From the IMG/VR virus record IMGVR_UViG_3300031576_000081, positions 1 to 47,743 of that record: a stretch of DNA of 47,743 nucleotides. One strand, written 5' to 3'. How positions within the stretch are numbered: the first letter of the stretch is position 1; every line of letters starts with the position of its first letter. Below, one piece after another: positions 1 to 47,743 of the stretch. The position numbers were made by a program, and so were the translations under genes. The notes under the pieces are model-generated. The model made no database searches. It saw nothing but the letters and a program-made list of their open reading frames with translations, and was not told the origin of the DNA. This DNA comes from a virus.

Positions 1-174
1 ACCGTCGAAGAGGTGCGCGCCGGCAAGCGCGGCCTGACGACGCACAACGACGTGAACGCGGCGTTCAAGGGCGGCTCGCATTGGGATCCCGGCACGGGGT
101 TCCCGATGGCCTGGTTTCTCCAGAGGGTGCGCTTCTGGTACGCGGAGATCGTCAAGGATCGTGCGACCCCCTGA
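1..174 (+). CDS. Endolysin, C-terminal 57 codons only (second copy of the gene at 46845)
   Basis: The window opens inside the amidase gene whose full copy is at 46845-47426. What is visible is the C-terminal part, including the second half of the zinc site (THNDVNAAFKGGSHWDPGTG). It ends with RATP before TGA, whereas the full copy ends RAS. It is truncated by the window edge, not by mutation. In a circularised map it is the same gene as the full-length copy. Confidence 0.9.
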   Translation, partial: TVEEVRAGKRGLTTHNDVNAAFKGGSHWDPGTGFPMAWFLQRVRFWYAEIVKDRATP

Positions 175-185
175 TGGGAGTCTAG

Positions 186-410
186 GTGTGGCGACCCCAG
201 CGCAAGGACATCCTCTTCGTTCTCGGACTCGTGGGCATCGCCCTCGAGGAAGCGCGGGTGTTCGGCAATCCAAGCGAGACCCTTTTGCTCGTCTTCGCGG
301 CGATGATTGGTTTGCCGCTCGTCTTGCGCGCAGACGAGCATCGCAAGGAGACGCGCTCGAACAACGATACGCCGAATGGGCCACGCTCTTCGGATGGGAG
401 CGACGCATGA
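186..410 (+). CDS. Small membrane protein, holin-like
   Basis: This 74-residue protein starts at GTG 12 bases after the endolysin stop. Residues about 9-21 (ILFVLGLVGIALE) and 33-49 (TLLLVFAAMIGLPLVLR) form two hydrophobic segments, followed by a charged, polar tail ending SSDGSDA. Size, two membrane segments and position directly after the endolysin fit a holin or holin partner that permeabilises the membrane for lysis; no family signature confirms it. The stop overlaps the next start (ATGA). A near-identical copy lies at 47438-47662. Confidence 0.7.
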   Translation: MWRPQRKDILFVLGLVGIALEEARVFGNPSETLLLVFAAMIGLPLVLRADEHRKETRSNNDTPNGPRSSDGSDA

Positions 411-511
411 AAGCACCGGGCGCGCTCGCCCGCTGGGCATTCACGTGGACATACCTGGTCGTCATCGGGGCGCTTCTCCTGCTCGACGTTCTCGTCGGAG
501 GGCTCCCGTGA
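407..511 (+). CDS. 34-residue single-pass membrane peptide of the lysis cassette
   Basis: The ORF begins with the ATG that overlaps the preceding stop and ends TGA at 509-511, where the next gene begins. It encodes a short basic N-terminus and one long hydrophobic helix (TYLVVIGALLLLDVLVGG). Overlap on both sides implies translational coupling within the lysis operon. A role as holin partner or antiholin is inferred from position only. The start of a second copy runs off the window end at 47659. Confidence 0.6.
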   Translation: MKAPGALARWAFTWTYLVVIGALLLLDVLVGGLP

Positions 512-804
512 AGCGGCGAGCGGAGAGCGTGCTCAGCTACGGGCGCGAGCATCTGCACGTGCTCGCATACCTCGTGCTCGCCGTGATGCTTCTGGTCGCG
601 ATCACGAGGGTCGAGCTGCTCGCCCGCGAGACGCGTTCCTCGCTGTGCAAGTTCAGACTCGGACTTGAGCAGCGCGCCTCCGACCTCGAGGCCTTCCTCG
701 CGCTTCACCCGAACGGGATCCCAGGCCTCTCCGGCAACGACCTGCAGCGCTCGCTCGATCAGCAGCGCGCGACGCTCGCTTCGCTTTATGACCTCGAATG
801 CTGA
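508..804 (+). CDS. Single-pass membrane protein of the lysis cassette
   Basis: GTG at 508 overlaps the previous stop, giving 98 residues. A membrane helix (HVLAYLVLAVMLLVAITRV, about residues 17-35) is followed by a mostly helical exterior or periplasmic segment rich in charged residues. The layout, N-terminal anchor plus coiled region, resembles i-spanin-type proteins, but an o-spanin partner is not evident unless the lipoprotein at 1232-1573 plays that part. Function is inferred from location. Confidence 0.6.
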   Translation: MKRRAESVLSYGREHLHVLAYLVLAVMLLVAITRVELLARETRSSLCKFRLGLEQRASDLEAFLALHPNGIPGLSGNDLQRSLDQQRATLASLYDLEC

Positions 805-817
805 TGAAGGAGAACTC

Positions 818-1147
818 ATGAAGCAGTATCTCAAGGCCTTCGCAGCCGCCGCGTCTGCGGCGGGTGCGGCCCTACTCCTCGGGCTCGACGATGGGTCGCT
901 CTCGAGTGATGAGATCGGCCTCATCGTCGGCGCGTTCGCCGGAGGCTTCGGATTCACATGGGCCGTGCCGGCTCATTGGCTTCGCTACGGCAAGGCCATC
1001 GTCTCAGGCCTCGTGACCGGGGTGGCGGCAGCGCTCGCCGCCCTTGACGACGGCGCGATCTCAGGCAACGAGTGGTACACGATCTCCCTCGCGCTCGTCG
1101 GCGGTCTCGCGGCCTTCGCGACCCCGAACCGCCCTGCGCCTGCCTGA
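818..1147 (+). CDS. Holin-like multi-pass membrane protein
   Basis: ATG at 818 follows an AAGGAG site at 806-811. The 109-residue product has hydrophobic stretches at about residues 6-22, 36-50, 60-75 and 88-101, separated by short acidic turns (LDDGSLSSDE and LDDGAISGNE, which repeat each other). The internal duplication of a two-helix unit joined by an acidic loop is visible directly. Size, topology and position as last gene before a strong terminator fit a phage holin; of the lysis-cassette membrane proteins this is the best holin candidate. Confidence 0.75.
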   Translation: MKQYLKAFAAAASAAGAALLLGLDDGSLSSDEIGLIVGAFAGGFGFTWAVPAHWLRYGKAIVSGLVTGVAAALAALDDGAISGNEWYTISLALVGGLAAFATPNRPAPA

Positions 1148-1170
1148 CTGTCTCTCGCTTCTCCCCCAAA

Positions 1171-1218
1171 GCCCTCCCGCCGTTTTCCCCTCCTTGCGGC
1201 GGGAGGGCGGCTTTTTTT
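1171..1218. terminator. Strong intrinsic terminator at the end of the late/lysis operon
   Basis: A perfect 12-base-pair stem (GCCCTCCCGCCG at 1171-1182 with its complement at 1197-1208), a 14-base loop, then GGC and seven T (1212-1218). It lies between the last rightward lysis gene and the leftward lipoprotein gene. The T tract favours rightward termination; the stem could also serve the opposing transcript. Confidence 0.9.
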
Positions 1219-1231
1219 CGTGCGTGGTCGC

Positions 1232-1573
1232 CTAGTCGATCTCCTCACGAGCACGGTCCATCGCAACCGCGCACGAGACGCAGTAGTCCTGCACGCGCGA
1301 CGCCTGCTCGGCGAGATGCTCCCGCGCGTCATCCTTCGAGATCGTCCCCGCTTTTCGCATGCGCTCGAGGAGAGCGATGTAGCCGTCCGTGACCGACGGC
1401 AGGTCGCTCACGCCATCGGCCCCTCCGTTCAGAACCTCCTGCGCGATGCGTAGCTCTGTCGCCGCGAGCTCGAGCTCGTCGAAGCTGCGATCTAAGTCGG
1501 ACGGACCACCACCGCAGGCGGTGAACATGAGTACAGCTGCAATCGTTGTGCCGAGCACGGCCGCTCTGGACAT
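1232..1573 (-). CDS. Secreted lipoprotein, moron candidate
   Basis: The 113-residue product starts with MSRAAVLGTTIAAVLMFTAC, a classical lipoprotein signal: basic n-region, hydrophobic core and a cysteine at residue 20 followed by GGG. The mature part is acidic and helical with two further cysteines (DYCVSCAVAMD). The start has an AAGGGG site just upstream. It is transcribed against the lysis genes and is set off by the terminator, the usual arrangement of a gene expressed from a prophage. Prophage lipoproteins often block superinfection or alter the envelope; that role, or an o-spanin role, is inference. Confidence 0.75.
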   Translation of the reverse strand: MSRAAVLGTTIAAVLMFTACGGGPSDLDRSFDELELAATELRIAQEVLNGGADGVSDLPSVTDGYIALLERMRKAGTISKDDAREHLAEQASRVQDYCVSCAVAMDRAREEID

Positions 1574-1637
1574 CTAGCTTTCCCCTTCTGGGTGTGGTAG
1601 GAACACGTCTGTCGTCAAGGTACGTCGTCAGGGAGGA

Positions 1638-1961
1638 ATGACGGATCTCGCGGAGTATCGCCGAGCTTTCGCGGAACTTGCGTGCCAATGCTCGAACCAG
1701 CGTCCCGAGCGACTTCGCGTAGGTCCTCTCTCACTCCTCGTCTGTCTGACCTGTGAACGCTTCGTCACCGTTGAACGCCCTCCGGACGAGCTCGCGGTTC
1801 TTCGTCAGGACGTAGAGGTTCTCAGGATGCTCGCCGACGCCTTGCGGAGCGAGGCTGCTCGCCTTGCCGGTGGATCTCTTGACGAAGGCCAGCCAGCTCT
1901 CCGCGGATATTTGCAAGTTCTTCCCGGAGGTCGCGGATCTCTTTGTCCCGATCAGTCGTAA
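1638..1961 (+). CDS. Uncertain small ORF with cysteine pairs, overlapping the repressor gene
   Basis: ATG at 1638 has a very good ribosome site (GGGAGGA). Residues about 15-40 contain CQC and CLTC pairs that could bind zinc, followed by a helical stretch (DVEVLRMLADALRSEAARLAG). The last 140 bases run antisense to the leftward repressor gene, and the final 35 residues look non-protein-like. It may be real and end in an overlap, or be chance. If it is not real, 1574-1821 holds only the lipoprotein promoter region. Confidence 0.4.
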   Translation: MTDLAEYRRAFAELACQCSNQRPERLRVGPLSLLVCLTCERFVTVERPPDELAVLRQDVEVLRMLADALRSEAARLAGGSLDEGQPALRGYLQVLPGGRGSLCPDQS

Positions 1962-2283
1962 CCGCCGTCTCGAAGTACCCCGGATCGAGGTCGAGAACGG
2001 CAGCGATTTCCTGGCGGCGGAAGTACGGCGGCTCGCGTCGCTTCTCATACGCGGTGTAGGCGCCGAGGGACAGATGGAGCCTCGCGGCGACGCGCTCCTG
2101 GGTGAAGTACCGAGCCCGCTCCTTCTCACCACGGTCTAGCGCCTCCCGCCGCAGCGTCTCTCGCGTCGCCCGGATCCGGGCACAGATCGGGGGCGCGAAC
2201 TGCTCGGTCAACAGGCGGCGAAGTCTCCGCAAAGTGCGACGTTCTGTCGCTGCAGAGTTCGTGCGTGCCCTTGAAGTGTGCAT
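1822..2283 (-). CDS. XRE-type repressor of the lysogeny switch
   Basis: The 153-residue product holds a basic N-terminal third, a helix-turn-helix (about residues 63-95, including QERVAARLHLSLGAYTAYEK and RQEIAAVLDLDPGYFE) and a C-terminal heptad coiled coil (KEIRDLREELANIRGELAGL), suited to dimerisation. No S24 self-cleavage domain is present, so induction must differ from lambda CI. An upstream ATG at 2292 exists, but the leftward promoter would start transcription near 2288, so the ATG at 2283, nearly leaderless, is preferred. It diverges from the regulator at 2308. Confidence 0.75.
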   Translation of the reverse strand: MHTSRARTNSAATERRTLRRLRRLLTEQFAPPICARIRATRETLRREALDRGEKERARYFTQERVAARLHLSLGAYTAYEKRREPPYFRRQEIAAVLDLDPGYFETAVTTDRDKEIRDLREELANIRGELAGLRQEIHRQGEQPRSARRRRAS

Positions 2284-2299
2284 TGAGTACATGTACTAT
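2271..2299 (+). promoter_or_regulatory. Rightward early promoter of the switch
   Basis: A -35 TTGAAG at 2271-2276 and a -10 TACTAT at 2294-2299 are separated by 17 bases. Transcription would begin near 2305-2307, directly at the ATG of the 2308 gene, making a leaderless message. The -10 overlaps the leftward promoter's -10 and the 12-base palindrome. Confidence 0.7.
2286..2297. promoter_or_regulatory. Palindromic operator candidate between the divergent regulators
   Basis: AGTACATGTACT is a perfect 12-base palindrome that covers part of both -10 elements and the leftward start. Its position makes it the natural binding site for either of the two flanking XRE proteins. Confidence 0.6.
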
Positions 2300-2323
2300 C
2301 ACTGCACATGTCCTCCGTGTCAA
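2295..2323 (-). promoter_or_regulatory. Leftward repressor promoter of the switch
   Basis: On the minus strand a consensus -35 TTGACA (2323-2318) is followed, after 17 bases, by GATAGT (2300-2295). Start would be near 2288, five bases before the repressor ATG at 2283. It shares -10 sequence with the rightward promoter, so polymerase cannot occupy both at once. Confidence 0.7.
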
Positions 2324-2550
2324 CGACAGAGGCGACCCCGAGCAGGCCCCGACCCAGTGTGATCCGCCTCGTTCAAGCACGCGCCGAGGCCGGGCTGACT
2401 CAGGAAGAACTCGCTCACGCGACGAAGATCTCGATCGCGTCGATCGGCAAGTACGAGCGCGGCGAGCGCAGCCCTCGTGGCCCACGCCTTCGCCGAATCG
2501 CGGCGGTCACGGGCAAGCCAATCCCCTGGTTCTTTGAGGACGCAGCGTGA
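2308..2550 (+). CDS. XRE-family regulator, Cro-like position
   Basis: The 80-residue protein is almost entirely one helix-turn-helix domain: VIRLVQARAEAGLTQEELAH, then ATKISIASIGKYERGERSPR, and a short tail. It is the first gene of the rightward early operon, starting at or within two bases of the predicted transcription start. By position it is the Cro or early regulator counterpart to the leftward repressor. The next gene overlaps by four bases. Confidence 0.85.
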   Translation: MSSVSTTEATPSRPRPSVIRLVQARAEAGLTQEELAHATKISIASIGKYERGERSPRGPRLRRIAAVTGKPIPWFFEDAA

Positions 2551-2783
2551 CCACCCACCCCCTGCACGACCTCGCGCTCCACTCCACTCGCGAGCGCATC
2601 CGCTCGGCGATCGGCCCCTGCGTCGACGTCGACCCAGAGATCCACGCCGCTCGCATCAGCGAGCGCGTGCTGCACGTGCGCATTCCTCAGCTCGAGCTGA
2701 TCGAGCACCTAAACGACCGAGCGCGCCGCTTCGCCGAGCAGACGAAGAGCGACGCGCTCGAGACAGGAGGACGATACCGATGA
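2547..2783 (+). CDS. Small early protein of unknown function
   Basis: GTG at 2547 overlaps the preceding stop; its own stop overlaps the recT start. The 78 residues are helical and charged with no recognised motif. Coupled translation between a regulator and recT suggests an early accessory role; nothing more can be said. Confidence 0.65.
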   Translation: MTTHPLHDLALHSTRERIRSAIGPCVDVDPEIHAARISERVLHVRIPQLELIEHLNDRARRFAEQTKSDALETGGRYR

Positions 2784-3934
2784 CCAGCCAGGCGCTCGAA
2801 CAGAGAACGCCCGCGCAGGATCTCGTCGCGCGCGTACGTGGCGAGGAGTTCCAGTCGCAACTGGCGCTCGCGCTACCGGAAGGCGTGCGCCAGGAGCGCT
2901 TCGTGCGCGCGGTCGCGACCGCGCTTCTCGACAACCCCGACCTCGCAGATCCCGAGAAGGTCGAGCGGGCGTCGGTCTTCCAGTCGCTCTTGAAGTCGGC
3001 TCAGGACGGCCTCGTCCCGGACGGGCGCGAGGCGGCGCTTGTGATCTTCGGTCGCAAGGCGCAGTACCTCCCGATGATCGGCGGCATGAGGAAGATCGCC
3101 GCCGAATCCGGGTGGACGATCCGCACGGCCGTCGTTCACGAAGCCGACGAGTTCGAGGTCGAACTCGGCGTCGACCCGCGAGTGCGGCATGTGCCGGTTC
3201 GGCCGGGGTCAGACCCCGGCGACCCGATCGCCGCCTACGCAGTTGGCGCGCACGGCGACGGCCGGCGTGAGGTGGAAGTGATGACCGTCGACGAGATCGA
3301 GCAGGTGCGCGCCGTCTCACGCGCGAAGGATCGCGGCCCCTGGGTCGATTGGTGGTCTCGCATGGCCGAGAAGACGGTCGGCCGGCGGCTCTTCGCGAAG
3401 CTCCCGCTCGGTGACCGCGAGCGCATCGAGCGCGTGCTGGAAGCCGCGCGCATGGAACCCGCCGATTCCGCAGCAGCCCTCTATGGCCCGAGCGCCCGCG
3501 CTGCCCTCGCCGCCGGCGAGACCTTCGACCACGAGACGGGTGAGATTCTGCCGGCGGGGTCGGCAGAAGGCGAGGAGCGCCCTGCGCTCGCTTCCGCCAC
3601 TCAGCAGGCCGAGGCGGCCTCCTTCCCCCTGGGGGGCGATGAGCCCTCTTCGCAGGCCGCCTCGGTTCCTGACTCGGATGAGGAGCCTTCGCTCGGGACC
3701 GCGCTCGGCGAAACCGTCATTCCCGTCGGCGGCAAGGACTTCAAGGGCAAGACGCTCGACGAAGCCGCAGCGCTGGGCGAGATCGGATGGGAATGGCTGG
3801 GATGGTCCGCCAAGCCCGAGCGCCCCTGGAACAAGGCGGGCGCGAAGGAGGCCGCCTTCGGCGAGGCCGTGCGGGCGTACGTCGCGCAGCACTCCACCCT
3901 TGACGCAGCTGGCGAAGGAGATCCCGACGCGTGA
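2780..3934 (+). CDS. recT: RecT-family single-strand annealing recombinase
   Basis: RecT proteins coat single-stranded DNA and anneal it to complementary strands. The central signature is clear: ERASVFQSLLKSAQDGLVPD, GREAALVIFGRKAQYLPMIG and the following GMRKIA (about residues 54-100), then VMTVDEIEQVR and WWSRMAEKTVGRRLFAKLP. The total of 384 residues is longer than typical RecT (about 270); residues 255-384 form a low-complexity linker and a small second segment (GKDFKGKTLDEAAALGEIGW and on) of unknown role, perhaps a protein-interaction tail. Its usual exonuclease partner may be the SbcCD-like pair downstream. Confidence 0.9.
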   Translation: MTSQALEQRTPAQDLVARVRGEEFQSQLALALPEGVRQERFVRAVATALLDNPDLADPEKVERASVFQSLLKSAQDGLVPDGREAALVIFGRKAQYLPMIGGMRKIAAESGWTIRTAVVHEADEFEVELGVDPRVRHVPVRPGSDPGDPIAAYAVGAHGDGRREVEVMTVDEIEQVRAVSRAKDRGPWVDWWSRMAEKTVGRRLFAKLPLGDRERIERVLEAARMEPADSAAALYGPSARAALAAGETFDHETGEILPAGSAEGEERPALASATQQAEAASFPLGGDEPSSQAASVPDSDEEPSLGTALGETVIPVGGKDFKGKTLDEAAALGEIGWEWLGWSAKPERPWNKAGAKEAAFGEAVRAYVAQHSTLDAAGEGDPDA

Positions 3935-4389
3935 TACCGGTCGAGCAACGGTTCTCGTTCGACTGCATGACGGCCTGCATCGCCTCAATCTTCGAGTGCT
4001 CGTGGGAGGACGCTCCGCTGCTCTGCGATCCCGATACGAACGAGCCGGTAGATCAGTGGCTCCGCGAGATGACGCTGTGGATGCGGGCGCACGGCATGAA
4101 CCCGTGGCACTTCGGGATCTGGGGTGACGAGAAGCCCTATCTAAAGTTCGGCTCATCCGAGATCCGATACGTCTTTCGCCCGCCCTGCTACTGGCTGGGC
4201 GGCGTGAAGAGTTCGCGATACGACGGCGAGCATTGCGTCGTCATGTACGCGGATGAGGTTCTCTGGGATCCGCACCCCCAGCGTGAGATGGGACATCTCG
4301 GGTTCACGACTGCCGAGGTCATCGTTCCCTGGCAGGAAGTTCCGCTCCCCGAGCTCGGGCGACGAATCAAGGGGGCGGCAGCGCCGTGA
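3931..4389 (+). CDS. C39-like cysteine peptidase fold protein
   Basis: GTG at 3931 overlaps the recT stop. The 152-residue product opens with VEQRFSFDCMTACIASIFE: Gln6 and Cys12 match the oxyanion-hole glutamine and nucleophile of papain-like C39 peptidases. GEHCVVMY supplies His101 and LWDPHP supplies Asp113, completing a Gln-Cys-His-Asp set in the right order and spacing. No signal peptide is present, so it would act in the cytoplasm. Its substrate is unknown; its place in a recombination operon is unusual. Confidence 0.65.
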   Translation: MIPVEQRFSFDCMTACIASIFECSWEDAPLLCDPDTNEPVDQWLREMTLWMRAHGMNPWHFGIWGDEKPYLKFGSSEIRYVFRPPCYWLGGVKSSRYDGEHCVVMYADEVLWDPHPQREMGHLGFTTAEVIVPWQEVPLPELGRRIKGAAAP

Positions 4390-4610
4390 TCGCTGAGCCT
4401 CCCGTGCGCGAGGACGGCCTCTGCGCTCACTGCGGCGGCCCGCGCAAGTTCCCCAAGCGACACCAGAAGGGGGTCGACCCGGCGTTGTACGAGCGCGACC
4501 CCTTCTGCGCGACATCGTGTGCGCGGGCGTGGCACGGCGTTCCACTCACCAATGTCCTCGGCGGCGATCCGAGCGAGCGACGCGGGCGCTATGAGCGGGT
4601 GGCGGCGTGA
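4386..4610 (+). CDS. Small zinc-binding protein
   Basis: 74 residues with two cysteine pairs: CAHCGG near the N-terminus and FCATSCARAWH near the middle, spaced to bind one zinc. The pattern resembles FCS/MYM-like or ribosomal zinc knuckles in small phage proteins. It overlaps neighbours by four bases on both sides and is thus made together with the peptidase-like protein and SbcD. Role unknown. Confidence 0.6.
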   Translation: MIAEPPVREDGLCAHCGGPRKFPKRHQKGVDPALYERDPFCATSCARAWHGVPLTNVLGGDPSERRGRYERVAA

Positions 4611-5746
4611 CCCGCATTCTGGTCTCGGGCGACTTCCAGATCGGCGCCGGCCAGACCTTGGGCCGCACGCTCGTCGACCAGGACGAGCTGCTCGCGCGCA
4701 TCGTCGACATTGCCGAGCGCGAGCAGACCGAGCTCTTTCTGTTCCTGGGCGACGCGTTCCAGAACCGCTCGACGAACCGCGACCAGGACGAGGTCTTCAT
4801 GCGCTTCCTCGTCGCGATGTCGCGCGTGTGCCCGATCCTGCTCCTGGGCGGAAACCACGACTGGCGCGGGTACGAACGCGCGTCGACTGTCGGCATCTTC
4901 CGCGAGATGGGCGTCCGGGTGGCGCTCGAGCCGGGCGTGCACCGCTTCGGCAAGGTCGCCGTTGCGACGCTGCCCTGGGCCGCTCTCGGTCACCTCGTCG
5001 CGGCGAGTGACGGCGGCGAGCGCGCTCGAACGAACGAGGAGGCGGCTGCTCACCTGGTGTCCATCGCGGGCGGATTGCGTTCTCAGATCGCGCAGGATGA
5101 GATCGCGATCCTGGCCGGGCACTGGGCGGTGACGGGGGCATCGCTACCGACCGGCCTGCCAGTCGAGATGCTGAAGGAGCCCGTGGTCGAGATCGCTGAC
5201 CTGCTCGCGCAGAAGTGGGACGCGGTGGTCTTGGGGCATATCCACAAACCTCAGGTGATGAGCCAGGACCCGCTGGCGCTCTACGTCGGGTCGCCTTGGG
5301 CGAACGACTGGTCGGAGGCGTCGAATCCTCATGGCGTTTGGATCATGGATTCCGCGATGAGTCCAGGCTCGGGCTGGGTCGCGATTCCCGATCACCCGTT
5401 CATCACCTTCGAGCCCGAGGTCGGGATGGATCTCGATGCGCTGGCCGAAGGTGCCGCCGCGGTGGAGGATGCGATCGTGCGCGTGCAGATCAGCGCGACG
5501 CCCGAGCAGGCGCGCAGGCTCGACCTGGCGGCGCTCAAGGAGGCGCTCTACGCCGCTGGCGCCCACTTCATCGCCCCGATCCAGCTTGAGATCGTGAAGC
5601 CGGAGCGCGCCCGTATCGAAGGCCTGAACGAGGATCTGGACGAGCTGGCGGCGCTCGAGCTGTGGCTCGATGCGGCGGGCGTCAACGGAGACCGGGCGGA
5701 TGCGCTGCGCGAGCGCACACAGAGCTATCTGGGGGCGGTGCGATGA
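4607..5746 (+). CDS. sbcD: SbcD/Mre11-type metallophosphoesterase nuclease subunit
   Basis: With SbcC this enzyme trims DNA ends and cuts hairpins. Metal-site motifs occur in order: SGDFQIG (residues 8-14), FLGDAFQNRS, LLGGNHDWRG, LAGHWAV and VLGHIHKPQ. Motif I reads D-F-Q where Mre11/SbcD normally has D-x-H, a departure in a metal ligand. The 379-residue length is normal for SbcD. It partners with SbcC at 7319, but two ParB-like genes stand between them. Confidence 0.85.
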   Translation: MTRILVSGDFQIGAGQTLGRTLVDQDELLARIVDIAEREQTELFLFLGDAFQNRSTNRDQDEVFMRFLVAMSRVCPILLLGGNHDWRGYERASTVGIFREMGVRVALEPGVHRFGKVAVATLPWAALGHLVAASDGGERARTNEEAAAHLVSIAGGLRSQIAQDEIAILAGHWAVTGASLPTGLPVEMLKEPVVEIADLLAQKWDAVVLGHIHKPQVMSQDPLALYVGSPWANDWSEASNPHGVWIMDSAMSPGSGWVAIPDHPFITFEPEVGMDLDALAEGAAAVEDAIVRVQISATPEQARRLDLAALKEALYAAGAHFIAPIQLEIVKPERARIEGLNEDLDELAALELWLDAAGVNGDRADALRERTQSYLGAVR

Positions 5747-6507
5747 ATGCCCATCCTCTCGCAGACGTCTTCCCGGCCATGTCTCAGGAGGAGTTCACGC
5801 GCCTCGCGGACAGCATCGAGCGCGACGGTCTCCTCGATCCGATCACGCTGCTCGATGGGGCGATCCTTGACGGTCGCCATCGGCAGCGCGCCTGCGATGA
5901 ACGCGGCGTCGAGCCGCGCTATGAAGAGTGGAATCCAGCCTGCGGCATCACTCCACTTGAATGGGTAATCGCGCGCAATCTTGATCGTCGACAACTAACA
6001 ACTGGGCAGAAGACGGCTCTTGCAGTTGAACTCGAACCGCGACTGGCTGAGGCGGCACGAGAGCGGGAGAATGCCAGGAAGAAGGGACTATCATCAATTG
6101 ATGATAGTCCCCCGCCAAAGGTTTACCAGCGAAGTTCGGCGCACCTCGCGGGGAAACGATTCGGAGTTGGCGCGGCCTCTGTCGGAAGACTCAAAGCGGT
6201 TCGTGACCGAGATCCCGTCGTCTTCGAACGCGTCAAGACGGGGGAACTAACAGTCACGAAAGCGCGGAGTCTGATCGGCCTGACTCCGGACCATCGTGCG
6301 CTGACCAGCCACACCAGGACGAAGCTCGCCGACGCGCTCGGGCCACTGCGGATGTACCTCAAGAACTGGGACGAGTCTCGGCTATACGGCTTGACGCCAA
6401 AAGAGGCGCGACGTCTGCTGCGGCAAGTCCAGGAAGTCGATGCGGTTCTCTTCGAGGTAGAGCGCGCGCTCGAAGCCCGGACCGTTGTTTCTCGCGCGCT
6501 GAGATGA
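5743..6507 (+). CDS. ParB-like protein with central HTH region
   Basis: ATG at 5743 overlaps the sbcD stop. The N-terminal ParB/sulfiredoxin-like domain is seen in EEFTRLADSIERDGLLDPIT and LLDGAILDGRHRQRACDERG (residues 15-58), where DGRHR stands at the nucleotide-binding box position. A helical DNA-binding middle (GKRFGVGAASVGRLKAVRDR) and a coiled C-terminus follow. ParB-family proteins are CTP-dependent clamps that load at palindromic sites. The gene contains a 28-base perfect palindrome at 6084-6111. Codon use between about 5950 and 6300 is less GC-rich than in neighbouring genes, suggesting a separate origin. Confidence 0.7.
   Translation: MNAHPLADVFPAMSQEEFTRLADSIERDGLLDPITLLDGAILDGRHRQRACDERGVEPRYEEWNPACGITPLEWVIARNLDRRQLTTGQKTALAVELEPRLAEAARERENARKKGLSSIDDSPPPKVYQRSSAHLAGKRFGVGAASVGRLKAVRDRDPVVFERVKTGELTVTKARSLIGLTPDHRALTSHTRTKLADALGPLRMYLKNWDESRLYGLTPKEARRLLRQVQEVDAVLFEVERALEARTVVSRALR
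6084..6111. repeat. 28-base perfect palindrome inside the ParB-like gene
   Basis: Half-site GGGACTATCATCAA is followed at once by its reverse complement, with the centre at 6097/6098 and no spacer. It encodes the linker KGLSSIDDSPP of the ParB-like protein. It could be a parS-like loading site, an autoregulatory operator or a hairpin substrate. Confidence 0.9.
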
Positions 6508-7322
6508 GGAGCCCGATGACGACAGCAACAAAGCCGATCCCGTCTGCGTTCGATGCATTGTCGCGCTATGACGGGCGCAATGAAGAGACCGCGAAGCTGA
6601 GCCGGCTGCCTCTCGATGCGATCCTGATTCCCGATTTCCAGCGCGATAGGATCGCGCCCCACATCAAAAAACTGACTGCCGAGTACGACGCGACGGCATT
6701 CATCTTTCCCATCGTCGCGCTCTTCAAGGGGAACCTCATTGACCTCGATGGGCAGCAGCGCCTCGCGGCGGCCGAGGCGCTCGGCGAGCAGCGCGTCGTC
6801 TGCGTTCTGATCGAGGGCATCGCATCGCGCGAGCGGCTCGCCGATCTCTTTCTCAAGTTCAATCGCGACCGTCGTCTCCTGAACGCATTTCAGAAGTTCG
6901 TCGCGGCGCTTGATGCCAAAGATCGCGGCACTCTGTCGATTCACGCGATCCTTGAAAGGCATGGGAAGCATGTCGCGAAAAAGGCGTCGGCGAACGGCGG
7001 GATGCCTGCTGGCGCGGTGACGAGTGTCCACGCGAACGGCGGCAACGATCGTCTCGATCGCGTCGTGCGGACTATCAGGCAGGCCTGGCCGACGCCAAGT
7101 CAGGAAGCACACGAGGCTGAGACGATTCTCGGGCTCGCACTCTTCCTCAAACGGGACTGGGAGAAGATCGACGACAACCGTCTGATTTCCGTCCTTCGGA
7201 AGCACCACCCTGGTTATCTCCTTGAGGCAGCCGATCATCAGCGAGGAGCTTTGCGCGCCTCATACAGCGATTACATCCGCGATCTCTACAACAAAGGTCT
7301 GCGGGGGAAGGGTCGCCTGTGA
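6504..7322 (+). CDS. Second ParB-like domain protein
   Basis: ATG at 6504 overlaps the previous stop. The 272 residues contain a ParB-type core, with LPLDAILIPDFQR followed later by FKGNLIDLDGQQRLAAAEAL (about residues 76-95), where DGQQR occupies the place of the GERR box. The C-terminal half is helical and unrelated to ParB HTH. Similar stand-alone ParB-like proteins occur in many phages with no known job. It ends by overlapping sbcC, so both ParB-like genes are locked between the nuclease and ATPase subunits. Confidence 0.65.
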   Translation: MRSPMTTATKPIPSAFDALSRYDGRNEETAKLSRLPLDAILIPDFQRDRIAPHIKKLTAEYDATAFIFPIVALFKGNLIDLDGQQRLAAAEALGEQRVVCVLIEGIASRERLADLFLKFNRDRRLLNAFQKFVAALDAKDRGTLSIHAILERHGKHVAKKASANGGMPAGAVTSVHANGGNDRLDRVVRTIRQAWPTPSQEAHEAETILGLALFLKRDWEKIDDNRLISVLRKHHPGYLLEAADHQRGALRASYSDYIRDLYNKGLRGKGRL

Positions 7323-9514
7323 ACCCTCTGTCCCTGCGCGCCACCAACTACCGCACCTTCGAGGATCTCTACTTCGAGTTCCCCCCGGGTTGCCTCGCGA
7401 TCCTCGGAGCGAACGGAGCGGGCAAGTCCTCGATCGTCAACGTCATCGACCTGTGCCTGTTTGGACCCGAGGGACGCTCATTCGCCGACTACCTGACCGA
7501 CGACGGCGACTCCACCGAGCTCGAGCTCGAGCTGACCTTCGCGCACGCGGGCGAGACCTATCGCGTGCGCAGAGGCTTCTCCGCGCACGGGCGCGGGAAG
7601 ACAACGCTCGACTTCGAGCGGCGCGTCGGGGAGTCTGACGAGTATGAGCCGCGGAGTCGCGAGTCGCAGAAGGAGACGCAGGCGCTGATCTCCGGGACGC
7701 TCGGCCTCTCGCGCGCGACCTTCCGCGCGTCGGCCTTCCTCGCGCAGGGTGACAGCGCTGCCTTCACCGAAGCGACGCCGCGGGAGCGGCTGTGGATCCT
7801 CGCCGACGGGCTCGGGCTCGGTATCTGGGAGCGCCTGCGAGACGCCTGCCGGGTCGACAAGCGCACTGCCGAGCGCGAAGCCGCCGAGCTTGCCGGCCGG
7901 ATCGCGCTACTCGAGGAAACAGGCGGCGACGTGGAGGCGCTGGGAAGGGCGCGCGACGAGGTGCGTGCTGCGGGCGGCGCTGCTCTCGAAAGCCATGCCC
8001 GCGCCGAAGCGTCGCTGGCTCGAGCCGCCGAGCAGGTCTCAGCGCTCGACGAGGCAGGCGCGAGCTATCGCGCGGCGCACGCGCAGCTCGAGGCTGCGCA
8101 GGCGCGCCTGCGCGAGCGGCGCTCACTCGTCGAGCGTGCGGCGGCTGCGAAGCTCGAGGCGGTCTCCGTCCAGCAGCAGGCTGACGCAATGGGGGCGCCG
8201 GCGGAGAGGCTGGCCGAGCTCGATGAGATTCGCGTCGGACAGGAAGCCCTGCGCGAGCAGCGCCGTGAGCGCGAGGCCATGCGCGACAGCTACCTCGCAG
8301 ACGCCAAGGACGCTCAGCGACAGGCCGTGACGCTGGTCGACGAGCGCCAGGCCGTGTACGCCTCTCTCGTGACCTTGCAGCGCCAGGCCGCCGAGCTGAA
8401 CGAGGCCGGGCGCGAGCACATCTGCCCCACCTGCGAGCAGGTGCTCGCCGGCGCCGCTCACTCCACCGCGCTCGCCCGCATCCGTGAGCAGCTGGGCGAC
8501 GCGGAGCAGCGGGTGGATGCCTACGACGAGCGCATCGCAGCACTCAGGGAGCGCGAGAACGGGCGCAGGGCTGCCGCCGAGAAGATCGAGATCCCCGACG
8601 CGCCGAGCGACGAGAACGTCTCCGCGCTCACGCAGGAGATCACCCGCTGGCGCGCTACGGAGACGAGCCTGGCCGTCGCGAACCAGAAGCTCGCTGCGCT
8701 CGCGACCACGATCGCCGAGGTCACGCCCGAGCTGACCGCCGAGGTCGCCCGTCTCGCCGGCGAGCTCGTCTCCGCGCAGGACGCGCTAGCCGCTCTCGCC
8801 GAACCCGAACCGGGAGCGCTCGAGCAAGCGCAGGTGGCCGCTGTCGCCGCCAAGGCTCAGCTCGACAGCGTGTCGCAGCGGCTTACCGAATCGCGCGCCT
8901 CGCTCATTCGCGCGGACTCCGCGCTCGAGGGAGCGTACAAGATCGCCGAGGAGCTGACTTCGTGTCATGCGAGGCAGGAGCGACTCCTCGGCGAGCTCGA
9001 CCTGCTCGCCCTGCTCGAGCGCGCCTATGGGCGCGACGGCATTCCGGCGCTGATCGTCGAGTCCTCGGCGATCCCGCAGATCGAGACCGAGGCCTCGCGC
9101 ATCCTGAGCGCGCTCGGCACCAGCTATCGAGTCGAGCTACGAACGCAGCGCGCGCTCAAGTCGGGCGACGGGCTCGCGGACACGCTCGACGTGGTGGTGC
9201 TCGGCGAGGCGGGCGAGCGGGCGTACGAGAGCTTCTCGGGAGGGGAGAAGTCCCGCCTGAACGTCGCCCTCAGGATTGCCCTGGCACGCCTGCTCGCGCG
9301 CCGGCGCGGAGCGGAAAGCCGGATCCTCGTCCTGGACGAGATCGAGTACCTCGACGCACCGGGGCAGATGGCGCTCGCGAACGTGCTGAAGGAGCTCGCG
9401 CTTTCCGACTTCGACAAGGTCGTCTGCGTCTCGCACGCAGACACTCTCCGGGACGTGTTCGACAACGCGATCACGGTGGAGAAGGACGGCAACCGCTCGA
9501 GGATCGCAGCGTGA
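7319..9514 (+). CDS. sbcC: SbcC/Rad50-type SMC-like ATPase
   Basis: This is the ATPase partner of SbcD. Walker A GANGAGKS lies at residues 30-37; long alanine- and arginine-rich coiled coils flank a zinc hook (ICPTCEQVL, about residue 370); the ABC signature SFSGGEKSR is near 638 and Walker B ILVLDEIEYLD near 669, followed by CVSHAD. At 731 residues it is shorter than bacterial SbcC (about 1050) because both coils are short, as in other phage forms. GTG start overlaps the upstream stop. Confidence 0.9.
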   Translation: MNPLSLRATNYRTFEDLYFEFPPGCLAILGANGAGKSSIVNVIDLCLFGPEGRSFADYLTDDGDSTELELELTFAHAGETYRVRRGFSAHGRGKTTLDFERRVGESDEYEPRSRESQKETQALISGTLGLSRATFRASAFLAQGDSAAFTEATPRERLWILADGLGLGIWERLRDACRVDKRTAEREAAELAGRIALLEETGGDVEALGRARDEVRAAGGAALESHARAEASLARAAEQVSALDEAGASYRAAHAQLEAAQARLRERRSLVERAAAAKLEAVSVQQQADAMGAPAERLAELDEIRVGQEALREQRREREAMRDSYLADAKDAQRQAVTLVDERQAVYASLVTLQRQAAELNEAGREHICPTCEQVLAGAAHSTALARIREQLGDAEQRVDAYDERIAALRERENGRRAAAEKIEIPDAPSDENVSALTQEITRWRATETSLAVANQKLAALATTIAEVTPELTAEVARLAGELVSAQDALAALAEPEPGALEQAQVAAVAAKAQLDSVSQRLTESRASLIRADSALEGAYKIAEELTSCHARQERLLGELDLLALLERAYGRDGIPALIVESSAIPQIETEASRILSALGTSYRVELRTQRALKSGDGLADTLDVVVLGEAGERAYESFSGGEKSRLNVALRIALARLLARRRGAESRILVLDEIEYLDAPGQMALANVLKELALSDFDKVVCVSHADTLRDVFDNAITVEKDGNRSRIAA

Positions 9515-9690
9515 CCGCCCAGGCGCTGCCACGGCTGCTTGATAGGAAGGCGCTCGCCGAGGAGCTTGGCGTGAAGCTCGCGACCGCTGAGCGAATCATG
9601 CGCCACGTTCCGAAGATCACCCTCGGCCGGCGCGTGTACGTGACCGAGCAGGCCGTCGTCGCCTATCTGAGGAAGGCTGAGAGCGAGTGA
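9511..9690 (+). CDS. Small winged-HTH protein, excisionase-like
   Basis: 59 residues starting at GTG that overlaps the sbcC stop. The sequence LLDRKALAEELGVKLATAER followed by a basic turn and RRVYVTEQAVVAYLRK is the standard MerR/excisionase-type helix-turn-helix with a wing. It could be the phage excisionase, although it is 1.7 kb from the integrase, or a local regulator. Confidence 0.7.
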   Translation: MTAQALPRLLDRKALAEELGVKLATAERIMRHVPKITLGRRVYVTEQAVVAYLRKAESE

Positions 9691-9712
9691 GCGTACCGAA
9701 GGCTGAGGCCGA

Positions 9713-9919
9713 ATGACTGTCCGCGTCCACAAGGACGTTCCTGCCTGCTGTCGCCAAAGTCTCCTCGACTTCGCCAAGCGCGACCTTTACATGGGTGGCG
9801 GTGAGCCGGGAGATCAGATCGGCTGCGCTTGCGGCCACCGGCTCGTCTACGACTGGCGCGGGTGGCGTGTTCGCGCAGCCTCGAACCAAGACCGTGCTCC
9901 AGCAAGGAGGCCGGCGTGA
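9713..9919 (+). CDS. Small cysteine-containing early protein
   Basis: 68 residues with CC and CACGH, a possible zinc-ribbon. It ends in SNQDRAPARRPA, coded by a version of the junction sequence that recurs at 9997, 10445 and 11041. Its stop overlaps a GTG start. Confidence 0.5.
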   Translation: MTVRVHKDVPACCRQSLLDFAKRDLYMGGGEPGDQIGCACGHRLVYDWRGWRVRAASNQDRAPARRPA

Positions 9920-10026
9920 GCGCGACGATCCCGCTCCCGGTCTTCTACTGTTATGCGCAGGCGTGGGCTTGGCCGCGCGTGACAGAGAACTCTGTCTCGA
10001 ACCAAGAGCGAGGGCCGGACGCATGA
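9916..10026 (+). CDS. 36-residue early peptide
   Basis: GTG at 9916 follows a strong AAGGAGG site (9904-9910), which argues for translation. The product is aromatic-rich (FYCYAQAWAWPR) and ends VSNQERGPDA, the recurring junction-coded tail. It overlaps genes on both sides by four bases. Unknown function. Confidence 0.45.
   Translation: MSATIPLPVFYCYAQAWAWPRVTENSVSNQERGPDA
10000..10026 (+). repeat. 27-base gene-junction repeat, copy 1
   Basis: Identical to 11044-11070. It begins AACCAAGAGCGAGGG and ends on GCATGA. In this copy the ATG is the start of the 10023 gene; at the second copy no convincing gene starts. Weaker relatives (TCGAACCAAGACCGTG) lie at 9881 and 10445, also at gene ends. Confidence 0.85.
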
Positions 10027-10232
10027 AGACGCGAGCGCAGGAAGGCATCGAGAACCGCCTCGCCCGTCGCCGAAATGCTGCGCTGCAAGATCAAGCTGAC
10101 GCCGCGCATCGCCGCGCTAGTGCCGAGGAGAGAACCGCGACGGCGCTGGAACGACTCGTGGCTCAGATGGGCGATCTGGCTAAGCGTGTTGCACGGCTTG
10201 AAGAACGAGATCCAGCGAGCAGGAGCGAATGA
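10023..10232 (+). CDS. Small coiled-coil protein
   Basis: 69 residues, almost entirely one charged helix (RLARRRNAALQDQADAAHRR then TALERLVAQMGDLAKRVARL) with heptad spacing. It is likely a dimeric or adaptor protein. Four-base overlaps on both sides place it in the early operon. Function unknown. Confidence 0.6.
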   Translation: MKTRAQEGIENRLARRRNAALQDQADAAHRRASAEERTATALERLVAQMGDLAKRVARLEERDPASRSE

Positions 10233-10489
10233 GCGCACCGGTGAGGTACTCGATCCGCGGACACCGGATGGAAGGCTCGATCTTCACGTCCGAGTGCGGA
10301 GGCTGTGGGATGCCCACGCTGGGGCAGGACGAGTTCCACCCCTACGAGGCTTGCATGGCGTACAAGGACACGCACAACAGCGTCTACGTCGAACGTCTGA
10401 TTGAGCCGCTGTATCGCCAGCGCATCCTCCGCGATCCGGCGGTATCGAACCAAGACCGTGATCCAGCTTCGAGACAGGAGGGCGCGTGA
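10229..10489 (+). CDS. Small zinc-ribbon-like protein
   Basis: 86 residues. CGGCGMPTLGQDEFHPYEAC gives CxxC plus a later His and Cys that could hold zinc. The C-terminus VSNQDRDPASRQEGA is encoded by a junction-repeat relative. ATGA overlap upstream and GTGA overlap downstream. Confidence 0.6.
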   Translation: MSAPVRYSIRGHRMEGSIFTSECGGCGMPTLGQDEFHPYEACMAYKDTHNSVYVERLIEPLYRQRILRDPAVSNQDRDPASRQEGA

Positions 10490-10803
10490 CCAGCGAGGAG
10501 AAGCAAGCGTTCGCGGACGAGGCTGAGAAGGCGCTGTCCCACCGAATGATCGAGGGCGTGGTGGATGAGGCGCTGTTCAACCACGGTGGCGACAAGTCGA
10601 GTCTCCTCTACTACTCGCTGATGAAGGTCGCGATGTATACGGCCTCCGTCGCCCGCGCTCAGGCTCTCGGCATCGACCCGGACGAGCTTCGCAGCACGCC
10701 GGACGAAGCAAACGAGCACATGCTTCGACGTGCCCGCTCATTCGTCGCGGCCGGTAAGCCTGTTCTCCGCGTGGATGAGTCCGGCGTCACGAGGCTCGAC
10801 TGA
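10486..10803 (+). CDS. Hypothetical early protein
   Basis: 105 residues from a GTG preceded by GGAGGG. It is mainly helical, with a conserved-looking centre DKSSLLYYSLMKVAMYTASV and acidic flanks. No domain is recognised. It continues the coupled run of early genes. Confidence 0.6.
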   Translation: MTSEEKQAFADEAEKALSHRMIEGVVDEALFNHGGDKSSLLYYSLMKVAMYTASVARAQALGIDPDELRSTPDEANEHMLRRARSFVAAGKPVLRVDESGVTRLD

Positions 10804-10816
10804 TGAGAGGGAAGCC

Positions 10817-11296
10817 GTGAGCGCGTCGAACCCCACGAGGGGAGCGTCCTCAATTGAGGTCGTCGTGAGTGAGCTAGAGAAGATCGCGCGAGTGATGCGC
10901 ATGGTGCAGGACGACTGTGAAGCGGAGGCCATGTCCATCGACGGCAAGCCCTTCACGGCTGGGGTGGTCGCTGAGCAGTTCGGGAACTTCTGGCCGAAGT
11001 CAAGGCCGTTGCTCGTGCTGTGGAACTGCTCGCCGCAGCTTCTAACCAAGAGCGAGGGCCGGACGCATGAGCGGGCCGCTGCCGGAGAACGAGACACGAC
11101 GCGCGCCATCCTCGGTCTTGCTGGGGCGATGAGTGCTGCCGCCGATCAGGCGCGGGCCATGACGGATGCCGAACTCGGCGAACTGCTCCTCACGGGTCGC
11201 TGGACGACGATCGAGATTCACGAAGCTGGTCGCAGGCTTACTCGTGCAGCACAAAGCCAAGAAACGAGTCACTCAAGCAGCGAGGCGAGTTCATGA
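10817..11296 (+). CDS. Hypothetical protein spanning a junction repeat
   Basis: The GTG at 10817 has GAGAGGGA upstream, giving 159 residues; a GTG at 10865 in the same frame (VSELEKIARVMRMVQDDCEA) is an alternative. Residues about 75-90 are coded by the second 27-base junction repeat, read in a frame different from the SNQERGPDA tail seen elsewhere, so the gene may be a fusion of two shorter genes or carry a frameshift. The 3' end overlaps the convergent integrase by 28 bases. Confidence 0.5.
   Translation: MSASNPTRGASSIEVVVSELEKIARVMRMVQDDCEAEAMSIDGKPFTAGVVAEQFGNFWPKSRPLLVLWNCSPQLLTKSEGRTHERAAAGERDTTRAILGLAGAMSAAADQARAMTDAELGELLLTGRWTTIEIHEAGRRLTRAAQSQETSHSSSEASS
10823..10851 (+). repeat. 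Direct repeat flanking the integrase, copy 1
   Basis: Matches 12202-12229 across 28 bases with a single inserted A. Contains GAGGGGAGCGTCCTC. It is followed by a 12-base palindrome CCTCAATTGAGG (10848-10859). Confidence 0.75.
11044..11070 (+). repeat. 27-base gene-junction repeat, copy 2
   Basis: Exact copy of 10000-10026. The ATG at its end would give only a 21-codon ORF, whereas the longer reading frame runs straight through it. Confidence 0.85.
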
Positions 11297-12252
11297 TCGG
11301 TGATCTCCCGCAGCGGCTTCGCATGGGAGTAGACGTCGAGCGACATGGACGCCTTCGCGTGCCCGAGCCTGCGCGCGAGCTCGACCGCGACGACGCCCTG
11401 TTGATGCCAGAGCGACCCGCGCCGGTGGCGCAGGAGGTGCGGGTGGATCATGCTCGCGTCGCGGAACTTGCGCCACACGGTGACTCGCGAGGTTCGGAAC
11501 GGCACGCGTTCGGCAAGAGCCTCGGCCACGAGCGGCAAGCACGGGACGAGGCGACTCGTGCGCTGCCCCTTCACGGCCTCCCTGCGAAAGCGTACGGCTT
11601 CGTCCTGGATATCATCGCGGCGCAGGCTCAGAGTCTCGGACACGCGGCTCCCGAGCTGCTCCATCGCGAGCGCGGGGTAGCGCACGTCGTCAGTGAGCGC
11701 GCGGAAGAGCGCGATCACGTCCGGCGCGTCGGGCGGATCGAGCTCATCTCTGACGACGCGTGGAAGCTCGACTCGGCGAGAGCGCGCGACGTTCGCACCG
11801 TCGGCGAGGTCGAGGATCATCCGAAGCTGCCCGACGTAGCCCACGACCGTCGCCGGGGAGAGCTCCTCGACGAGGTCGCCGACCCAGGCCACGACGTCCC
11901 CGACGGCAAGCTCATCGACCACGGTCGTTCCGAGATCCTCAGCGATGCGCTTCTGCCGCGATCGGTATCCGCTCCGAGTCGAGTCGGATATGCGGCGCTT
12001 CCCCGCGAGCCACTCGTCCTGCAGCTCGCCCACGCTCAGCGCGGGGGAGACCACGCGGCGGAGCTCCACCCTCGGGTTCAGACCGGCCGCGAGCCACTCG
12101 GAGATCACGGCCTTGCGAGTGTTCGCATCCTTCATCGTGCGGAAGGTTCCGCCGTGCTCGAGATGCGTGTAGCGCCCGCCGCGGCGGTACTTCACATCGA
12201 AGCGTCGAACCCCCGAGGGGAGCGTCCTCGCTCGCACGTACAGCGTCGCCAA
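11269..12252 (-). CDS. int: Tyrosine-family integrase
   Basis: The 327-residue enzyme joins phage and host att sites. Catalytic residues are complete: Arg in QLGSRVSETLSLRRDD, Lys in EAVKGQRTS, HLLRH, GHAKASM and the Tyr nucleophile in LDVYSH. An arm-binding N-terminus (MATLYVRARTLPSGVRRFDV) and a SAM-like core-binding domain (WLAGKRRISDSTRSGYRSRQ) precede them. The start is TTG at 12252, with a weak ribosome site, suggesting low expression. It points against the early operon, overlaps the 3' end of the neighbour and shares its upstream region with the 12459 gene. Confidence 0.95.
   Translation of the reverse strand: MATLYVRARTLPSGVRRFDVKYRRGGRYTHLEHGGTFRTMKDANTRKAVISEWLAAGLNPRVELRRVVSPALSVGELQDEWLAGKRRISDSTRSGYRSRQKRIAEDLGTTVVDELAVGDVVAWVGDLVEELSPATVVGYVGQLRMILDLADGANVARSRRVELPRVVRDELDPPDAPDVIALFRALTDDVRYPALAMEQLGSRVSETLSLRRDDIQDEAVRFRREAVKGQRTSRLVPCLPLVAEALAERVPFRTSRVTVWRKFRDASMIHPHLLRHRRGSLWHQQGVVAVELARRLGHAKASMSLDVYSHAKPLREITDHELASLLE
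12202..12229 (+). repeat. Direct repeat flanking the integrase, copy 2
   Basis: Lies inside the 5' end of the integrase gene, coding RTLPSGVRRF on the minus strand. Its partner is at 10823-10851. Confidence 0.75.
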
Positions 12253-12458
12253 GGGGCGTTGAGCCTAACGACTGTGCATCCCCGGTGCGTCATCGCCCGA
12301 GCGAATGCGCTCGTTTGCAGGAACCCAGACAACTTCGTCAATCCTGCCAGCGGGGTAGCAGTAGCGCCGAGAGCCGTGGAGCAATGCGGCTGCGAGGCTC
12401 GCCCGGTAGCGCTCGGCGGCAGGGGTGTGCATCACCGGTGCATCACAGGAGCAGCCGT
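12253..12458. promoter_or_regulatory. Integrase upstream region with two pairs of 11-base-phased repeats
   Basis: GTGCATCAC occurs at 12427 and 12438, and degenerate forms GTGCATCCC and GTGCGTCAT at 12274 and 12285. Within each pair the units are 11 bases apart, one helical turn. A minus-strand TTGACG (12341-12336) could be the integrase -35, without a convincing -10. Small inverted repeats lie at 12298-12313 (CGAGCG/CGCTCG) and 12317-12347 (GCAGGA/TCCTGC). This is the most likely place for attP arm sites or an integrase operator. Confidence 0.5.
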
Positions 12459-12551
12459 ATGACCGCGCTCCTCGTCGAGCTCGCGCAGGCGAAGGACGGT
12501 CGGCGACTCCGCTACTTCGACGCTGGCGGGATCGTGAGGGCTGAGGCGTGA
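12459..12551 (+). CDS. 30-residue early peptide
   Basis: ATG at 12459 follows CAGGAG (12446-12451) and the repeats upstream of the integrase; the stop overlaps the next GTG. The sequence MTALLVELAQAKDGRRLRYF has no recognised motif. It may act mainly as a leader coupling translation of the next gene. Confidence 0.45.
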   Translation: MTALLVELAQAKDGRRLRYFDAGGIVRAEA

Positions 12552-13318
12552 CGACGGAACGCTCCGTGTCTTCGAGGCTTCACTCGCGAGAGGAAGAACT
12601 CGCTGCGCTGATCGCTGAGCAGGAGAGAGACGCCCGATATGGCGATCGCGTTCTTACCGAGCGAAGGCTCTCTCTCGACTACGCATTTGACGATGGGTTG
12701 AGCTTCTCCGAGATCATCGGTGGGCCGGACAGCAGTCTTGTCGCGCTTACAGACGAGCCTGATTCGATCGTGCGTCGTATCCCGCGACCGCAGAAGTGGA
12801 CGTGCCGACAGATCATCAGCGCCATCCAGAAGTGGGCTAAGGAGCACGGGGAGCCACCGCTCTACAAAGAATGGAAGCGGCCGAACGGACGTGGTATCCC
12901 GTCCACCGCATCCGTGGCCCGAGCCTTCGGTTCGTGGAACGCAGCGATAGAGGCCGCTGGTTTTTCGCCTCGTCCTGTAGGAGGCACGAGCCATCAGGAA
13001 CACCTACAAGGCAAGCGCCTCGTTCGGCGCATTCGCAGGCGTAAGCGCACGGCTTATCTCACACCCGAGAAGATCGCGGCGGCATACGTGCTGTACGACA
13101 GGCAGGGACTCTCGATGCCCAAGCTCGTCGAACTGCTCTGGAAGTCGTATGGCTATCGCTCGCGTAAGTCGTGCTACACGGCTCTGCTCCGAGCGTTCCA
13201 TGCCGAAGGCTTCCGCATGCGAGACAAGCGCGAAGCTGCAGCGCTCGTTGATTGGAGCGTTCGACACGAGCGTGCTCGCAAGGGCGGACTCACTGCGTCA
13301 GAACGGAGGGCCGCATAG
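12548..13318 (+). CDS. HNH-associated-repeat DNA-binding protein
   Basis: 256 residues. Residues about 85-137 match the homing-endonuclease-associated repeat: WTCRQIISAIQKWAKEHGEP, PLYKEW, then ARAFGSWNAAIEAAGF. No HNH nuclease motif is present, so this is probably a DNA-binding protein built from the repeat plus a basic linker (RLVRRIRRRKRT) and a C-terminal region with an HTH-like stretch (LSMPKLVELLWKSYGYRSRK). A second protein with this repeat is at 14934. Confidence 0.6.
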   Translation: MTTERSVSSRLHSREEELAALIAEQERDARYGDRVLTERRLSLDYAFDDGLSFSEIIGGPDSSLVALTDEPDSIVRRIPRPQKWTCRQIISAIQKWAKEHGEPPLYKEWKRPNGRGIPSTASVARAFGSWNAAIEAAGFSPRPVGGTSHQEHLQGKRLVRRIRRRKRTAYLTPEKIAAAYVLYDRQGLSMPKLVELLWKSYGYRSRKSCYTALLRAFHAEGFRMRDKREAAALVDWSVRHERARKGGLTASERRAA

Positions 13319-13322
13319 CGTC

Positions 13323-13571
13323 GTGACCTTCCTCTCTGGCCTCCCACCTTCCCCGCCGCCCCCGCCGCCCCCTAACCGCTCGCGCAGGTACTCCTGGAGA
13401 TACCAGAAGATAGGACGGCGCGGCCCGTGGGCTTGGTACGGCTGGGTCGGTGCATGGCAGCCAGGGTTCTCCGCATCCACTGAGAAGCGGCTGCGCAACA
13501 AGCTAGCCCGATTCATTCGCAAACAGCGAACCCTTGAACGTACTCACACTGAGTCGCGGCGCTCCTCGTGA
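13323..13571 (+). CDS. Small basic protein with polyproline
   Basis: 82 residues from GTG 13323. LPPSPPPPPPPN is followed by an aromatic, basic region (RYSWRYQKIGRRGPWAWYGW) and a helical basic tail. The aromatic part resembles small AP2-like or integrase DNA-binding sheets, but this is uncertain. Stop overlaps the next GTG. Confidence 0.5.
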   Translation: MTFLSGLPPSPPPPPPPNRSRRYSWRYQKIGRRGPWAWYGWVGAWQPGFSASTEKRLRNKLARFIRKQRTLERTHTESRRSS

Positions 13572-13672
13572 GCATAACCCTCGTAGATCTCGATTCGCCT
13601 TTGGCAAGGGTTCTTGGGGTTCGTGTGGCTGCTGGTCTTGCTGCGGAGGGAGGGGCGGCGGTGAGCGCATGA
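13568..13672 (+). CDS. 34-residue ORF, doubtful
   Basis: GTG at 13568 overlaps the upstream stop. The product VSITLVDLDSPLARVLGVRV continues with a small Ala/Gly-rich helix. Only the overlap pattern supports it. Confidence 0.3.
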   Translation: MSITLVDLDSPLARVLGVRVAAGLAAEGGAAVSA

Positions 13673-13697
13673 ACTTCGCGACCAACCAAGAAAAACT

Positions 13698-14015
13698 GTG
13701 ACGAACTGGGAGAACGTGAGCTTCGACTACGTGCGGCTCGTGGGCTTCACCGAGCCGACGCGCCGTTGGCTGTGCGAGGTCGCGGAGGCGATGTTCGGGG
13801 GCGATCCCGAGCGGATGCTCTCGCTCGAGCAGGCCGCCGTGCTGTTCTTCGTCCTTCGCCGCGAACAGGAGGACTCTTTCCCTGGAGGCAAATGGGCGAC
13901 GATCCAGCACCTTGAGTCGCTGATCGCAGCCGCCGCAGACCGCGCGGCTTGCCTCGCGCCAGTCCAAGCCGGGACCGAAGACCCGGCCTCCCCAGCGATC
14001 GGAGAGGACGCCTGA
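13698..14015 (+). CDS. Hypothetical early protein
   Basis: 105 residues from GTG 13698. A helical core (TRRWLCEVAEAMFGGDPERM then LEQAAVLFFVLRREQEDSFP) is followed by a low-complexity tail. No family recognised. Confidence 0.55.
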   Translation: MTNWENVSFDYVRLVGFTEPTRRWLCEVAEAMFGGDPERMLSLEQAAVLFFVLRREQEDSFPGGKWATIQHLESLIAAAADRAACLAPVQAGTEDPASPAIGEDA

Positions 14016-14023
14016 GACTTCTC

Positions 14024-14644
14024 GTGAGCATCCTCGTCATCGCTCTACTCGCATTCGCAACCGCCACGGCCCTGAGCCGTGCGAAGAGCTCGGGCGCGGC
14101 CGGTGGGGTTTCACCGTCGGCGGATCGTCGAGCGCAGGGATCGATAGCCCGCGTGTCCGCGCCCGAGAACTGCCCCGCCGCCAGACGCGCTTTGAGGTTC
14201 TACGCCGGTCGCGCGAACGGATGGCGGGCGAAGATGGGCGTGCGAGTCCATGTCGATCCATCGGGGCAACAGGCACACCTTCGGGCAATGGCCTGCTCGC
14301 GCGTTCGTTATCTCGCCCACCTCTGGCAGCGCAAGGCATTCCAGGCGCGGCGGGCGTATGAGCGGTGGCACTGGCGGCAGTACGCGTGGCGGGAGTGGTT
14401 GCCGGCGAAGTGGCAGCGAATATTCCATTGCGAAACGCCGACCAACGGGCGCTACATCAACTGGCAGCACAACTCCGGAACCTATGAAGGCGGTCCGGGA
14501 TTCCATTACGGCACATGGGATCGATACAAGCCTCGCGGAGCACCAGAGCGGGCTGACCTGGCGACACCCCGCGAGCAATACCAGTGCGCGCTCAATGTGT
14601 ACGCGCGCGTTGGCTACGGAGCCTGGGGGTGTGGTGACGCATGA
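14024..14644 (+). CDS. Membrane-anchored or secreted Rpf-like muralytic protein
   Basis: 206 residues. The GTG start gives VSILVIALLAFATATALSRA, a signal peptide or anchor. The C-terminal domain (about residues 127-206) resembles the resuscitation-promoting-factor / lysozyme-like fold: WQRIFHCETPTNGRYINWQ has the catalytic Glu after Cys, followed by GGPGFHYGTWDRY, ATPREQYQCALNVYARVGYG and AWGC. Rpf enzymes cleave peptidoglycan and wake dormant actinobacteria. The gene lies among early accessory genes, not in the tail or lysis module, so it may act on the cell wall during infection or lysogeny. Confidence 0.65.
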   Translation: MSILVIALLAFATATALSRAKSSGAAGGVSPSADRRAQGSIARVSAPENCPAARRALRFYAGRANGWRAKMGVRVHVDPSGQQAHLRAMACSRVRYLAHLWQRKAFQARRAYERWHWRQYAWREWLPAKWQRIFHCETPTNGRYINWQHNSGTYEGGPGFHYGTWDRYKPRGAPERADLATPREQYQCALNVYARVGYGAWGCGDA

Positions 14645-14937
14645 GCCGCGCCATGCCCGAGACTCTTGAGCAGGAGCTAGAGCGTCTCGTCACCGACGCC
14701 GACTATCGCGTAATCGTGGTGCACGCGAGCGACAGCTACCTCAACATGCGGATCGTCTACCTGCCGCACCTGAGCGTGCGCGGCGAGGGTCCATTTTTCT
14801 ACATTGCCCACGGGCTGATCGCCGAGCAACACTTCATGCAGCGCAACCCGTCGAAGCGGTGGCGGAAGGCCCGCGAATGGGCACAGCGCGAGATCAGCGG
14901 GCACCGAGGGTTCGTCCAGGGCGTCAACGTCGCGTGA
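14641..14937 (+). CDS. Hypothetical early protein
   Basis: 98 residues, ATG overlapping the previous stop. An alternating beta pattern (YRVIVVHASDSYLNMRIVYL) is followed by a basic helical C-terminus (SKRWRKAREWAQREI). No domain recognised. Confidence 0.55.
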   Translation: MSRAMPETLEQELERLVTDADYRVIVVHASDSYLNMRIVYLPHLSVRGEGPFFYIAHGLIAEQHFMQRNPSKRWRKAREWAQREISGHRGFVQGVNVA

Positions 14938-15539
14938 CCATCGCCACCCGCCCCACCCGCGCCGAGCTATATGCGCTGTACGCGCCGCTGCGCAACGAGG
15001 GCTACACGGTCGCCGAGATCGCCGCGCGCTACGGCAAGGCGCGCTCCTCTGTGCACGCGATCCTTGACGATCCCGACGGCTCCAAGCAGCGCGCGCGCAG
15101 ACGCCGCTACCAGGGCACCTGCGCCACCTGCGGCGCCCGCACGGACGGCTCCAACGGCTCGGCCAAAGCGCCGCGCTACTGCGCTACCTGCTTCCCGCTC
15201 TCACCCGAGTTCGCGGCCCAGAAAGCTGCGCAGACGTACTGGACGCGCGAGCTTCTGATCGAGCGTATTCAGGAGTGGGCCGAGTTGTACGGCGAGCCGC
15301 CGGCGATTCCCGACTGGAGTCCGAGCCAAGCGCGGTGCAACCATGACGAGCCGCGCGCTCGCCGCTTCGAGGACGCCCGTCCGCACTGGCCGTGGTTCAC
15401 GTCGGTCGTTCGCGTCTTCGGCTCCTGGCGCGCCGGGCTTGAGGCGGCCGGCTTCGAGGCGCGCGCACCACACGGCGGCGGGGGCAACGTGCTGCGACGG
15501 CGCTCGCAGCGGGCGCGTGCGCTCGAGGAGGTGGCGTAG
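14934..15539 (+). CDS. HTH, zinc-ribbon and HNH-associated-repeat protein
   Basis: 201 residues in three parts: an N-terminal HTH (GYTVAEIAARYGKARSSVHA), a zinc ribbon (CATCGAR and CATCFP, about residues 63-85) and an HNH-associated repeat (LLIERIQEWAELYGEPPAIP then VVRVFGSWRAGLEAAGFEAR). No HNH catalytic motif. Likely a sequence-specific DNA-binding protein, related in its repeat to the 12548 product. Confidence 0.6.
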   Translation: MTIATRPTRAELYALYAPLRNEGYTVAEIAARYGKARSSVHAILDDPDGSKQRARRRRYQGTCATCGARTDGSNGSAKAPRYCATCFPLSPEFAAQKAAQTYWTRELLIERIQEWAELYGEPPAIPDWSPSQARCNHDEPRARRFEDARPHWPWFTSVVRVFGSWRAGLEAAGFEARAPHGGGGNVLRRRSQRARALEEVA

Positions 15540-15814
15540 TGGCGACGAGTCAGGCCACGGGCTCGGAAGGTGCGGCGCAGGGTTCTAACCACGGGCACGT
15601 CGAGCTGACGCTGCGTGCGCTAAGGCTGGAGCGCGGGCTCTCTATCCGTGACGTGGAGAATCTGAGCGGGATCAGCCGCGCCTGCCTGAGCATGATCGAG
15701 CGCGGGCGCGAGCTACCGACACCAGAGCAGCTCGCCACGCTCGCGGACGTGTACGGAGTCGTGGGACGCTGGCGCTTCGTGACCCTAGTGCTGCTGGAAG
15801 AGAGGCAGGCGTGA
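15539..15814 (+). CDS. XRE-family regulator
   Basis: 91 residues; GTG shares its first base with the previous TAG. The HTH reads LRALRLERGLSIRDVENLSG, then ISRACLSMIERGRELPTPEQ. It is the third XRE protein in the phage and lies in the middle of the early operon, so it could time a later set of early genes. Confidence 0.8.
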   Translation: MATSQATGSEGAAQGSNHGHVELTLRALRLERGLSIRDVENLSGISRACLSMIERGRELPTPEQLATLADVYGVVGRWRFVTLVLLEERQA

Positions 15815-15966
15815 CGAGGTACGCGGCGACCACGGCTGTGCCCGTCGAGCGCTCGCGCGGCGAGATCGTGGGCGAATGGGTTACGCCACAGCTCGTCGAG
15901 GTGTATGCGAACGGTGTCATGCCGGGGACGCTCAGGCTCGCTCTCCCTGAGAAGGCGAACGCATGA
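15811..15966 (+). CDS. 51-residue early protein
   Basis: GTG 15811 overlaps the regulator stop and its TGA overlaps the next ATG. Predicted beta-rich (VGEWVTPQLVEVYANGVMPG). Unknown. Confidence 0.5.
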   Translation: MTRYAATTAVPVERSRGEIVGEWVTPQLVEVYANGVMPGTLRLALPEKANA

Positions 15967-16289
15967 GCGATCCAATCGGGCACCTGACGCCAGGGGAACT
16001 CAAGGCATGGCAGACGTTCGTCGAATACTTCCGTCGCGAGCAGCTCGTCGGTATCTCGAAGTCGGCCGTCTTTATGTCACTGGTTCCCGACGAGGAGGGC
16101 GATGTCCAGTTCTGGGCGCAGCTCGGCTGCGCAATCATGCTCGACAAGCCGATCATCGCCGTGGCGATTCGCGGTCGCGATGTCCCGCCGAAGCTTAGGC
16201 TCGTCGCTGACGAGATCGTCCGCGCTGACATCGACACGGACAGCGGCAAGCAGGCGATCCTTGAGGCGCTGGAAAGAGTTGGCGCGTGA
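15963..16289 (+). CDS. Small Rossmann-like protein, possibly TIR/SLOG or deoxyribosyltransferase-like
   Basis: 108 residues. The order SAVFMSLVPDEEGDVQFWAQ, LGCAIMLDKPIIAVAIRGRD, then LVADEIVRADIDTD is the pattern of proteins that sort nucleotides or NAD-like ligands: a strand, a helix with a carboxylate, then LDKPIIAV. Resemblance is at fold level only. Confidence 0.45.
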   Translation: MSDPIGHLTPGELKAWQTFVEYFRREQLVGISKSAVFMSLVPDEEGDVQFWAQLGCAIMLDKPIIAVAIRGRDVPPKLRLVADEIVRADIDTDSGKQAILEALERVGA

Positions 16290-16609
16290 GCGGTCCCAGC
16301 CAGGGCGCCCTTCCCAGCCTCGAACGTGAGGTGGCCCTGAGCGAGCGCCAAGCCCTCGCGCTCACGATCATCCGCACGCGCGGTCCGATCTCGTCCGGCG
16401 AGCTCGGGGCGCTCGTGCGCGAGGCGCGCGGCGGCAGGATCACAGGAGCAGAGTTCGATCAGTCGAACGGACGGAAGCTCGGCGATGCGCTGGCGCGCGA
16501 AGGGCTCGTGCGCTACTGGCGCGGCTCGGGCTGGGTGGACGGAGAAGTGCTAACACATGAGCTGCTAGCAGATAGCTATGACCCGGCGACGGCGGAGATC
16601 CCGTTCTAG
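16286..16609 (+). CDS. Winged-helix-like early protein
   Basis: 107 residues from GTG 16286. SERQALALTIIRTRGPISSG and LGDALAREGLVRYWRGSGWV look like a winged helix. The stop TAG abuts the start of the nuclease gene. Confidence 0.5.
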   Translation: MSGPSQGALPSLEREVALSERQALALTIIRTRGPISSGELGALVREARGGRITGAEFDQSNGRKLGDALAREGLVRYWRGSGWVDGEVLTHELLADSYDPATAEIPF

Positions 16610-16956
16610 TGCTCGAGCGTGAGCTTCAAGACGGCGTCGCGCAGGTCGCGCGCCTACTCGGCTACCGCGTCTTCCACGCGCGCCCGGCCTGGACGCAGAA
16701 GGGCTATCGAACGCCCGTCTCCTACGACGGCAAGGGCTATCCGGATTTGACGCTGGCCGGCAACGGGCGAGTCATCTTCGTCGAGCTCAAGTGCGGCAGG
16801 AACGTCCTCTCCGCCGAGCAGGCGGCCTGGCTCGAGGCGCTGCGCGCAGCCGGCCAGGAGGCGTACGTGTGGAGCGAGCGCGAGTGGGCGGAGGGGATCG
16901 TGGAGGCCGTGCTCAGGCGCGGAACGCGGCATGAGATCGAACCAAACGCGGCCTGA
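16609..16956 (+). CDS. VRR-NUC nuclease
   Basis: 115 residues, the length of stand-alone phage VRR-NUC proteins. The PD-(D/E)XK active site is intact: GKGYPDLTLAGNGRVIFVEL with PD, then E-L-K (VELKCGRN) and the following LSAEQAAWLEAL helix. Such enzymes cut branched or single-stranded DNA and may resolve recombination or replication intermediates. Confidence 0.85.
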   Translation: MLERELQDGVAQVARLLGYRVFHARPAWTQKGYRTPVSYDGKGYPDLTLAGNGRVIFVELKCGRNVLSAEQAAWLEALRAAGQEAYVWSEREWAEGIVEAVLRRGTRHEIEPNAA

Positions 16957-16978
16957 CGGCCGCAGGAAGGAGCCCATC

Positions 16979-17380
16979 GTGGCTACAGCGACAGAGGAGA
17001 TCGTTTACTCCGAGCAAAAGGAGTGGGAGGTCCTGCAGGACGACGCAAACCTGCCTTCGGACCCCGATGGCAAGGCCTTGTTCGATCGCGACGCCTACCA
17101 GGCGCCGGAGCTTCGCATCGACCAGGTCGACGGCCAGGAGGTCGACAAAATCTGGCTCAAGTTCTCCGGCCGTGTGGCACTCGATCGCACGCAGGCCGCG
17201 GACGTCGCGCTCTTCAATCGCGTCCGTCTCGGTCACGAGCTCGAGCTGCGCGTCGCGGGCAAGGGCTCCCGTGTCGGCACCGGCTACACGACCTCCAAAG
17301 GCGGAGACCTGGAAGCGATCGTCGGCGAGCGTGAGCTGCGCATCGACAGCGTGTACGTGTTCTCGGCCGAGGAGCTATAG
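16979..17380 (+). CDS. Early protein upstream of the replication initiator
   Basis: 133 residues from GTG 16979 with AAGGAG at 16967. Acidic, beta-rich, with a paired hydrophobic and charged pattern (LKFSGRVALDRTQAADVALF). It could be a DNA-binding accessory such as an ssDNA-binding protein, but no OB-fold signature is certain. A small GCGGCC/GGCCGC hairpin (16948-16963) precedes it. Confidence 0.55.
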   Translation: MATATEEIVYSEQKEWEVLQDDANLPSDPDGKALFDRDAYQAPELRIDQVDGQEVDKIWLKFSGRVALDRTQAADVALFNRVRLGHELELRVAGKGSRVGTGYTTSKGGDLEAIVGERELRIDSVYVFSAEEL

Positions 17381-17384
17381 CGGG

Positions 17385-18092
17385 GTGGCCTGGCGAGCGA
17401 TCCAGGACACGGTCGGACGCTCGGAGTCGCTGGCCGAGCTCTCGCATATCGCCGAGCGGATCTACTGGCGGCTGCTCGCGCACTCCGATCCCTGGGGCAG
17501 GGTCGACGCGCGACCCCGGAAGCTCCGCGCTCTGTGCTGGCCGATGCTGCCCGAGATCAGCGACGAGGAGGTCGGCTACGCGCTCCTCGAGATCGAGACG
17601 GTCGGTCGCATCGTCGTCTTCGAGAGGCGCGGTGACCACGTTGTGCAGCTAGTCGACTTCGAGGCAAATCAGCCTCGCGATGCCATCCGCCGGCGGCCCG
17701 AGAAGAGCCGATTCGCCGATCCGCCGGACAGTGTCCGCCCAACTGCCGGACTTGTAACAGCGCTGTTCGGCCTCGGCGAGCAAACCAGCCTATTAGCAGG
17801 GGATTCCGGACAGCGTCCGGCGCACAAGCGGACAGTGTCCGGCAAGGCGGCGGACACTGTCCGCGGAGAAGAGACGGAGAGAGAGACGGAGAAGGAGAAG
17901 AGAGAAAAGCTTACAACCCTTCGAGCGAGCGAGCGTGAACTACAGGACGCGCATCGCTCGCCGGCTTCAGAACACGCTGAGGAGGACGATCCAGAGCCAG
18001 ACCTCGGTGGACTCGAAGCGCCGATGACTCAGGCGGTGGCTCGGGAGCTTGCGCGCGCGCGCAACCCTGCCCCGGAAGGAGCGACGACATGA
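17385..18092 (+). CDS. Replication initiator with embedded origin (lambda O-like position)
   Basis: 235 residues from GTG 17385. The N-terminal 95 residues (LSHIAERIYWRLLAHSDPWG, LPEISDEEVGYALLEIETVG) form the winged-helix seen in phage replisome organisers. The middle (about 114-160) is a linker whose DNA carries four palindromic iterons, followed by a charged tract (ETERETEKEKREK) coded by a purine-rich run. This matches the plan of the lambda O gene. The following gene would be the helicase-loading partner. Confidence 0.65.
   Translation: MAWRAIQDTVGRSESLAELSHIAERIYWRLLAHSDPWGRVDARPRKLRALCWPMLPEISDEEVGYALLEIETVGRIVVFERRGDHVVQLVDFEANQPRDAIRRRPEKSRFADPPDSVRPTAGLVTALFGLGEQTSLLAGDSGQRPAHKRTVSGKAADTVRGEETERETEKEKREKLTTLRASERELQDAHRSPASEHAEEDDPEPDLGGLEAPMTQAVARELARARNPAPEGATT
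17725..17863. other. Candidate replication origin: four palindromic iterons
   Basis: CGGACAGTGTCCG at 17725-17737 and 17829-17841, CGGACAGCGTCCG at 17807-17819 and CGGACACTGTCCG at 17851-17863. The last three start exactly 22 bases apart. A half site CCGGAC lies at 17746. A nearly pure purine tract (17866-17909) ending in AAAAGCTTACAA follows and could be the unwinding element. In lambda, four iterons followed by an A/T-rich segment sit inside gene O. Confidence 0.7.
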
Positions 18093-18718
18093 GCGAGGTC
18101 TACCTGTGGACGGAGATCCGGCTGCGCGCGGTCGAGCTCTTCCGCGACGCTCCTTCGGCGACGCAGGAGCAGCGCGTCCTCGACGTCTTCCGCGAGCACC
18201 CCGCGCTCGTCGTCGAGGCGGTCGAGCACGTAGGGCGGCGCTTCCAGACGGGGCAGGTGCGAAACCCGTGGGCGGTCCTCGCCAAGCACGTCGAGCAGGC
18301 GATGCGCCCACTCGACGACGTCAGCGCAACCGACGAGCGCGACCGCGAGCGGGCGGTCTCTCGAGCCGAGCAGTGGCTGCGCGCAGCTGGTCAGCACTTC
18401 GACCGCGAGGAGGAGATTCTCGAGGAGCTCTTCGGCGAGCTGGGACGTCTGCGGACGTGGAGAGACGACGAGCCGCTCAAGGTGCGCATGCTCGCGCTCT
18501 TCGGCGAAGTCCGCGCCAGGGGCGACACGATCGTGCAGGAGGCTTCAGAGCGGGCAGAGCACTGGCGGTCGACGACCGGTCTGCGCTACCGGCTCGAGCG
18601 CGACCCCGAGTTCCGGCGCAGTTACCTCGCCGAGCACCCGGAGGCCGTCTCGGACGAGCCTCGACTCGACGGCGATCCCGAGCCCGTGCTCGACGACCCG
18701 GAGCCGGTGGTCGCATGA
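18089..18718 (+). CDS. Replication accessory protein, possible helicase loader
   Basis: 209 residues, ATG overlapping the initiator stop. Two segments: a helical N-terminus with RVLDVFREHPALVVEAVEHV and VRNPWAVLAKHVEQAM, similar in feel to the C-terminal helices of primosomal proteins, and an acidic C-terminal tail (DGDPEPVLDDPEPVVA) that could bind single-strand protein or helicase. No Walker motif. Role as partner of the initiator rests on position. Confidence 0.5.
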   Translation: MSEVYLWTEIRLRAVELFRDAPSATQEQRVLDVFREHPALVVEAVEHVGRRFQTGQVRNPWAVLAKHVEQAMRPLDDVSATDERDRERAVSRAEQWLRAAGQHFDREEEILEELFGELGRLRTWRDDEPLKVRMLALFGEVRARGDTIVQEASERAEHWRSTTGLRYRLERDPEFRRSYLAEHPEAVSDEPRLDGDPEPVLDDPEPVVA

Positions 18719-18740
18719 CCCCTCGAAGCCAGGAGGCCCC

Positions 18741-19673
18741 ATGAGCGTCGCCCTCTTCACGAACGTGCTCGCGAACCTGCCAGCCGAGCGCGTGCGCTCA
18801 CTCGACGCGAGCCTCGCCGCTGAAGGCCTGGGCGGGATCGAGGCCGTGTACGTGAGCGTGTGGCCGGAGCCGACCGAGGAGCTCGAACACCGACGAGCGA
18901 ACCGAGCTGCGTTCGGGCAGTGGCGAGCCGCCACTGGCGTCCCGACCTGGGCCTGGATCGTGTGCTCGAAGGACCAGGCCGCCGACGCGACTAAGATCGT
19001 CGAGCTGCACGAGCAGCTCAGACCCAGCGGCTGGAAGCTCAACATCGAGGCGCCGCTGAATCACGCCAAGCTCGGGGTGCTCCTGAAAGGCGCACTCGCT
19101 ACCACCGTCCCACTCTCGGCCTCCCTGGCGGGGCAGACGGCGTCGCACATGAACTACGACTACCGCGCCCTCGAGCGAGCCGGCGTCGAGATCGACTGGC
19201 AGGCGTACTTCGACTCGGGCGAAGGGCAGCCGCCGGCGCTGAGCGTAGCCGAGCTGTACCAGTCGAGCTTCGTGATCCCCGGCTGGGAGTACCGCCACCG
19301 GCTGGACGTCTACTACGGCTGGGGCAAGGTTGGCATGGTCTCGGGCGGAGAAGCCTGGCTCGACTCGTACCGCCGGCCGGGGACTTCGGACGGCCGCTTC
19401 ACGGTCGCTCCGCGCGAGTGGGGGTGGTGGGTCGTTGATCATGCCCTGCGCCGGAACGGCCAGGTCGGCACGCTCATGGGCCGGGCCGCCTACGCGAGGA
19501 TCCGGATCACGCTCGACGTCACCCGGACCGCGCAGGCCCGCCCGCCCGCGCACTGGACACCGATCGCAGCTTCCGCGCGGGTCGCAGGCGCGAGCAAGCG
19601 GCCGCTCTCAGTCTACCTCGCCGAGAACACCTCGGACGAGGTCATCGTGGCGATAGCGCGCGGGGCGGCGTGA
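18741..19673 (+). CDS. Unknown protein, possible TIM-barrel-like
   Basis: 310 residues behind CCAGGAGGCCCC. Repeating strand-helix units (GIEAVYVSVWPEP, VPTWAWIVCS, GWKLNIEAPLNH, TTVPLSASLAG, VEIDWQAYFD) look like a barrel, and acidic residues at strand ends (NIEAP) could be catalytic as in glycosidases. This is inference from pattern; no family is recognised. It is followed with overlap by a methyltransferase gene. Confidence 0.45.
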   Translation: MSVALFTNVLANLPAERVRSLDASLAAEGLGGIEAVYVSVWPEPTEELEHRRANRAAFGQWRAATGVPTWAWIVCSKDQAADATKIVELHEQLRPSGWKLNIEAPLNHAKLGVLLKGALATTVPLSASLAGQTASHMNYDYRALERAGVEIDWQAYFDSGEGQPPALSVAELYQSSFVIPGWEYRHRLDVYYGWGKVGMVSGGEAWLDSYRRPGTSDGRFTVAPREWGWWVVDHALRRNGQVGTLMGRAAYARIRITLDVTRTAQARPPAHWTPIAASARVAGASKRPLSVYLAENTSDEVIVAIARGAA

Positions 19674-20269
19674 GGACGCACCACATAGGCGGCGAGTCTG
19701 TGAGCGTGGCTCGCAGCGGTCCCTACGGCGATGTCCGCGACGTCCTCGCAGGACTACCGCATCACCAGGGCGGCGCGTACTGGCAGACGGACATCTTCCC
19801 GCGCAAGCACGCCTACCTGCGCGAACATGCGCCTCAGGCGCGCAGCGTGTTCGAGTTCGGAGCGCTGGTCGGGTACTTCCTGGTGACGGCGCTCGACGCG
19901 TGTCCTGGGATCGCGCGGGTTAGCTGGCTCGACAACGAGCTGCACACGCCAGAGTCGAACCGTATGACGCGCGAGAACCTCGATGCTGTAGGGCGGGTGG
20001 GCGAGCATCTATGGACGGACACCGTGAGGGACGTGGTCTCGGATGACTGCGAGCAGTACGACATCGTCCACGTCGACGGGGAGCACACGCTCCATGCGTG
20101 CCTCGTGGACTTGGGGTTGGCGCTCGCCATGCGGCCAAAGCTGATCCTGGTCGACGACACCGATGCGATCAGCGAGGTGCGAGAGGCGGTCGAGCTCTTC
20201 TCGGGCTACGTCGGCCTGGAGTCCGAGTACCACGACACCGTCAACGGCTTCGCGGTGCTGCGACCGTGA
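19670..20269 (+). CDS. Class I SAM-dependent methyltransferase
   Basis: 199 residues. Motif I reads SVFEFGALVGYFLVTAL, the ribose-binding acid is in SWLDNEL, and DIVHVDGEHTLHACLVDLGL resembles O-methyltransferases of the Methyltransf_24 type. Such enzymes methylate small or surface-linked sugars; no DNA-methylase NPPY or PC motif is seen. GTG start overlaps the upstream stop. Confidence 0.7.
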   Translation: MRTHHIGGESVSVARSGPYGDVRDVLAGLPHHQGGAYWQTDIFPRKHAYLREHAPQARSVFEFGALVGYFLVTALDACPGIARVSWLDNELHTPESNRMTRENLDAVGRVGEHLWTDTVRDVVSDDCEQYDIVHVDGEHTLHACLVDLGLALAMRPKLILVDDTDAISEVREAVELFSGYVGLESEYHDTVNGFAVLRP

Positions 20270-21306
20270 CCCGCGAGGAACGCATCGCTGCGACCTGGGC
20301 GCTCCTTCGCTCGTACGCTGACTGGATGCCCTCGCCGCGCACCTCAACCGGGCAGATCGTTCGGCGCTCGGCGCTACGCGGTGAGGTGGCGTCGGCCTAC
20401 GAGGACTGCCGCTCCTGCGCTGGCACGGGGCGCGTGCGCCGTGGCGGTGCGGATCTTGCCTGCTGCAGCTGTCGCGGTGCAGGGACGCGCTCGGTGGACG
20501 CCTACACCCGCCGCGAGGTGGTGCGCGAGCAGGCGCTCGATGAGATCCCCTACGAGCGACTGATCCGCTTCCGCAGGGTGCGCTGCGACGCGTGCGGCGG
20601 GTCCGGGCTCGTGTCGGCGGCGTCGGTCAAGGAGCCCGGCCTGCGCGACCTGCTCGAACTGGACGGCGCGCACCGGCACTGGTGGCGGCAAGCGCAGCGC
20701 GAGCGCTGCCAGCCTTGCCGCGGCTCGGGCTCAGTCGAGATAGTCGACGAGCGCCAGACCGACGCGAGCCTTCGCCGACTAGCCGCAGACGAGGCAGCGC
20801 GAGCGGGCGCTGCCTTCTCGGCTGACTGGCTTGACTCGGCCCTTGAGCATCGCCACTCGCAATGGGCGCAAGGCTCGTACGCTGAGCTCGCTGTGATCCT
20901 GCACGCGCTTGAGCTACGCGCCCCGCGGCTGCACGCATCGCTTCTGCGCCACGTCGTGTACGAGCCGGGCGAGTACGTCGTCTCGGAGAGGCTTCGCGCG
21001 CGCCTTGAGCGCGTCGTCGAGCGGATCGCCGGCGAGCTGCCCGGGCAGCTACGCGTCCCTGCGGACGTCAAGCTCGCTCACTCACGAAAGCACGTCGTCT
21101 GGCGACATCGCTCGGCGGCTGCGGATCACCAGCGCTCCAAGCGAAACGGTGAGATCGCGGCCCTCGTTCTCGATCACGGGCAAGCGCCTGTCAACGTCGC
21201 GATCATCCACGGCGTGACGCCGCGGCGCGTACGGCAGATCGTCGCGAGCGCAGCGGTGGCGATGCGCCACGAGCTGCACGGCGAGGCGGCGAGGTTCGCG
21301 CTGTGA
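20266..21306 (+). CDS. DnaJ-type zinc-motif protein with C-terminal HTH
   Basis: 346 residues. Four CxxCxGxG motifs: CRSCAGTG (48-55), CSCRGAG (about 67-73), CDACGGSG (107-114) and CQPCRGSG (148-155), the same number as the DnaJ zinc-binding domain, but no J-domain. The C-terminus is basic and ends in an HTH (GQAPVNVAIIHGVTPRRVRQ). Being the second-last gene before the late promoter, it is a candidate late-gene activator or terminase-associated DNA-binding protein. Confidence 0.65.
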   Translation: MTREERIAATWALLRSYADWMPSPRTSTGQIVRRSALRGEVASAYEDCRSCAGTGRVRRGGADLACCSCRGAGTRSVDAYTRREVVREQALDEIPYERLIRFRRVRCDACGGSGLVSAASVKEPGLRDLLELDGAHRHWWRQAQRERCQPCRGSGSVEIVDERQTDASLRRLAADEAARAGAAFSADWLDSALEHRHSQWAQGSYAELAVILHALELRAPRLHASLLRHVVYEPGEYVVSERLRARLERVVERIAGELPGQLRVPADVKLAHSRKHVVWRHRSAAADHQRSKRNGEIAALVLDHGQAPVNVAIIHGVTPRRVRQIVASAAVAMRHELHGEAARFAL

Positions 21307-21581
21307 TGTTCCGCTGGCGACGGCAGGGCAAGCGACGGCAGGTCAAGCACGATGCTCGCTTCGAGCAGGCGATGCGCTGGGGCGAACCCTCCGGGATCTA
21401 CCAGAGCACCTGCTCGTGCGGCTGGAGAGGGTTGATGTACCTGACCCCGGCTGAGGCCGAGCTGGAGGCAATGGAGCATGATCCCGTCTGGCAAACGCTG
21501 CCGGGTTATGCCGAAGCTAGAGGGAGGCTGCGGCTTCTGATCGAAGACCAGAAAAGCCTCGTCCGTCGGAGGTTCTCTTGA
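21303..21581 (+). CDS. Small zinc-containing protein before the late operon
   Basis: Starts at GTG 21303 or the adjacent ATG 21306; about 92 residues. STCSCGWRGLMYLTPAEAEL is a single Cys pair with an aromatic turn. Its stop overlaps the candidate late promoter -35. Confidence 0.55.
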   Translation: MMFRWRRQGKRRQVKHDARFEQAMRWGEPSGIYQSTCSCGWRGLMYLTPAEAELEAMEHDPVWQTLPGYAEARGRLRLLIEDQKSLVRRRFS

Positions 21582-21607
21582 CGTCCGTCATCCGCCCTCG
21601 CTAAAGT
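21578..21607 (+). promoter_or_regulatory. Candidate late promoter
   Basis: TTGACG at 21578-21583, 18 bases, TAAAGT at 21602-21607, then about 108 bases of leader to the terminase small-subunit start. CTAAAG (21601-21606) pairs with CTTTAG (21652-21657) in the leader. The 134-base gap 21582-21715 is among the largest without a gene before the late region and could also hold cos or pac. Confidence 0.5.
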
Positions 21608-21715
21608 CTCGTCTGTCGCCTTCCCCGCTGGGCAGGGAAATCGCGAACCCCCTTTAGTCCGAAGTACGTCTACGGACAGGCGCGGCCGGGCTACTGTGCT
21701 TCTCGGGAGGCAACA

Positions 21716-22153
21716 ATGGCGGGTACAAACGGTGGCCGCTCGAACGGCGGCCGACCCAGCTGGCAGCGCATCACGAAGGCGCAGCGCGAAGCCTTCCTCG
21801 AGCACATCCGCGCCGGCCTGGATCGCTCGCAGGCGACCGCGGCCGTCAAGGCGCCGAAGGGGTCGTTCCGCACGCTATGTCGGTTCGACCCGCTCTTCGA
21901 AGGCGACTTCGAGGAGGCGCGCCGCGCAGGCTTCGAACCGAAGGCTGAGAGCCTGCTCGCGCGCATGTGGGTGATCGCGCATAGCGATCACCCAAGCGCA
22001 CTTCGCGCCTGTCATTACCTGAGCATGCTCTACTCGGCCGATTACCGCACAGCCCATGCGAGCGGACGACTTGGGCTGGCGCTCGAGGGGGCGGACGGCA
22101 AGGCGCTCGAGATCAAGCTCGCGTTCGACCCGAGCATGGTCGATGAAGGCTGA
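21716..22153 (+). CDS. terS: Terminase small subunit
   Basis: 145 residues with GGGAGG seven bases upstream. A basic N-terminus and an HTH (LEHIRAGLDRSQATAAVKAP then KGSFRTLCRF) recognise packaging DNA; the helical middle (SLLARMWVIAHSDHPSALRA) would oligomerise. Overlap with the large subunit supports the call. Confidence 0.8.
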   Translation: MAGTNGGRSNGGRPSWQRITKAQREAFLEHIRAGLDRSQATAAVKAPKGSFRTLCRFDPLFEGDFEEARRAGFEPKAESLLARMWVIAHSDHPSALRACHYLSMLYSADYRTAHASGRLGLALEGADGKALEIKLAFDPSMVDEG

Positions 22154-23543
22154 CCTCTCGTGGTTTGAGCCGCTTCCGAAGCAGCTTGGCTTCATGCGCA
22201 CAGCCGCCCGCGAGGCGGTCTACGCGGGCGGGTTCGGCTCCGGCAAGACGCTCTCGGGCGGGTTCCGCGCCCTCCTCGCCGCGGTAGAGCATCCAGGCAC
22301 TGTCGGGCTCGTCGGCCGCCAGTCATACGGTGCCCTTCGCGACAACACGCAGAAGGTAATCCTCGAGGGCGACGACAAGCCGCCGATCATCCCGCCGGAG
22401 CTCATTGCAGCACGCTCCGAGAAGGGCGGGACGTCGATCACCCTGCACAACGGATCCGAGATCCTCTTCCGCTCATTCCAAGACTGGAACGAGACGAAGT
22501 TGCTCGGCCCGAACTACGGCTTCGTCTACATCGACGAGCTGACTGAATGCACAGAGCGGGTCTGGCTCGCCTTCCTCTCGCGGCTGCGTCATCCAGCAGG
22601 CCCCGAGCAGGCATGGGGCTCGACGAATCCGAACGGCCACGACTGGGTATGGCGACGCTTCCACTCCGAGTCCGGGCAGGCCGAGTCAGGGTCTCTCCTC
22701 GTCCATGCGCCGACCGAGGAGAACATCCATCTCTCGACGACGTACGTCGCCTGGCTTCGCTCGCAGCCACGCGAGTGGCAGAAGCGCTACGTGGACGCAT
22801 CGTTCGACACCGCCGCCGGGATGATCTGGGACGAGTGGCAGCGCGAGGTGCATGTCGTCCCCAAGACGGTTGCGATCGAATACGACTGGCGCCGGTTCGA
22901 GTCGCTCGACCACGGCCGGCGCAATCCGACCGCATACCTGCAGTGGGTCATCGACCCCGATGGCTTCTGTCTCGTGTACGACGAGTATTACTCGCCGGGT
23001 CTCGTGTCCCAGCACGCGACGGCGATTGCCGTCACACGCGGCGCGCGCCAGTGGGGTCCGGTAATCGCCGACCGCCAAGTCTTCACCGCGGACGCCTACG
23101 GCAACACACCCGCCGCCGAGTACGGCAAGCACGGGATCACGATGCTCGCAGCCGACATGGACGTGAGCGCAGGTCTCCTGCGCGTGGCCGAGCTCCTGCT
23201 TCGCCACCCCGAGCGCGTCTTCCCCGCGTGGCATCCATGGGCGGGAACGCTCGGTCCGGACGGTCGCGGCTCGCCGCTTCTGTTCGTGTCGGAGCGCTGC
23301 TCTGCCCTTCTCGCCGAGATACCGAACTACGTGTGGCGCGATCTCTCGCCGACGCTCGAGGCGCGCCAGAACCAGCCCGAGGAGCCGCGCAAGCTGAACG
23401 ATCACGCTTGCGACGCGCTTCGCTACGGGGCCATGTCGCGCCCGCGCCCGAACCCGCTCCCAGACGAGGTGCGAGAGCAGCGTACGGAGCCAGCCTCCGA
23501 GCGCCGGGCCATCTCGGCGGGCGTCCTCGAGCGCACCTTCTAG
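22143..23543 (+). CDS. terL: Terminase large subunit
   Basis: 466 residues. ATP-driven DNA translocase and headful/cos nuclease. Walker A GGFGSGKT (about residues 29-36), Walker B FVYIDEL with the following glutamate, coupling motif GSTNPNG, and an RNase H-type nuclease domain with acidic residues (ESLDHGRRNPTAYLQWVID, ADAYGN and DHACDALRYG). Start ATG lies within the 3' end of the small subunit gene. Confidence 0.95.
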   Translation: MKADLSWFEPLPKQLGFMRTAAREAVYAGGFGSGKTLSGGFRALLAAVEHPGTVGLVGRQSYGALRDNTQKVILEGDDKPPIIPPELIAARSEKGGTSITLHNGSEILFRSFQDWNETKLLGPNYGFVYIDELTECTERVWLAFLSRLRHPAGPEQAWGSTNPNGHDWVWRRFHSESGQAESGSLLVHAPTEENIHLSTTYVAWLRSQPREWQKRYVDASFDTAAGMIWDEWQREVHVVPKTVAIEYDWRRFESLDHGRRNPTAYLQWVIDPDGFCLVYDEYYSPGLVSQHATAIAVTRGARQWGPVIADRQVFTADAYGNTPAAEYGKHGITMLAADMDVSAGLLRVAELLLRHPERVFPAWHPWAGTLGPDGRGSPLLFVSERCSALLAEIPNYVWRDLSPTLEARQNQPEEPRKLNDHACDALRYGAMSRPRPNPLPDEVREQRTEPASERRAISAGVLERTF

Positions 23544-23552
23544 GGAGGGCAC

Positions 23553-24941
23553 ATGCGGATCGGCCCGATCGAGATCGGTCGCGTCCGCGCGGCGCAAAGC
23601 TCCGCGCCAAGGGCAGGTCGCGAGCTTGGCGCATCCGGCGTCATCAACCTGCAGGGTTTCTTGCAGCAGCTCGAATACTCGACCGAGCTCAGCGGAACAA
23701 AGGGGCTCGCGAACCTCGAGCGCATGCGCTCCTCGGACGGAGCAGTAACCGAGACGCTGGGGCATCTCGTCGCTCCGATCCGGAACGCGAACTGGGACAT
23801 CGAGCCCGCCTCCGAGCAGGAAGACGATCTCGTCGTCGCCGAGGCCTGCCGGCAGGCGCTCTTCGAGTGGCCGACGCAGCCCTTCGCCGAATACCTCGAC
23901 CAGGCCCTCGACTACCTCGTCTTCGGACATATGCTGTTCGAGACCGTGTGGCAGGTCGTTGACTCGCCGCTCACGGTCGATCGCCCTGACGCCGAGCCGC
24001 TCGAGATACCTGATCGCCAGTATCTGACCTTCCGTCGCTTCGCCCAGAGGCTGCCTTCCACGATCGTCAAGTGGAACGTCGCCGACGGTGAGCTCGCATC
24101 GGTCGAGCAGTCCGTGTTCAAGGACGCCACCTTCTCGCAGATCGAGCTTCCCGCGTCCGAGCTCGTCGTCTATGTCAACCAGCGACGCGGCGACGACTTC
24201 ACCGGGCGGACGCTTCTTCGCGGCGCGTACAAGCACTGGGTCATGAAGGAGCTGATCGAGAAGATTGAGGTCGTTGCGCTCGAGCGTCACGGCGTCGGCG
24301 TCTGGGTCGGCTACCCCTCCGCGGCGTATGCCAATGACGACGCGGTGCTCGCCCGCATGGAGGACATGCTCGAGAACATCCGCGCAGGCGCGCGCACGTA
24401 CCTCGTTGCGCCGGGGCCGAAGGCGCAATCCTCGGCGGCGGCGCAGGACGGGTTCCTGTTCGAGGTCGTCTCTCCCGGCGGGCAGATGCCCGACTTCTCG
24501 AAGGCCAAGGAATACCATCGCGGCGAGATCAAGGGCTCATGCCTCGTCCGCTTCGCCGAGCTGGGGCACGCCTCGGTCGGCGCACGCGCGACCGGCGACG
24601 TCCAGTCCGAGGTCTGGCGCGACTCACTGCACGCGATCGCCCGCCACATCGGCGAGGTGAACGACGAGCCGCTTCGCCGCTTCTGCGACGCGAACTTCTC
24701 GGGCGTCCGCCGCTACCCCAAGCTCGTCGCGCGCGAGATCGAGTCGAAGAACCTTGAGGAGTTCGCGAACGCCCACTTCCGACTCGTCACGGCAGGCGCG
24801 ATCGCCGCTGACAGCTCGTATCGCCGCTACGTACGCGAGGTGCTGGGCGCCCCGGCGGAGGACGATCCCGAGGCCGCGGGCGCCGAGCGCGAGGCGTCTA
24901 CGCCGACGCCGCCCGACGAGTTCGAGATCGAGGAGGAGTAG
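23553..24941 (+). CDS. Portal protein, Mu gp29 (DUF935) type
   Basis: 462 residues. The family hallmark is NLERMRSSDGAVTETLGHLV followed by APIRNANWDIEPA, DYLVFGHMLFETVWQ, later HWVMKELIEKIEVVALERHG and GRTLLRGAYK. Portals form the dodecameric DNA gate of the capsid. Length is close to Mu gp29 (about 510). Position after the terminase is as expected. Confidence 0.85.
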   Translation: MRIGPIEIGRVRAAQSSAPRAGRELGASGVINLQGFLQQLEYSTELSGTKGLANLERMRSSDGAVTETLGHLVAPIRNANWDIEPASEQEDDLVVAEACRQALFEWPTQPFAEYLDQALDYLVFGHMLFETVWQVVDSPLTVDRPDAEPLEIPDRQYLTFRRFAQRLPSTIVKWNVADGELASVEQSVFKDATFSQIELPASELVVYVNQRRGDDFTGRTLLRGAYKHWVMKELIEKIEVVALERHGVGVWVGYPSAAYANDDAVLARMEDMLENIRAGARTYLVAPGPKAQSSAAAQDGFLFEVVSPGGQMPDFSKAKEYHRGEIKGSCLVRFAELGHASVGARATGDVQSEVWRDSLHAIARHIGEVNDEPLRRFCDANFSGVRRYPKLVAREIESKNLEEFANAHFRLVTAGAIAADSSYRRYVREVLGAPAEDDPEAAGAEREASTPTPPDEFEIEEE

Positions 24942-25109
24942 ATGCCCGTGCAGAAGATCACGGTGGAGATCCCGACGCTGGAGATCACCGAGGACGAGCG
25001 CAATGAGGCTGCCGTCGAGATCGCGCGGGCTGTGCAAGGCGTCCTCCTGGCCTACCTCGAGTCGCGTGACGCCCTGCAGGCCGTCGTGACGCAGTGGGTC
25101 GAGCAGTGA
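24942..25109 (+). CDS. 55-residue head-region protein
   Basis: ATG directly after the portal stop, with AGGAGGAG overlapping the portal end. Acidic N-terminus and amphipathic helix (AAVEIARAVQGVLLAYLESR). Unknown. Confidence 0.6.
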   Translation: MPVQKITVEIPTLEITEDERNEAAVEIARAVQGVLLAYLESRDALQAVVTQWVEQ

Positions 25110-25276
25110 GCACGCCGAGCACGTACTGCCCGGACTGCGAGCGCGAGATACCCGGCACACGCGAGGACTTCGTCGCGCATCGCGAGGACGCGCATCCCCC
25201 GGCGCCACGCGTCGTCTCCGTAGCCGGCGGGATCGAGTCTCAGGCCAAGGTCGGCAGTCCCGGCGGCGGCCGCTAA
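25106..25276 (+). CDS. 56-residue zinc-finger protein
   Basis: GTG 25106 overlaps the previous stop. YCPDCEREIPGTREDFVAHR followed by EDAH is a C2H2-like zinc finger. Small fingers of this kind are common in phage head regions; role unknown. Confidence 0.6.
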   Translation: MSTPSTYCPDCEREIPGTREDFVAHREDAHPPAPRVVSVAGGIESQAKVGSPGGGR

Positions 25277-25295
25277 CACCAGGGAGGCCTGACGA

Positions 25296-25718
25296 ATGGC
25301 GAACATCCTGACCAACGCGGGTCGTGAGGGCTTTCTCGTCGCCTCGCAGGGCTGGAAGGCGGGATCCGTACCGGGGACGTGGGTGCCGTACATCGTCGGC
25401 TCCTGGGCCGGACCCGCGGCCGACGGCATCTTCCTGTCGAGCATTCCCGTCGCGGTGTGGCGGGCACGGGGCACCTACCTGACGACGAAGACGACGGCCT
25501 CCGGGATCGCCGACGCCGACGACACGACGCTCGTGGGCGTGGGCTCGGCGGGCTCGGCGACGGCGGTCGCCATCGTGCTCATCAACGAGACGGCTGCCTC
25601 GGACACCTCGCTTATGGGCGCCTACATCGACGTCGCGACCGGGCTGCCGTTCCTCCCCAACGGGGGCGATGTCTCGGTCGCCTGGGACAACGGGGCCAAC
25701 AAGATCTTCAAGCTCTAG
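25296..25718 (+). CDS. Virion-associated protein, head fibre or decoration candidate
   Basis: 140 residues, GGGAGG before the ATG. Beta-rich and low in charge (GTYLTTKTTASGIADADDTT, then GLPFLPNGGDVSVAWDNGAN), the composition of virion surface proteins. No family recognised. Confidence 0.6.
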   Translation: MANILTNAGREGFLVASQGWKAGSVPGTWVPYIVGSWAGPAADGIFLSSIPVAVWRARGTYLTTKTTASGIADADDTTLVGVGSAGSATAVAIVLINETAASDTSLMGAYIDVATGLPFLPNGGDVSVAWDNGANKIFKL

Positions 25719-25732
25719 AGGGCCGACGACCC

Positions 25733-26578
25733 GTGCTCTGGATTCCCCAGAAGGGCAGGCTTCACCAGCAGCACAACACGGGCGCGGTCGGCTCCCTGAA
25801 CATCGGCACGAACGTCACGACGGGAGCTGCGGCGGGAACGAAGGGCGCGGTCGCAGAGCTGATTGCCTCGACGAACTTCGACGCCTACTTGCTCGGGATC
25901 CACGCAGCCGACTACGGGATCTCGGCAATCGCCTGCGAGGGGATGCTCGACATCCTGATCGGGACCGCGACCGAGGAAGTGCTGATCGCCAACTTGCTCA
26001 TGGGCCACTGCGCGGGGCCGAACTTAGCGGCGATCCCGGCCTCGATCGGGAAGTGGTGGCTCTTCCCCCTCTACATCCCGGCCGGAGCCCGGATCTCGGC
26101 GCAAGCTGCCGGCGCGCGCGTCTCGACCGTCGTCCGGGTCGCCGTCCATCTCTGGGGTGGGCATGGGATACCGCCCTTCCGCGTCGGCTCCAGGGTCATC
26201 ACTTACCCGACCGCCCCCTCCGTCCCGCGCGGGCTCGCGATCACGCCGGGCGCGTCGGGAGCCGAGGGCGCGTGGACACAAATCGTCGCCGCGACCAGCG
26301 AGGATCACTTCGCGATCGTTCCGAGCTTCCAGGTCGAGACCGACACGACCGTCACGCAGAAGGCGTACGCGCTCGATATAGGCGTCGGTGCGGCCACCGA
26401 GGAGATGATCGCGGAGGGCTACTGGTTCGTGACGGGAACGGGCGAGGGGATGACCGGCTACTGGCCAGACATGCCTTGCTTCGCGAACGTGCCCTCGGGC
26501 TCGCGTCTCGTCGCCCGCGTCTCCAACTCGGGGACGAACGACGTCGCCTACGGAGCGATGCTGCATTGCGTCAGCTAG
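25733..26578 (+). CDS. Virion-associated beta-rich protein
   Basis: 281 residues from GTG 25733, with only GAGGG upstream, so the start is uncertain. Long beta-rich Ala/Gly/Thr sequence with GYWFVTGTGEGMTGYWPDMP near the end. By position a capsid surface protein or fibre. Confidence 0.6.
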   Translation: MLWIPQKGRLHQQHNTGAVGSLNIGTNVTTGAAAGTKGAVAELIASTNFDAYLLGIHAADYGISAIACEGMLDILIGTATEEVLIANLLMGHCAGPNLAAIPASIGKWWLFPLYIPAGARISAQAAGARVSTVVRVAVHLWGGHGIPPFRVGSRVITYPTAPSVPRGLAITPGASGAEGAWTQIVAATSEDHFAIVPSFQVETDTTVTQKAYALDIGVGAATEEMIAEGYWFVTGTGEGMTGYWPDMPCFANVPSGSRLVARVSNSGTNDVAYGAMLHCVS

Positions 26579-26588
26579 GAGGTGAGTG

Positions 26589-26924
26589 ATGGCGATCAGC
26601 GAACATGCGACCGGCAGCCAGACAGCCACGATCGGGACGGAGCACACGCTCAACCCGACGACGCCCGAGACGACGGACGGCATCTACCAGCTCTGGATCG
26701 ATACCTTGGCGATGGCGAAGGCCGACGAGACCGAGATTCGGATCAAGGAGAAGGCGCGCACTGGCGACACGCAGCGTCTCGTTTTCCTGGCGACCCTCAC
26801 CGACACGCAGTCGGAGATGTTCGTCACTCCCACGCTGATCCTCATGAACGGCTGGGACATGACCTTGAAGCAGACGGCGGGAGTGGGAAGGGCCTACCCG
26901 TGGTCTGTCCGCAAGGTGGCCTGA
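26589..26924 (+). CDS. Virion-associated small beta protein
   Basis: 111 residues. AGGAGG at 26578-26583 supports ATG 26589 rather than the GTG at 26586. Beta-rich with TPETTDGIYQLWIDTLAMAK and PTLILMNGWDMTLKQTAGVG. Such proteins recur next to fibre-like genes in similar phages; function unknown. Confidence 0.65.
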   Translation: MAISEHATGSQTATIGTEHTLNPTTPETTDGIYQLWIDTLAMAKADETEIRIKEKARTGDTQRLVFLATLTDTQSEMFVTPTLILMNGWDMTLKQTAGVGRAYPWSVRKVA

Positions 26925-26925
26925 G

Positions 26926-27129
26926 GTGGACACCCAGTACACACTCGCGGGCAAGATCGGCCTCGGCGATCAGCGTCCGGCTTGCGAGGAGCTAGCGACG
27001 CTCTTCTCTCACCTTCCGAACATGGGCGTGCGCGTCCTTGCGCTCGCGCACGCCCTCGACGGCACGCTCGTCATCACGCTCGACCGACCGCTCAGTGCTG
27101 ACGAACGCGAGCACTTCGGGATGCAGTAA
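26926..27129 (+). CDS. 67-residue protein of the head region
   Basis: GTG one base after the previous stop. Compact alpha/beta sequence (NMGVRVLALAHALDGTLVIT). Unknown. Confidence 0.5.
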   Translation: MDTQYTLAGKIGLGDQRPACEELATLFSHLPNMGVRVLALAHALDGTLVITLDRPLSADEREHFGMQ

Positions 27130-28167
27130 GTGTCAGCCTTCTGGTGGTACTCAGGTGCCGCCGAGGCGCAGCAGCTCGCAGGGGAGGCACCGCCTCCGGG
27201 GGTAAGCGGAGCCGGAGCAATCGCGAGCGCGGAGGCCTTCGGAACCCCCAACGTAATCCGGCACGTGCGCACAGCGGGTGTGATCGCATCCGCAGAAGCG
27301 TTCGGCTCGCAGAACGTGAGTCGGGTCGTGCGCAATGCTGGAGCCATAGCGAGCAGCGAGGCAGCGGGAGAGCCTCGCATGAACCGAATCGTGCAACCCG
27401 TCGGACTCGCGAGCGCTGAAGCGTTCGGGGCCGGTACCGCTCGCTTCCTCGTCTATCCGCTCGGTGTCGCTTCCGGGCAGGCCCTGGGACAGCCGACGGT
27501 CGGGATCACGCTCATCTTCTCGGCCGGCGGGATCGTCTCGGCGGAGATCTTCGGGCAGCAGCAGGTGCGCTTCGTCCTGCAACCGCTGGGGCTCGTGAGC
27601 GCAGAGACATTCGCTGTCCCGCGCGCGCTCTTCCGCATCCACCCTCTCGGCAGCGCAAGCGTGGAGGCGTTCGGCACGCCCAAGCTCGGGGACAAGCTCG
27701 TGTCAGCTGCGGGCGGCATCGCGAGCGCGGAGTCCTTCGGACTCGCGCGTATGCTGCGTATCGTCCGCCTGGCCGGAGCGGTTCCCTCGCTCGAGGCATT
27801 CGGCGATCCGCGCTTGTCGCGCGTCATCTCCCCAGTTGAGATCGCCTCGGCCGAGGCCTTCGGTAGCGCCTACGTGCGGCGGCGCGTTCTCGTCATAGGC
27901 CTCGTCAGCGGAGAGGTTTTCGGGATCGCCGAGATCCTCGGTGCCGCGGCGGCGCCGCCCGCCGGCCTCGTCATCGGCTCCGTCTTTGTCGCCGACCTTG
28001 CCCGCTTCGAGCTGCTCGTGCTCGACGGAGAGACGTACCTCGTCGTGAGCGAGGACATTGCGCTCTCAGCAGGGCCAGCGGTAGCCGAAGAGGAGCGCTA
28101 CGGCGCACAGCTCGCGGATAGCGGGCTCGCTGGAGGGCCGCGCATCTCCGACCGGCACGGAGGCTGA
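27130..28167 (+). CDS. SAEAFG-repeat structural protein
   Basis: 345 residues. Twelve copies of a unit of about 18-25 residues centred on G-x-I-A-S-A-E-A-F-G-x-P run from about residue 27 to 272, for example GAIASAEAFGTPNV, GVIASAEAFGSQNV and GSASVEAFGTPKL. A C-terminal beta segment (FVADLARFELLVLDGETYLV) ends the protein. The regular spacing implies a solenoid or trimeric fibre. Similar repeats are seen in uncharacterised phage structural genes. Likely a head fibre or decoration. Confidence 0.65.
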   Translation: MSAFWWYSGAAEAQQLAGEAPPPGVSGAGAIASAEAFGTPNVIRHVRTAGVIASAEAFGSQNVSRVVRNAGAIASSEAAGEPRMNRIVQPVGLASAEAFGAGTARFLVYPLGVASGQALGQPTVGITLIFSAGGIVSAEIFGQQQVRFVLQPLGLVSAETFAVPRALFRIHPLGSASVEAFGTPKLGDKLVSAAGGIASAESFGLARMLRIVRLAGAVPSLEAFGDPRLSRVISPVEIASAEAFGSAYVRRRVLVIGLVSGEVFGIAEILGAAAAPPAGLVIGSVFVADLARFELLVLDGETYLVVSEDIALSAGPAVAEEERYGAQLADSGLAGGPRISDRHGG

Positions 28168-28171
28168 GCCA

Positions 28172-28495
28172 GTGACGACACCCGACACGGTCAGCAGGTA
28201 CGACCTCAATGACCTCGTCCGCTTCATCGCGACCTTCGTCTCGACCGACGCGATCACGGCTGCCGACGCCTCGACGATCACCTTCTACACCAAGAACCCC
28301 TCGGGCGTGATCGCGAGCTACGTGTTCACGGGTGGTGCCGGCGGTGGCTCCATCACCCGCCTGGGGGTCGGCGCATACGCGAAGGACTGGACGCTCGATG
28401 TGGTCGGCTCCTGGTTCTACCGCTGGGCCGCCACGGGCGGCATCCAGGCGAACGAGGAGTGGAGCGCGATCGTCGATCGCTCGTTCATTTTATAG
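28172..28495 (+). CDS. Ig-like structural protein
   Basis: 107 residues from GTG 28172. Alternating strands, including STITFYTKNPSGVIASYVFT and GSWFYRWAATGGIQANEEWS, fit a small Ig-like or BppU-type beta sandwich as in phage surface proteins. Directly downstream of the repeat protein. Confidence 0.55.
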   Translation: MTTPDTVSRYDLNDLVRFIATFVSTDAITAADASTITFYTKNPSGVIASYVFTGGAGGGSITRLGVGAYAKDWTLDVVGSWFYRWAATGGIQANEEWSAIVDRSFIL

Positions 28496-28518
28496 CTTCG
28501 ACTGAGAGAGGTCTCCCT

Positions 28519-29298
28519 GTGAGCGTCGTCGTCTGGGAGCCGCGCATCGCGCTCACCGCAGCCGAGGCCACAGTCGACTTCCCCGCTCACAACGAGCATA
28601 TCGTCGAGCAGCGAACGGTGATCGAGGACGCAGCCTGGCCGACGGCTCGCCGGCTCGTCCTCACAAGTGAGGAGCTCGGCGGCTATGTCTCGCAGAAGGC
28701 TAGGGACGATCTGGCTGCCAGGCTCGAGCAGAGCCTCGAGCGCACGGCGCGCTTCGGCTTCCGCGAGGCCAAGCGGGAGATCGCAGCGCTCCGAGAAGGA
28801 CGAGCGATCACTGCCGCAGTCGCTCTGCCCGAAGACGCCGGCGAGCACGGAGAACTGGCTCTGCAAGGGCTCGACGGGATCCGACGCTTGATCCGCCAGC
28901 GCTCGCATGAGGCAACGCTGCTTGTCGCCGACGCCGTCACAGAAGCCGGCAAGACGCCTGGGCTGACGACCGCGGAGCGCGAGGTGCTGCTGACCAAGGT
29001 TGCGCGCCGTGCTCTGCACAACAACGTCCTCGAGATCGTCGGCGAGACGCTCAACATGGGCCGCACCGCCGGAGCGCTGTCGCTACCCGTCCCGCCCGAG
29101 TTCGCGCTTCGCTCCGAGCAGCTCGACAAGCGCACATGCGACCCCTGCTCGCGCTTGCACGGTGAGATCGCCGTGGTCGGCTCCGCCGACTACTTCGCGC
29201 TCATGCCGCCGACAGGGTGTCTCGGGGGAGGGCGATGTCGCGGGATCTGGGTGTTCGGCGACGGCCCCGTTGATTTCAGGCTTTCAGAAGCGGCTTGA
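28519..29298 (+). CDS. MuF-like minor head protein
   Basis: 259 residues from GTG 28519. The C-terminal MuF signature is present: TCDPCSRLHGEIAVVGSADY, then PPTGCLGGGRCRGIWVF, with Cys positions as in the Mu gpF C-terminal region. The N-terminal half is helical. The protein joins the portal in procapsid assembly. It is separated from the portal by eight small genes. Confidence 0.75.
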   Translation: MSVVVWEPRIALTAAEATVDFPAHNEHIVEQRTVIEDAAWPTARRLVLTSEELGGYVSQKARDDLAARLEQSLERTARFGFREAKREIAALREGRAITAAVALPEDAGEHGELALQGLDGIRRLIRQRSHEATLLVADAVTEAGKTPGLTTAEREVLLTKVARRALHNNVLEIVGETLNMGRTAGALSLPVPPEFALRSEQLDKRTCDPCSRLHGEIAVVGSADYFALMPPTGCLGGGRCRGIWVFGDGPVDFRLSEAA

Positions 29299-29308
29299 AG
29301 GAGAGTCC

Positions 29309-30691
29309 ATGCGAAATGAAGCTCGCCTCGTAACGTTCCTGGCACGCGCGGTCGAGGAGATCGCCGACGACGGGACGCAGTGGATCGAGGTCATGCCGAC
29401 CGCCACCGAGGCTCGCAACGGCAAGTGGTTCTTCACGATCACCGCCGATGATCTCGATGTCTACGCGAGCTCGATCCGCGCGAATCCCGGCTCGATCCCG
29501 GTCGACTACGACCACGCCGAGACCGGTGCCGGCACTAAGGCGGCAGGCTGGTTCACGGGTGAGGCCGAGGTGCGCGGCTCGGGTGGCGAGTCGCGTCTGT
29601 GGGCGCTCGTCAAGTGGACGAGCTCGGCAGCCGTAGCGATCCGCGACGGCGAATGGAAGCGCATCTCGCCCGAGTTCACCTTCGAGAAGCGCGATCCGCG
29701 CTCCGGCCTCATGACGAAGGCGAAGGAACTCATCGCCGCCACGCTCACGAATCGGCCGTTCTTCGACGAGCTTACGCCGGTGACTGCGGCCGTCCTCTGG
29801 GAGCCGGGTGAAGGCCTACAGGATCTTCTCGCGCGCGTGTTCGACGCGCTCAACCCCGGCGGCTATGAGAACGCGTCTTTCTGGGTCATGGACGTCACCT
29901 CGTCGAAAGCGCTCGTCGGCGAGTACGACGGGGAGCGCAAGTGGGTCGTGGAGTTCACTGTTGCCGAGTCGGGCGAGATTTCCATCCCGCCGCGCGCGGA
30001 CTGGGCGCCCGCGGAGCAGGAATGGGTTGAGGCTGCCTCGGCCATGCTTCGTACCATCCGGGCCATGAGGCCCTTTACTGAAGGAGACACGATGCTGAGC
30101 GACAAGCTCAAGGCGGTCGCCGTCGAGGCAGGCCTCGCAGACGACGCCAGCGAAGACGACATCCTCGATGCCGTCAAGGCCCTGAAGGTGAAGGCGGAGA
30201 CGCCCAAGGGCGAGGGCGACGGCGACGGTGAGTCCGTGCGCCTCGACCGCGAGACGGTCGCGAAGCTGACCGCTTCGGCCGCCAAGGGCGAAGAGGCAGC
30301 GAAGAAGCTGCACGACCTCGAGCGCGACACCCTGCTCGCGAAGGCGGTCGAGGAGGGCAAGATCCTCCCGGTCCAGAAGGACGCCTACGCGACGATGTTC
30401 GACGTCGACACGGAGAGCGTGAAGGCGCTCCTCGAGGCGACGCCGGCACGCTCCTTCGCAGCCCGTGGTTCGGGTGAGACGGGCGGCGAGGGTGACGAGG
30501 ACGAGGCGGCCGTGAAAGCCGTTGCCGCGCGCGTGTCTCGCGGCTCGGACGCGAAGGACGGTCGCGAGATCATCGGCGCCGACATCGTCGTCGAGGCGGA
30601 GAAGATCCTCGCCGCTGGCGGCAAGACGGAGCCCACCGAGGAGGAGTACGCAACGGCGCTCGCGCAGGCCGCCTCCAAGCAGGTCGCGTAG
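29309..30691 (+). CDS. Mu gpI-like prohead protease with C-terminal scaffold
   Basis: 460 residues. The N-terminal protease domain shows WIEVMPTATEARNGKWFFTI, SIPVDYDHAETGAGTKAAGW (catalytic-type His) and IAATLTNRPFFDELTP as in Mu gpI. A middle part (about 170-255) of unknown role follows, then an acidic coiled scaffold (from about residue 262). A second in-frame start at 30092 with its own ribosome site would make the scaffold alone. Confidence 0.8.
   Translation: MRNEARLVTFLARAVEEIADDGTQWIEVMPTATEARNGKWFFTITADDLDVYASSIRANPGSIPVDYDHAETGAGTKAAGWFTGEAEVRGSGGESRLWALVKWTSSAAVAIRDGEWKRISPEFTFEKRDPRSGLMTKAKELIAATLTNRPFFDELTPVTAAVLWEPGEGLQDLLARVFDALNPGGYENASFWVMDVTSSKALVGEYDGERKWVVEFTVAESGEISIPPRADWAPAEQEWVEAASAMLRTIRAMRPFTEGDTMLSDKLKAVAVEAGLADDASEDDILDAVKALKVKAETPKGEGDGDGESVRLDRETVAKLTASAAKGEEAAKKLHDLERDTLLAKAVEEGKILPVQKDAYATMFDVDTESVKALLEATPARSFAARGSGETGGEGDEDEAAVKAVAARVSRGSDAKDGREIIGADIVVEAEKILAAGGKTEPTEEEYATALAQAASKQVA
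30092..30691 (+). CDS. Nested scaffold protein from an internal start
   Basis: ATG 30092 is codon 262 of the protease gene, preceded by GAAGGAGACACG (AAGGAG at 30081-30086). The product of 199 residues would contain MLSDKLKAVAVEAGLADDAS and the acidic coiled region only. Mu (I/Z) and lambda (C/Nu3) make their scaffolds in the same way. Confidence 0.65.
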   Translation: MLSDKLKAVAVEAGLADDASEDDILDAVKALKVKAETPKGEGDGDGESVRLDRETVAKLTASAAKGEEAAKKLHDLERDTLLAKAVEEGKILPVQKDAYATMFDVDTESVKALLEATPARSFAARGSGETGGEGDEDEAAVKAVAARVSRGSDAKDGREIIGADIVVEAEKILAAGGKTEPTEEEYATALAQAASKQVA

Positions 30692-30731
30692 TCCCCCGTT
30701 CCCACTCCCGTACCACTCCGAAGGAGATCAC

Positions 30732-31136
30732 ATGGCTGGTTACAACCACGGGGAGGTCCTCGAGACCAAGGCCGCCTCTGCGATCGCGCAGTGGGTGCCG
30801 GCGATGTTCCTGCCGGGGGGCTCGGCGCTCGACGAGACCGTCCACCGAGCAGGCTCCCTGAACGACATCGCGGTCGGCTTGACGATCGCCACGGTCGCCT
30901 CTCCGGGTGATCCGGTCACGCTCGTCGTGTCGGGTCGCGCCAAGGCGATCGCCGGCGCCTCACTGGGAGCGGGTGCTCTCGTGGGCGTCGGCTCGACGAA
31001 CGGCGTGCTCATCCCGCAGACGCCCTCCGTGACAGCAACCGCGATGGCGCTTCGCACGATCATCGGGCGCTCTCTCAAGAACGCGGTCGCCGGCGACGTC
31101 TTCGAGATCCAGGTGAAGCCGGAACAGATCGTCTAG
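30732..31136 (+). CDS. Capsid decoration protein, DUF2190-like
   Basis: 134 residues with AAGGAG at 30721. The small, uncharged beta protein contains FLPGGSALDETVHRAGSLND, GDPVTLVVSGRAKAIAGASL and NGVLIPQTPSVTATAMALRT, the pattern of DUF2190 decoration proteins that bind the capsid surface. Located between scaffold and coat genes as usual. Confidence 0.75.
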   Translation: MAGYNHGEVLETKAASAIAQWVPAMFLPGGSALDETVHRAGSLNDIAVGLTIATVASPGDPVTLVVSGRAKAIAGASLGAGALVGVGSTNGVLIPQTPSVTATAMALRTIIGRSLKNAVAGDVFEIQVKPEQIV

Positions 31137-31197
31137 CACCGCGCTCTGCGCGGATCTCCGGAGCCCACTCATCGCACCCTGAAACCGGAGGACGCTC

Positions 31198-32157
31198 ATG
31201 CCTTCCCAGACCGTGGGGAACGTCCACATCAACGCTCCCCTCACGAACCTGGCCCGGCTCTACCGCCCTCGGGGCTTCATCGCAGACCAGGTCTGCCCGA
31301 TGCTCCCCGTGGTCAAGGAGTCGGACCTCTACTACGTCTTCGATCAGGGGCCGTTCTTCGCCACCGACGTCGAAGACCTCGTCCCTGACCGCGGCAAGCC
31401 GCGGAAGGTCGAGTTCTCGCACACGACCGAGCAGTATTCGTGTCAGAAGCGCGAGCTCGCCTGGGACATCTCCGATCGCGAGCGCTCGAACGCCGACAAC
31501 CAGCTCAACCTCGAGCGCAACAAGCAGGCAGGCACCCTCGGGCGCCTGCTGCTGAAGCGGGAGGTTCGCGTCGCTGCGGCGCTTCGCAAGACGACGAATG
31601 GCGGAGGCCTGACGCTCGGCGCCGCCGCCCTCGCCAAGTGGGATGCAGCCACGACGGACTACCAGGACCTCGCGACTGACGTCATGGCCGGCAAGACGGC
31701 GATCCGGCAGGCGATCGGCGCGACGCCGAACGTAGTCGTCATCCCCGCAGCCGTGGCCGAAGGGATGCACAAGTCCCTGCTCTTCCAGGCTCTGCAATAC
31801 ACGTACGGCGACGTGCGTGCGCGCAACCTGATCGAGCAGGAGTACCCGGTGCTCCCGAACGTCCTCTTCGGGATGCGCGTCATCGTCGGCGGCGAGCTCA
31901 AGAACACGGCGAAGGAAGGCCAGGTGGCCTCCTACTCGGACGTGTGGGGCGAGGCAGTGCGCATGCTCTACGTGACCGAGGGTCCGGCGCTCGAGGAGCC
32001 GTCCGTCGCGTACTCGTTCGCCTCGCGGCAACTGCAGACGCGGCAGTGGCGCGACGAGGAGGCCGAGGTCGACTCGTTCGCAGTCGGCTTCATCCTCGAC
32101 GACGCGAAGATCGTGGCTCCGAGCGCGGGCTACGAGATCGACGACTGCCTGACGTAG
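31198..32157 (+). CDS. Major capsid protein
   Basis: 319 residues behind CCGGAGG. Features of a HK97-fold coat of the P22/gpE-like kind: ARLYRPRGFIADQVCPMLPV near the N-terminus, SCQKRELAWDISDRERSNAD and the spine helix KQAGTLGRLLLKREVRVAAA, then TPNVVVIPAAVAEGMHKSLL. Position after protease and decoration genes supports it. A hairpin (CCGCGC/GCGCGG, 31139-31153) lies in its leader. Confidence 0.85.
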   Translation: MPSQTVGNVHINAPLTNLARLYRPRGFIADQVCPMLPVVKESDLYYVFDQGPFFATDVEDLVPDRGKPRKVEFSHTTEQYSCQKRELAWDISDRERSNADNQLNLERNKQAGTLGRLLLKREVRVAAALRKTTNGGGLTLGAAALAKWDAATTDYQDLATDVMAGKTAIRQAIGATPNVVVIPAAVAEGMHKSLLFQALQYTYGDVRARNLIEQEYPVLPNVLFGMRVIVGGELKNTAKEGQVASYSDVWGEAVRMLYVTEGPALEEPSVAYSFASRQLQTRQWRDEEAEVDSFAVGFILDDAKIVAPSAGYEIDDCLT

Positions 32158-32159
32158 TC

Positions 32160-32387
32160 ATGGCAGCCAAGAAGGCTTCGTCAGCGGTGCCCGCTGCTCC
32201 GTATGGCTGGGATCTCGTCGGCGAGGACGGCCGGCGCATCCTGCGCTGGGAGTCCCGCTCGGCGTGCGAGGCGCTCGCCGCCTCGATCACCAGCCGTACT
32301 GCCGAGACGCTCGAGATCGTCCCCGCGACGATCAGCGCGCTCTCCGCAGCCGCCGGTGCTGCTGGCGCAGCGGAGGAAGCCGAGTAG
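32160..32387 (+). CDS. Small protein after the capsid gene
   Basis: 75 residues, Ala-rich C-terminus (SALSAAAGAAGAAEEAE). Beta-hairpin-like middle (YGWDLVGEDGRRILRWESRS). Unknown; probably a minor virion part. Confidence 0.55.
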   Translation: MAAKKASSAVPAAPYGWDLVGEDGRRILRWESRSACEALAASITSRTAETLEIVPATISALSAAAGAAGAAEEAE

Positions 32388-32393
32388 ATCCAG

Positions 32394-32426
32394 CGAGCCG
32401 GGAGGCAGGAGCCCCCTCCCGGCTCG
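32394..32426. terminator. Hairpin after the capsid genes
   Basis: A perfect 12-base stem CGAGCCGGGAGG / CCTCCCGGCTCG with a 9-base loop. No T tract, so it probably stabilises or attenuates the capsid message rather than ending it. A second GCGATGCG/CGCATCGC pair (32435-32485) follows. Confidence 0.6.
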
Positions 32427-32525
32427 AGCGCAGGGCGATGCGGGTGCCCTGACGAGGGGGCTCCGCGTCGCGGTGCTCGCATCGCCGTGCGCTGACCTTT
32501 CGAAGCTAACAAGGAGCCCACTCAG

Positions 32526-33065
32526 ATGAAGTCAGGAACCGCTGTGGCGTGCCCGGTGACATTTCACGCAGAGCAGGAGCAGGTTCGAGAGAGCGTGATT
32601 CGTTTCATCGAAGTCGACGTGATGAGCGTGCATGCAGCGCGGACGCTCGTCCCATTCTCCGCAGTCCTGGCAAACGCGGTCACGCGAGATCACCGCCAGC
32701 CTGATGCTCTGGCGCCATCCGGCGAAGCGCGCCGGGGCCACGCCACCCTTCCACTTGTGGTTCAGCGCACCGGTCATCGCCGGGCGCCTACGACCACGCT
32801 TGGCGGCAGCCATCTTCGCCTTCGTCTCGTCAGAGAGCTTCCGGCCCTTGCCCTGGCCCATCTTCGCGGCACTCATGCGAGCGCGAGTCTCGTCGCTGAA
32901 CATGCGCCCTTTCAGCGCGGCGCTGAGGCGCGCCCGATGCTCGGCAGTCTTCGGTCGCCCCTTCAGCGCGGCGCTCAGCTTCGCCCGATATCCGGGATCG
33001 TCATGGAAGGCGGGACGCGGTCGCACGTGGCTACCTATTCTATTGACTGCGGCGGCCCGTCATGA
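32526..33065 (+). other. Antisense reading frame across the HNH insertion
   Basis: AAGGAG at 32511 and ATG at 32526 open a 179-codon frame that runs antisense to the whole HNH gene and stops at TGA 33063-33065, overlapping the glycosyltransferase ATG (33062). The protein itself looks non-native. The frame may serve only to couple translation to the downstream gene, which lacks a ribosome site of its own. Confidence 0.4.
32532..33026 (-). mobile_element. Free-standing HNH homing endonuclease with NUMOD3 repeats
   Basis: 164 residues on the minus strand, inside the rightward late operon. Three NUMOD3 units (KGRPKTAEHRARLSAALKG, GRMFSDETRARMSAAK, GRKLSDETKAKMAAAKRG) bind DNA; the C-terminal HNH domain carries CQDCGEWDERPRC, HAHHVDFDE, NHALSNLLLLC and CHRARH with zinc cysteines intact. 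The GTG start at 33026 has little ribosome site. It appears to have entered between the ribosome site at 32511 and the glycosyltransferase start. Confidence 0.85.
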
Positions 33066-36000
33066 ACAAGATCGCGCTCTGCATGATCGTGAAGAACAGC
33101 GCGGAAACGATAGAGCGCTGTCTGGAGTCGTTTCGGCCGTTCGTCGACGGTGTGTTCATCTACGACACCGGCTCTACCGACGCCACGATCCTCGTCCTTG
33201 AGCGGCTCGACAACCTCAAGACGCGACGGATCGACGCCACGACAGGCGCGTGGGAGGACTGCGTCTGCCAGACGGAGACGCCCGAGGGCTTCCTCGACGT
33301 CCCGCTTGCGCCGATCAAGATCGAGCGCGGCGAGTGGCGCGACGACTTCGCGTGGGCACGCGAGCAGTCGTTCGCGATGGTTCCTGACGACGAGGGCTGG
33401 GACTGGTGGGCCTGGGCCGACGACGACGATGTGCTGGAGGGTGGAGCAGTTCTTCGCCAGTTCACATTCACAGCGCCCCCTGAACTAGATGGCGCAATCG
33501 TCCTCTACGACTACGCTCGCGACGAGCACGGCCAGTGCGTGTGCCAGCTCTGGCGCGAGCGCTTGCTCCGCCGCTCGGCTGGCTACCGCTGGCTGAACCC
33601 GGTTCACGAGGTGCTCGTGCCGCCGGATCGGCCTGCCATTCTCGCGAACATCCCGCCCGAGCAGGTGCGCTACATCCACCACCGCCCGCCTGACCGTTAC
33701 GACTCCGAACGTAATCTCAAGATCCTCGCCCGCCAGCGCACCGAGGCGCTCGAGGAAGGAACGCTTCCAGGGCCGCGCGTCCTCGCCTACCTGGGAACCG
33801 AATACATGGCGAAGGGACAACTCGCTGAGGCGATCCCCTACCTCGACGAGTACCTCCGCCATCCCGACGCGGGCTGGTCGGACGAGCGCTCGCAGGTCTA
33901 CCACAAGCTCGCAACCTGTCTGCAGGCAATCGGCAATCCGCAGGCGGCAGTCGAAGCCGAGATGCTTGCGCTACGCGAGCGCGACGACTGGGCCGAGACC
34001 TACATCGGGCTCGCGCAGGCTTTCGCGACGCTCGGCAAATGGGATCGAGCGGTGCGCGACGCTCAACGCGCGCTGCAGCTCGGCGTTCCGCAGACGCCCC
34101 TGATCGTCAACCCGCTCGAGTTCACGCTCCTGCCACTTCTCGTGATCGCCGAGGGCTGCACTCACCTGGGGCGCTCGGAGGAAGCCCAGCAGGCACTCGC
34201 CCGAGCGCTCGAGATCGCGCCCGAGAACGCGTACGCGCGCGCCAAGGCGGAGCAGCTTCAGACTCTCGTTGCTCAGAACGAGATCGTGGGCGCGGTCATG
34301 CTCCTACGCGAGACACTCGTCCGCCACGACGAGAACCTGAAGGCGTACGCGCTCATGGAGCAGACGGTTCCCTATGTCGTCAACGAGCGCCCCGAGATCA
34401 TCAAGGCTCGCTCCGATCAGCGCGAGATGGTCGCGCACTACCTGCGCCCGGAGGAATACGAGCGCTGGTATCGCGAGGAGCCGAAGGAGTCAACCGTCCC
34501 GGACGAGATCGTGCCGGAAGTCGGCGAGCACATCCCGCGCGCGAAGCGCTTGCTCGAGGGCCTGCGCGAGCAGGAGGCGAAGCTCGGGCGAAAGCCGCGC
34601 ATCGTCGATCTCGGCTCGAACGACATGTGGCTCGCCTGTTACCTGTGGCTCGAAGGCGGGTACACGGTCGACGGGGTCGAGCTCAACCGTCAATCCGTCG
34701 AGAAGGGCCTGAAGCGGATGGAGCACTTCGGCGCGCCGGGGAAGCTCCTGCACGGCAACCTCTTCGAGGCAGGGTCGCTCGTCAACGGCTCGCGCTACGA
34801 CGCCGTCTCCCTGTTCGAGGTGATCGAGCACGTACCAGACGTCGAGCAGGCTCTCGACCTCTGCGAGAGCCTGCTCGCTTCCGGCGGTGTCGTGTACGTC
34901 TCAACGCCGAACGGGGCCTACGAGCGTGGCGCAATCGCAGCTTGGGCGCGCGTCGAGCGCAAAGGGCACCTGCGCGCGATTCCCGTTCATGAGCTGGCCG
35001 AGACATTCGCGCGGCGTGGGGAGATCGAGCATCTCGAGCTGCAACACGAGGAGCGCGTCACCTTCGCCTCGTACAGGCCGGGCAAGCGCAAGGGCAGGAT
35101 CAGCTTCTACGCCGGTGCCGGCTGGGAGCCGTGGTCGCCACGCTCGATCAACGAGGGTGGCCTCGGCGGATCGGAGACGGCGCTCGTGCAGGTGGCGACG
35201 CGTCTCGCCGGAGAGGGCTATGAGGTCACGGTCTATTCGGGTGCCGAGCCAGGGTACTACGCGGGAGCGCTCTATCGCCCCTTCACGGCCTGGGATCCGA
35301 CTGACGCTCCGGACCTCCTCGTTGTCTCGCGTCTCTGCCACGTCTTCGACAACCCGATCGGTGCCAAGGCTTCTGCTCTGTGGTGTCACGATCACTCGTA
35401 TCCCGGCCAGCTGACCGAGGAGCGCGCGGCCAAGATCGGGACGATCGTGACCCTCTCCAAGTGGCAGCGTGACCGCTTCTCGCGCCTGTACCCGTTCGCC
35501 GCCTCCAAGCTCGCGATCATCCGTAACGGGATCACCCTCAAGGGGCCGGACGGCGAGATCCGCTTCCCCGACGCGGGGCGCGGCTTCGACGAGCGCTCAG
35601 CGAGAGTCGTCTACTCGTCATCGGCCGACCGCGGGCTCGACACGCTGCTCGAGCTTTGGCCTCGGATTCGCGAGCAGGTGCCTGAAGCCGAACTGCACGT
35701 CTACTACGGCTGGCAGGTGTTCGACCGGGTCGCCGTGATGAATCCTGCTCTGCACGCGTACAAGGCGCGGGTCATGCAACTCGCAGAGCTGGCGGGTGGC
35801 GAGGGCGGCGGTGTCTTCATGCGCGGCCGCGTCGGCCAGCGCGAGCTCGCAGCGGAGATGCAGGACGCGCGAGTGTGGGCCTACCCGACCGCGTTCCTCG
35901 AGACATCGTGCATCGGGGCGATGGAGGCGCGTGCGGCCGGTCTCGCAATCGTCACGAGCGATCTCGGCGCGTTGCACGAGACAGTCGGCTCCCACGGTGC

Positions 36001-36238
36001 CCTGATCTCCTGGGAGGCGAACGAGGACGAGAGTTACAACCAGAGCGAGCCCTACCGCGATGCGTTCGTCGCAGATGTCTCGGGGGCGCTACGCGACGAG
36101 CGTGCCTGGACGGAGCTTCATCGAGCGGCACGGCGGGGTGTCCCTTCGCTCGACTGGTCTTCGCGGACAGCGAGATGGGAAGCTCTCCTCAATGTGAAGC
36201 CCCACGCCCGGAGACGACGGCAGAAGATAGCCGCCTGA
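33062..36238 (+). CDS. GT2 / TPR / methyltransferase / GT4 fusion enzyme
   Basis: 1058 residues. Residues 1-215: family-2 glycosyltransferase (IALCMIVKNSAETIERCLES, IYDTGSTDAT, WADDDD metal site). About 230-420: TPR-type helical repeats. About 515-640: class I methyltransferase (IVDLGSNDMWLACYL, VDGVELN, LFEVIEHVPDV, YVSTPNG). About 685-1050: GT4-type glycosyltransferase (NEGGLGGSETALVQVATRLA, then VVYSSSADRGLDTLLELWPR, YPTAFLETSCIGAMEARAAG). It would build and methylate a short glycan. No close ribosome site; it may depend on coupling from 32526. Confidence 0.85.
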   Translation: MNKIALCMIVKNSAETIERCLESFRPFVDGVFIYDTGSTDATILVLERLDNLKTRRIDATTGAWEDCVCQTETPEGFLDVPLAPIKIERGEWRDDFAWAREQSFAMVPDDEGWDWWAWADDDDVLEGGAVLRQFTFTAPPELDGAIVLYDYARDEHGQCVCQLWRERLLRRSAGYRWLNPVHEVLVPPDRPAILANIPPEQVRYIHHRPPDRYDSERNLKILARQRTEALEEGTLPGPRVLAYLGTEYMAKGQLAEAIPYLDEYLRHPDAGWSDERSQVYHKLATCLQAIGNPQAAVEAEMLALRERDDWAETYIGLAQAFATLGKWDRAVRDAQRALQLGVPQTPLIVNPLEFTLLPLLVIAEGCTHLGRSEEAQQALARALEIAPENAYARAKAEQLQTLVAQNEIVGAVMLLRETLVRHDENLKAYALMEQTVPYVVNERPEIIKARSDQREMVAHYLRPEEYERWYREEPKESTVPDEIVPEVGEHIPRAKRLLEGLREQEAKLGRKPRIVDLGSNDMWLACYLWLEGGYTVDGVELNRQSVEKGLKRMEHFGAPGKLLHGNLFEAGSLVNGSRYDAVSLFEVIEHVPDVEQALDLCESLLASGGVVYVSTPNGAYERGAIAAWARVERKGHLRAIPVHELAETFARRGEIEHLELQHEERVTFASYRPGKRKGRISFYAGAGWEPWSPRSINEGGLGGSETALVQVATRLAGEGYEVTVYSGAEPGYYAGALYRPFTAWDPTDAPDLLVVSRLCHVFDNPIGAKASALWCHDHSYPGQLTEERAAKIGTIVTLSKWQRDRFSRLYPFAASKLAIIRNGITLKGPDGEIRFPDAGRGFDERSARVVYSSSADRGLDTLLELWPRIREQVPEAELHVYYGWQVFDRVAVMNPALHAYKARVMQLAELAGGEGGGVFMRGRVGQRELAAEMQDARVWAYPTAFLETSCIGAMEARAAGLAIVTSDLGALHETVGSHGALISWEANEDESYNQSEPYRDAFVADVSGALRDERAWTELHRAARRGVPSLDWSSRTARWEALLNVKPHARRRRQKIAA

Positions 36239-36250
36239 GAGGAGGCACTT

Positions 36251-36718
36251 GTGTATCTCGCGGCCTCCGAGCTTACGCTCCTTCTTCCAGCAGGTCCCTC
36301 GATCGGAACGAACACAGCTCCGCTGACGCTCGGAGAGACGGGCTCGATCATTGCCGAGATCTCCGCCGAGCTTGATGGAGCCGCGGCGAAGGCGGGCTAC
36401 GCGGTGCCGGTGTCCTCGACCGCGACCTCCGCCTATGCCCAGCTGCAGCACTGGTGCCGACTCGGCGCCGCCGCGCACGTGCTCGGAATCATCTATCCGA
36501 ACCTCGGTGGACCGGGCGGCCAGATAACCCTCGCGAAGAGCTACCAGGACGCGTATCAAGCCGCACTCGCGATGCTGCGCAAGGGCGACGTCATTCTCGT
36601 CGGCGCAGCCGAGGACACCTCAGGCGCGGGGCGGGAGTTCCCGCGCTCGTACTCGACCTCGAATCCGAGCGCGACGGTGGGAGTTCTTCCGACGATTGAC
36701 ATGGATCGGGAGTGGTGA
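36251..36718 (+). CDS. Head-tail connector protein
   Basis: 155 residues from GTG 36251 after GAGGAGG. Helical pattern (GSIIAEISAELDGAAAKAGY, then YAQLQHWCRLGAAAHVLGII and YQDAYQAALAMLRKGDVILV) fits gp6-like adaptors that sit under the portal. Next gene overlaps by one base. Confidence 0.65.
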   Translation: MYLAASELTLLLPAGPSIGTNTAPLTLGETGSIIAEISAELDGAAAKAGYAVPVSSTATSAYAQLQHWCRLGAAAHVLGIIYPNLGGPGGQITLAKSYQDAYQAALAMLRKGDVILVGAAEDTSGAGREFPRSYSTSNPSATVGVLPTIDMDREW

Positions 36719-37221
36719 TGGCCGCTCCTCTCGGCGCACGCGGTGGCGGCGTCTCGCTCGTACTGCAGCCGCCGCTCGAGTTCATCCTGCGCCAGTCGGG
36801 AGCCTTCCGCCGCTCGCTGCTGAACCTGGGTCCTCTGTGGGCGCGCTTCAAGTCCGAGATGAGCGCGATCGAGGAAGAGCGCTTCTCGAGCGAGGGCTAC
36901 GGCGAGTGGGATCCACTGGCTGACTCGACGCTTCGCCAGCGAGCGCGGCTCGGCTTCGGACCCGGCCCCATCCTGCAACGTACGCGCAACCTCATGGACT
37001 CGCTCGTCGACCCGGCGCGTGCCGCCCAGACGAGCGCTCGCACGATGAGCTGGGGCACAGACGTCTCGTACGCTGGCTTCCACCAGGACGGCGGCTCGAT
37101 CGCGGGGCGACCTCCGCAGCGCGTGATCCTGGAGGTTCGCGCTGAGGACAGGCGTCGCTTGGAGACACAGATGGTCTCCTGGATCAACGAGGTGGCCGCG
37201 CGAACCTGGGGCCGCGTCTAG
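36718..37221 (+). CDS. Mu gpG-like virion morphogenesis / tail completion protein
   Basis: 167 residues; ATG 36718 overlaps the previous TGA and is preferred to GTG 36712. Signature: FSSEGYGEWDPLADSTLRQR, LQRTRNLMDSLVD, GTDVSYAGFHQDGG and RPPQRVILEV, as in the phage virion morphogenesis family. It helps join heads to tails. Confidence 0.8.
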   Translation: MAAPLGARGGGVSLVLQPPLEFILRQSGAFRRSLLNLGPLWARFKSEMSAIEEERFSSEGYGEWDPLADSTLRQRARLGFGPGPILQRTRNLMDSLVDPARAAQTSARTMSWGTDVSYAGFHQDGGSIAGRPPQRVILEVRAEDRRRLETQMVSWINEVAARTWGRV

Positions 37222-37286
37222 GGCTTCGAGGACTGCACGTGCGGTTCTAACCGTGATGGCGACGCCCCTGGGAAGGAGCCCCTCGG

Positions 37287-37787
37287 ATGGCCAATCTTTC
37301 GCTCGGCGAAGCCGTTATCGACGGGGTAATCGCGAAGCTGAAGGCGGGCATGGAAGGACGTGTCGCTGCGATCAACACGCAGACGCCCGACGACATCACG
37401 ATCACTCCCCCCTCGGAGTCCGACCTCTACTTCGGCGGCGTGACGGCGATCCCGCGCGCGCCCGCGTTCATCGTCTTCCAGCTTCCCACAGACGGCGAGC
37501 ACGAGGGCGAAGGGCCGCACTCGTTCGTCTGGCTGGCCGACATCGGCGTCGCCGTCGTCGAGGAGGACTACGACCGCCAGCGTCTTGCCCGCAAGCTCCT
37601 GCGCCAGGTACGCGCCGTCGCGGAAGTGATCTGGGACGACGCTCCCAAGGAGCAACTCGCAGACGGAGCCTTCCACATCGAGTTCGTCCGCGACGATCCC
37701 GGACCGGTACAGGAGCCCGCCGCCGAGGAATCCTTTTGGCGAGCGATGCACATCGCGATCTTCCGCGTCCGCTCTTACGAAGGCTAG
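37287..37787 (+). CDS. Tail terminator protein
   Basis: 166 residues behind GAAGGAG. Alpha/beta layout with conserved-looking AFIVFQLPTDGEHEGEGPHS, DIGVAVVEEDYDRQRLARKL and IFRVRSYEG at the end resembles lambda gpU-type terminators that cap the tail tube. Position before the tube gene supports this. Confidence 0.7.
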   Translation: MANLSLGEAVIDGVIAKLKAGMEGRVAAINTQTPDDITITPPSESDLYFGGVTAIPRAPAFIVFQLPTDGEHEGEGPHSFVWLADIGVAVVEEDYDRQRLARKLLRQVRAVAEVIWDDAPKEQLADGAFHIEFVRDDPGPVQEPAAEESFWRAMHIAIFRVRSYEG

Positions 37788-37802
37788 ACCGAAGGAGAGT
37801 CC

Positions 37803-38792
37803 ATGCCCGTTTCCTCAGCTGACCCGAACGCCTATCTCGCTATCGGGATGCAGGCTGCTCTGGGCACGCCCCAGACGGCCGCAGCCAAGCTCAGATTCGC
37901 GAAGTACCTGTCCGGCTCTGACGTCCAGGCCTCGCTCGACATCGTCGACCTGCGTGAGGGTGGCGACGGCCTCGACTGGGGCTACTCATACAAGAAGACG
38001 CAGAAGGCCGCCGGTCAGATCGTCGCGAACGCGCGGCCAGAGATCATCGGCCAGCTTCTGCAGGTTGCTCTCGGCGGAGCGACCTGGGATGGCGGTTCCG
38101 CACCCGCCGCGCATACCTACCACGGCGGGCACGCCTCCTTCCCGTGGTCGACGATCTTCGTCCAGCACCCCGGCTCGACGCTCGAGCAGCTGATCTCGGA
38201 CGTGCGCTTCTCGGGCTTCACGATCGAGGGCAACCCCGGCGAGCCGATCAAGCTAACGCTGCCCTTCGTCGCGATCAACCACGGCGCGTCGTACACGGAT
38301 CTCACCCCGACATACGCCTCCGAGGAGCCGTTCCTGTTCCAGCACTCGCCAACCTACGTGCTCGACGGCGCTGGCGACTCACAGCTCATGAGCTTCAAGA
38401 TCGAGGCGGGCTACGGTCTCGAGGAGCTGCAGTCTCAGAAGGTGTCGTTGGACGAGATCGTCGTCCAGAACCGTGACATCAACGTCGAGATCACCCGCCG
38501 CTACGAAGACGCCACGAAGTGGAAGGCGATCAACATGGGCGGCGGCGTCGCGGCGACCACCTCAGTCGCCACCGGCGCTCTTCGAGCCGACCAGTTGTAC
38601 GGAGCGGCTGGCACGCTGCGGTCGTTCTCGGTCGAGACTCGCCTGCTCTCATATCGCGGCCTGCAGCTCGCGGAACTCGACCCGGACGGCAAGACCGTCA
38701 TCGAGACGCTCTCAGCGAAGGCGCTCAAGGGAGCCACGCATGCGATCTTCGCGGTCGTGAAGAACGCGCACGCGAGTGCCTACCTCCCATAG
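37803..38792 (+). CDS. Major tail tube protein
   Basis: 329 residues, GGAGAG before the ATG. ADPNAYLAIGMQAALGTPQT at the N-terminus and RFSGFTIEGNPGEPIKLTLP in the middle are typical of siphovirus tube proteins. The large size suggests an extra C-terminal Ig-type domain. A stem-loop follows, as often after abundantly made tail proteins. Confidence 0.8.
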   Translation: MPVSSADPNAYLAIGMQAALGTPQTAAAKLRFAKYLSGSDVQASLDIVDLREGGDGLDWGYSYKKTQKAAGQIVANARPEIIGQLLQVALGGATWDGGSAPAAHTYHGGHASFPWSTIFVQHPGSTLEQLISDVRFSGFTIEGNPGEPIKLTLPFVAINHGASYTDLTPTYASEEPFLFQHSPTYVLDGAGDSQLMSFKIEAGYGLEELQSQKVSLDEIVVQNRDINVEITRRYEDATKWKAINMGGGVAATTSVATGALRADQLYGAAGTLRSFSVETRLLSYRGLQLAELDPDGKTVIETLSAKALKGATHAIFAVVKNAHASAYLP

Positions 38793-38806
38793 CTCTTCCT
38801 CCCCCA

Positions 38807-38851
38807 GCCCCGCCAGGAGTCGTGCGCCCACCCGTGCGGCCCTGGCGGGGC
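38807..38851. terminator. Stem-loop after the tail tube gene
   Basis: GCCCCGCCAGG (38807-38817) pairs with CCTGGCGGGGC (38841-38851), loop 23 bases. There is no T run, so it is likely an attenuator or message stabiliser separating the abundant tube message from the chaperone. Confidence 0.6.
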
Positions 38852-38874
38852 ACCGCGTTCGTGAAAGGAGCCCC

Positions 38875-39264
38875 ATGCCACGGATCGTCCTCGACGAACT
38901 GGTGCCCGAAGAGATCACCTTCGTCTACAAGGATCGCGAGTACGTGATCGACGGCGATATCGACGTCGATACGACCTTCGACCTGATCGACCTGCTAGGG
39001 CGCTTCTACGAAGCCGAGGATGGCGGCGATCAGAAAGCCTCGCGCGCGCTGAACAAGGAGGTTGAGCGTAAGCTGCTCGCGCTCTTCCAGCAGCGCGAAC
39101 CCTCGCTCGAGGAGCTGCCCTTCGGAGTCATCGGCTACCGGCACGTGCTCGGGCACGTCTTGGAGTCGCTGGGGTTGCAGATCGTCACTGAGCCCGAGGA
39201 CCCTCCGACGCCGAGGCCGAAGAGTCCGAGCCGGTCTCGGCGTTCGACTGGGTCGCGTCGGTAG
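38875..39264 (+). CDS. Tail assembly chaperone, short (G-like) form
   Basis: 129 residues, ATG after AAAGGAGCCCC. Acidic, helical core (DVDTTFDLIDLLGRFYEAED, KEVERKLLALFQQREPSLEE) as in tail chaperones. The C-terminal end RPKSPSRSRRSTGSRR is basic and unlike the rest, as expected where the frame is read past a shift point. Binds the tape measure during assembly. Confidence 0.75.
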   Translation: MPRIVLDELVPEEITFVYKDREYVIDGDIDVDTTFDLIDLLGRFYEAEDGGDQKASRALNKEVERKLLALFQQREPSLEELPFGVIGYRHVLGHVLESLGLQIVTEPEDPPTPRPKSPSRSRRSTGSRR

Positions 39265-39452
39265 GAGAGCACTTCGGCTGGGCGCCGTGCTACTGGCGCG
39301 TACCGGGCGCGCCTGGCATGCCCTTTCTCATCTTCCGCGCCTATGCCGAGCGCATGCGCGTCCAGATCATCCAGCGCCAGAACGCGAGGGCCCGCGCTGA
39401 ATGGAACGCCCGCCTGGCTGAGATGAAGCGGCGGGAAGGAAGGGGATTCTAG
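39192..39452 (+). CDS. Tail assembly chaperone extension (T-like) reached by -1 frameshift
   Basis: The -1 frame is open from the codon after TGA 39189-39191 to TAG 39450-39452 and encodes AEAEESEPVSAFDWVASVGE followed by HFGWAPCYWRVPG and a charged helix. There is no ATG, GTG or TTG start in the first 40 codons, so it must be a fusion to the short form (38875 to 39452). The shift falls between 39192 and 39264; GGACCCT or CCCTCCG near 39199-39207 are possible slip sites, neither canonical. The next gene starts directly after the stop. Confidence 0.75.
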   Translation, partial: ARGPSDAEAEESEPVSAFDWVASVGEHFGWAPCYWRVPGAPGMPFLIFRAYAERMRVQIIQRQNARARAEWNARLAEMKRREGRGF

Positions 39453-42400
39453 GTGGCGACTTCGACCGTTCGTGTCCTCTTCCTGGGCGACAGCGCTTCG
39501 GCGGTGCGATCCGTCAACACGCTCAACCGCTCGCTCGGCGGACTCGACCGCGCAGCCTCGCTGGCCGGCCGTGCGCTCGCTGTCGGCATCGTCGGCGGGC
39601 TCGTCGCCGCTACAAAAGCAGCGGTGGACTATGACCGAGCGATGCGCAACGTCAACACGCTCACCAAGCTCTCCGAGGCGCGCTTCCAGGCGCTCTCGAA
39701 GCAGGTGCTGGGGTTGTCGAAGGAGACCGGCAAGGCACCGCGCGATCTCGCCCGTGGCCTGTACGACGTCGTCTCCTCGGGCTTCAAGGCGAATGACGCG
39801 ATCAAGATCCTCCGCGTCTCGGCGAAGGCGGCGACGGCCGGGCTGACCGACACCGCGACGGCGACGAAGGCGATCAACGCCGCGCTCAACGCCTACCACC
39901 TACAGGCAGACGATGCGCGCAAGGTCTCGGACATCCTCTTCCAGACCGTCAACAAGGGCGTCCTCACCTTCGAGGAGCTCGCTCAGAACATGGGCGACCT
40001 CGTCCCCGCCGCAGCGCCGCTCGGAGTCACGCTCGAGGAAGTCGGCGCTGCCATCGCGACGATCACTCTGCAGGGCGTCCCCGCCGCCGAGGCCGCGACG
40101 CGGGTGAAGAACACCATGCTTCAGCTCGCGAGCCCGTCCAAGGCGCTCGCAGGACTGCTCAAGGAGCAGGGCTTCGCTTCGGGCGAGGCGGCGATCAAGG
40201 CCCGAGGGTTCTCAGGCGTCCTGCAGCTCCTGCAAGGGGCGACGCAGGGCTCGGTAACGGAGACCGCCAAGCTCACCCCGGAGATCCGCGCGCTGCTCGG
40301 CGTCGTCGGGCTGACCGGTAAGAACCTCGCCACGTACGAGCGCAACCTGCGCTCGATGGACGCTGCGCAGCGAGGCTCAGGCGCATCCGCAGCCGCCTTC
40401 GCCGAGCAGGGCAAGTCGATTGGCGTGCAGTGGGACCGCGCGAAGGCGTCCCTCATCGCGGCTGCGATCCCGCTCGGCCAGCAGCTCTTCCCGCTCCTGA
40501 CGGCAGGCGCGGGCAAAGTCGAGGAGTTCGCGGATGCGCTGCCGCGGTTGCGAGCCCAGCTGGGGCCACTCGTCAGCGGTGTCGGCGACCTCGCGCGGGT
40601 CAGCTTCGACCTCGCGCGGACAGACGCTGGGCAGTTCGGAATCATCACCGCGCTGTCGACGCTGACCGCCGGGAAGGCGATATTCGGCGTCCGTAATCTC
40701 GTCACGAGCCTGCGAGGCCTGCCGCCAGGCCTCTCTCTCGCGGTCGCTGGCCTTGGACTCCTCGCCGGAGCCTTCATCTTCGCTGCAACGCGCGGGGACA
40801 GACTGAAGCAGTCCGTTGACGATGTCGTGCGTGCTGTCCGCAGTCTGAATCAGGCCTCGCTCGATGAGGTGCAGGCGCACCTGCGCGTCCAGCAGGCGCA
40901 GACGTCAGTCCAGGCATCCACGACCAACCTTCAGCTTGCTAAGCGTGCCCTTACTCAGGCAGAGCGGGACTTCGGCAAGGGGTCGCTCGAGGCGCGGACG
41001 GCGCTCGATGCGGTCCGCTCCGCGCAGGATCAGGTCAAGCAGTCGGCTTACGATCTCAGACAGGCGAAGAGAGACGCGACGGCAGCTGAAGCCGACCACG
41101 CCCGTGCGAATAGAGAAGTCGAGAAGGCGCAGCGGAAGGCTGCAGAAATCACACAGCAGCAAGCTACGTCACTGCGCGAGCTGGCGAAAGGGACGAGGGG
41201 TGCGGCGGGTGCCGCCGGAGCCCACACAGACCAGACGCTGGCTAGCACGAAGGCGGTCCGCGACTACGGCGACGCCGTCGCCGTCGCCTTCCGCAAGCTT
41301 GGCGCGAGCAAGGCAGAAGCGGATCGAGCGCGCCAGGCGGTCTTCCTCCTGACTCAGCAGCTCGGTCGCGTGCCGACGATCAAGGAAATCCGCATCTACG
41401 TCACCCAGATCAACCGGCGGGTCGGGCCGGGCCTCGGTGGCGACACGGGCCGCGGCGGGGTGGGACGCGCCTCCGGCGGCTTCATCCCCCATCTCCCCGG
41501 CTCCGTCTCGGGCGCGGACTCCGTCCCAGCCATGCTCACGCCCGGCGAGATCGTGCTCAACCGCTCACAGCAGAACGTGCTCGGCGGGCCGCGCTTCCTC
41601 TCCCAGCTGTTCGGCTTCTCGGGCGAGCGCGGGACGCACTTCCAGGCAGGCGGGATCGTGCCGGGCGCAGGGCGACGCACAGGCCCTCCCAGTCGAGGAC
41701 GCTACCCGCACCGCTCGCCTCGCCAGCGCCCGTACGCCAAGGTCACGAAGGCCGCCCGCTTCGCCTTCCGCGCGGCTGAGGCCGTCGGCCGGCGCATCTC
41801 CGACCTCGACCGCTCGTACGGGCAGCTGCAGCGCGAGTTCTCGATCTCGCCCGAGGAGCCGATCGCCTACGACGCCGACGGCAACGAGATCCTCAACTCG
41901 GCGGCGATCTCCAAGCACCTGAACGAGATCGGCCGGCTCATCATCCACCGCCAGCGCATGCTCGCGCTCCTGGACGAAGAGAAGGCCAAGCTCGAGGAGG
42001 CGATCGAGGCTCTGCGCAAGGCGATCGCCGAGCTCATGGCGGAGATGAACCGCGAGCGCGAGGCCGCCGAGGACGATGCCCGTCGCGCTCGCGAGTTCGC
42101 GCAGGAGCTCAAGGTCGCCGAGCGCGAAGAGGCCGACCTGCGCTCGCAGAAGCCGAAGACGGCCAAGGCCAAGAAGGAGCGAGACGCGGCGGTGCGCCGA
42201 TCCGAGCGCGAGCAGGATCGCCTGCGCGGGCGCATCGAGGGCGCGCGCAAGTCCGAGCAGAAGCACCTGAACCGTCGGCGCGGTCTGAACACGATCAAGG
42301 GCGACCTCGCGTCGAACATCGAGACCGCCCGCTCGCTTATGCACGACGTGCCCTTCGACCGCCGCGACGTCGAACTCGACGTCATGGAGCTCATGCAGGA

Positions 42401-42839
42401 AGCGCGCGACTGGTCCGACTACCGCGCGCAGCCAGGTGCCGGCGGAGAAGGCGGAGGCGGCGATGGGGGAGAGGGCGGCGGGGGTGGCGGCGGCGGCATC
42501 GACGAGGAAGCCCTGCGCAAGCTCGGCCTTGGGCGGCTCGCAGCGGCGATCGAGATCGCGCAGCTCAAGGTGATCGGCTCCTTCCAGAAGGGCACCATCC
42601 ACGTCCCCCGGACGGGCCTCTACCAGCTGCATGCGGGCGAGCAGGTGCAGCGCGCGGGAGTCGCGAACGTCAACGCCGAGACCGGTCCGGTAATCGTTCA
42701 GATCAGCGCTAACGACACGCTCATGGGAGAGCTCCTGAGCCGCGCGATCGACGTAGGAGTGGTCCGCAATGCGGACGCCATGAACCTGCGCATGGGCACC
42801 GATGCCGACCGGCGTCGCCGGGAAGGGCGCTATGCGTAG
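39453..42839 (+). CDS. Tape measure protein
   Basis: 1128 residues. The N-terminal core (AVDYDRAMRNVNTLTKLSEA to about residue 240) is the TP901-type tape-measure domain. A hydrophobic stretch near 427-448 (LAVAGLGLLAGAFIFAATRG) may cross the host membrane. Long coiled coils, the tape-measure motif PAMLTPGEIVLN and a glycine run (about 1005-1022) follow. Tail length scales with this protein; at about 0.15 nm per residue the tail would be near 170 nm. Confidence 0.95.
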   Translation: MATSTVRVLFLGDSASAVRSVNTLNRSLGGLDRAASLAGRALAVGIVGGLVAATKAAVDYDRAMRNVNTLTKLSEARFQALSKQVLGLSKETGKAPRDLARGLYDVVSSGFKANDAIKILRVSAKAATAGLTDTATATKAINAALNAYHLQADDARKVSDILFQTVNKGVLTFEELAQNMGDLVPAAAPLGVTLEEVGAAIATITLQGVPAAEAATRVKNTMLQLASPSKALAGLLKEQGFASGEAAIKARGFSGVLQLLQGATQGSVTETAKLTPEIRALLGVVGLTGKNLATYERNLRSMDAAQRGSGASAAAFAEQGKSIGVQWDRAKASLIAAAIPLGQQLFPLLTAGAGKVEEFADALPRLRAQLGPLVSGVGDLARVSFDLARTDAGQFGIITALSTLTAGKAIFGVRNLVTSLRGLPPGLSLAVAGLGLLAGAFIFAATRGDRLKQSVDDVVRAVRSLNQASLDEVQAHLRVQQAQTSVQASTTNLQLAKRALTQAERDFGKGSLEARTALDAVRSAQDQVKQSAYDLRQAKRDATAAEADHARANREVEKAQRKAAEITQQQATSLRELAKGTRGAAGAAGAHTDQTLASTKAVRDYGDAVAVAFRKLGASKAEADRARQAVFLLTQQLGRVPTIKEIRIYVTQINRRVGPGLGGDTGRGGVGRASGGFIPHLPGSVSGADSVPAMLTPGEIVLNRSQQNVLGGPRFLSQLFGFSGERGTHFQAGGIVPGAGRRTGPPSRGRYPHRSPRQRPYAKVTKAARFAFRAAEAVGRRISDLDRSYGQLQREFSISPEEPIAYDADGNEILNSAAISKHLNEIGRLIIHRQRMLALLDEEKAKLEEAIEALRKAIAELMAEMNREREAAEDDARRAREFAQELKVAEREEADLRSQKPKTAKAKKERDAAVRRSEREQDRLRGRIEGARKSEQKHLNRRRGLNTIKGDLASNIETARSLMHDVPFDRRDVELDVMELMQEARDWSDYRAQPGAGGEGGGGDGGEGGGGGGGGIDEEALRKLGLGRLAAAIEIAQLKVIGSFQKGTIHVPRTGLYQLHAGEQVQRAGVANVNAETGPVIVQISANDTLMGELLSRAIDVGVVRNADAMNLRMGTDADRRRREGRYA

Positions 42840-42874
42840 CCAGCGAGTGGTGACGTGGGTCGGAGGTGGCCCGA

Positions 42875-44977
42875 ATGCCCGATAGCTTCGTGCTCACCGC
42901 TCCCGGTGCTGGTACGCAGGTCGAGTTCGCGTCCTACTCAGGGCCACCCGATTTCGGGCAGAAGGATCTCCTGAAGGCCGCCTTGGTGGAGACACCTTTC
43001 ACCGAAGGTGCCCTCTCACATGAGCTGACGGGTCCTCGGAAGATGAGCTTCCCGCTCATCCTGCGCGGCTCGCAGTCCATCTCGAATCTCGGCCTGTATG
43101 ACCAGGAGGCACTCTTCCGAGAGTTGGCGCGTCCGGGTGCCTTGCTCGACCTGAAGCCTCAGGGCGCAACCACCGCCGTACGCTTCGACGTTCTCTCCGG
43201 CCGCTATGAGTTCGACTACGGCGTCCACCTCAACCGCGAAGGGATCCGGCTCGGAACGCTCGAGCTCGAGACGTTGCCCTTCGGCTACTGGCCGACAGAG
43301 ATCCTGCTCGCATCCGTCGCGTCGGTTGCTCTGCCAGGCGCGCTCACCTGGGCGGGCTCTCTCATCGGGGACGCGCCGGCGCTCTTCAAGATCGTCATTC
43401 AGCCGACCGTAGCGAGCTCAGTCCCGGCTGGTACGTGGCTAGCCGACGCGCTCGCCTACTCGCTGACGCGTACGGCGTCGCACATCGCGCACTTCCGAGC
43501 CGCCTCTTTGAGCGCGCTCCTCTCCCCTGCGACACTCGTCGGCGAGGCCGTCGCGGTCTCGTCGCAGGTGCTGAACCTGTATCTCTCGCCGACGCAGGGC
43601 GGCTGGACGGCGATCGCTGCCTACGATCTCGCATCGGCCTTGGAGCCGGCGCACCGCGGTCACTACCGCGCCTTTGGCTGGTTCAAGCTCGGAGGACCGC
43701 CGCAGAAGCTGCCCTGGTACGTCTCGCTCGATGCAGTCCCGCTTGCGAACCCGGCCGCGGCCTTCGCGAGTGCCGCCGAGGTAGCAACCGTTCCCCCCGC
43801 GCTCTCGGCAGGGCCGGTCTACTACGGGGCCGAACCGACACCGGGATACGCACTCCTCGACCTCGGTGCTCTGACGCTTCCGGCATTCGCGTCGGGCTAT
43901 GGCGGAGGGCAGCGACTGCGCCTGTGGGTCTCGCCGGCGACGCCCAACATCGGAGTGGGCTCGCCGATCTTCGGCTTCGCAGGGCTCTACCTCTTGCCCG
44001 AGCCCGTCGCCGTCCTGCCGCGAGGACTCGCGCAGCCGACCTTGATCTCGCCGAGCGCCGGGCGCTTGACGCACGACGCGGTCACTCGCCTCGCTGTCAT
44101 CTCGGACACCTCGCTCAACCTTGCTACTGCGAACCCGCTTGCGAATGCGCTGGCTCACTTGCGCGGGGCGTTCCCGCAGGCAGGCTCGGCGATTCGCCTC
44201 GACTTGCTCGGCGCTGCGAGGCGCTCCTTCCTGCCGAACTACGCGAACATCGTCGGCTCGGACGGACCGCACGCCTGGTTCCGCCACGAGGAGCTCGCCG
44301 GGCCGACGCTCGTCGATTCGCGCGGAAGTTGGATGGGGTCGTGGATCACGCCCGCCTCCCTCGGCGCAACCGGAATCGCGGGCTTCGGCGGTCGCTACGA
44401 CGGCGCCTCGCACGTCGCGCGCGCCGCCTCGATGATCGGTGTGCAGGCGACCTCGTGGTCGATCGAGCTGTGGACGATGCGCCAGAACGCCTCCGACTAC
44501 GGCGTGATGATCTCGCAAGGCCCGAACACGGCCGTCGGCTCGAGCCTCGAGATCGGCTTCGGCCCCACGCAGTTCGCCTACTTCAAGTTCGCTGACACGG
44601 ACGAGCTTTCGGCCTCGGTCGCCGACACCGTCGAGAGCATCTTCTCCCACTACGTCTTCACCTGGGACTACGCGACCCGCACGAAGTCCATCTGGCGGAA
44701 CTCGGAGCTGCTCGCGAGCGGCGTGGCTGTGTCGACCTACCGAGCGTCCGGTCCCATCGAGATCGGCAGGCGCTTGACGGGGGCCGACCGCTTCTTCCTC
44801 GGGCGCATGGACGAAATAGCCTTCTACCGGGGTACGGCGATCGGCTCGGCTGTCGTACGCTCACACTACCTCGAAGGGCAGGCAGCACCCACGGCTCCGC
44901 TCGTTCATTCGGGGCCACAGTTCGCGGCCGTCTCGGCGCACTACCGCCCGCGCTTCCAGTTCATCAAGGGTCTGTGA
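42875..44977 (+). CDS. Distal tail protein with C-terminal LamG-like lectin domain
   Basis: ATG 42875 (GGAGGTGG upstream) gives 700 residues. The first 150 (ALSHELTGPRKMSFPLILRG, LYDQEALFRELARPGALLDL, RLGTLELETLPFGYWPTEIL) match Dit-like distal tail proteins. About residues 490-690 form a concanavalin/LamG sandwich (SWSIELWTMRQNASDYGVMI, YVFTWDYATRTKSIWRNSEL, GRMDEIAFYRG), which likely binds host surface sugars. Confidence 0.75.
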   Translation: MPDSFVLTAPGAGTQVEFASYSGPPDFGQKDLLKAALVETPFTEGALSHELTGPRKMSFPLILRGSQSISNLGLYDQEALFRELARPGALLDLKPQGATTAVRFDVLSGRYEFDYGVHLNREGIRLGTLELETLPFGYWPTEILLASVASVALPGALTWAGSLIGDAPALFKIVIQPTVASSVPAGTWLADALAYSLTRTASHIAHFRAASLSALLSPATLVGEAVAVSSQVLNLYLSPTQGGWTAIAAYDLASALEPAHRGHYRAFGWFKLGGPPQKLPWYVSLDAVPLANPAAAFASAAEVATVPPALSAGPVYYGAEPTPGYALLDLGALTLPAFASGYGGGQRLRLWVSPATPNIGVGSPIFGFAGLYLLPEPVAVLPRGLAQPTLISPSAGRLTHDAVTRLAVISDTSLNLATANPLANALAHLRGAFPQAGSAIRLDLLGAARRSFLPNYANIVGSDGPHAWFRHEELAGPTLVDSRGSWMGSWITPASLGATGIAGFGGRYDGASHVARAASMIGVQATSWSIELWTMRQNASDYGVMISQGPNTAVGSSLEIGFGPTQFAYFKFADTDELSASVADTVESIFSHYVFTWDYATRTKSIWRNSELLASGVAVSTYRASGPIEIGRRLTGADRFFLGRMDEIAFYRGTAIGSAVVRSHYLEGQAAPTAPLVHSGPQFAAVSAHYRPRFQFIKGL

Positions 44978-44980
44978 GCC

Positions 44981-46543
44981 GTGTTTACCGTCGTCGCTCT
45001 GCGAGCGGGACGCCCAGCACTCGAGTTCACGCCGCAGGCCGACTCCGTGCGCTTCTCGAGTGCCGCGATCGGCGGCTTCGGCTCCTGCTCGTTCAGGCTT
45101 CCAGGGACAGACGCCCTGCGCTATCTGCCGCTGCTGTCGACGATCAAGCTCTTCTTCGGAAGCGCGCTTCTCTGGGAAGGCCGCGTCGAGGACATCCGCC
45201 TCAACATCTCGTCCGACAACGCCATCTGCGACGTCACCTGCTTCGGCTTCCGGCGGCTGCTCGAGGAGACGAGCTTCAAGCGAGTGTGGCTTCTGCGCTC
45301 TATCAACTGGAATCCCTCTCTCGCGGCGGCAGGGATAGCGGCGTGCTCGGGCACCCCTGCGCTCGCGAACGGCACGACCTCATGCACGGTGGGGCAGTTC
45401 GATCCGGCGGATCTCACCCGCGTCGGGATCAGGGTGCGAGCCATCGCTGCGGCGACCTCGCCCGAGGCGAACTGGGCGATCTACACTGCGCCCGACGGGG
45501 TGACGCTCGTCCGCCTACGCGCCGTCGTCCGCACGCTCTCGGGCGGCGCGCATGCCTTCGCGCAGGACTCGATCACGGGCTCGGCCTGGACTTCTCTCTA
45601 CTGTGCCACGGGCGTTGCCGCTGGCACGGCGGTCAACGTGGCCTGCTCTGCGGGATCCAAGAAGCTGCTCATCGGGGCGCAGGCCGGGGCCACGCCGGGC
45701 GCGCCCGATGCCGACTGGGAGAACATCCGCATCCTCTGCACGGCGCTCGACGAGGACGAATCGGGCGGCATCTACGGCCACCGCATCATGGCCGACGTGC
45801 TGGCCCTGGTGAGCGGTCTTACGGTAGGGACGATCCAGGACTCGCGCGAGTTCGCGATCCCCGCTTTGGGCCGTTCCGTGCGCGACTCGGCGCTATCGGT
45901 GATCGAAGAGGTCGCCGCTTACTACGAGCGCGAGTGGAGCGTATGGGAGGACGCGCGCTTCGACTGGGTAACGCCAGGCCTCGACGATCTCGACTGGGTC
46001 CTGCCGCTCGCGGAGATCACTACCCTCGAGCTCGAGTCGAGTGTGGACGGCGCGACCAAGTCCGTGTTCCTGCTCTACGAAGACGCTGCCTCGGGGCAAC
46101 CCGCCGAGGCGAGCGCATCCTCGAACGATCGCCGCAATCCCTACGTGCGCTCGGGAGCCACACGCGACGAGATCCTGCAGGCGCCCGTCGTGATGACCGC
46201 GACCTCAGCCGCACGCCTGGCAGAGAAGCTGGCCTTGGATCGCGGAGCGACGCCGGCCGTGCGCGGCAAGCTCACGCTCCCGGCGACATCGCACGTTCCC
46301 CATGCCCAAGGCGGCTCGCGTCCGGCCTTTCAGATTCGAGGAGGAGAGAACGTGGTGATCCCAGACCTCCCGAAGGACGACTACTTCAGGCCCGGCCGCG
46401 ACGGGCAGACGTTGTTCCACGTGCGCTCGGCGGAGACGGACATGGAGACCGCCCGCACTACGCTCGAACTCGAGGGCTACTCACGCCGCTCGGACATCCT
46501 GCTAGCCCGGATCGGCGCTGTGACACGGTCGGTTGCCGGCTGA
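44981..46543 (+). CDS. Tail tip / hub protein
   Basis: 520 residues from GTG 44981. N-terminal VVALRAGRPALEFTPQADSV with SCSFRLPG and ALLWEGRVEDIRL is the pattern of baseplate hub-like proteins (gp27/Tal fold). The C-terminal part (SRPAFQIRGGENVVIPDLPK, then VRSAETDMETARTTLELEGY) repeats it. A recombined carbohydrate or IgG-type insert lies in the middle (about 115-250). Likely adsorption or tail-tip assembly. Confidence 0.65.
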   Translation: MFTVVALRAGRPALEFTPQADSVRFSSAAIGGFGSCSFRLPGTDALRYLPLLSTIKLFFGSALLWEGRVEDIRLNISSDNAICDVTCFGFRRLLEETSFKRVWLLRSINWNPSLAAAGIAACSGTPALANGTTSCTVGQFDPADLTRVGIRVRAIAAATSPEANWAIYTAPDGVTLVRLRAVVRTLSGGAHAFAQDSITGSAWTSLYCATGVAAGTAVNVACSAGSKKLLIGAQAGATPGAPDADWENIRILCTALDEDESGGIYGHRIMADVLALVSGLTVGTIQDSREFAIPALGRSVRDSALSVIEEVAAYYEREWSVWEDARFDWVTPGLDDLDWVLPLAEITTLELESSVDGATKSVFLLYEDAASGQPAEASASSNDRRNPYVRSGATRDEILQAPVVMTATSAARLAEKLALDRGATPAVRGKLTLPATSHVPHAQGGSRPAFQIRGGENVVIPDLPKDDYFRPGRDGQTLFHVRSAETDMETARTTLELEGYSRRSDILLARIGAVTRSVAG

Positions 46544-46830
46544 TGGCGTTCGCGCTGCGCACCGTTGGCGAAGACCGTTATGGCTTCGCGCTTAGAGGCG
46601 AACGCGGCCCGCGGCTTGTCCTCGTCTCCCGCACGACGAGCTTCACCTCCGGGGGGGCGATCGCCGGGCGAGGATTGATCGGCGGCTCGCGAACAAGCGC
46701 GGCAGTCGGAGGCAGGAACACGCTCGTCAGCATCGTCTCGCAGAGCGGGACTGCGTTCGCTGGCTCAGGGCTCCTAACCGGTGGCAGCCCCGGCGGTGGT
46801 GGCGGCTCCAGGGGAACCTTCGCGATCTGA
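46543..46830 (+). CDS. Small tail-region protein
   Basis: 95 residues, ATG overlapping the hub stop. Gly/Ser-rich C-terminus with IAGRGLIGGS and FAGSGLLTGGSPGGGGGSRG repeats. Possibly a tail-tip accessory; unknown. Confidence 0.55.
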   Translation: MAFALRTVGEDRYGFALRGERGPRLVLVSRTTSFTSGGAIAGRGLIGGSRTSAAVGGRNTLVSIVSQSGTAFAGSGLLTGGSPGGGGGSRGTFAI

Positions 46831-46844
46831 AGGGGAGGTAGGCC

Positions 46845-47426
46845 ATGAAGCTCTACGCGCAGCCGTGCAGGTCGGGACCTCGTGCGGCGAACGACTCCGG
46901 TCCGAGGCAGGCCAGCGCCATCGACCTCGTCGTCATCCACTCGGCAGAGGTCGCCGACTCGTTCGGTGCCGACAACACCGCCGAGGGGGTCGCCAACTAC
47001 TTCTCGCGCTCGTCGACGCAAGCCTCGACGCAGCTCGCCGTTGACCGCGACTCCTGCGTCAGGATGCTGCCTGATCTCGTCATCGCGTGGGGAGCGCGGG
47101 GAGCGAACTCGGACGGCCTGCATGTCGAGATTTGCGGGTACGCGCGCTGGAAGCGCGAGGAGTGGCTGTCGGCTGCGAACAAGCCCATGCTCGATCGCGC
47201 AGCGGCCAAGGTCGCGAAGTGGTGCTGGCAATACAAGATCCCGCGGCGCTGGCTCACCGTCGAAGAGGTGCGCGCCGGCAAGCGCGGCCTGACGACGCAC
47301 AACGACGTGAACGCGGCGTTCAAGGGCGGCTCGCATTGGGATCCCGGCACGGGGTTCCCGATGGCCTGGTTTCTCCAGCGGGTGCGCTACTGGTACGCAG
47401 AGATCGTCAAGGATCGTGCGTCCTGA
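46845..47426 (+). CDS. Endolysin, N-acetylmuramoyl-L-alanine amidase
   Basis: 193 residues behind GGGGAGG. Amidase_2 domain: IDLVVIHSAEV (zinc His32), a central GANSDGLHVEICGYARW, LTTHNDVNAA and SHWDPGTGFP completing the zinc and catalytic set. It cuts between glycan and stem peptide at lysis. It has no cell-wall-binding repeat and no signal peptide, so it depends on the holin proteins downstream. Confidence 0.9.
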   Translation: MKLYAQPCRSGPRAANDSGPRQASAIDLVVIHSAEVADSFGADNTAEGVANYFSRSSTQASTQLAVDRDSCVRMLPDLVIAWGARGANSDGLHVEICGYARWKREEWLSAANKPMLDRAAAKVAKWCWQYKIPRRWLTVEEVRAGKRGLTTHNDVNAAFKGGSHWDPGTGFPMAWFLQRVRYWYAEIVKDRAS

Positions 47427-47437
47427 TGGGAGCCTAG

Positions 47438-47662
47438 GTGTGGCGACCCCAGCGCAAGGACATCCTCTTCGTTCTCGGACTCGTGGGCATCGCCCTCGAG
47501 GAAGCGCGGGTGTTCGGCAATCCAAGCGAGACCCTTTTGCTGGTCTACGCGGCAATGATTGGCTTGCCGCTCGTCTTGCGCGCGGACGAGCATCGCAAGG
47601 AGACGCGCTCCAACAGCGATACGCCGAATGGGCCACGCTCTTCGGATGGGAGCGACGCATGA
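47438..47662 (+). CDS. Holin-like membrane protein (second copy)
   Basis: Same 74-residue product as at 186-410 with few changes (LLVYAAM for LLVFAAM, SNSDTP for SNNDTP). On a circular map the two are one gene. Confidence 0.7.
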   Translation: MWRPQRKDILFVLGLVGIALEEARVFGNPSETLLLVYAAMIGLPLVLRADEHRKETRSNSDTPNGPRSSDGSDA

Positions 47663-47743
47663 AAGCACCGGGCGCGCTCGCCCGCTGGGCATTCACGTGG
47701 ACATACCTGGTCGTCATCGGGGCGCTTCTCCTGCTCGACGTTC
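47659..47743 (+). CDS. 34-residue membrane peptide, cut by the window end
   Basis: Identical as far as it goes to the gene at 407-511 (MKAPGALARWAFTWTYLVVI onward); the last seven codons are missing at the window edge. Confidence 0.6.
   Translation, partial: MKAPGALARWAFTWTYLVVIGALLLLDV

Follow-up and report, generated by a model that had tools for sequence, protein, structure and literature searches.

A window of 47,743 nucleotides of viral DNA, the whole stretch analysed here, contains two divergent genes for DNA-binding regulators, XRE-L and XRE-R, whose predicted promoters share a -10 region. The best explanation, and a probable one, is a CI/Cro-type immunity region in which both regulator genes are placed on one pseudo-symmetrical bidirectional promoter and two dyads provide the control logic. 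The promoter pair is very probably real and functional, and its role as the immunity switch is highly likely. The promoter anatomy is well supported by sequence and by comparison, as are its conservation, both dyads, the identities of the genes, and the occurrence of the module in otherwise unrelated phages. From these we infer the transcription starts, the pairing of proteins with dyads, the lysogenic role of XRE-L, and any bistability. Homologous XRE-L/XRE-R pairs were found in two other viral contigs, at locus L002 of contig G005 and locus L011 of contig G006. The genes of the window that bear on this reading are as follows.

1232-1573, minus strand: small protein whose start is lipobox-like (MSRAAVLGTTIAAVLMFTACGGG), the ORF downstream of XRE-L
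1822-2283, minus strand: XRE-L, a 153-aa helix-turn-helix protein and presumed repressor (HTH_3, E = 2.8e-4, under the cut-off)
2308-2550, plus strand: XRE-R, an 80-aa, Cro-sized XRE protein (HTH_3, E = 3.9e-15), heading the rightward early operon
2780-3934, plus strand: RecT (PF03837, E = 1.3e-27), with a 39% identical ORF in G006 that follows XRE-R in L011 too
9511-9690, plus strand: excisionase-like helix-turn-helix protein (phrog_66, E = 2.5e-4)
11269-12252, minus strand: tyrosine integrase (phrog_1, E = 3.9e-33; PF00589, E = 3.2e-5, under the cut-off)

Two XRE regulators, as named in a first-pass annotation of this DNA, are encoded on either side of the promoter, with the HTH_3 match of XRE-R above the cut-off and that of XRE-L under it. 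Relatives of XRE-L match the RstR-family repressor model NF041951, likewise under the cut-off. The structure model of XRE-L is of low confidence (pLDDT 63) and has a long predicted C-terminal helix at residues 106-141; a PDB search returned no match for this protein. XRE-R is modelled as five helices (pLDDT 82.5), and its PDB matches are weak (the restriction-modification C protein 4yba, E = 3e-4, and 8tac). The small protein encoded at 1232-1573 has no family match above the cut-off and is a possible lysogeny-side gene. A small ORF with a cysteine pair (CxxC-type; 1638-1961, plus strand) is convergent with XRE-L and overlaps its 3' end by 140 bp. A 35% identical counterpart occupies the same place in G006 (L011 1876-2151, plus strand).

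As in a CI/Cro region, divergent DNA-binding regulators flank a promoter-operator region in a presumably temperate phage, the XRE-L match being below the cut-off, and the operon on the Cro side carries early lytic genes. RecT, SbcD, ParB-like proteins, SbcC, and the excisionase-like protein are encoded rightward from XRE-R, and the first four kinds are the early lytic genes. The phage is probably temperate because it encodes an integrase at 11269-12252 on the minus strand. The lysogens implied by the first-pass annotation are supported by the integrase together with the excisionase-like gene. A virulent phage with no integrase, considered from the first scans of the rightward genes, is rejected on account of the minus-strand integrase. 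This integrase is a lone minus-strand gene within a long rightward block, and the G006 integrase is on the plus strand. One ParB-like gene of the window contains a perfect 28-bp palindrome at 6084-6111 (GGGACTATCATCAATTGATGATAGTCCC), which could be a binding site, parS-like or of another kind.

The promoter pair is composed of the following elements.

2271-2276, plus strand: rightward -35, TTGAAG, within the XRE-L coding sequence
2294-2299, plus strand: rightward -10, TACTAT, after a 17-bp spacer
2306, plus strand: predicted rightward start, an A, placed 7 bp past the -10 and by the 18-bp rule of PMC12825309 and PMC10268837
2318-2323, minus strand: leftward -35, TTGACA, within codons 4-6 of the right gene
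2295-2300, minus strand: leftward -10, GATAGT, after a 17-bp spacer, with 5 bp common to the rightward -10
2288, minus strand: predicted leftward start, an A, placed 7 bp past the -10

Both promoters (TTGAAG-17-TACTAT rightward and TTGACA-17-GATAGT leftward) are present exactly where they had been annotated, and the two -10 boxes overlap at 2295-2299, a 1-bp offset. Mutual exclusion of polymerases follows from this geometry, and the proposal of one polymerase at a time is supported. The description of the promoters as face-to-face is incorrect in the convergent sense; transcripts diverge from the shared -10. Both -35 elements are buried in the opposing coding sequence. The predicted starts lie exactly 18 bp apart, and each promoter's -7T pairs with the other's -11A. 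Bidirectional promoters mapped in E. coli and Salmonella most commonly have starts 18 bp apart and this reciprocal -7T/-11A arrangement (PMC12825309, PMC10268837). The reciprocal bases are found in all three loci (TACTATC, TACCCTA, and TACCGTA), and by sequence the geometry of the window locus is that of the published 18-bp class.

The promoter elements are retained in the relatives. With the loci anchored on the right -10, the rightward promoter reads TTGAAG-17-TACTAT in the window, TTGAAG-17-TACCCT in L002, and TTGACG-17-TACCGT in L011, the -35 standing at an equal offset in each. The leftward promoter reads TTGACA-17-GATAGT, TTGGCA-18-TAGGGT, and TTGACA-17-TACGGT, respectively. The 1-bp offset of the -10 boxes is identical in 3/3 loci.

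A chance origin was assessed by scoring all positions of the three genomes as dual promoters, the 1-bp offset having been set beforehand from the window. In the window, the locus outscores all other positions (sum 33; next 28), and none of 60 shuffles reaches this score. The homologous locus is also the best in G005, where its score is reached by 1 of 60 whole-genome shuffles, and in G006 (0/60). Scored alone, each promoter ranks first or second genome-wide on its own strand in each of the three. At the three loci, the GC content of the promoter span is 43-52%, against 67-69% for the genomes. When the first 8 kb of the window are scanned with a simple promoter search, the leftward promoter alone passes, with TTGAAG-TACTAT slightly below the threshold; no other promoter passes in 1-8000. 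A second strong promoter-like site on both strands (TTGACA...CTATAG) occurs at G006 27279 (L155), upstream of a terminase gene, with a different -10 offset and a score of 33.

The coding sequence over the -35 elements points to constraint at the level of DNA. All five serine codons that overlie a -35 (left gene in 3/3 loci, right gene in two) are TCA, a codon that makes up 7-9% of serine usage; the loci are homologous, so these five are not independent events. TCA has been kept though the proteins have diverged widely, and such constraint is therefore indicated.

Start codons were assigned with reference to the predicted transcription starts. The ORF list begins XRE-L at the ATG at 2292. This codon was rejected because it lies upstream of the gene's own predicted start site at 2288, and in the alignment with both relatives the matching start is M4, the next in-frame ATG (2283-2281). 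The predicted leader is then 5 nt for XRE-L and 2 nt for XRE-R (ATG at 2308), and the earlier description of both messages as almost leaderless holds as a prediction. The distance from the left -10 to the left ATG is 11 bp, and the predicted left leader 5 nt, in 3/3 loci. From the right -10 to the right ATG the distance is 8 bp, with a 2-nt leader, in 2/3 loci; in L002 it is 14 bp, the leader is 8 nt, and the predicted right start falls on a T. The predicted start is an A on both strands in the window and L011.

The XRE module is shared by phages of different relatedness. In L002 (contig IMGVR_UViG_3300048904_000182; G005, 35 kb), XRE-R is 64% identical over 70 residues and XRE-L 34-35%. In L011 (G006, 44.8 kb), the values are 58% and about 45-47%. 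G006 is collinear with the window across much of its length, and these two related phages are not fully independent among the three members. G005 shares with the window, and with G006, the XRE pair and no other detectable protein. By this comparison, the module was either transferred between phage backbones or retained during replacement of the remainder. In L002, a xis-like gene and then int come after XRE-R, and a ParB-like gene comes after XRE-L; one control module is thus wired to different operons.

Searches with the single window XRE-L protein returned no relatives in the viral contigs or annotated phages, and queries from L002 and from alignments returned the same two relatives and no further ones. 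Among 396 actinobacterial genomes, one weak XRE-L-like match was found (E 2.7e-6). Most XRE-R matches (L003-L009, L014-L128) were set aside as generic XRE proteins, and those inspected had no homologous partner. A survey of divergent XRE pairs in the fetched loci was uninformative for AT-rich phages, where promoter-like matches are common. A more distant divergent XRE pair is present in L013 (about 2440-2483), with promoter-like elements that overlap at another offset and an inverted repeat, GGCTAG-7-CTAGCC.

Two putative operators were identified in the control region.

2267-2279, both strands: dyad A, GCCCTTGAAGTGT, spanning the right -35; degenerate in the window (4/6 arm pairs)
2286-2297, both strands: dyad B, AGTACATGTACT, spanning the shared -10 and the leftward start; a perfect palindrome in the window

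Of all centers in the three loci, dyad symmetry is greatest at -21.0, over the right -35, and at -2.5, over the shared -10. The best dyad varies from locus to locus. Dyad A is represented by GTACTTGAAGTAC in L002 (6/6 arm pairs) and GTACTTGACGTAC in L011 (5/6), and the center of dyad B is dyadic in all three loci (6, 5, and 4 of 6 arm pairs in the window, L002, and L011). The sequence AGTACATGTACT has no second match at two or fewer mismatches in the 47.7-kb window, where 0.21 are expected by chance. The same scan revealed no dyad near the left -35, and thus no visible left-specific operator. The first-pass annotation had placed one palindrome across both -10 boxes. It does overlap each in part (4/6 bases of the right -10 and 3/6 of the left); its center lies 5.5 bp to the left of the shared -10, and it is one of two dyads that recur across the loci, the other being degenerate in the window. 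The claim of a switch simpler than lambda OR is accurate only in part, since a second dyad recurs over the right -35, degenerate as it is in the window.

In the reading of the first-pass annotation, polymerase exclusion and a single palindrome, contested by the two XRE proteins, would suffice for a bistable toggle. The palindrome and shared -10 are real, and the two polymerase orientations are mutually exclusive by geometry. An equilibrium promoter model with random parameter sets and a Hill exponent of n = 2 or 4, although coarse, gives a different outcome. With a sole operator that blocks both promoters, 0/20,000 parameter sets are bistable at either exponent; one dyad blocking both fixes the output ratio, and a single steady state results. 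With an added site that blocks the rightward promoter alone, 0.1-0.2% (n = 2) or 3-5% (n = 4) of sets are bistable, and a classical toggle, in which each promoter has its own specific site, gives 8% and 20%, respectively. Overlapping promoters are known to switch when a regulator acts unequally on them (PMC4207663, on pLS20, and the Bendtsen analysis that it cites). At basal strength, the E. coli bidirectional promoters measured display little competition between polymerases, except when one direction is made stronger (PMC12825309). A compact bistable switch from the anatomy alone finds no support in the one-dyad model or in this weak basal exclusion, and conservation of the second dyad also argues against a single-site toggle, which is very improbable. 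In terms of the model, the right-specific dyad, not the -10 palindrome, could make the region a switch.

A second alternative is that one promoter works, the opposite -10 and -35 being a by-product of -10 symmetry, and that the other gene uses a different promoter or start codon. The leftward -10, GATAGT, is non-consensus at -12, and bidirectional promoters often yield one non-coding RNA (PMC10268837), both of which would suit this proposal. It is improbable when set against two near-consensus -35 elements conserved at 17-18 bp in 3/3 loci, start codons at short and mostly fixed distances, and the absence of any other passing promoter in the first 8 kb. The pair could instead be an autoregulated accessory module, e.g., antitoxin-like or for superinfection, with immunity controlled elsewhere. 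Neither protein matches a peptidase domain, the antitoxin models DicA and Y4mF are weak matches to XRE-R, and the module is common to otherwise unrelated phages. In the window and L011, however, XRE-R heads the early operon, and xis-like and int genes follow it in L002. The family matches of the two proteins or of their relatives include phage-repressor models, and none of the neighbors scanned matches a toxin family. An accessory role is thus quite improbable.

In the favored CI/Cro-type immunity region, a single sigma-70-type polymerase would occupy the shared -10 in one of two orientations. A polymerase facing right would transcribe XRE-R and the early genes, and one facing left would transcribe XRE-L, probably with the small lipoprotein-like gene. 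XRE-L would be the lysogenic repressor. Bound to the dyad at the right -35, it would exclude only the rightward polymerase, leaving the leftward one; at higher levels it would also fill the shared -10 dyad and silence both directions, i.e., autoregulation. XRE-R would be the analogue of Cro, acting at the shared -10 dyad to shut off XRE-L and later itself. The outcome would be lambda-like with fewer sites. The assignment of XRE-L to the -35 dyad and XRE-R to the -10 dyad is tentative and somewhat doubtful as proposed. One point against this explanation as a whole is that no left-specific operator is visible through which XRE-R could silence XRE-L without silencing itself. Further points against it are the small number of members (three), the degenerate right -35 dyad of the window, the change of best dyad between loci, the longer right leader and start T of L002, the XRE-L match below the cut-off, and the low share of bistable sets (0.1-5%) in the two-dyad model.

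A broader proposal is that the region is a transferable immunity cassette. The choice between lysis and lysogeny would be the orientation of polymerase on a symmetrical promoter, biased by an operator that acts on one orientation, and the first codons of each regulator would encode the -35 of its opponent. This proposal is rather unlikely. Bidirectional promoters are a recent discovery; the E. coli examples tested show low basal activity, and little is known of their control. If true, the locus would be a natural case of promoter symmetry used for regulation, kept while the proteins diverged and common to otherwise unrelated phages. The control region is small (about 55 bp and two short genes), making a direct test of polymerase orientation as a life-cycle decision feasible.

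The locus resembles the bidirectional promoters described by Warman, Grainger, and colleagues (PMC12825309, PMC10268837). The likeness includes a shared -10, 18-bp start spacing (predicted here), the reciprocal -7T/-11A, divergent RNAs, and exclusive polymerase binding. Those promoters differ in that the five tested E. coli cases are low in basal activity and one RNA is often non-coding, whereas here both -35 elements are near-consensus and inside the opposing genes, and both RNAs are predicted to be near-leaderless mRNAs for phage regulators.

Lambda OR (PRM/PR with CI/Cro) and the PY54/N15 switch (PMC4488713) also have divergent repressor and Cro genes. The promoters are separate in both (PRM and PR in lambda), and the three operators of lambda permit independent blocking; the window locus departs from this arrangement, as its -10 boxes share 5 bp and two dyads are visible. 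PY54 is similar in having leaderless mRNAs for both regulators and a single Cro operator (PMC4488713). The pLS20 Pc/Pr switch is also comparable: the XRE regulator RcoLS20 acts on overlapping or coinciding divergent promoters of unequal strength, with polymerase as a competitor (PMC4207663). In contrast to the window locus, it governs conjugation through a single regulator, uses a DNA loop to reach a second operator, and lacks an opposing Cro-like gene.

Mycobacteriophage BPs has a small repressor gene divergent from a Cro-like gene (rep gp33 and cro-like gp34; PMC4557955). Its operator, a footprinted two-site form, pairs a 12-bp palindrome close to the -10 of the early promoter with a degenerate site at the -35, 5 bp away (PMC4557955). 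The dyads of the window have this layout, with centers at -21 and -2.5 relative to the right -10 and ~6 bp between arms. The sequences are not alike, being GTAC-type here and not CGACATATGTCG. In BPs, OR and ORep are 113 bp apart and the promoters are separate, whereas the promoters of the window coincide. Repressor activity in BPs requires attP inside rep; for comparison with this integration-dependent immunity, the integrase gene of the window (11269-12252) does not adjoin XRE-L and is ~9 kb away. A literature search, drawn mostly from papers free of subscription, returned no report of a phage switch on one bidirectional promoter. Both components are of kinds already known, and what would be new here is a compact CI/Cro-type switch built on a bidirectional promoter.

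Follow-up and report, generated by a model that had tools for sequence, protein, structure and literature searches.

The segment at positions 17725-17909 of the window, that is, of the whole 47,743-nt stretch of viral DNA analyzed here, is best read as the theta-type replication origin of this phage, embedded within its own initiator gene. This reading, to which we assign a probability of roughly 0.8, is favored by analogy with lambda, SPP1 G38P and 80alpha ORF20. Origins of the kind exemplified by lambda O, SPP1 gene 38 and 80alpha ORF20 are already known, and the present member is new.

The putative origin contains four 13-bp palindromic iterons, none of which is assigned to a strand. Iterons 1 (17725-17737) and 3 (17829-17841) both read CGGACAGTGTCCG, iteron 4 (17851-17863; CGGACACTGTCCG) is their reverse complement, and iteron 2 (17807-17819; CGGACAGCGTCCG) has kept the outer arms while its inner pair is broken. 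Their start-to-start distances are 82, 22 and 22 bp, the distance of 22 bp between the last three corresponding to two helical turns. The first-pass annotation had described four such palindromes with the last three 22 bp apart, and the sequence confirms this arrangement as the sole one of its type in 47.7 kb, given that a search for the 13-bp palindrome with 0 or 1 mismatch returned no further match in the window. Base pairing between iterons 3 and 4 could also yield a single long hairpin. A lone half-site, CGGAC, located on the plus strand at 17748-17752, 23 bp after iteron 1, and assigned to the 28-nt direct repeat family D1, may represent a decayed iteron. The array starts at residue 114 of the gene spanning 17385-18092, i.e., in the linker that follows the predicted DNA-binding domain.

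Directly after iteron 4 lies a purine-rich tract (17865-17909, plus strand), which encodes EETERETEKEKREK and is proposed to act as the DNA-unwinding element. With 43 purines out of 45 positions, it corresponds to the purine-rich run that had been noticed downstream of the iterons, and consists of low-stability DNA. The tract contains a 22-nt purine run at 17888, longer than any other in the window, and no 40-mer of the window is richer in purines than that at 17865 (38/40). Its G+C content is approximately 51% versus 67% for the window. According to nearest-neighbour energies, the 80 bp from 17866 constitute the second least stable place of the window, and, over lengths of 30 to 80 bp, no more than 0.05% of the positions in the window have a lower stability than 17865-17945. 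From its composition and calculated stability, the tract appears to be the easily melted segment adjoining the iterons. GC skew, put forward earlier as a check of the proposed origin, displays no clear turn at the site.

The gene that harbors the array (17385-18092, plus strand) begins with a GTG codon, with AGGAG about 10 nt upstream, and encodes a protein of 235 residues composed of an N-terminal predicted winged-helix domain, the iteron-bearing linker and a short acidic C-terminus. The predicted DNA-binding domain (residues 1-100; 17385-17684, plus strand) is proposed on the basis of the alignment and of a helix/strand order typical of winged helices. It matches phrog_1408 (E 5e-7), phrog_16167 (E 8e-6) and phrog_5810 (E 2e-5), and these three families as well as phrog_12556, which is also matched by the product, are each annotated as replication initiation. 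By tblastn, its identity to the initiators of Paenibacillus phage Mock2, Pseudomonas phage F10 and Moorella phage MCACPph1 is 27-31%, and an alignment with phage initiators gives 25-31%. The claim that the gene is initiator-like is thus borne out by the phrog_1408 match and by the 31% identity shared with DnaD-domain proteins of Paenibacillus phages, and, on this alignment evidence, the gene is a remote member of the phage replication-initiator families.

Other searches with the product were less informative. A Pfam search returned nothing useful, with no match above the cut-offs, a PDB sequence search returned no match, and phrog_5968 and phrog_4880 (Rep_Org_N type) were not matched, although the window shares its palindrome core with them. 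An AlphaFold model of the N-terminal domain alone, which follows the order H-E-H-H-E-E, is of low confidence (pLDDT 54), and no PDB fold match of this domain was significant, several of these matches being winged-helix regulators. Protein searches with the initiator, or with the L155 and L158 queries, found no close relatives of the phage, and the initiator alignment is too divergent for a pattern search of relatives.

The start of the next gene (18089-18715, plus strand) overlaps the stop of the initiator gene (ATGA). Its 209-aa product matches no known family and, as a guess from its position, could be a helicase-recruiting partner. Local searches gave no support to its being a split-off C-terminus of the initiator. 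No helicase or helicase loader was recognized among the window gene products searched. Elsewhere in the window, the phage is probably temperate since a tyrosine recombinase gene (11269-12252, minus strand) matches the phrog_1 integrase (E 4e-33). The genes at 4607-5743 and 7319-9511 (plus strand) code for SbcD-like and SbcC-like subunits of a palindrome-specific nuclease, the proposed origin being itself palindromic. Near the early region, 12548-13315 and 14859-15536 (plus strand) code for proteins with a homing-endonuclease-associated repeat (PF18780), and between the capsid and tail genes, 33062-36235 (plus strand) codes for a 1058-aa product that combines two glycosyltransferase portions with a methyltransferase-like one.

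In the mechanism that we propose, each palindrome would be bound by the N-terminal winged-helix domain of the initiator, probably in dimeric form. With the last three iterons 22 bp apart, the dimers would sit on the same side of the helix, leading to a compact nucleoprotein complex that would strain open the adjoining purine-rich, low-stability tract. A partner protein, for which the product of 18089-18715 is a possible candidate, would then load the helicase at the opened tract.

The core of the palindrome is found far beyond the window. Scanning IMG/VR for pairs of GGACANTGTCC palindromes lying 5-35 bp apart yielded 30 viral loci. According to PHROGs, the pair lies within a replication-initiator, replisome-organizer or DnaD-like loader gene in 15 of them (L005, L008, L010, L012-L017, L023-L025, L028, which is weak, L029 and L030). 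These amount to 14 of the 27 distinct loci, L014 and L030 being near-identical (binomial p 6e-8 against a generous background of 10%). The initiators that bear the pair belong to phrog_5968/4880, 10469, 2509, 9474 and 2562, and the palindrome copies in the initiator loci from this search are 2, 3 or 4 helical turns apart. The iteron had been presented as a new type, a view that is not supported given that numerous other phages carry its core, GGACA-N-TGTCC, within their initiator genes. A search for the motif in related phages had been suggested: the core occurs in many other phage initiators, and the five nearest named-phage relatives lack GGACA palindromes.

In GTDB genomes, 108 stretches display the GGACANTGTCC pair pattern, mostly outside initiators. 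Six initiators contain the pair (L090, L109, L128, L130, L133 and L141, with L109 counted as an initiator by near-identity to L024), and originate from bins or genomes of Clostridiaceae, Anaerococcus, Fusobacteriaceae, Singulisphaera, Pseudomonadota and Oligoflexia. Pairs at a fixed spacing, apparently outside initiator genes, occur in Kribbella (28 bp; L044, L047, L108 and L111) and Streptomyces (25 bp; L050, L072, L074, L107 and L112), and look like operators of bacterial regulators. Among the three palindromes scanned, GGACANTGTCC gave the most matches. The comparison scans returned 17 loci with GAGCANTGCTC pairs, including 8 in initiator or primosomal genes (one weak), and 11 loci with GGTCANTGACC pairs, including 1 initiator. 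Because pairs of both palindromes are also found in such genes, the plan of palindromes within an initiator gene is general. In the viral contigs L214 and L223, a phrog_1408 initiator gene contains five GAGCANTGCTC palindromes at an exact spacing of 33 bp.

Initiators were also sampled blind to the motif, through phrog_1408 and phrog_5968 from three phyla, together with five phage relatives. Repeated palindromes were significant in 13 of these 55 initiators versus 2 of 75 neighbouring control genes (Fisher p 0.0004), using an automatic test that overlooks some cases such as half-site arrays. Most of these palindromes differ in sequence from those of the window. Locus L155 contains CGTGANNNNTCACG four times, as 14-bp palindromes at spacings of 22, 66 and 44 bp, and further palindromes are TGTTCNGAACA in L153, TGCACNNNGTGCA in L161, and GGACANNTGTCC in L167 and L168. 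Five of the six clearest Rep_Org_N members sampled (L166-L169, L173 and L207) carry GGACA-TGTCC palindromes in the gene; L207 has only a half-site cluster. Across 16 public phage records with a Rep_Org_N domain, the core of the window is present in TP-J34, Javan263 and Javan567, and is one mismatch off in a Brochothrix phage. Other records carry TGTACAAATGTAC, GTCACGTGAC, GTAACGTTAC or TGACAATGTCA, and several of the linkers with other palindromes continue into GAGATA-like purine repeats. Judging from these genes, GGACA-N-TGTCC seems to be the standard iteron in a subset of the Rep_Org_N family.

Two regularities emerge from the initiator genes. Copy spacings of up to 70 bp are clustered at multiples of approximately 11 bp (57 values, R 0.83, window excluded), with a p-value that is indicative only, because the set includes related loci (L090 and L169 being one and the same gene) and was in part pre-chosen by a spacing of 16-46 bp. 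In 12 of 35 palindrome-bearing initiators, window included, the densest purine tract starts 9-31 bp downstream of where the last palindrome begins; such a tract is therefore common but not universal, as the remaining initiators are devoid of this placement.

Could the repeat be a mere coding or chance feature, in which palindromes arise accidentally from the repetitiveness of a linker peptide or from GC-rich codon usage? Protein linkers are weakly constrained and rich in repeats, yet the four iterons fall in three reading frames and encode differing peptides (PDSVR, SGQRP, RTVSG and ADTVR). Given this spread over three frames, the repeated unit is the DNA rather than the peptide, and a spacing of 22 is no multiple of 3. 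Moreover, the repeated-palindrome score of 40 was reached by none of 60 dinucleotide shuffles and by none of 1000 protein-preserving synonymous-codon permutations, the best of which scored 37. The latter test largely refutes a coding or chance origin of the iterons, and a like arrangement was found again in other initiators, so that we regard this explanation as extremely improbable.

Explanations that retain the palindromes as binding sites but assign them another role are also disfavored. Their use as operators, through which a repressor (the Cro/CI-like protein encoded at 15539-15811) or a self-regulating initiator would control this gene or the next, is unlikely. Palindromes of 11-13 bp would fit a dimeric regulator, and the many bacterial GGACANTGTCC pairs lying at a fixed spacing outside initiators, such as those of Streptomyces and Kribbella, imply that the core can serve regulators. 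However, all iterons are located mid-gene, none being near the repressor gene or in an intergenic promoter region, and no sigma-70-like promoter was detected in 15400-18800 by a scan that would miss other promoter types. Half of the viral GGACANTGTCC pairs, furthermore, lie within initiator genes. We consider it very unlikely that the sites form a partition centromere or another protein-loading array instead of an origin. The winged-helix centromere binders TubR and AspA do appear among the weak, non-significant fold matches, but no ParA- or TubZ-like gene was found among the gene products searched, and the location of the site inside an initiator gene, beside a low-stability tract, is that of known in-gene origins.

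Tentatively, GGACA-N-TGTCC could be an iteron common to phage initiators of several protein families and bacterial phyla, in which case iteron and initiator types would evolve partly separately and phage origins would be mappable from sequence alone. The common core may be ancestral, may have been exchanged between phages, or may have arisen more than once independently. A single palindrome core across initiator families was not found in the literature searched, in which subscription journals are thinly covered, and queries with the motif strings returned no paper on phages or origins. Because the GGACANTGTCC core recurs in unrelated initiators, the co-evolution of initiators and origins becomes directly testable. 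Most environmental phage origins are unmapped, and our results suggest a recipe pointing to an origin without experiment, namely palindromes spaced by whole helical turns in the linker of an initiator, often by a purine tract.

Compared with ori-lambda, the window follows the same plan, with four palindromic iterons in the initiator gene and then an easily melted region (a putative one in the window), and the N-terminal DNA-binding domain of lambda O has its predicted counterpart in the window product. The proposal of a lambda-style origin stands for this plan only. The lambda iteron is a 19-bp imperfect inverted repeat (PMC7466680), whereas the iteron of the window is 13 bp long and of different sequence; the melting region is AT-rich in lambda, its putative counterpart being purine-rich, with 51% G+C, in the window, where no lambda P-like loader was recognized among the gene products searched. 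The PHROG O-like family is absent from the matches of the window protein, which, by its sequence, would not belong to the lambda O family proper. In lambda, O binds the iterons and origin unwinding requires negative supercoiling (PMC7466680).

The proposed origin shares with SPP1 G38P/oriL and 80alpha ORF20 its embedding in the initiator gene. In SPP1, G38P binds oriL inside gene 38. For the staphylococcal phage 80alpha, loss of ORF20 is not complementable in trans (PMC5499656). Initiators of the phrog_1408 type (F10, the Mock2 DnaD-domain protein and the actinobacterial locus L155) belong to the same N-terminal domain family as the window product but have other iterons, such as CGTGANNNNTCACG in L155, F10 and Mock2 being devoid of GGACA palindromes. 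Rep_Org_N organizers (phrog_5968/4880) are longer proteins with an N-terminal domain of another family. Among them, orf10 of Streptococcus phage TP-J34 resembles the window in bearing GGACA-TGTCC palindromes in its linker, 24 bp apart, followed by a purine-rich stretch: copies of GGACATTTGTCC precede GAGATA repeats that the depositors annotated as 7 direct 6-bp repeats.
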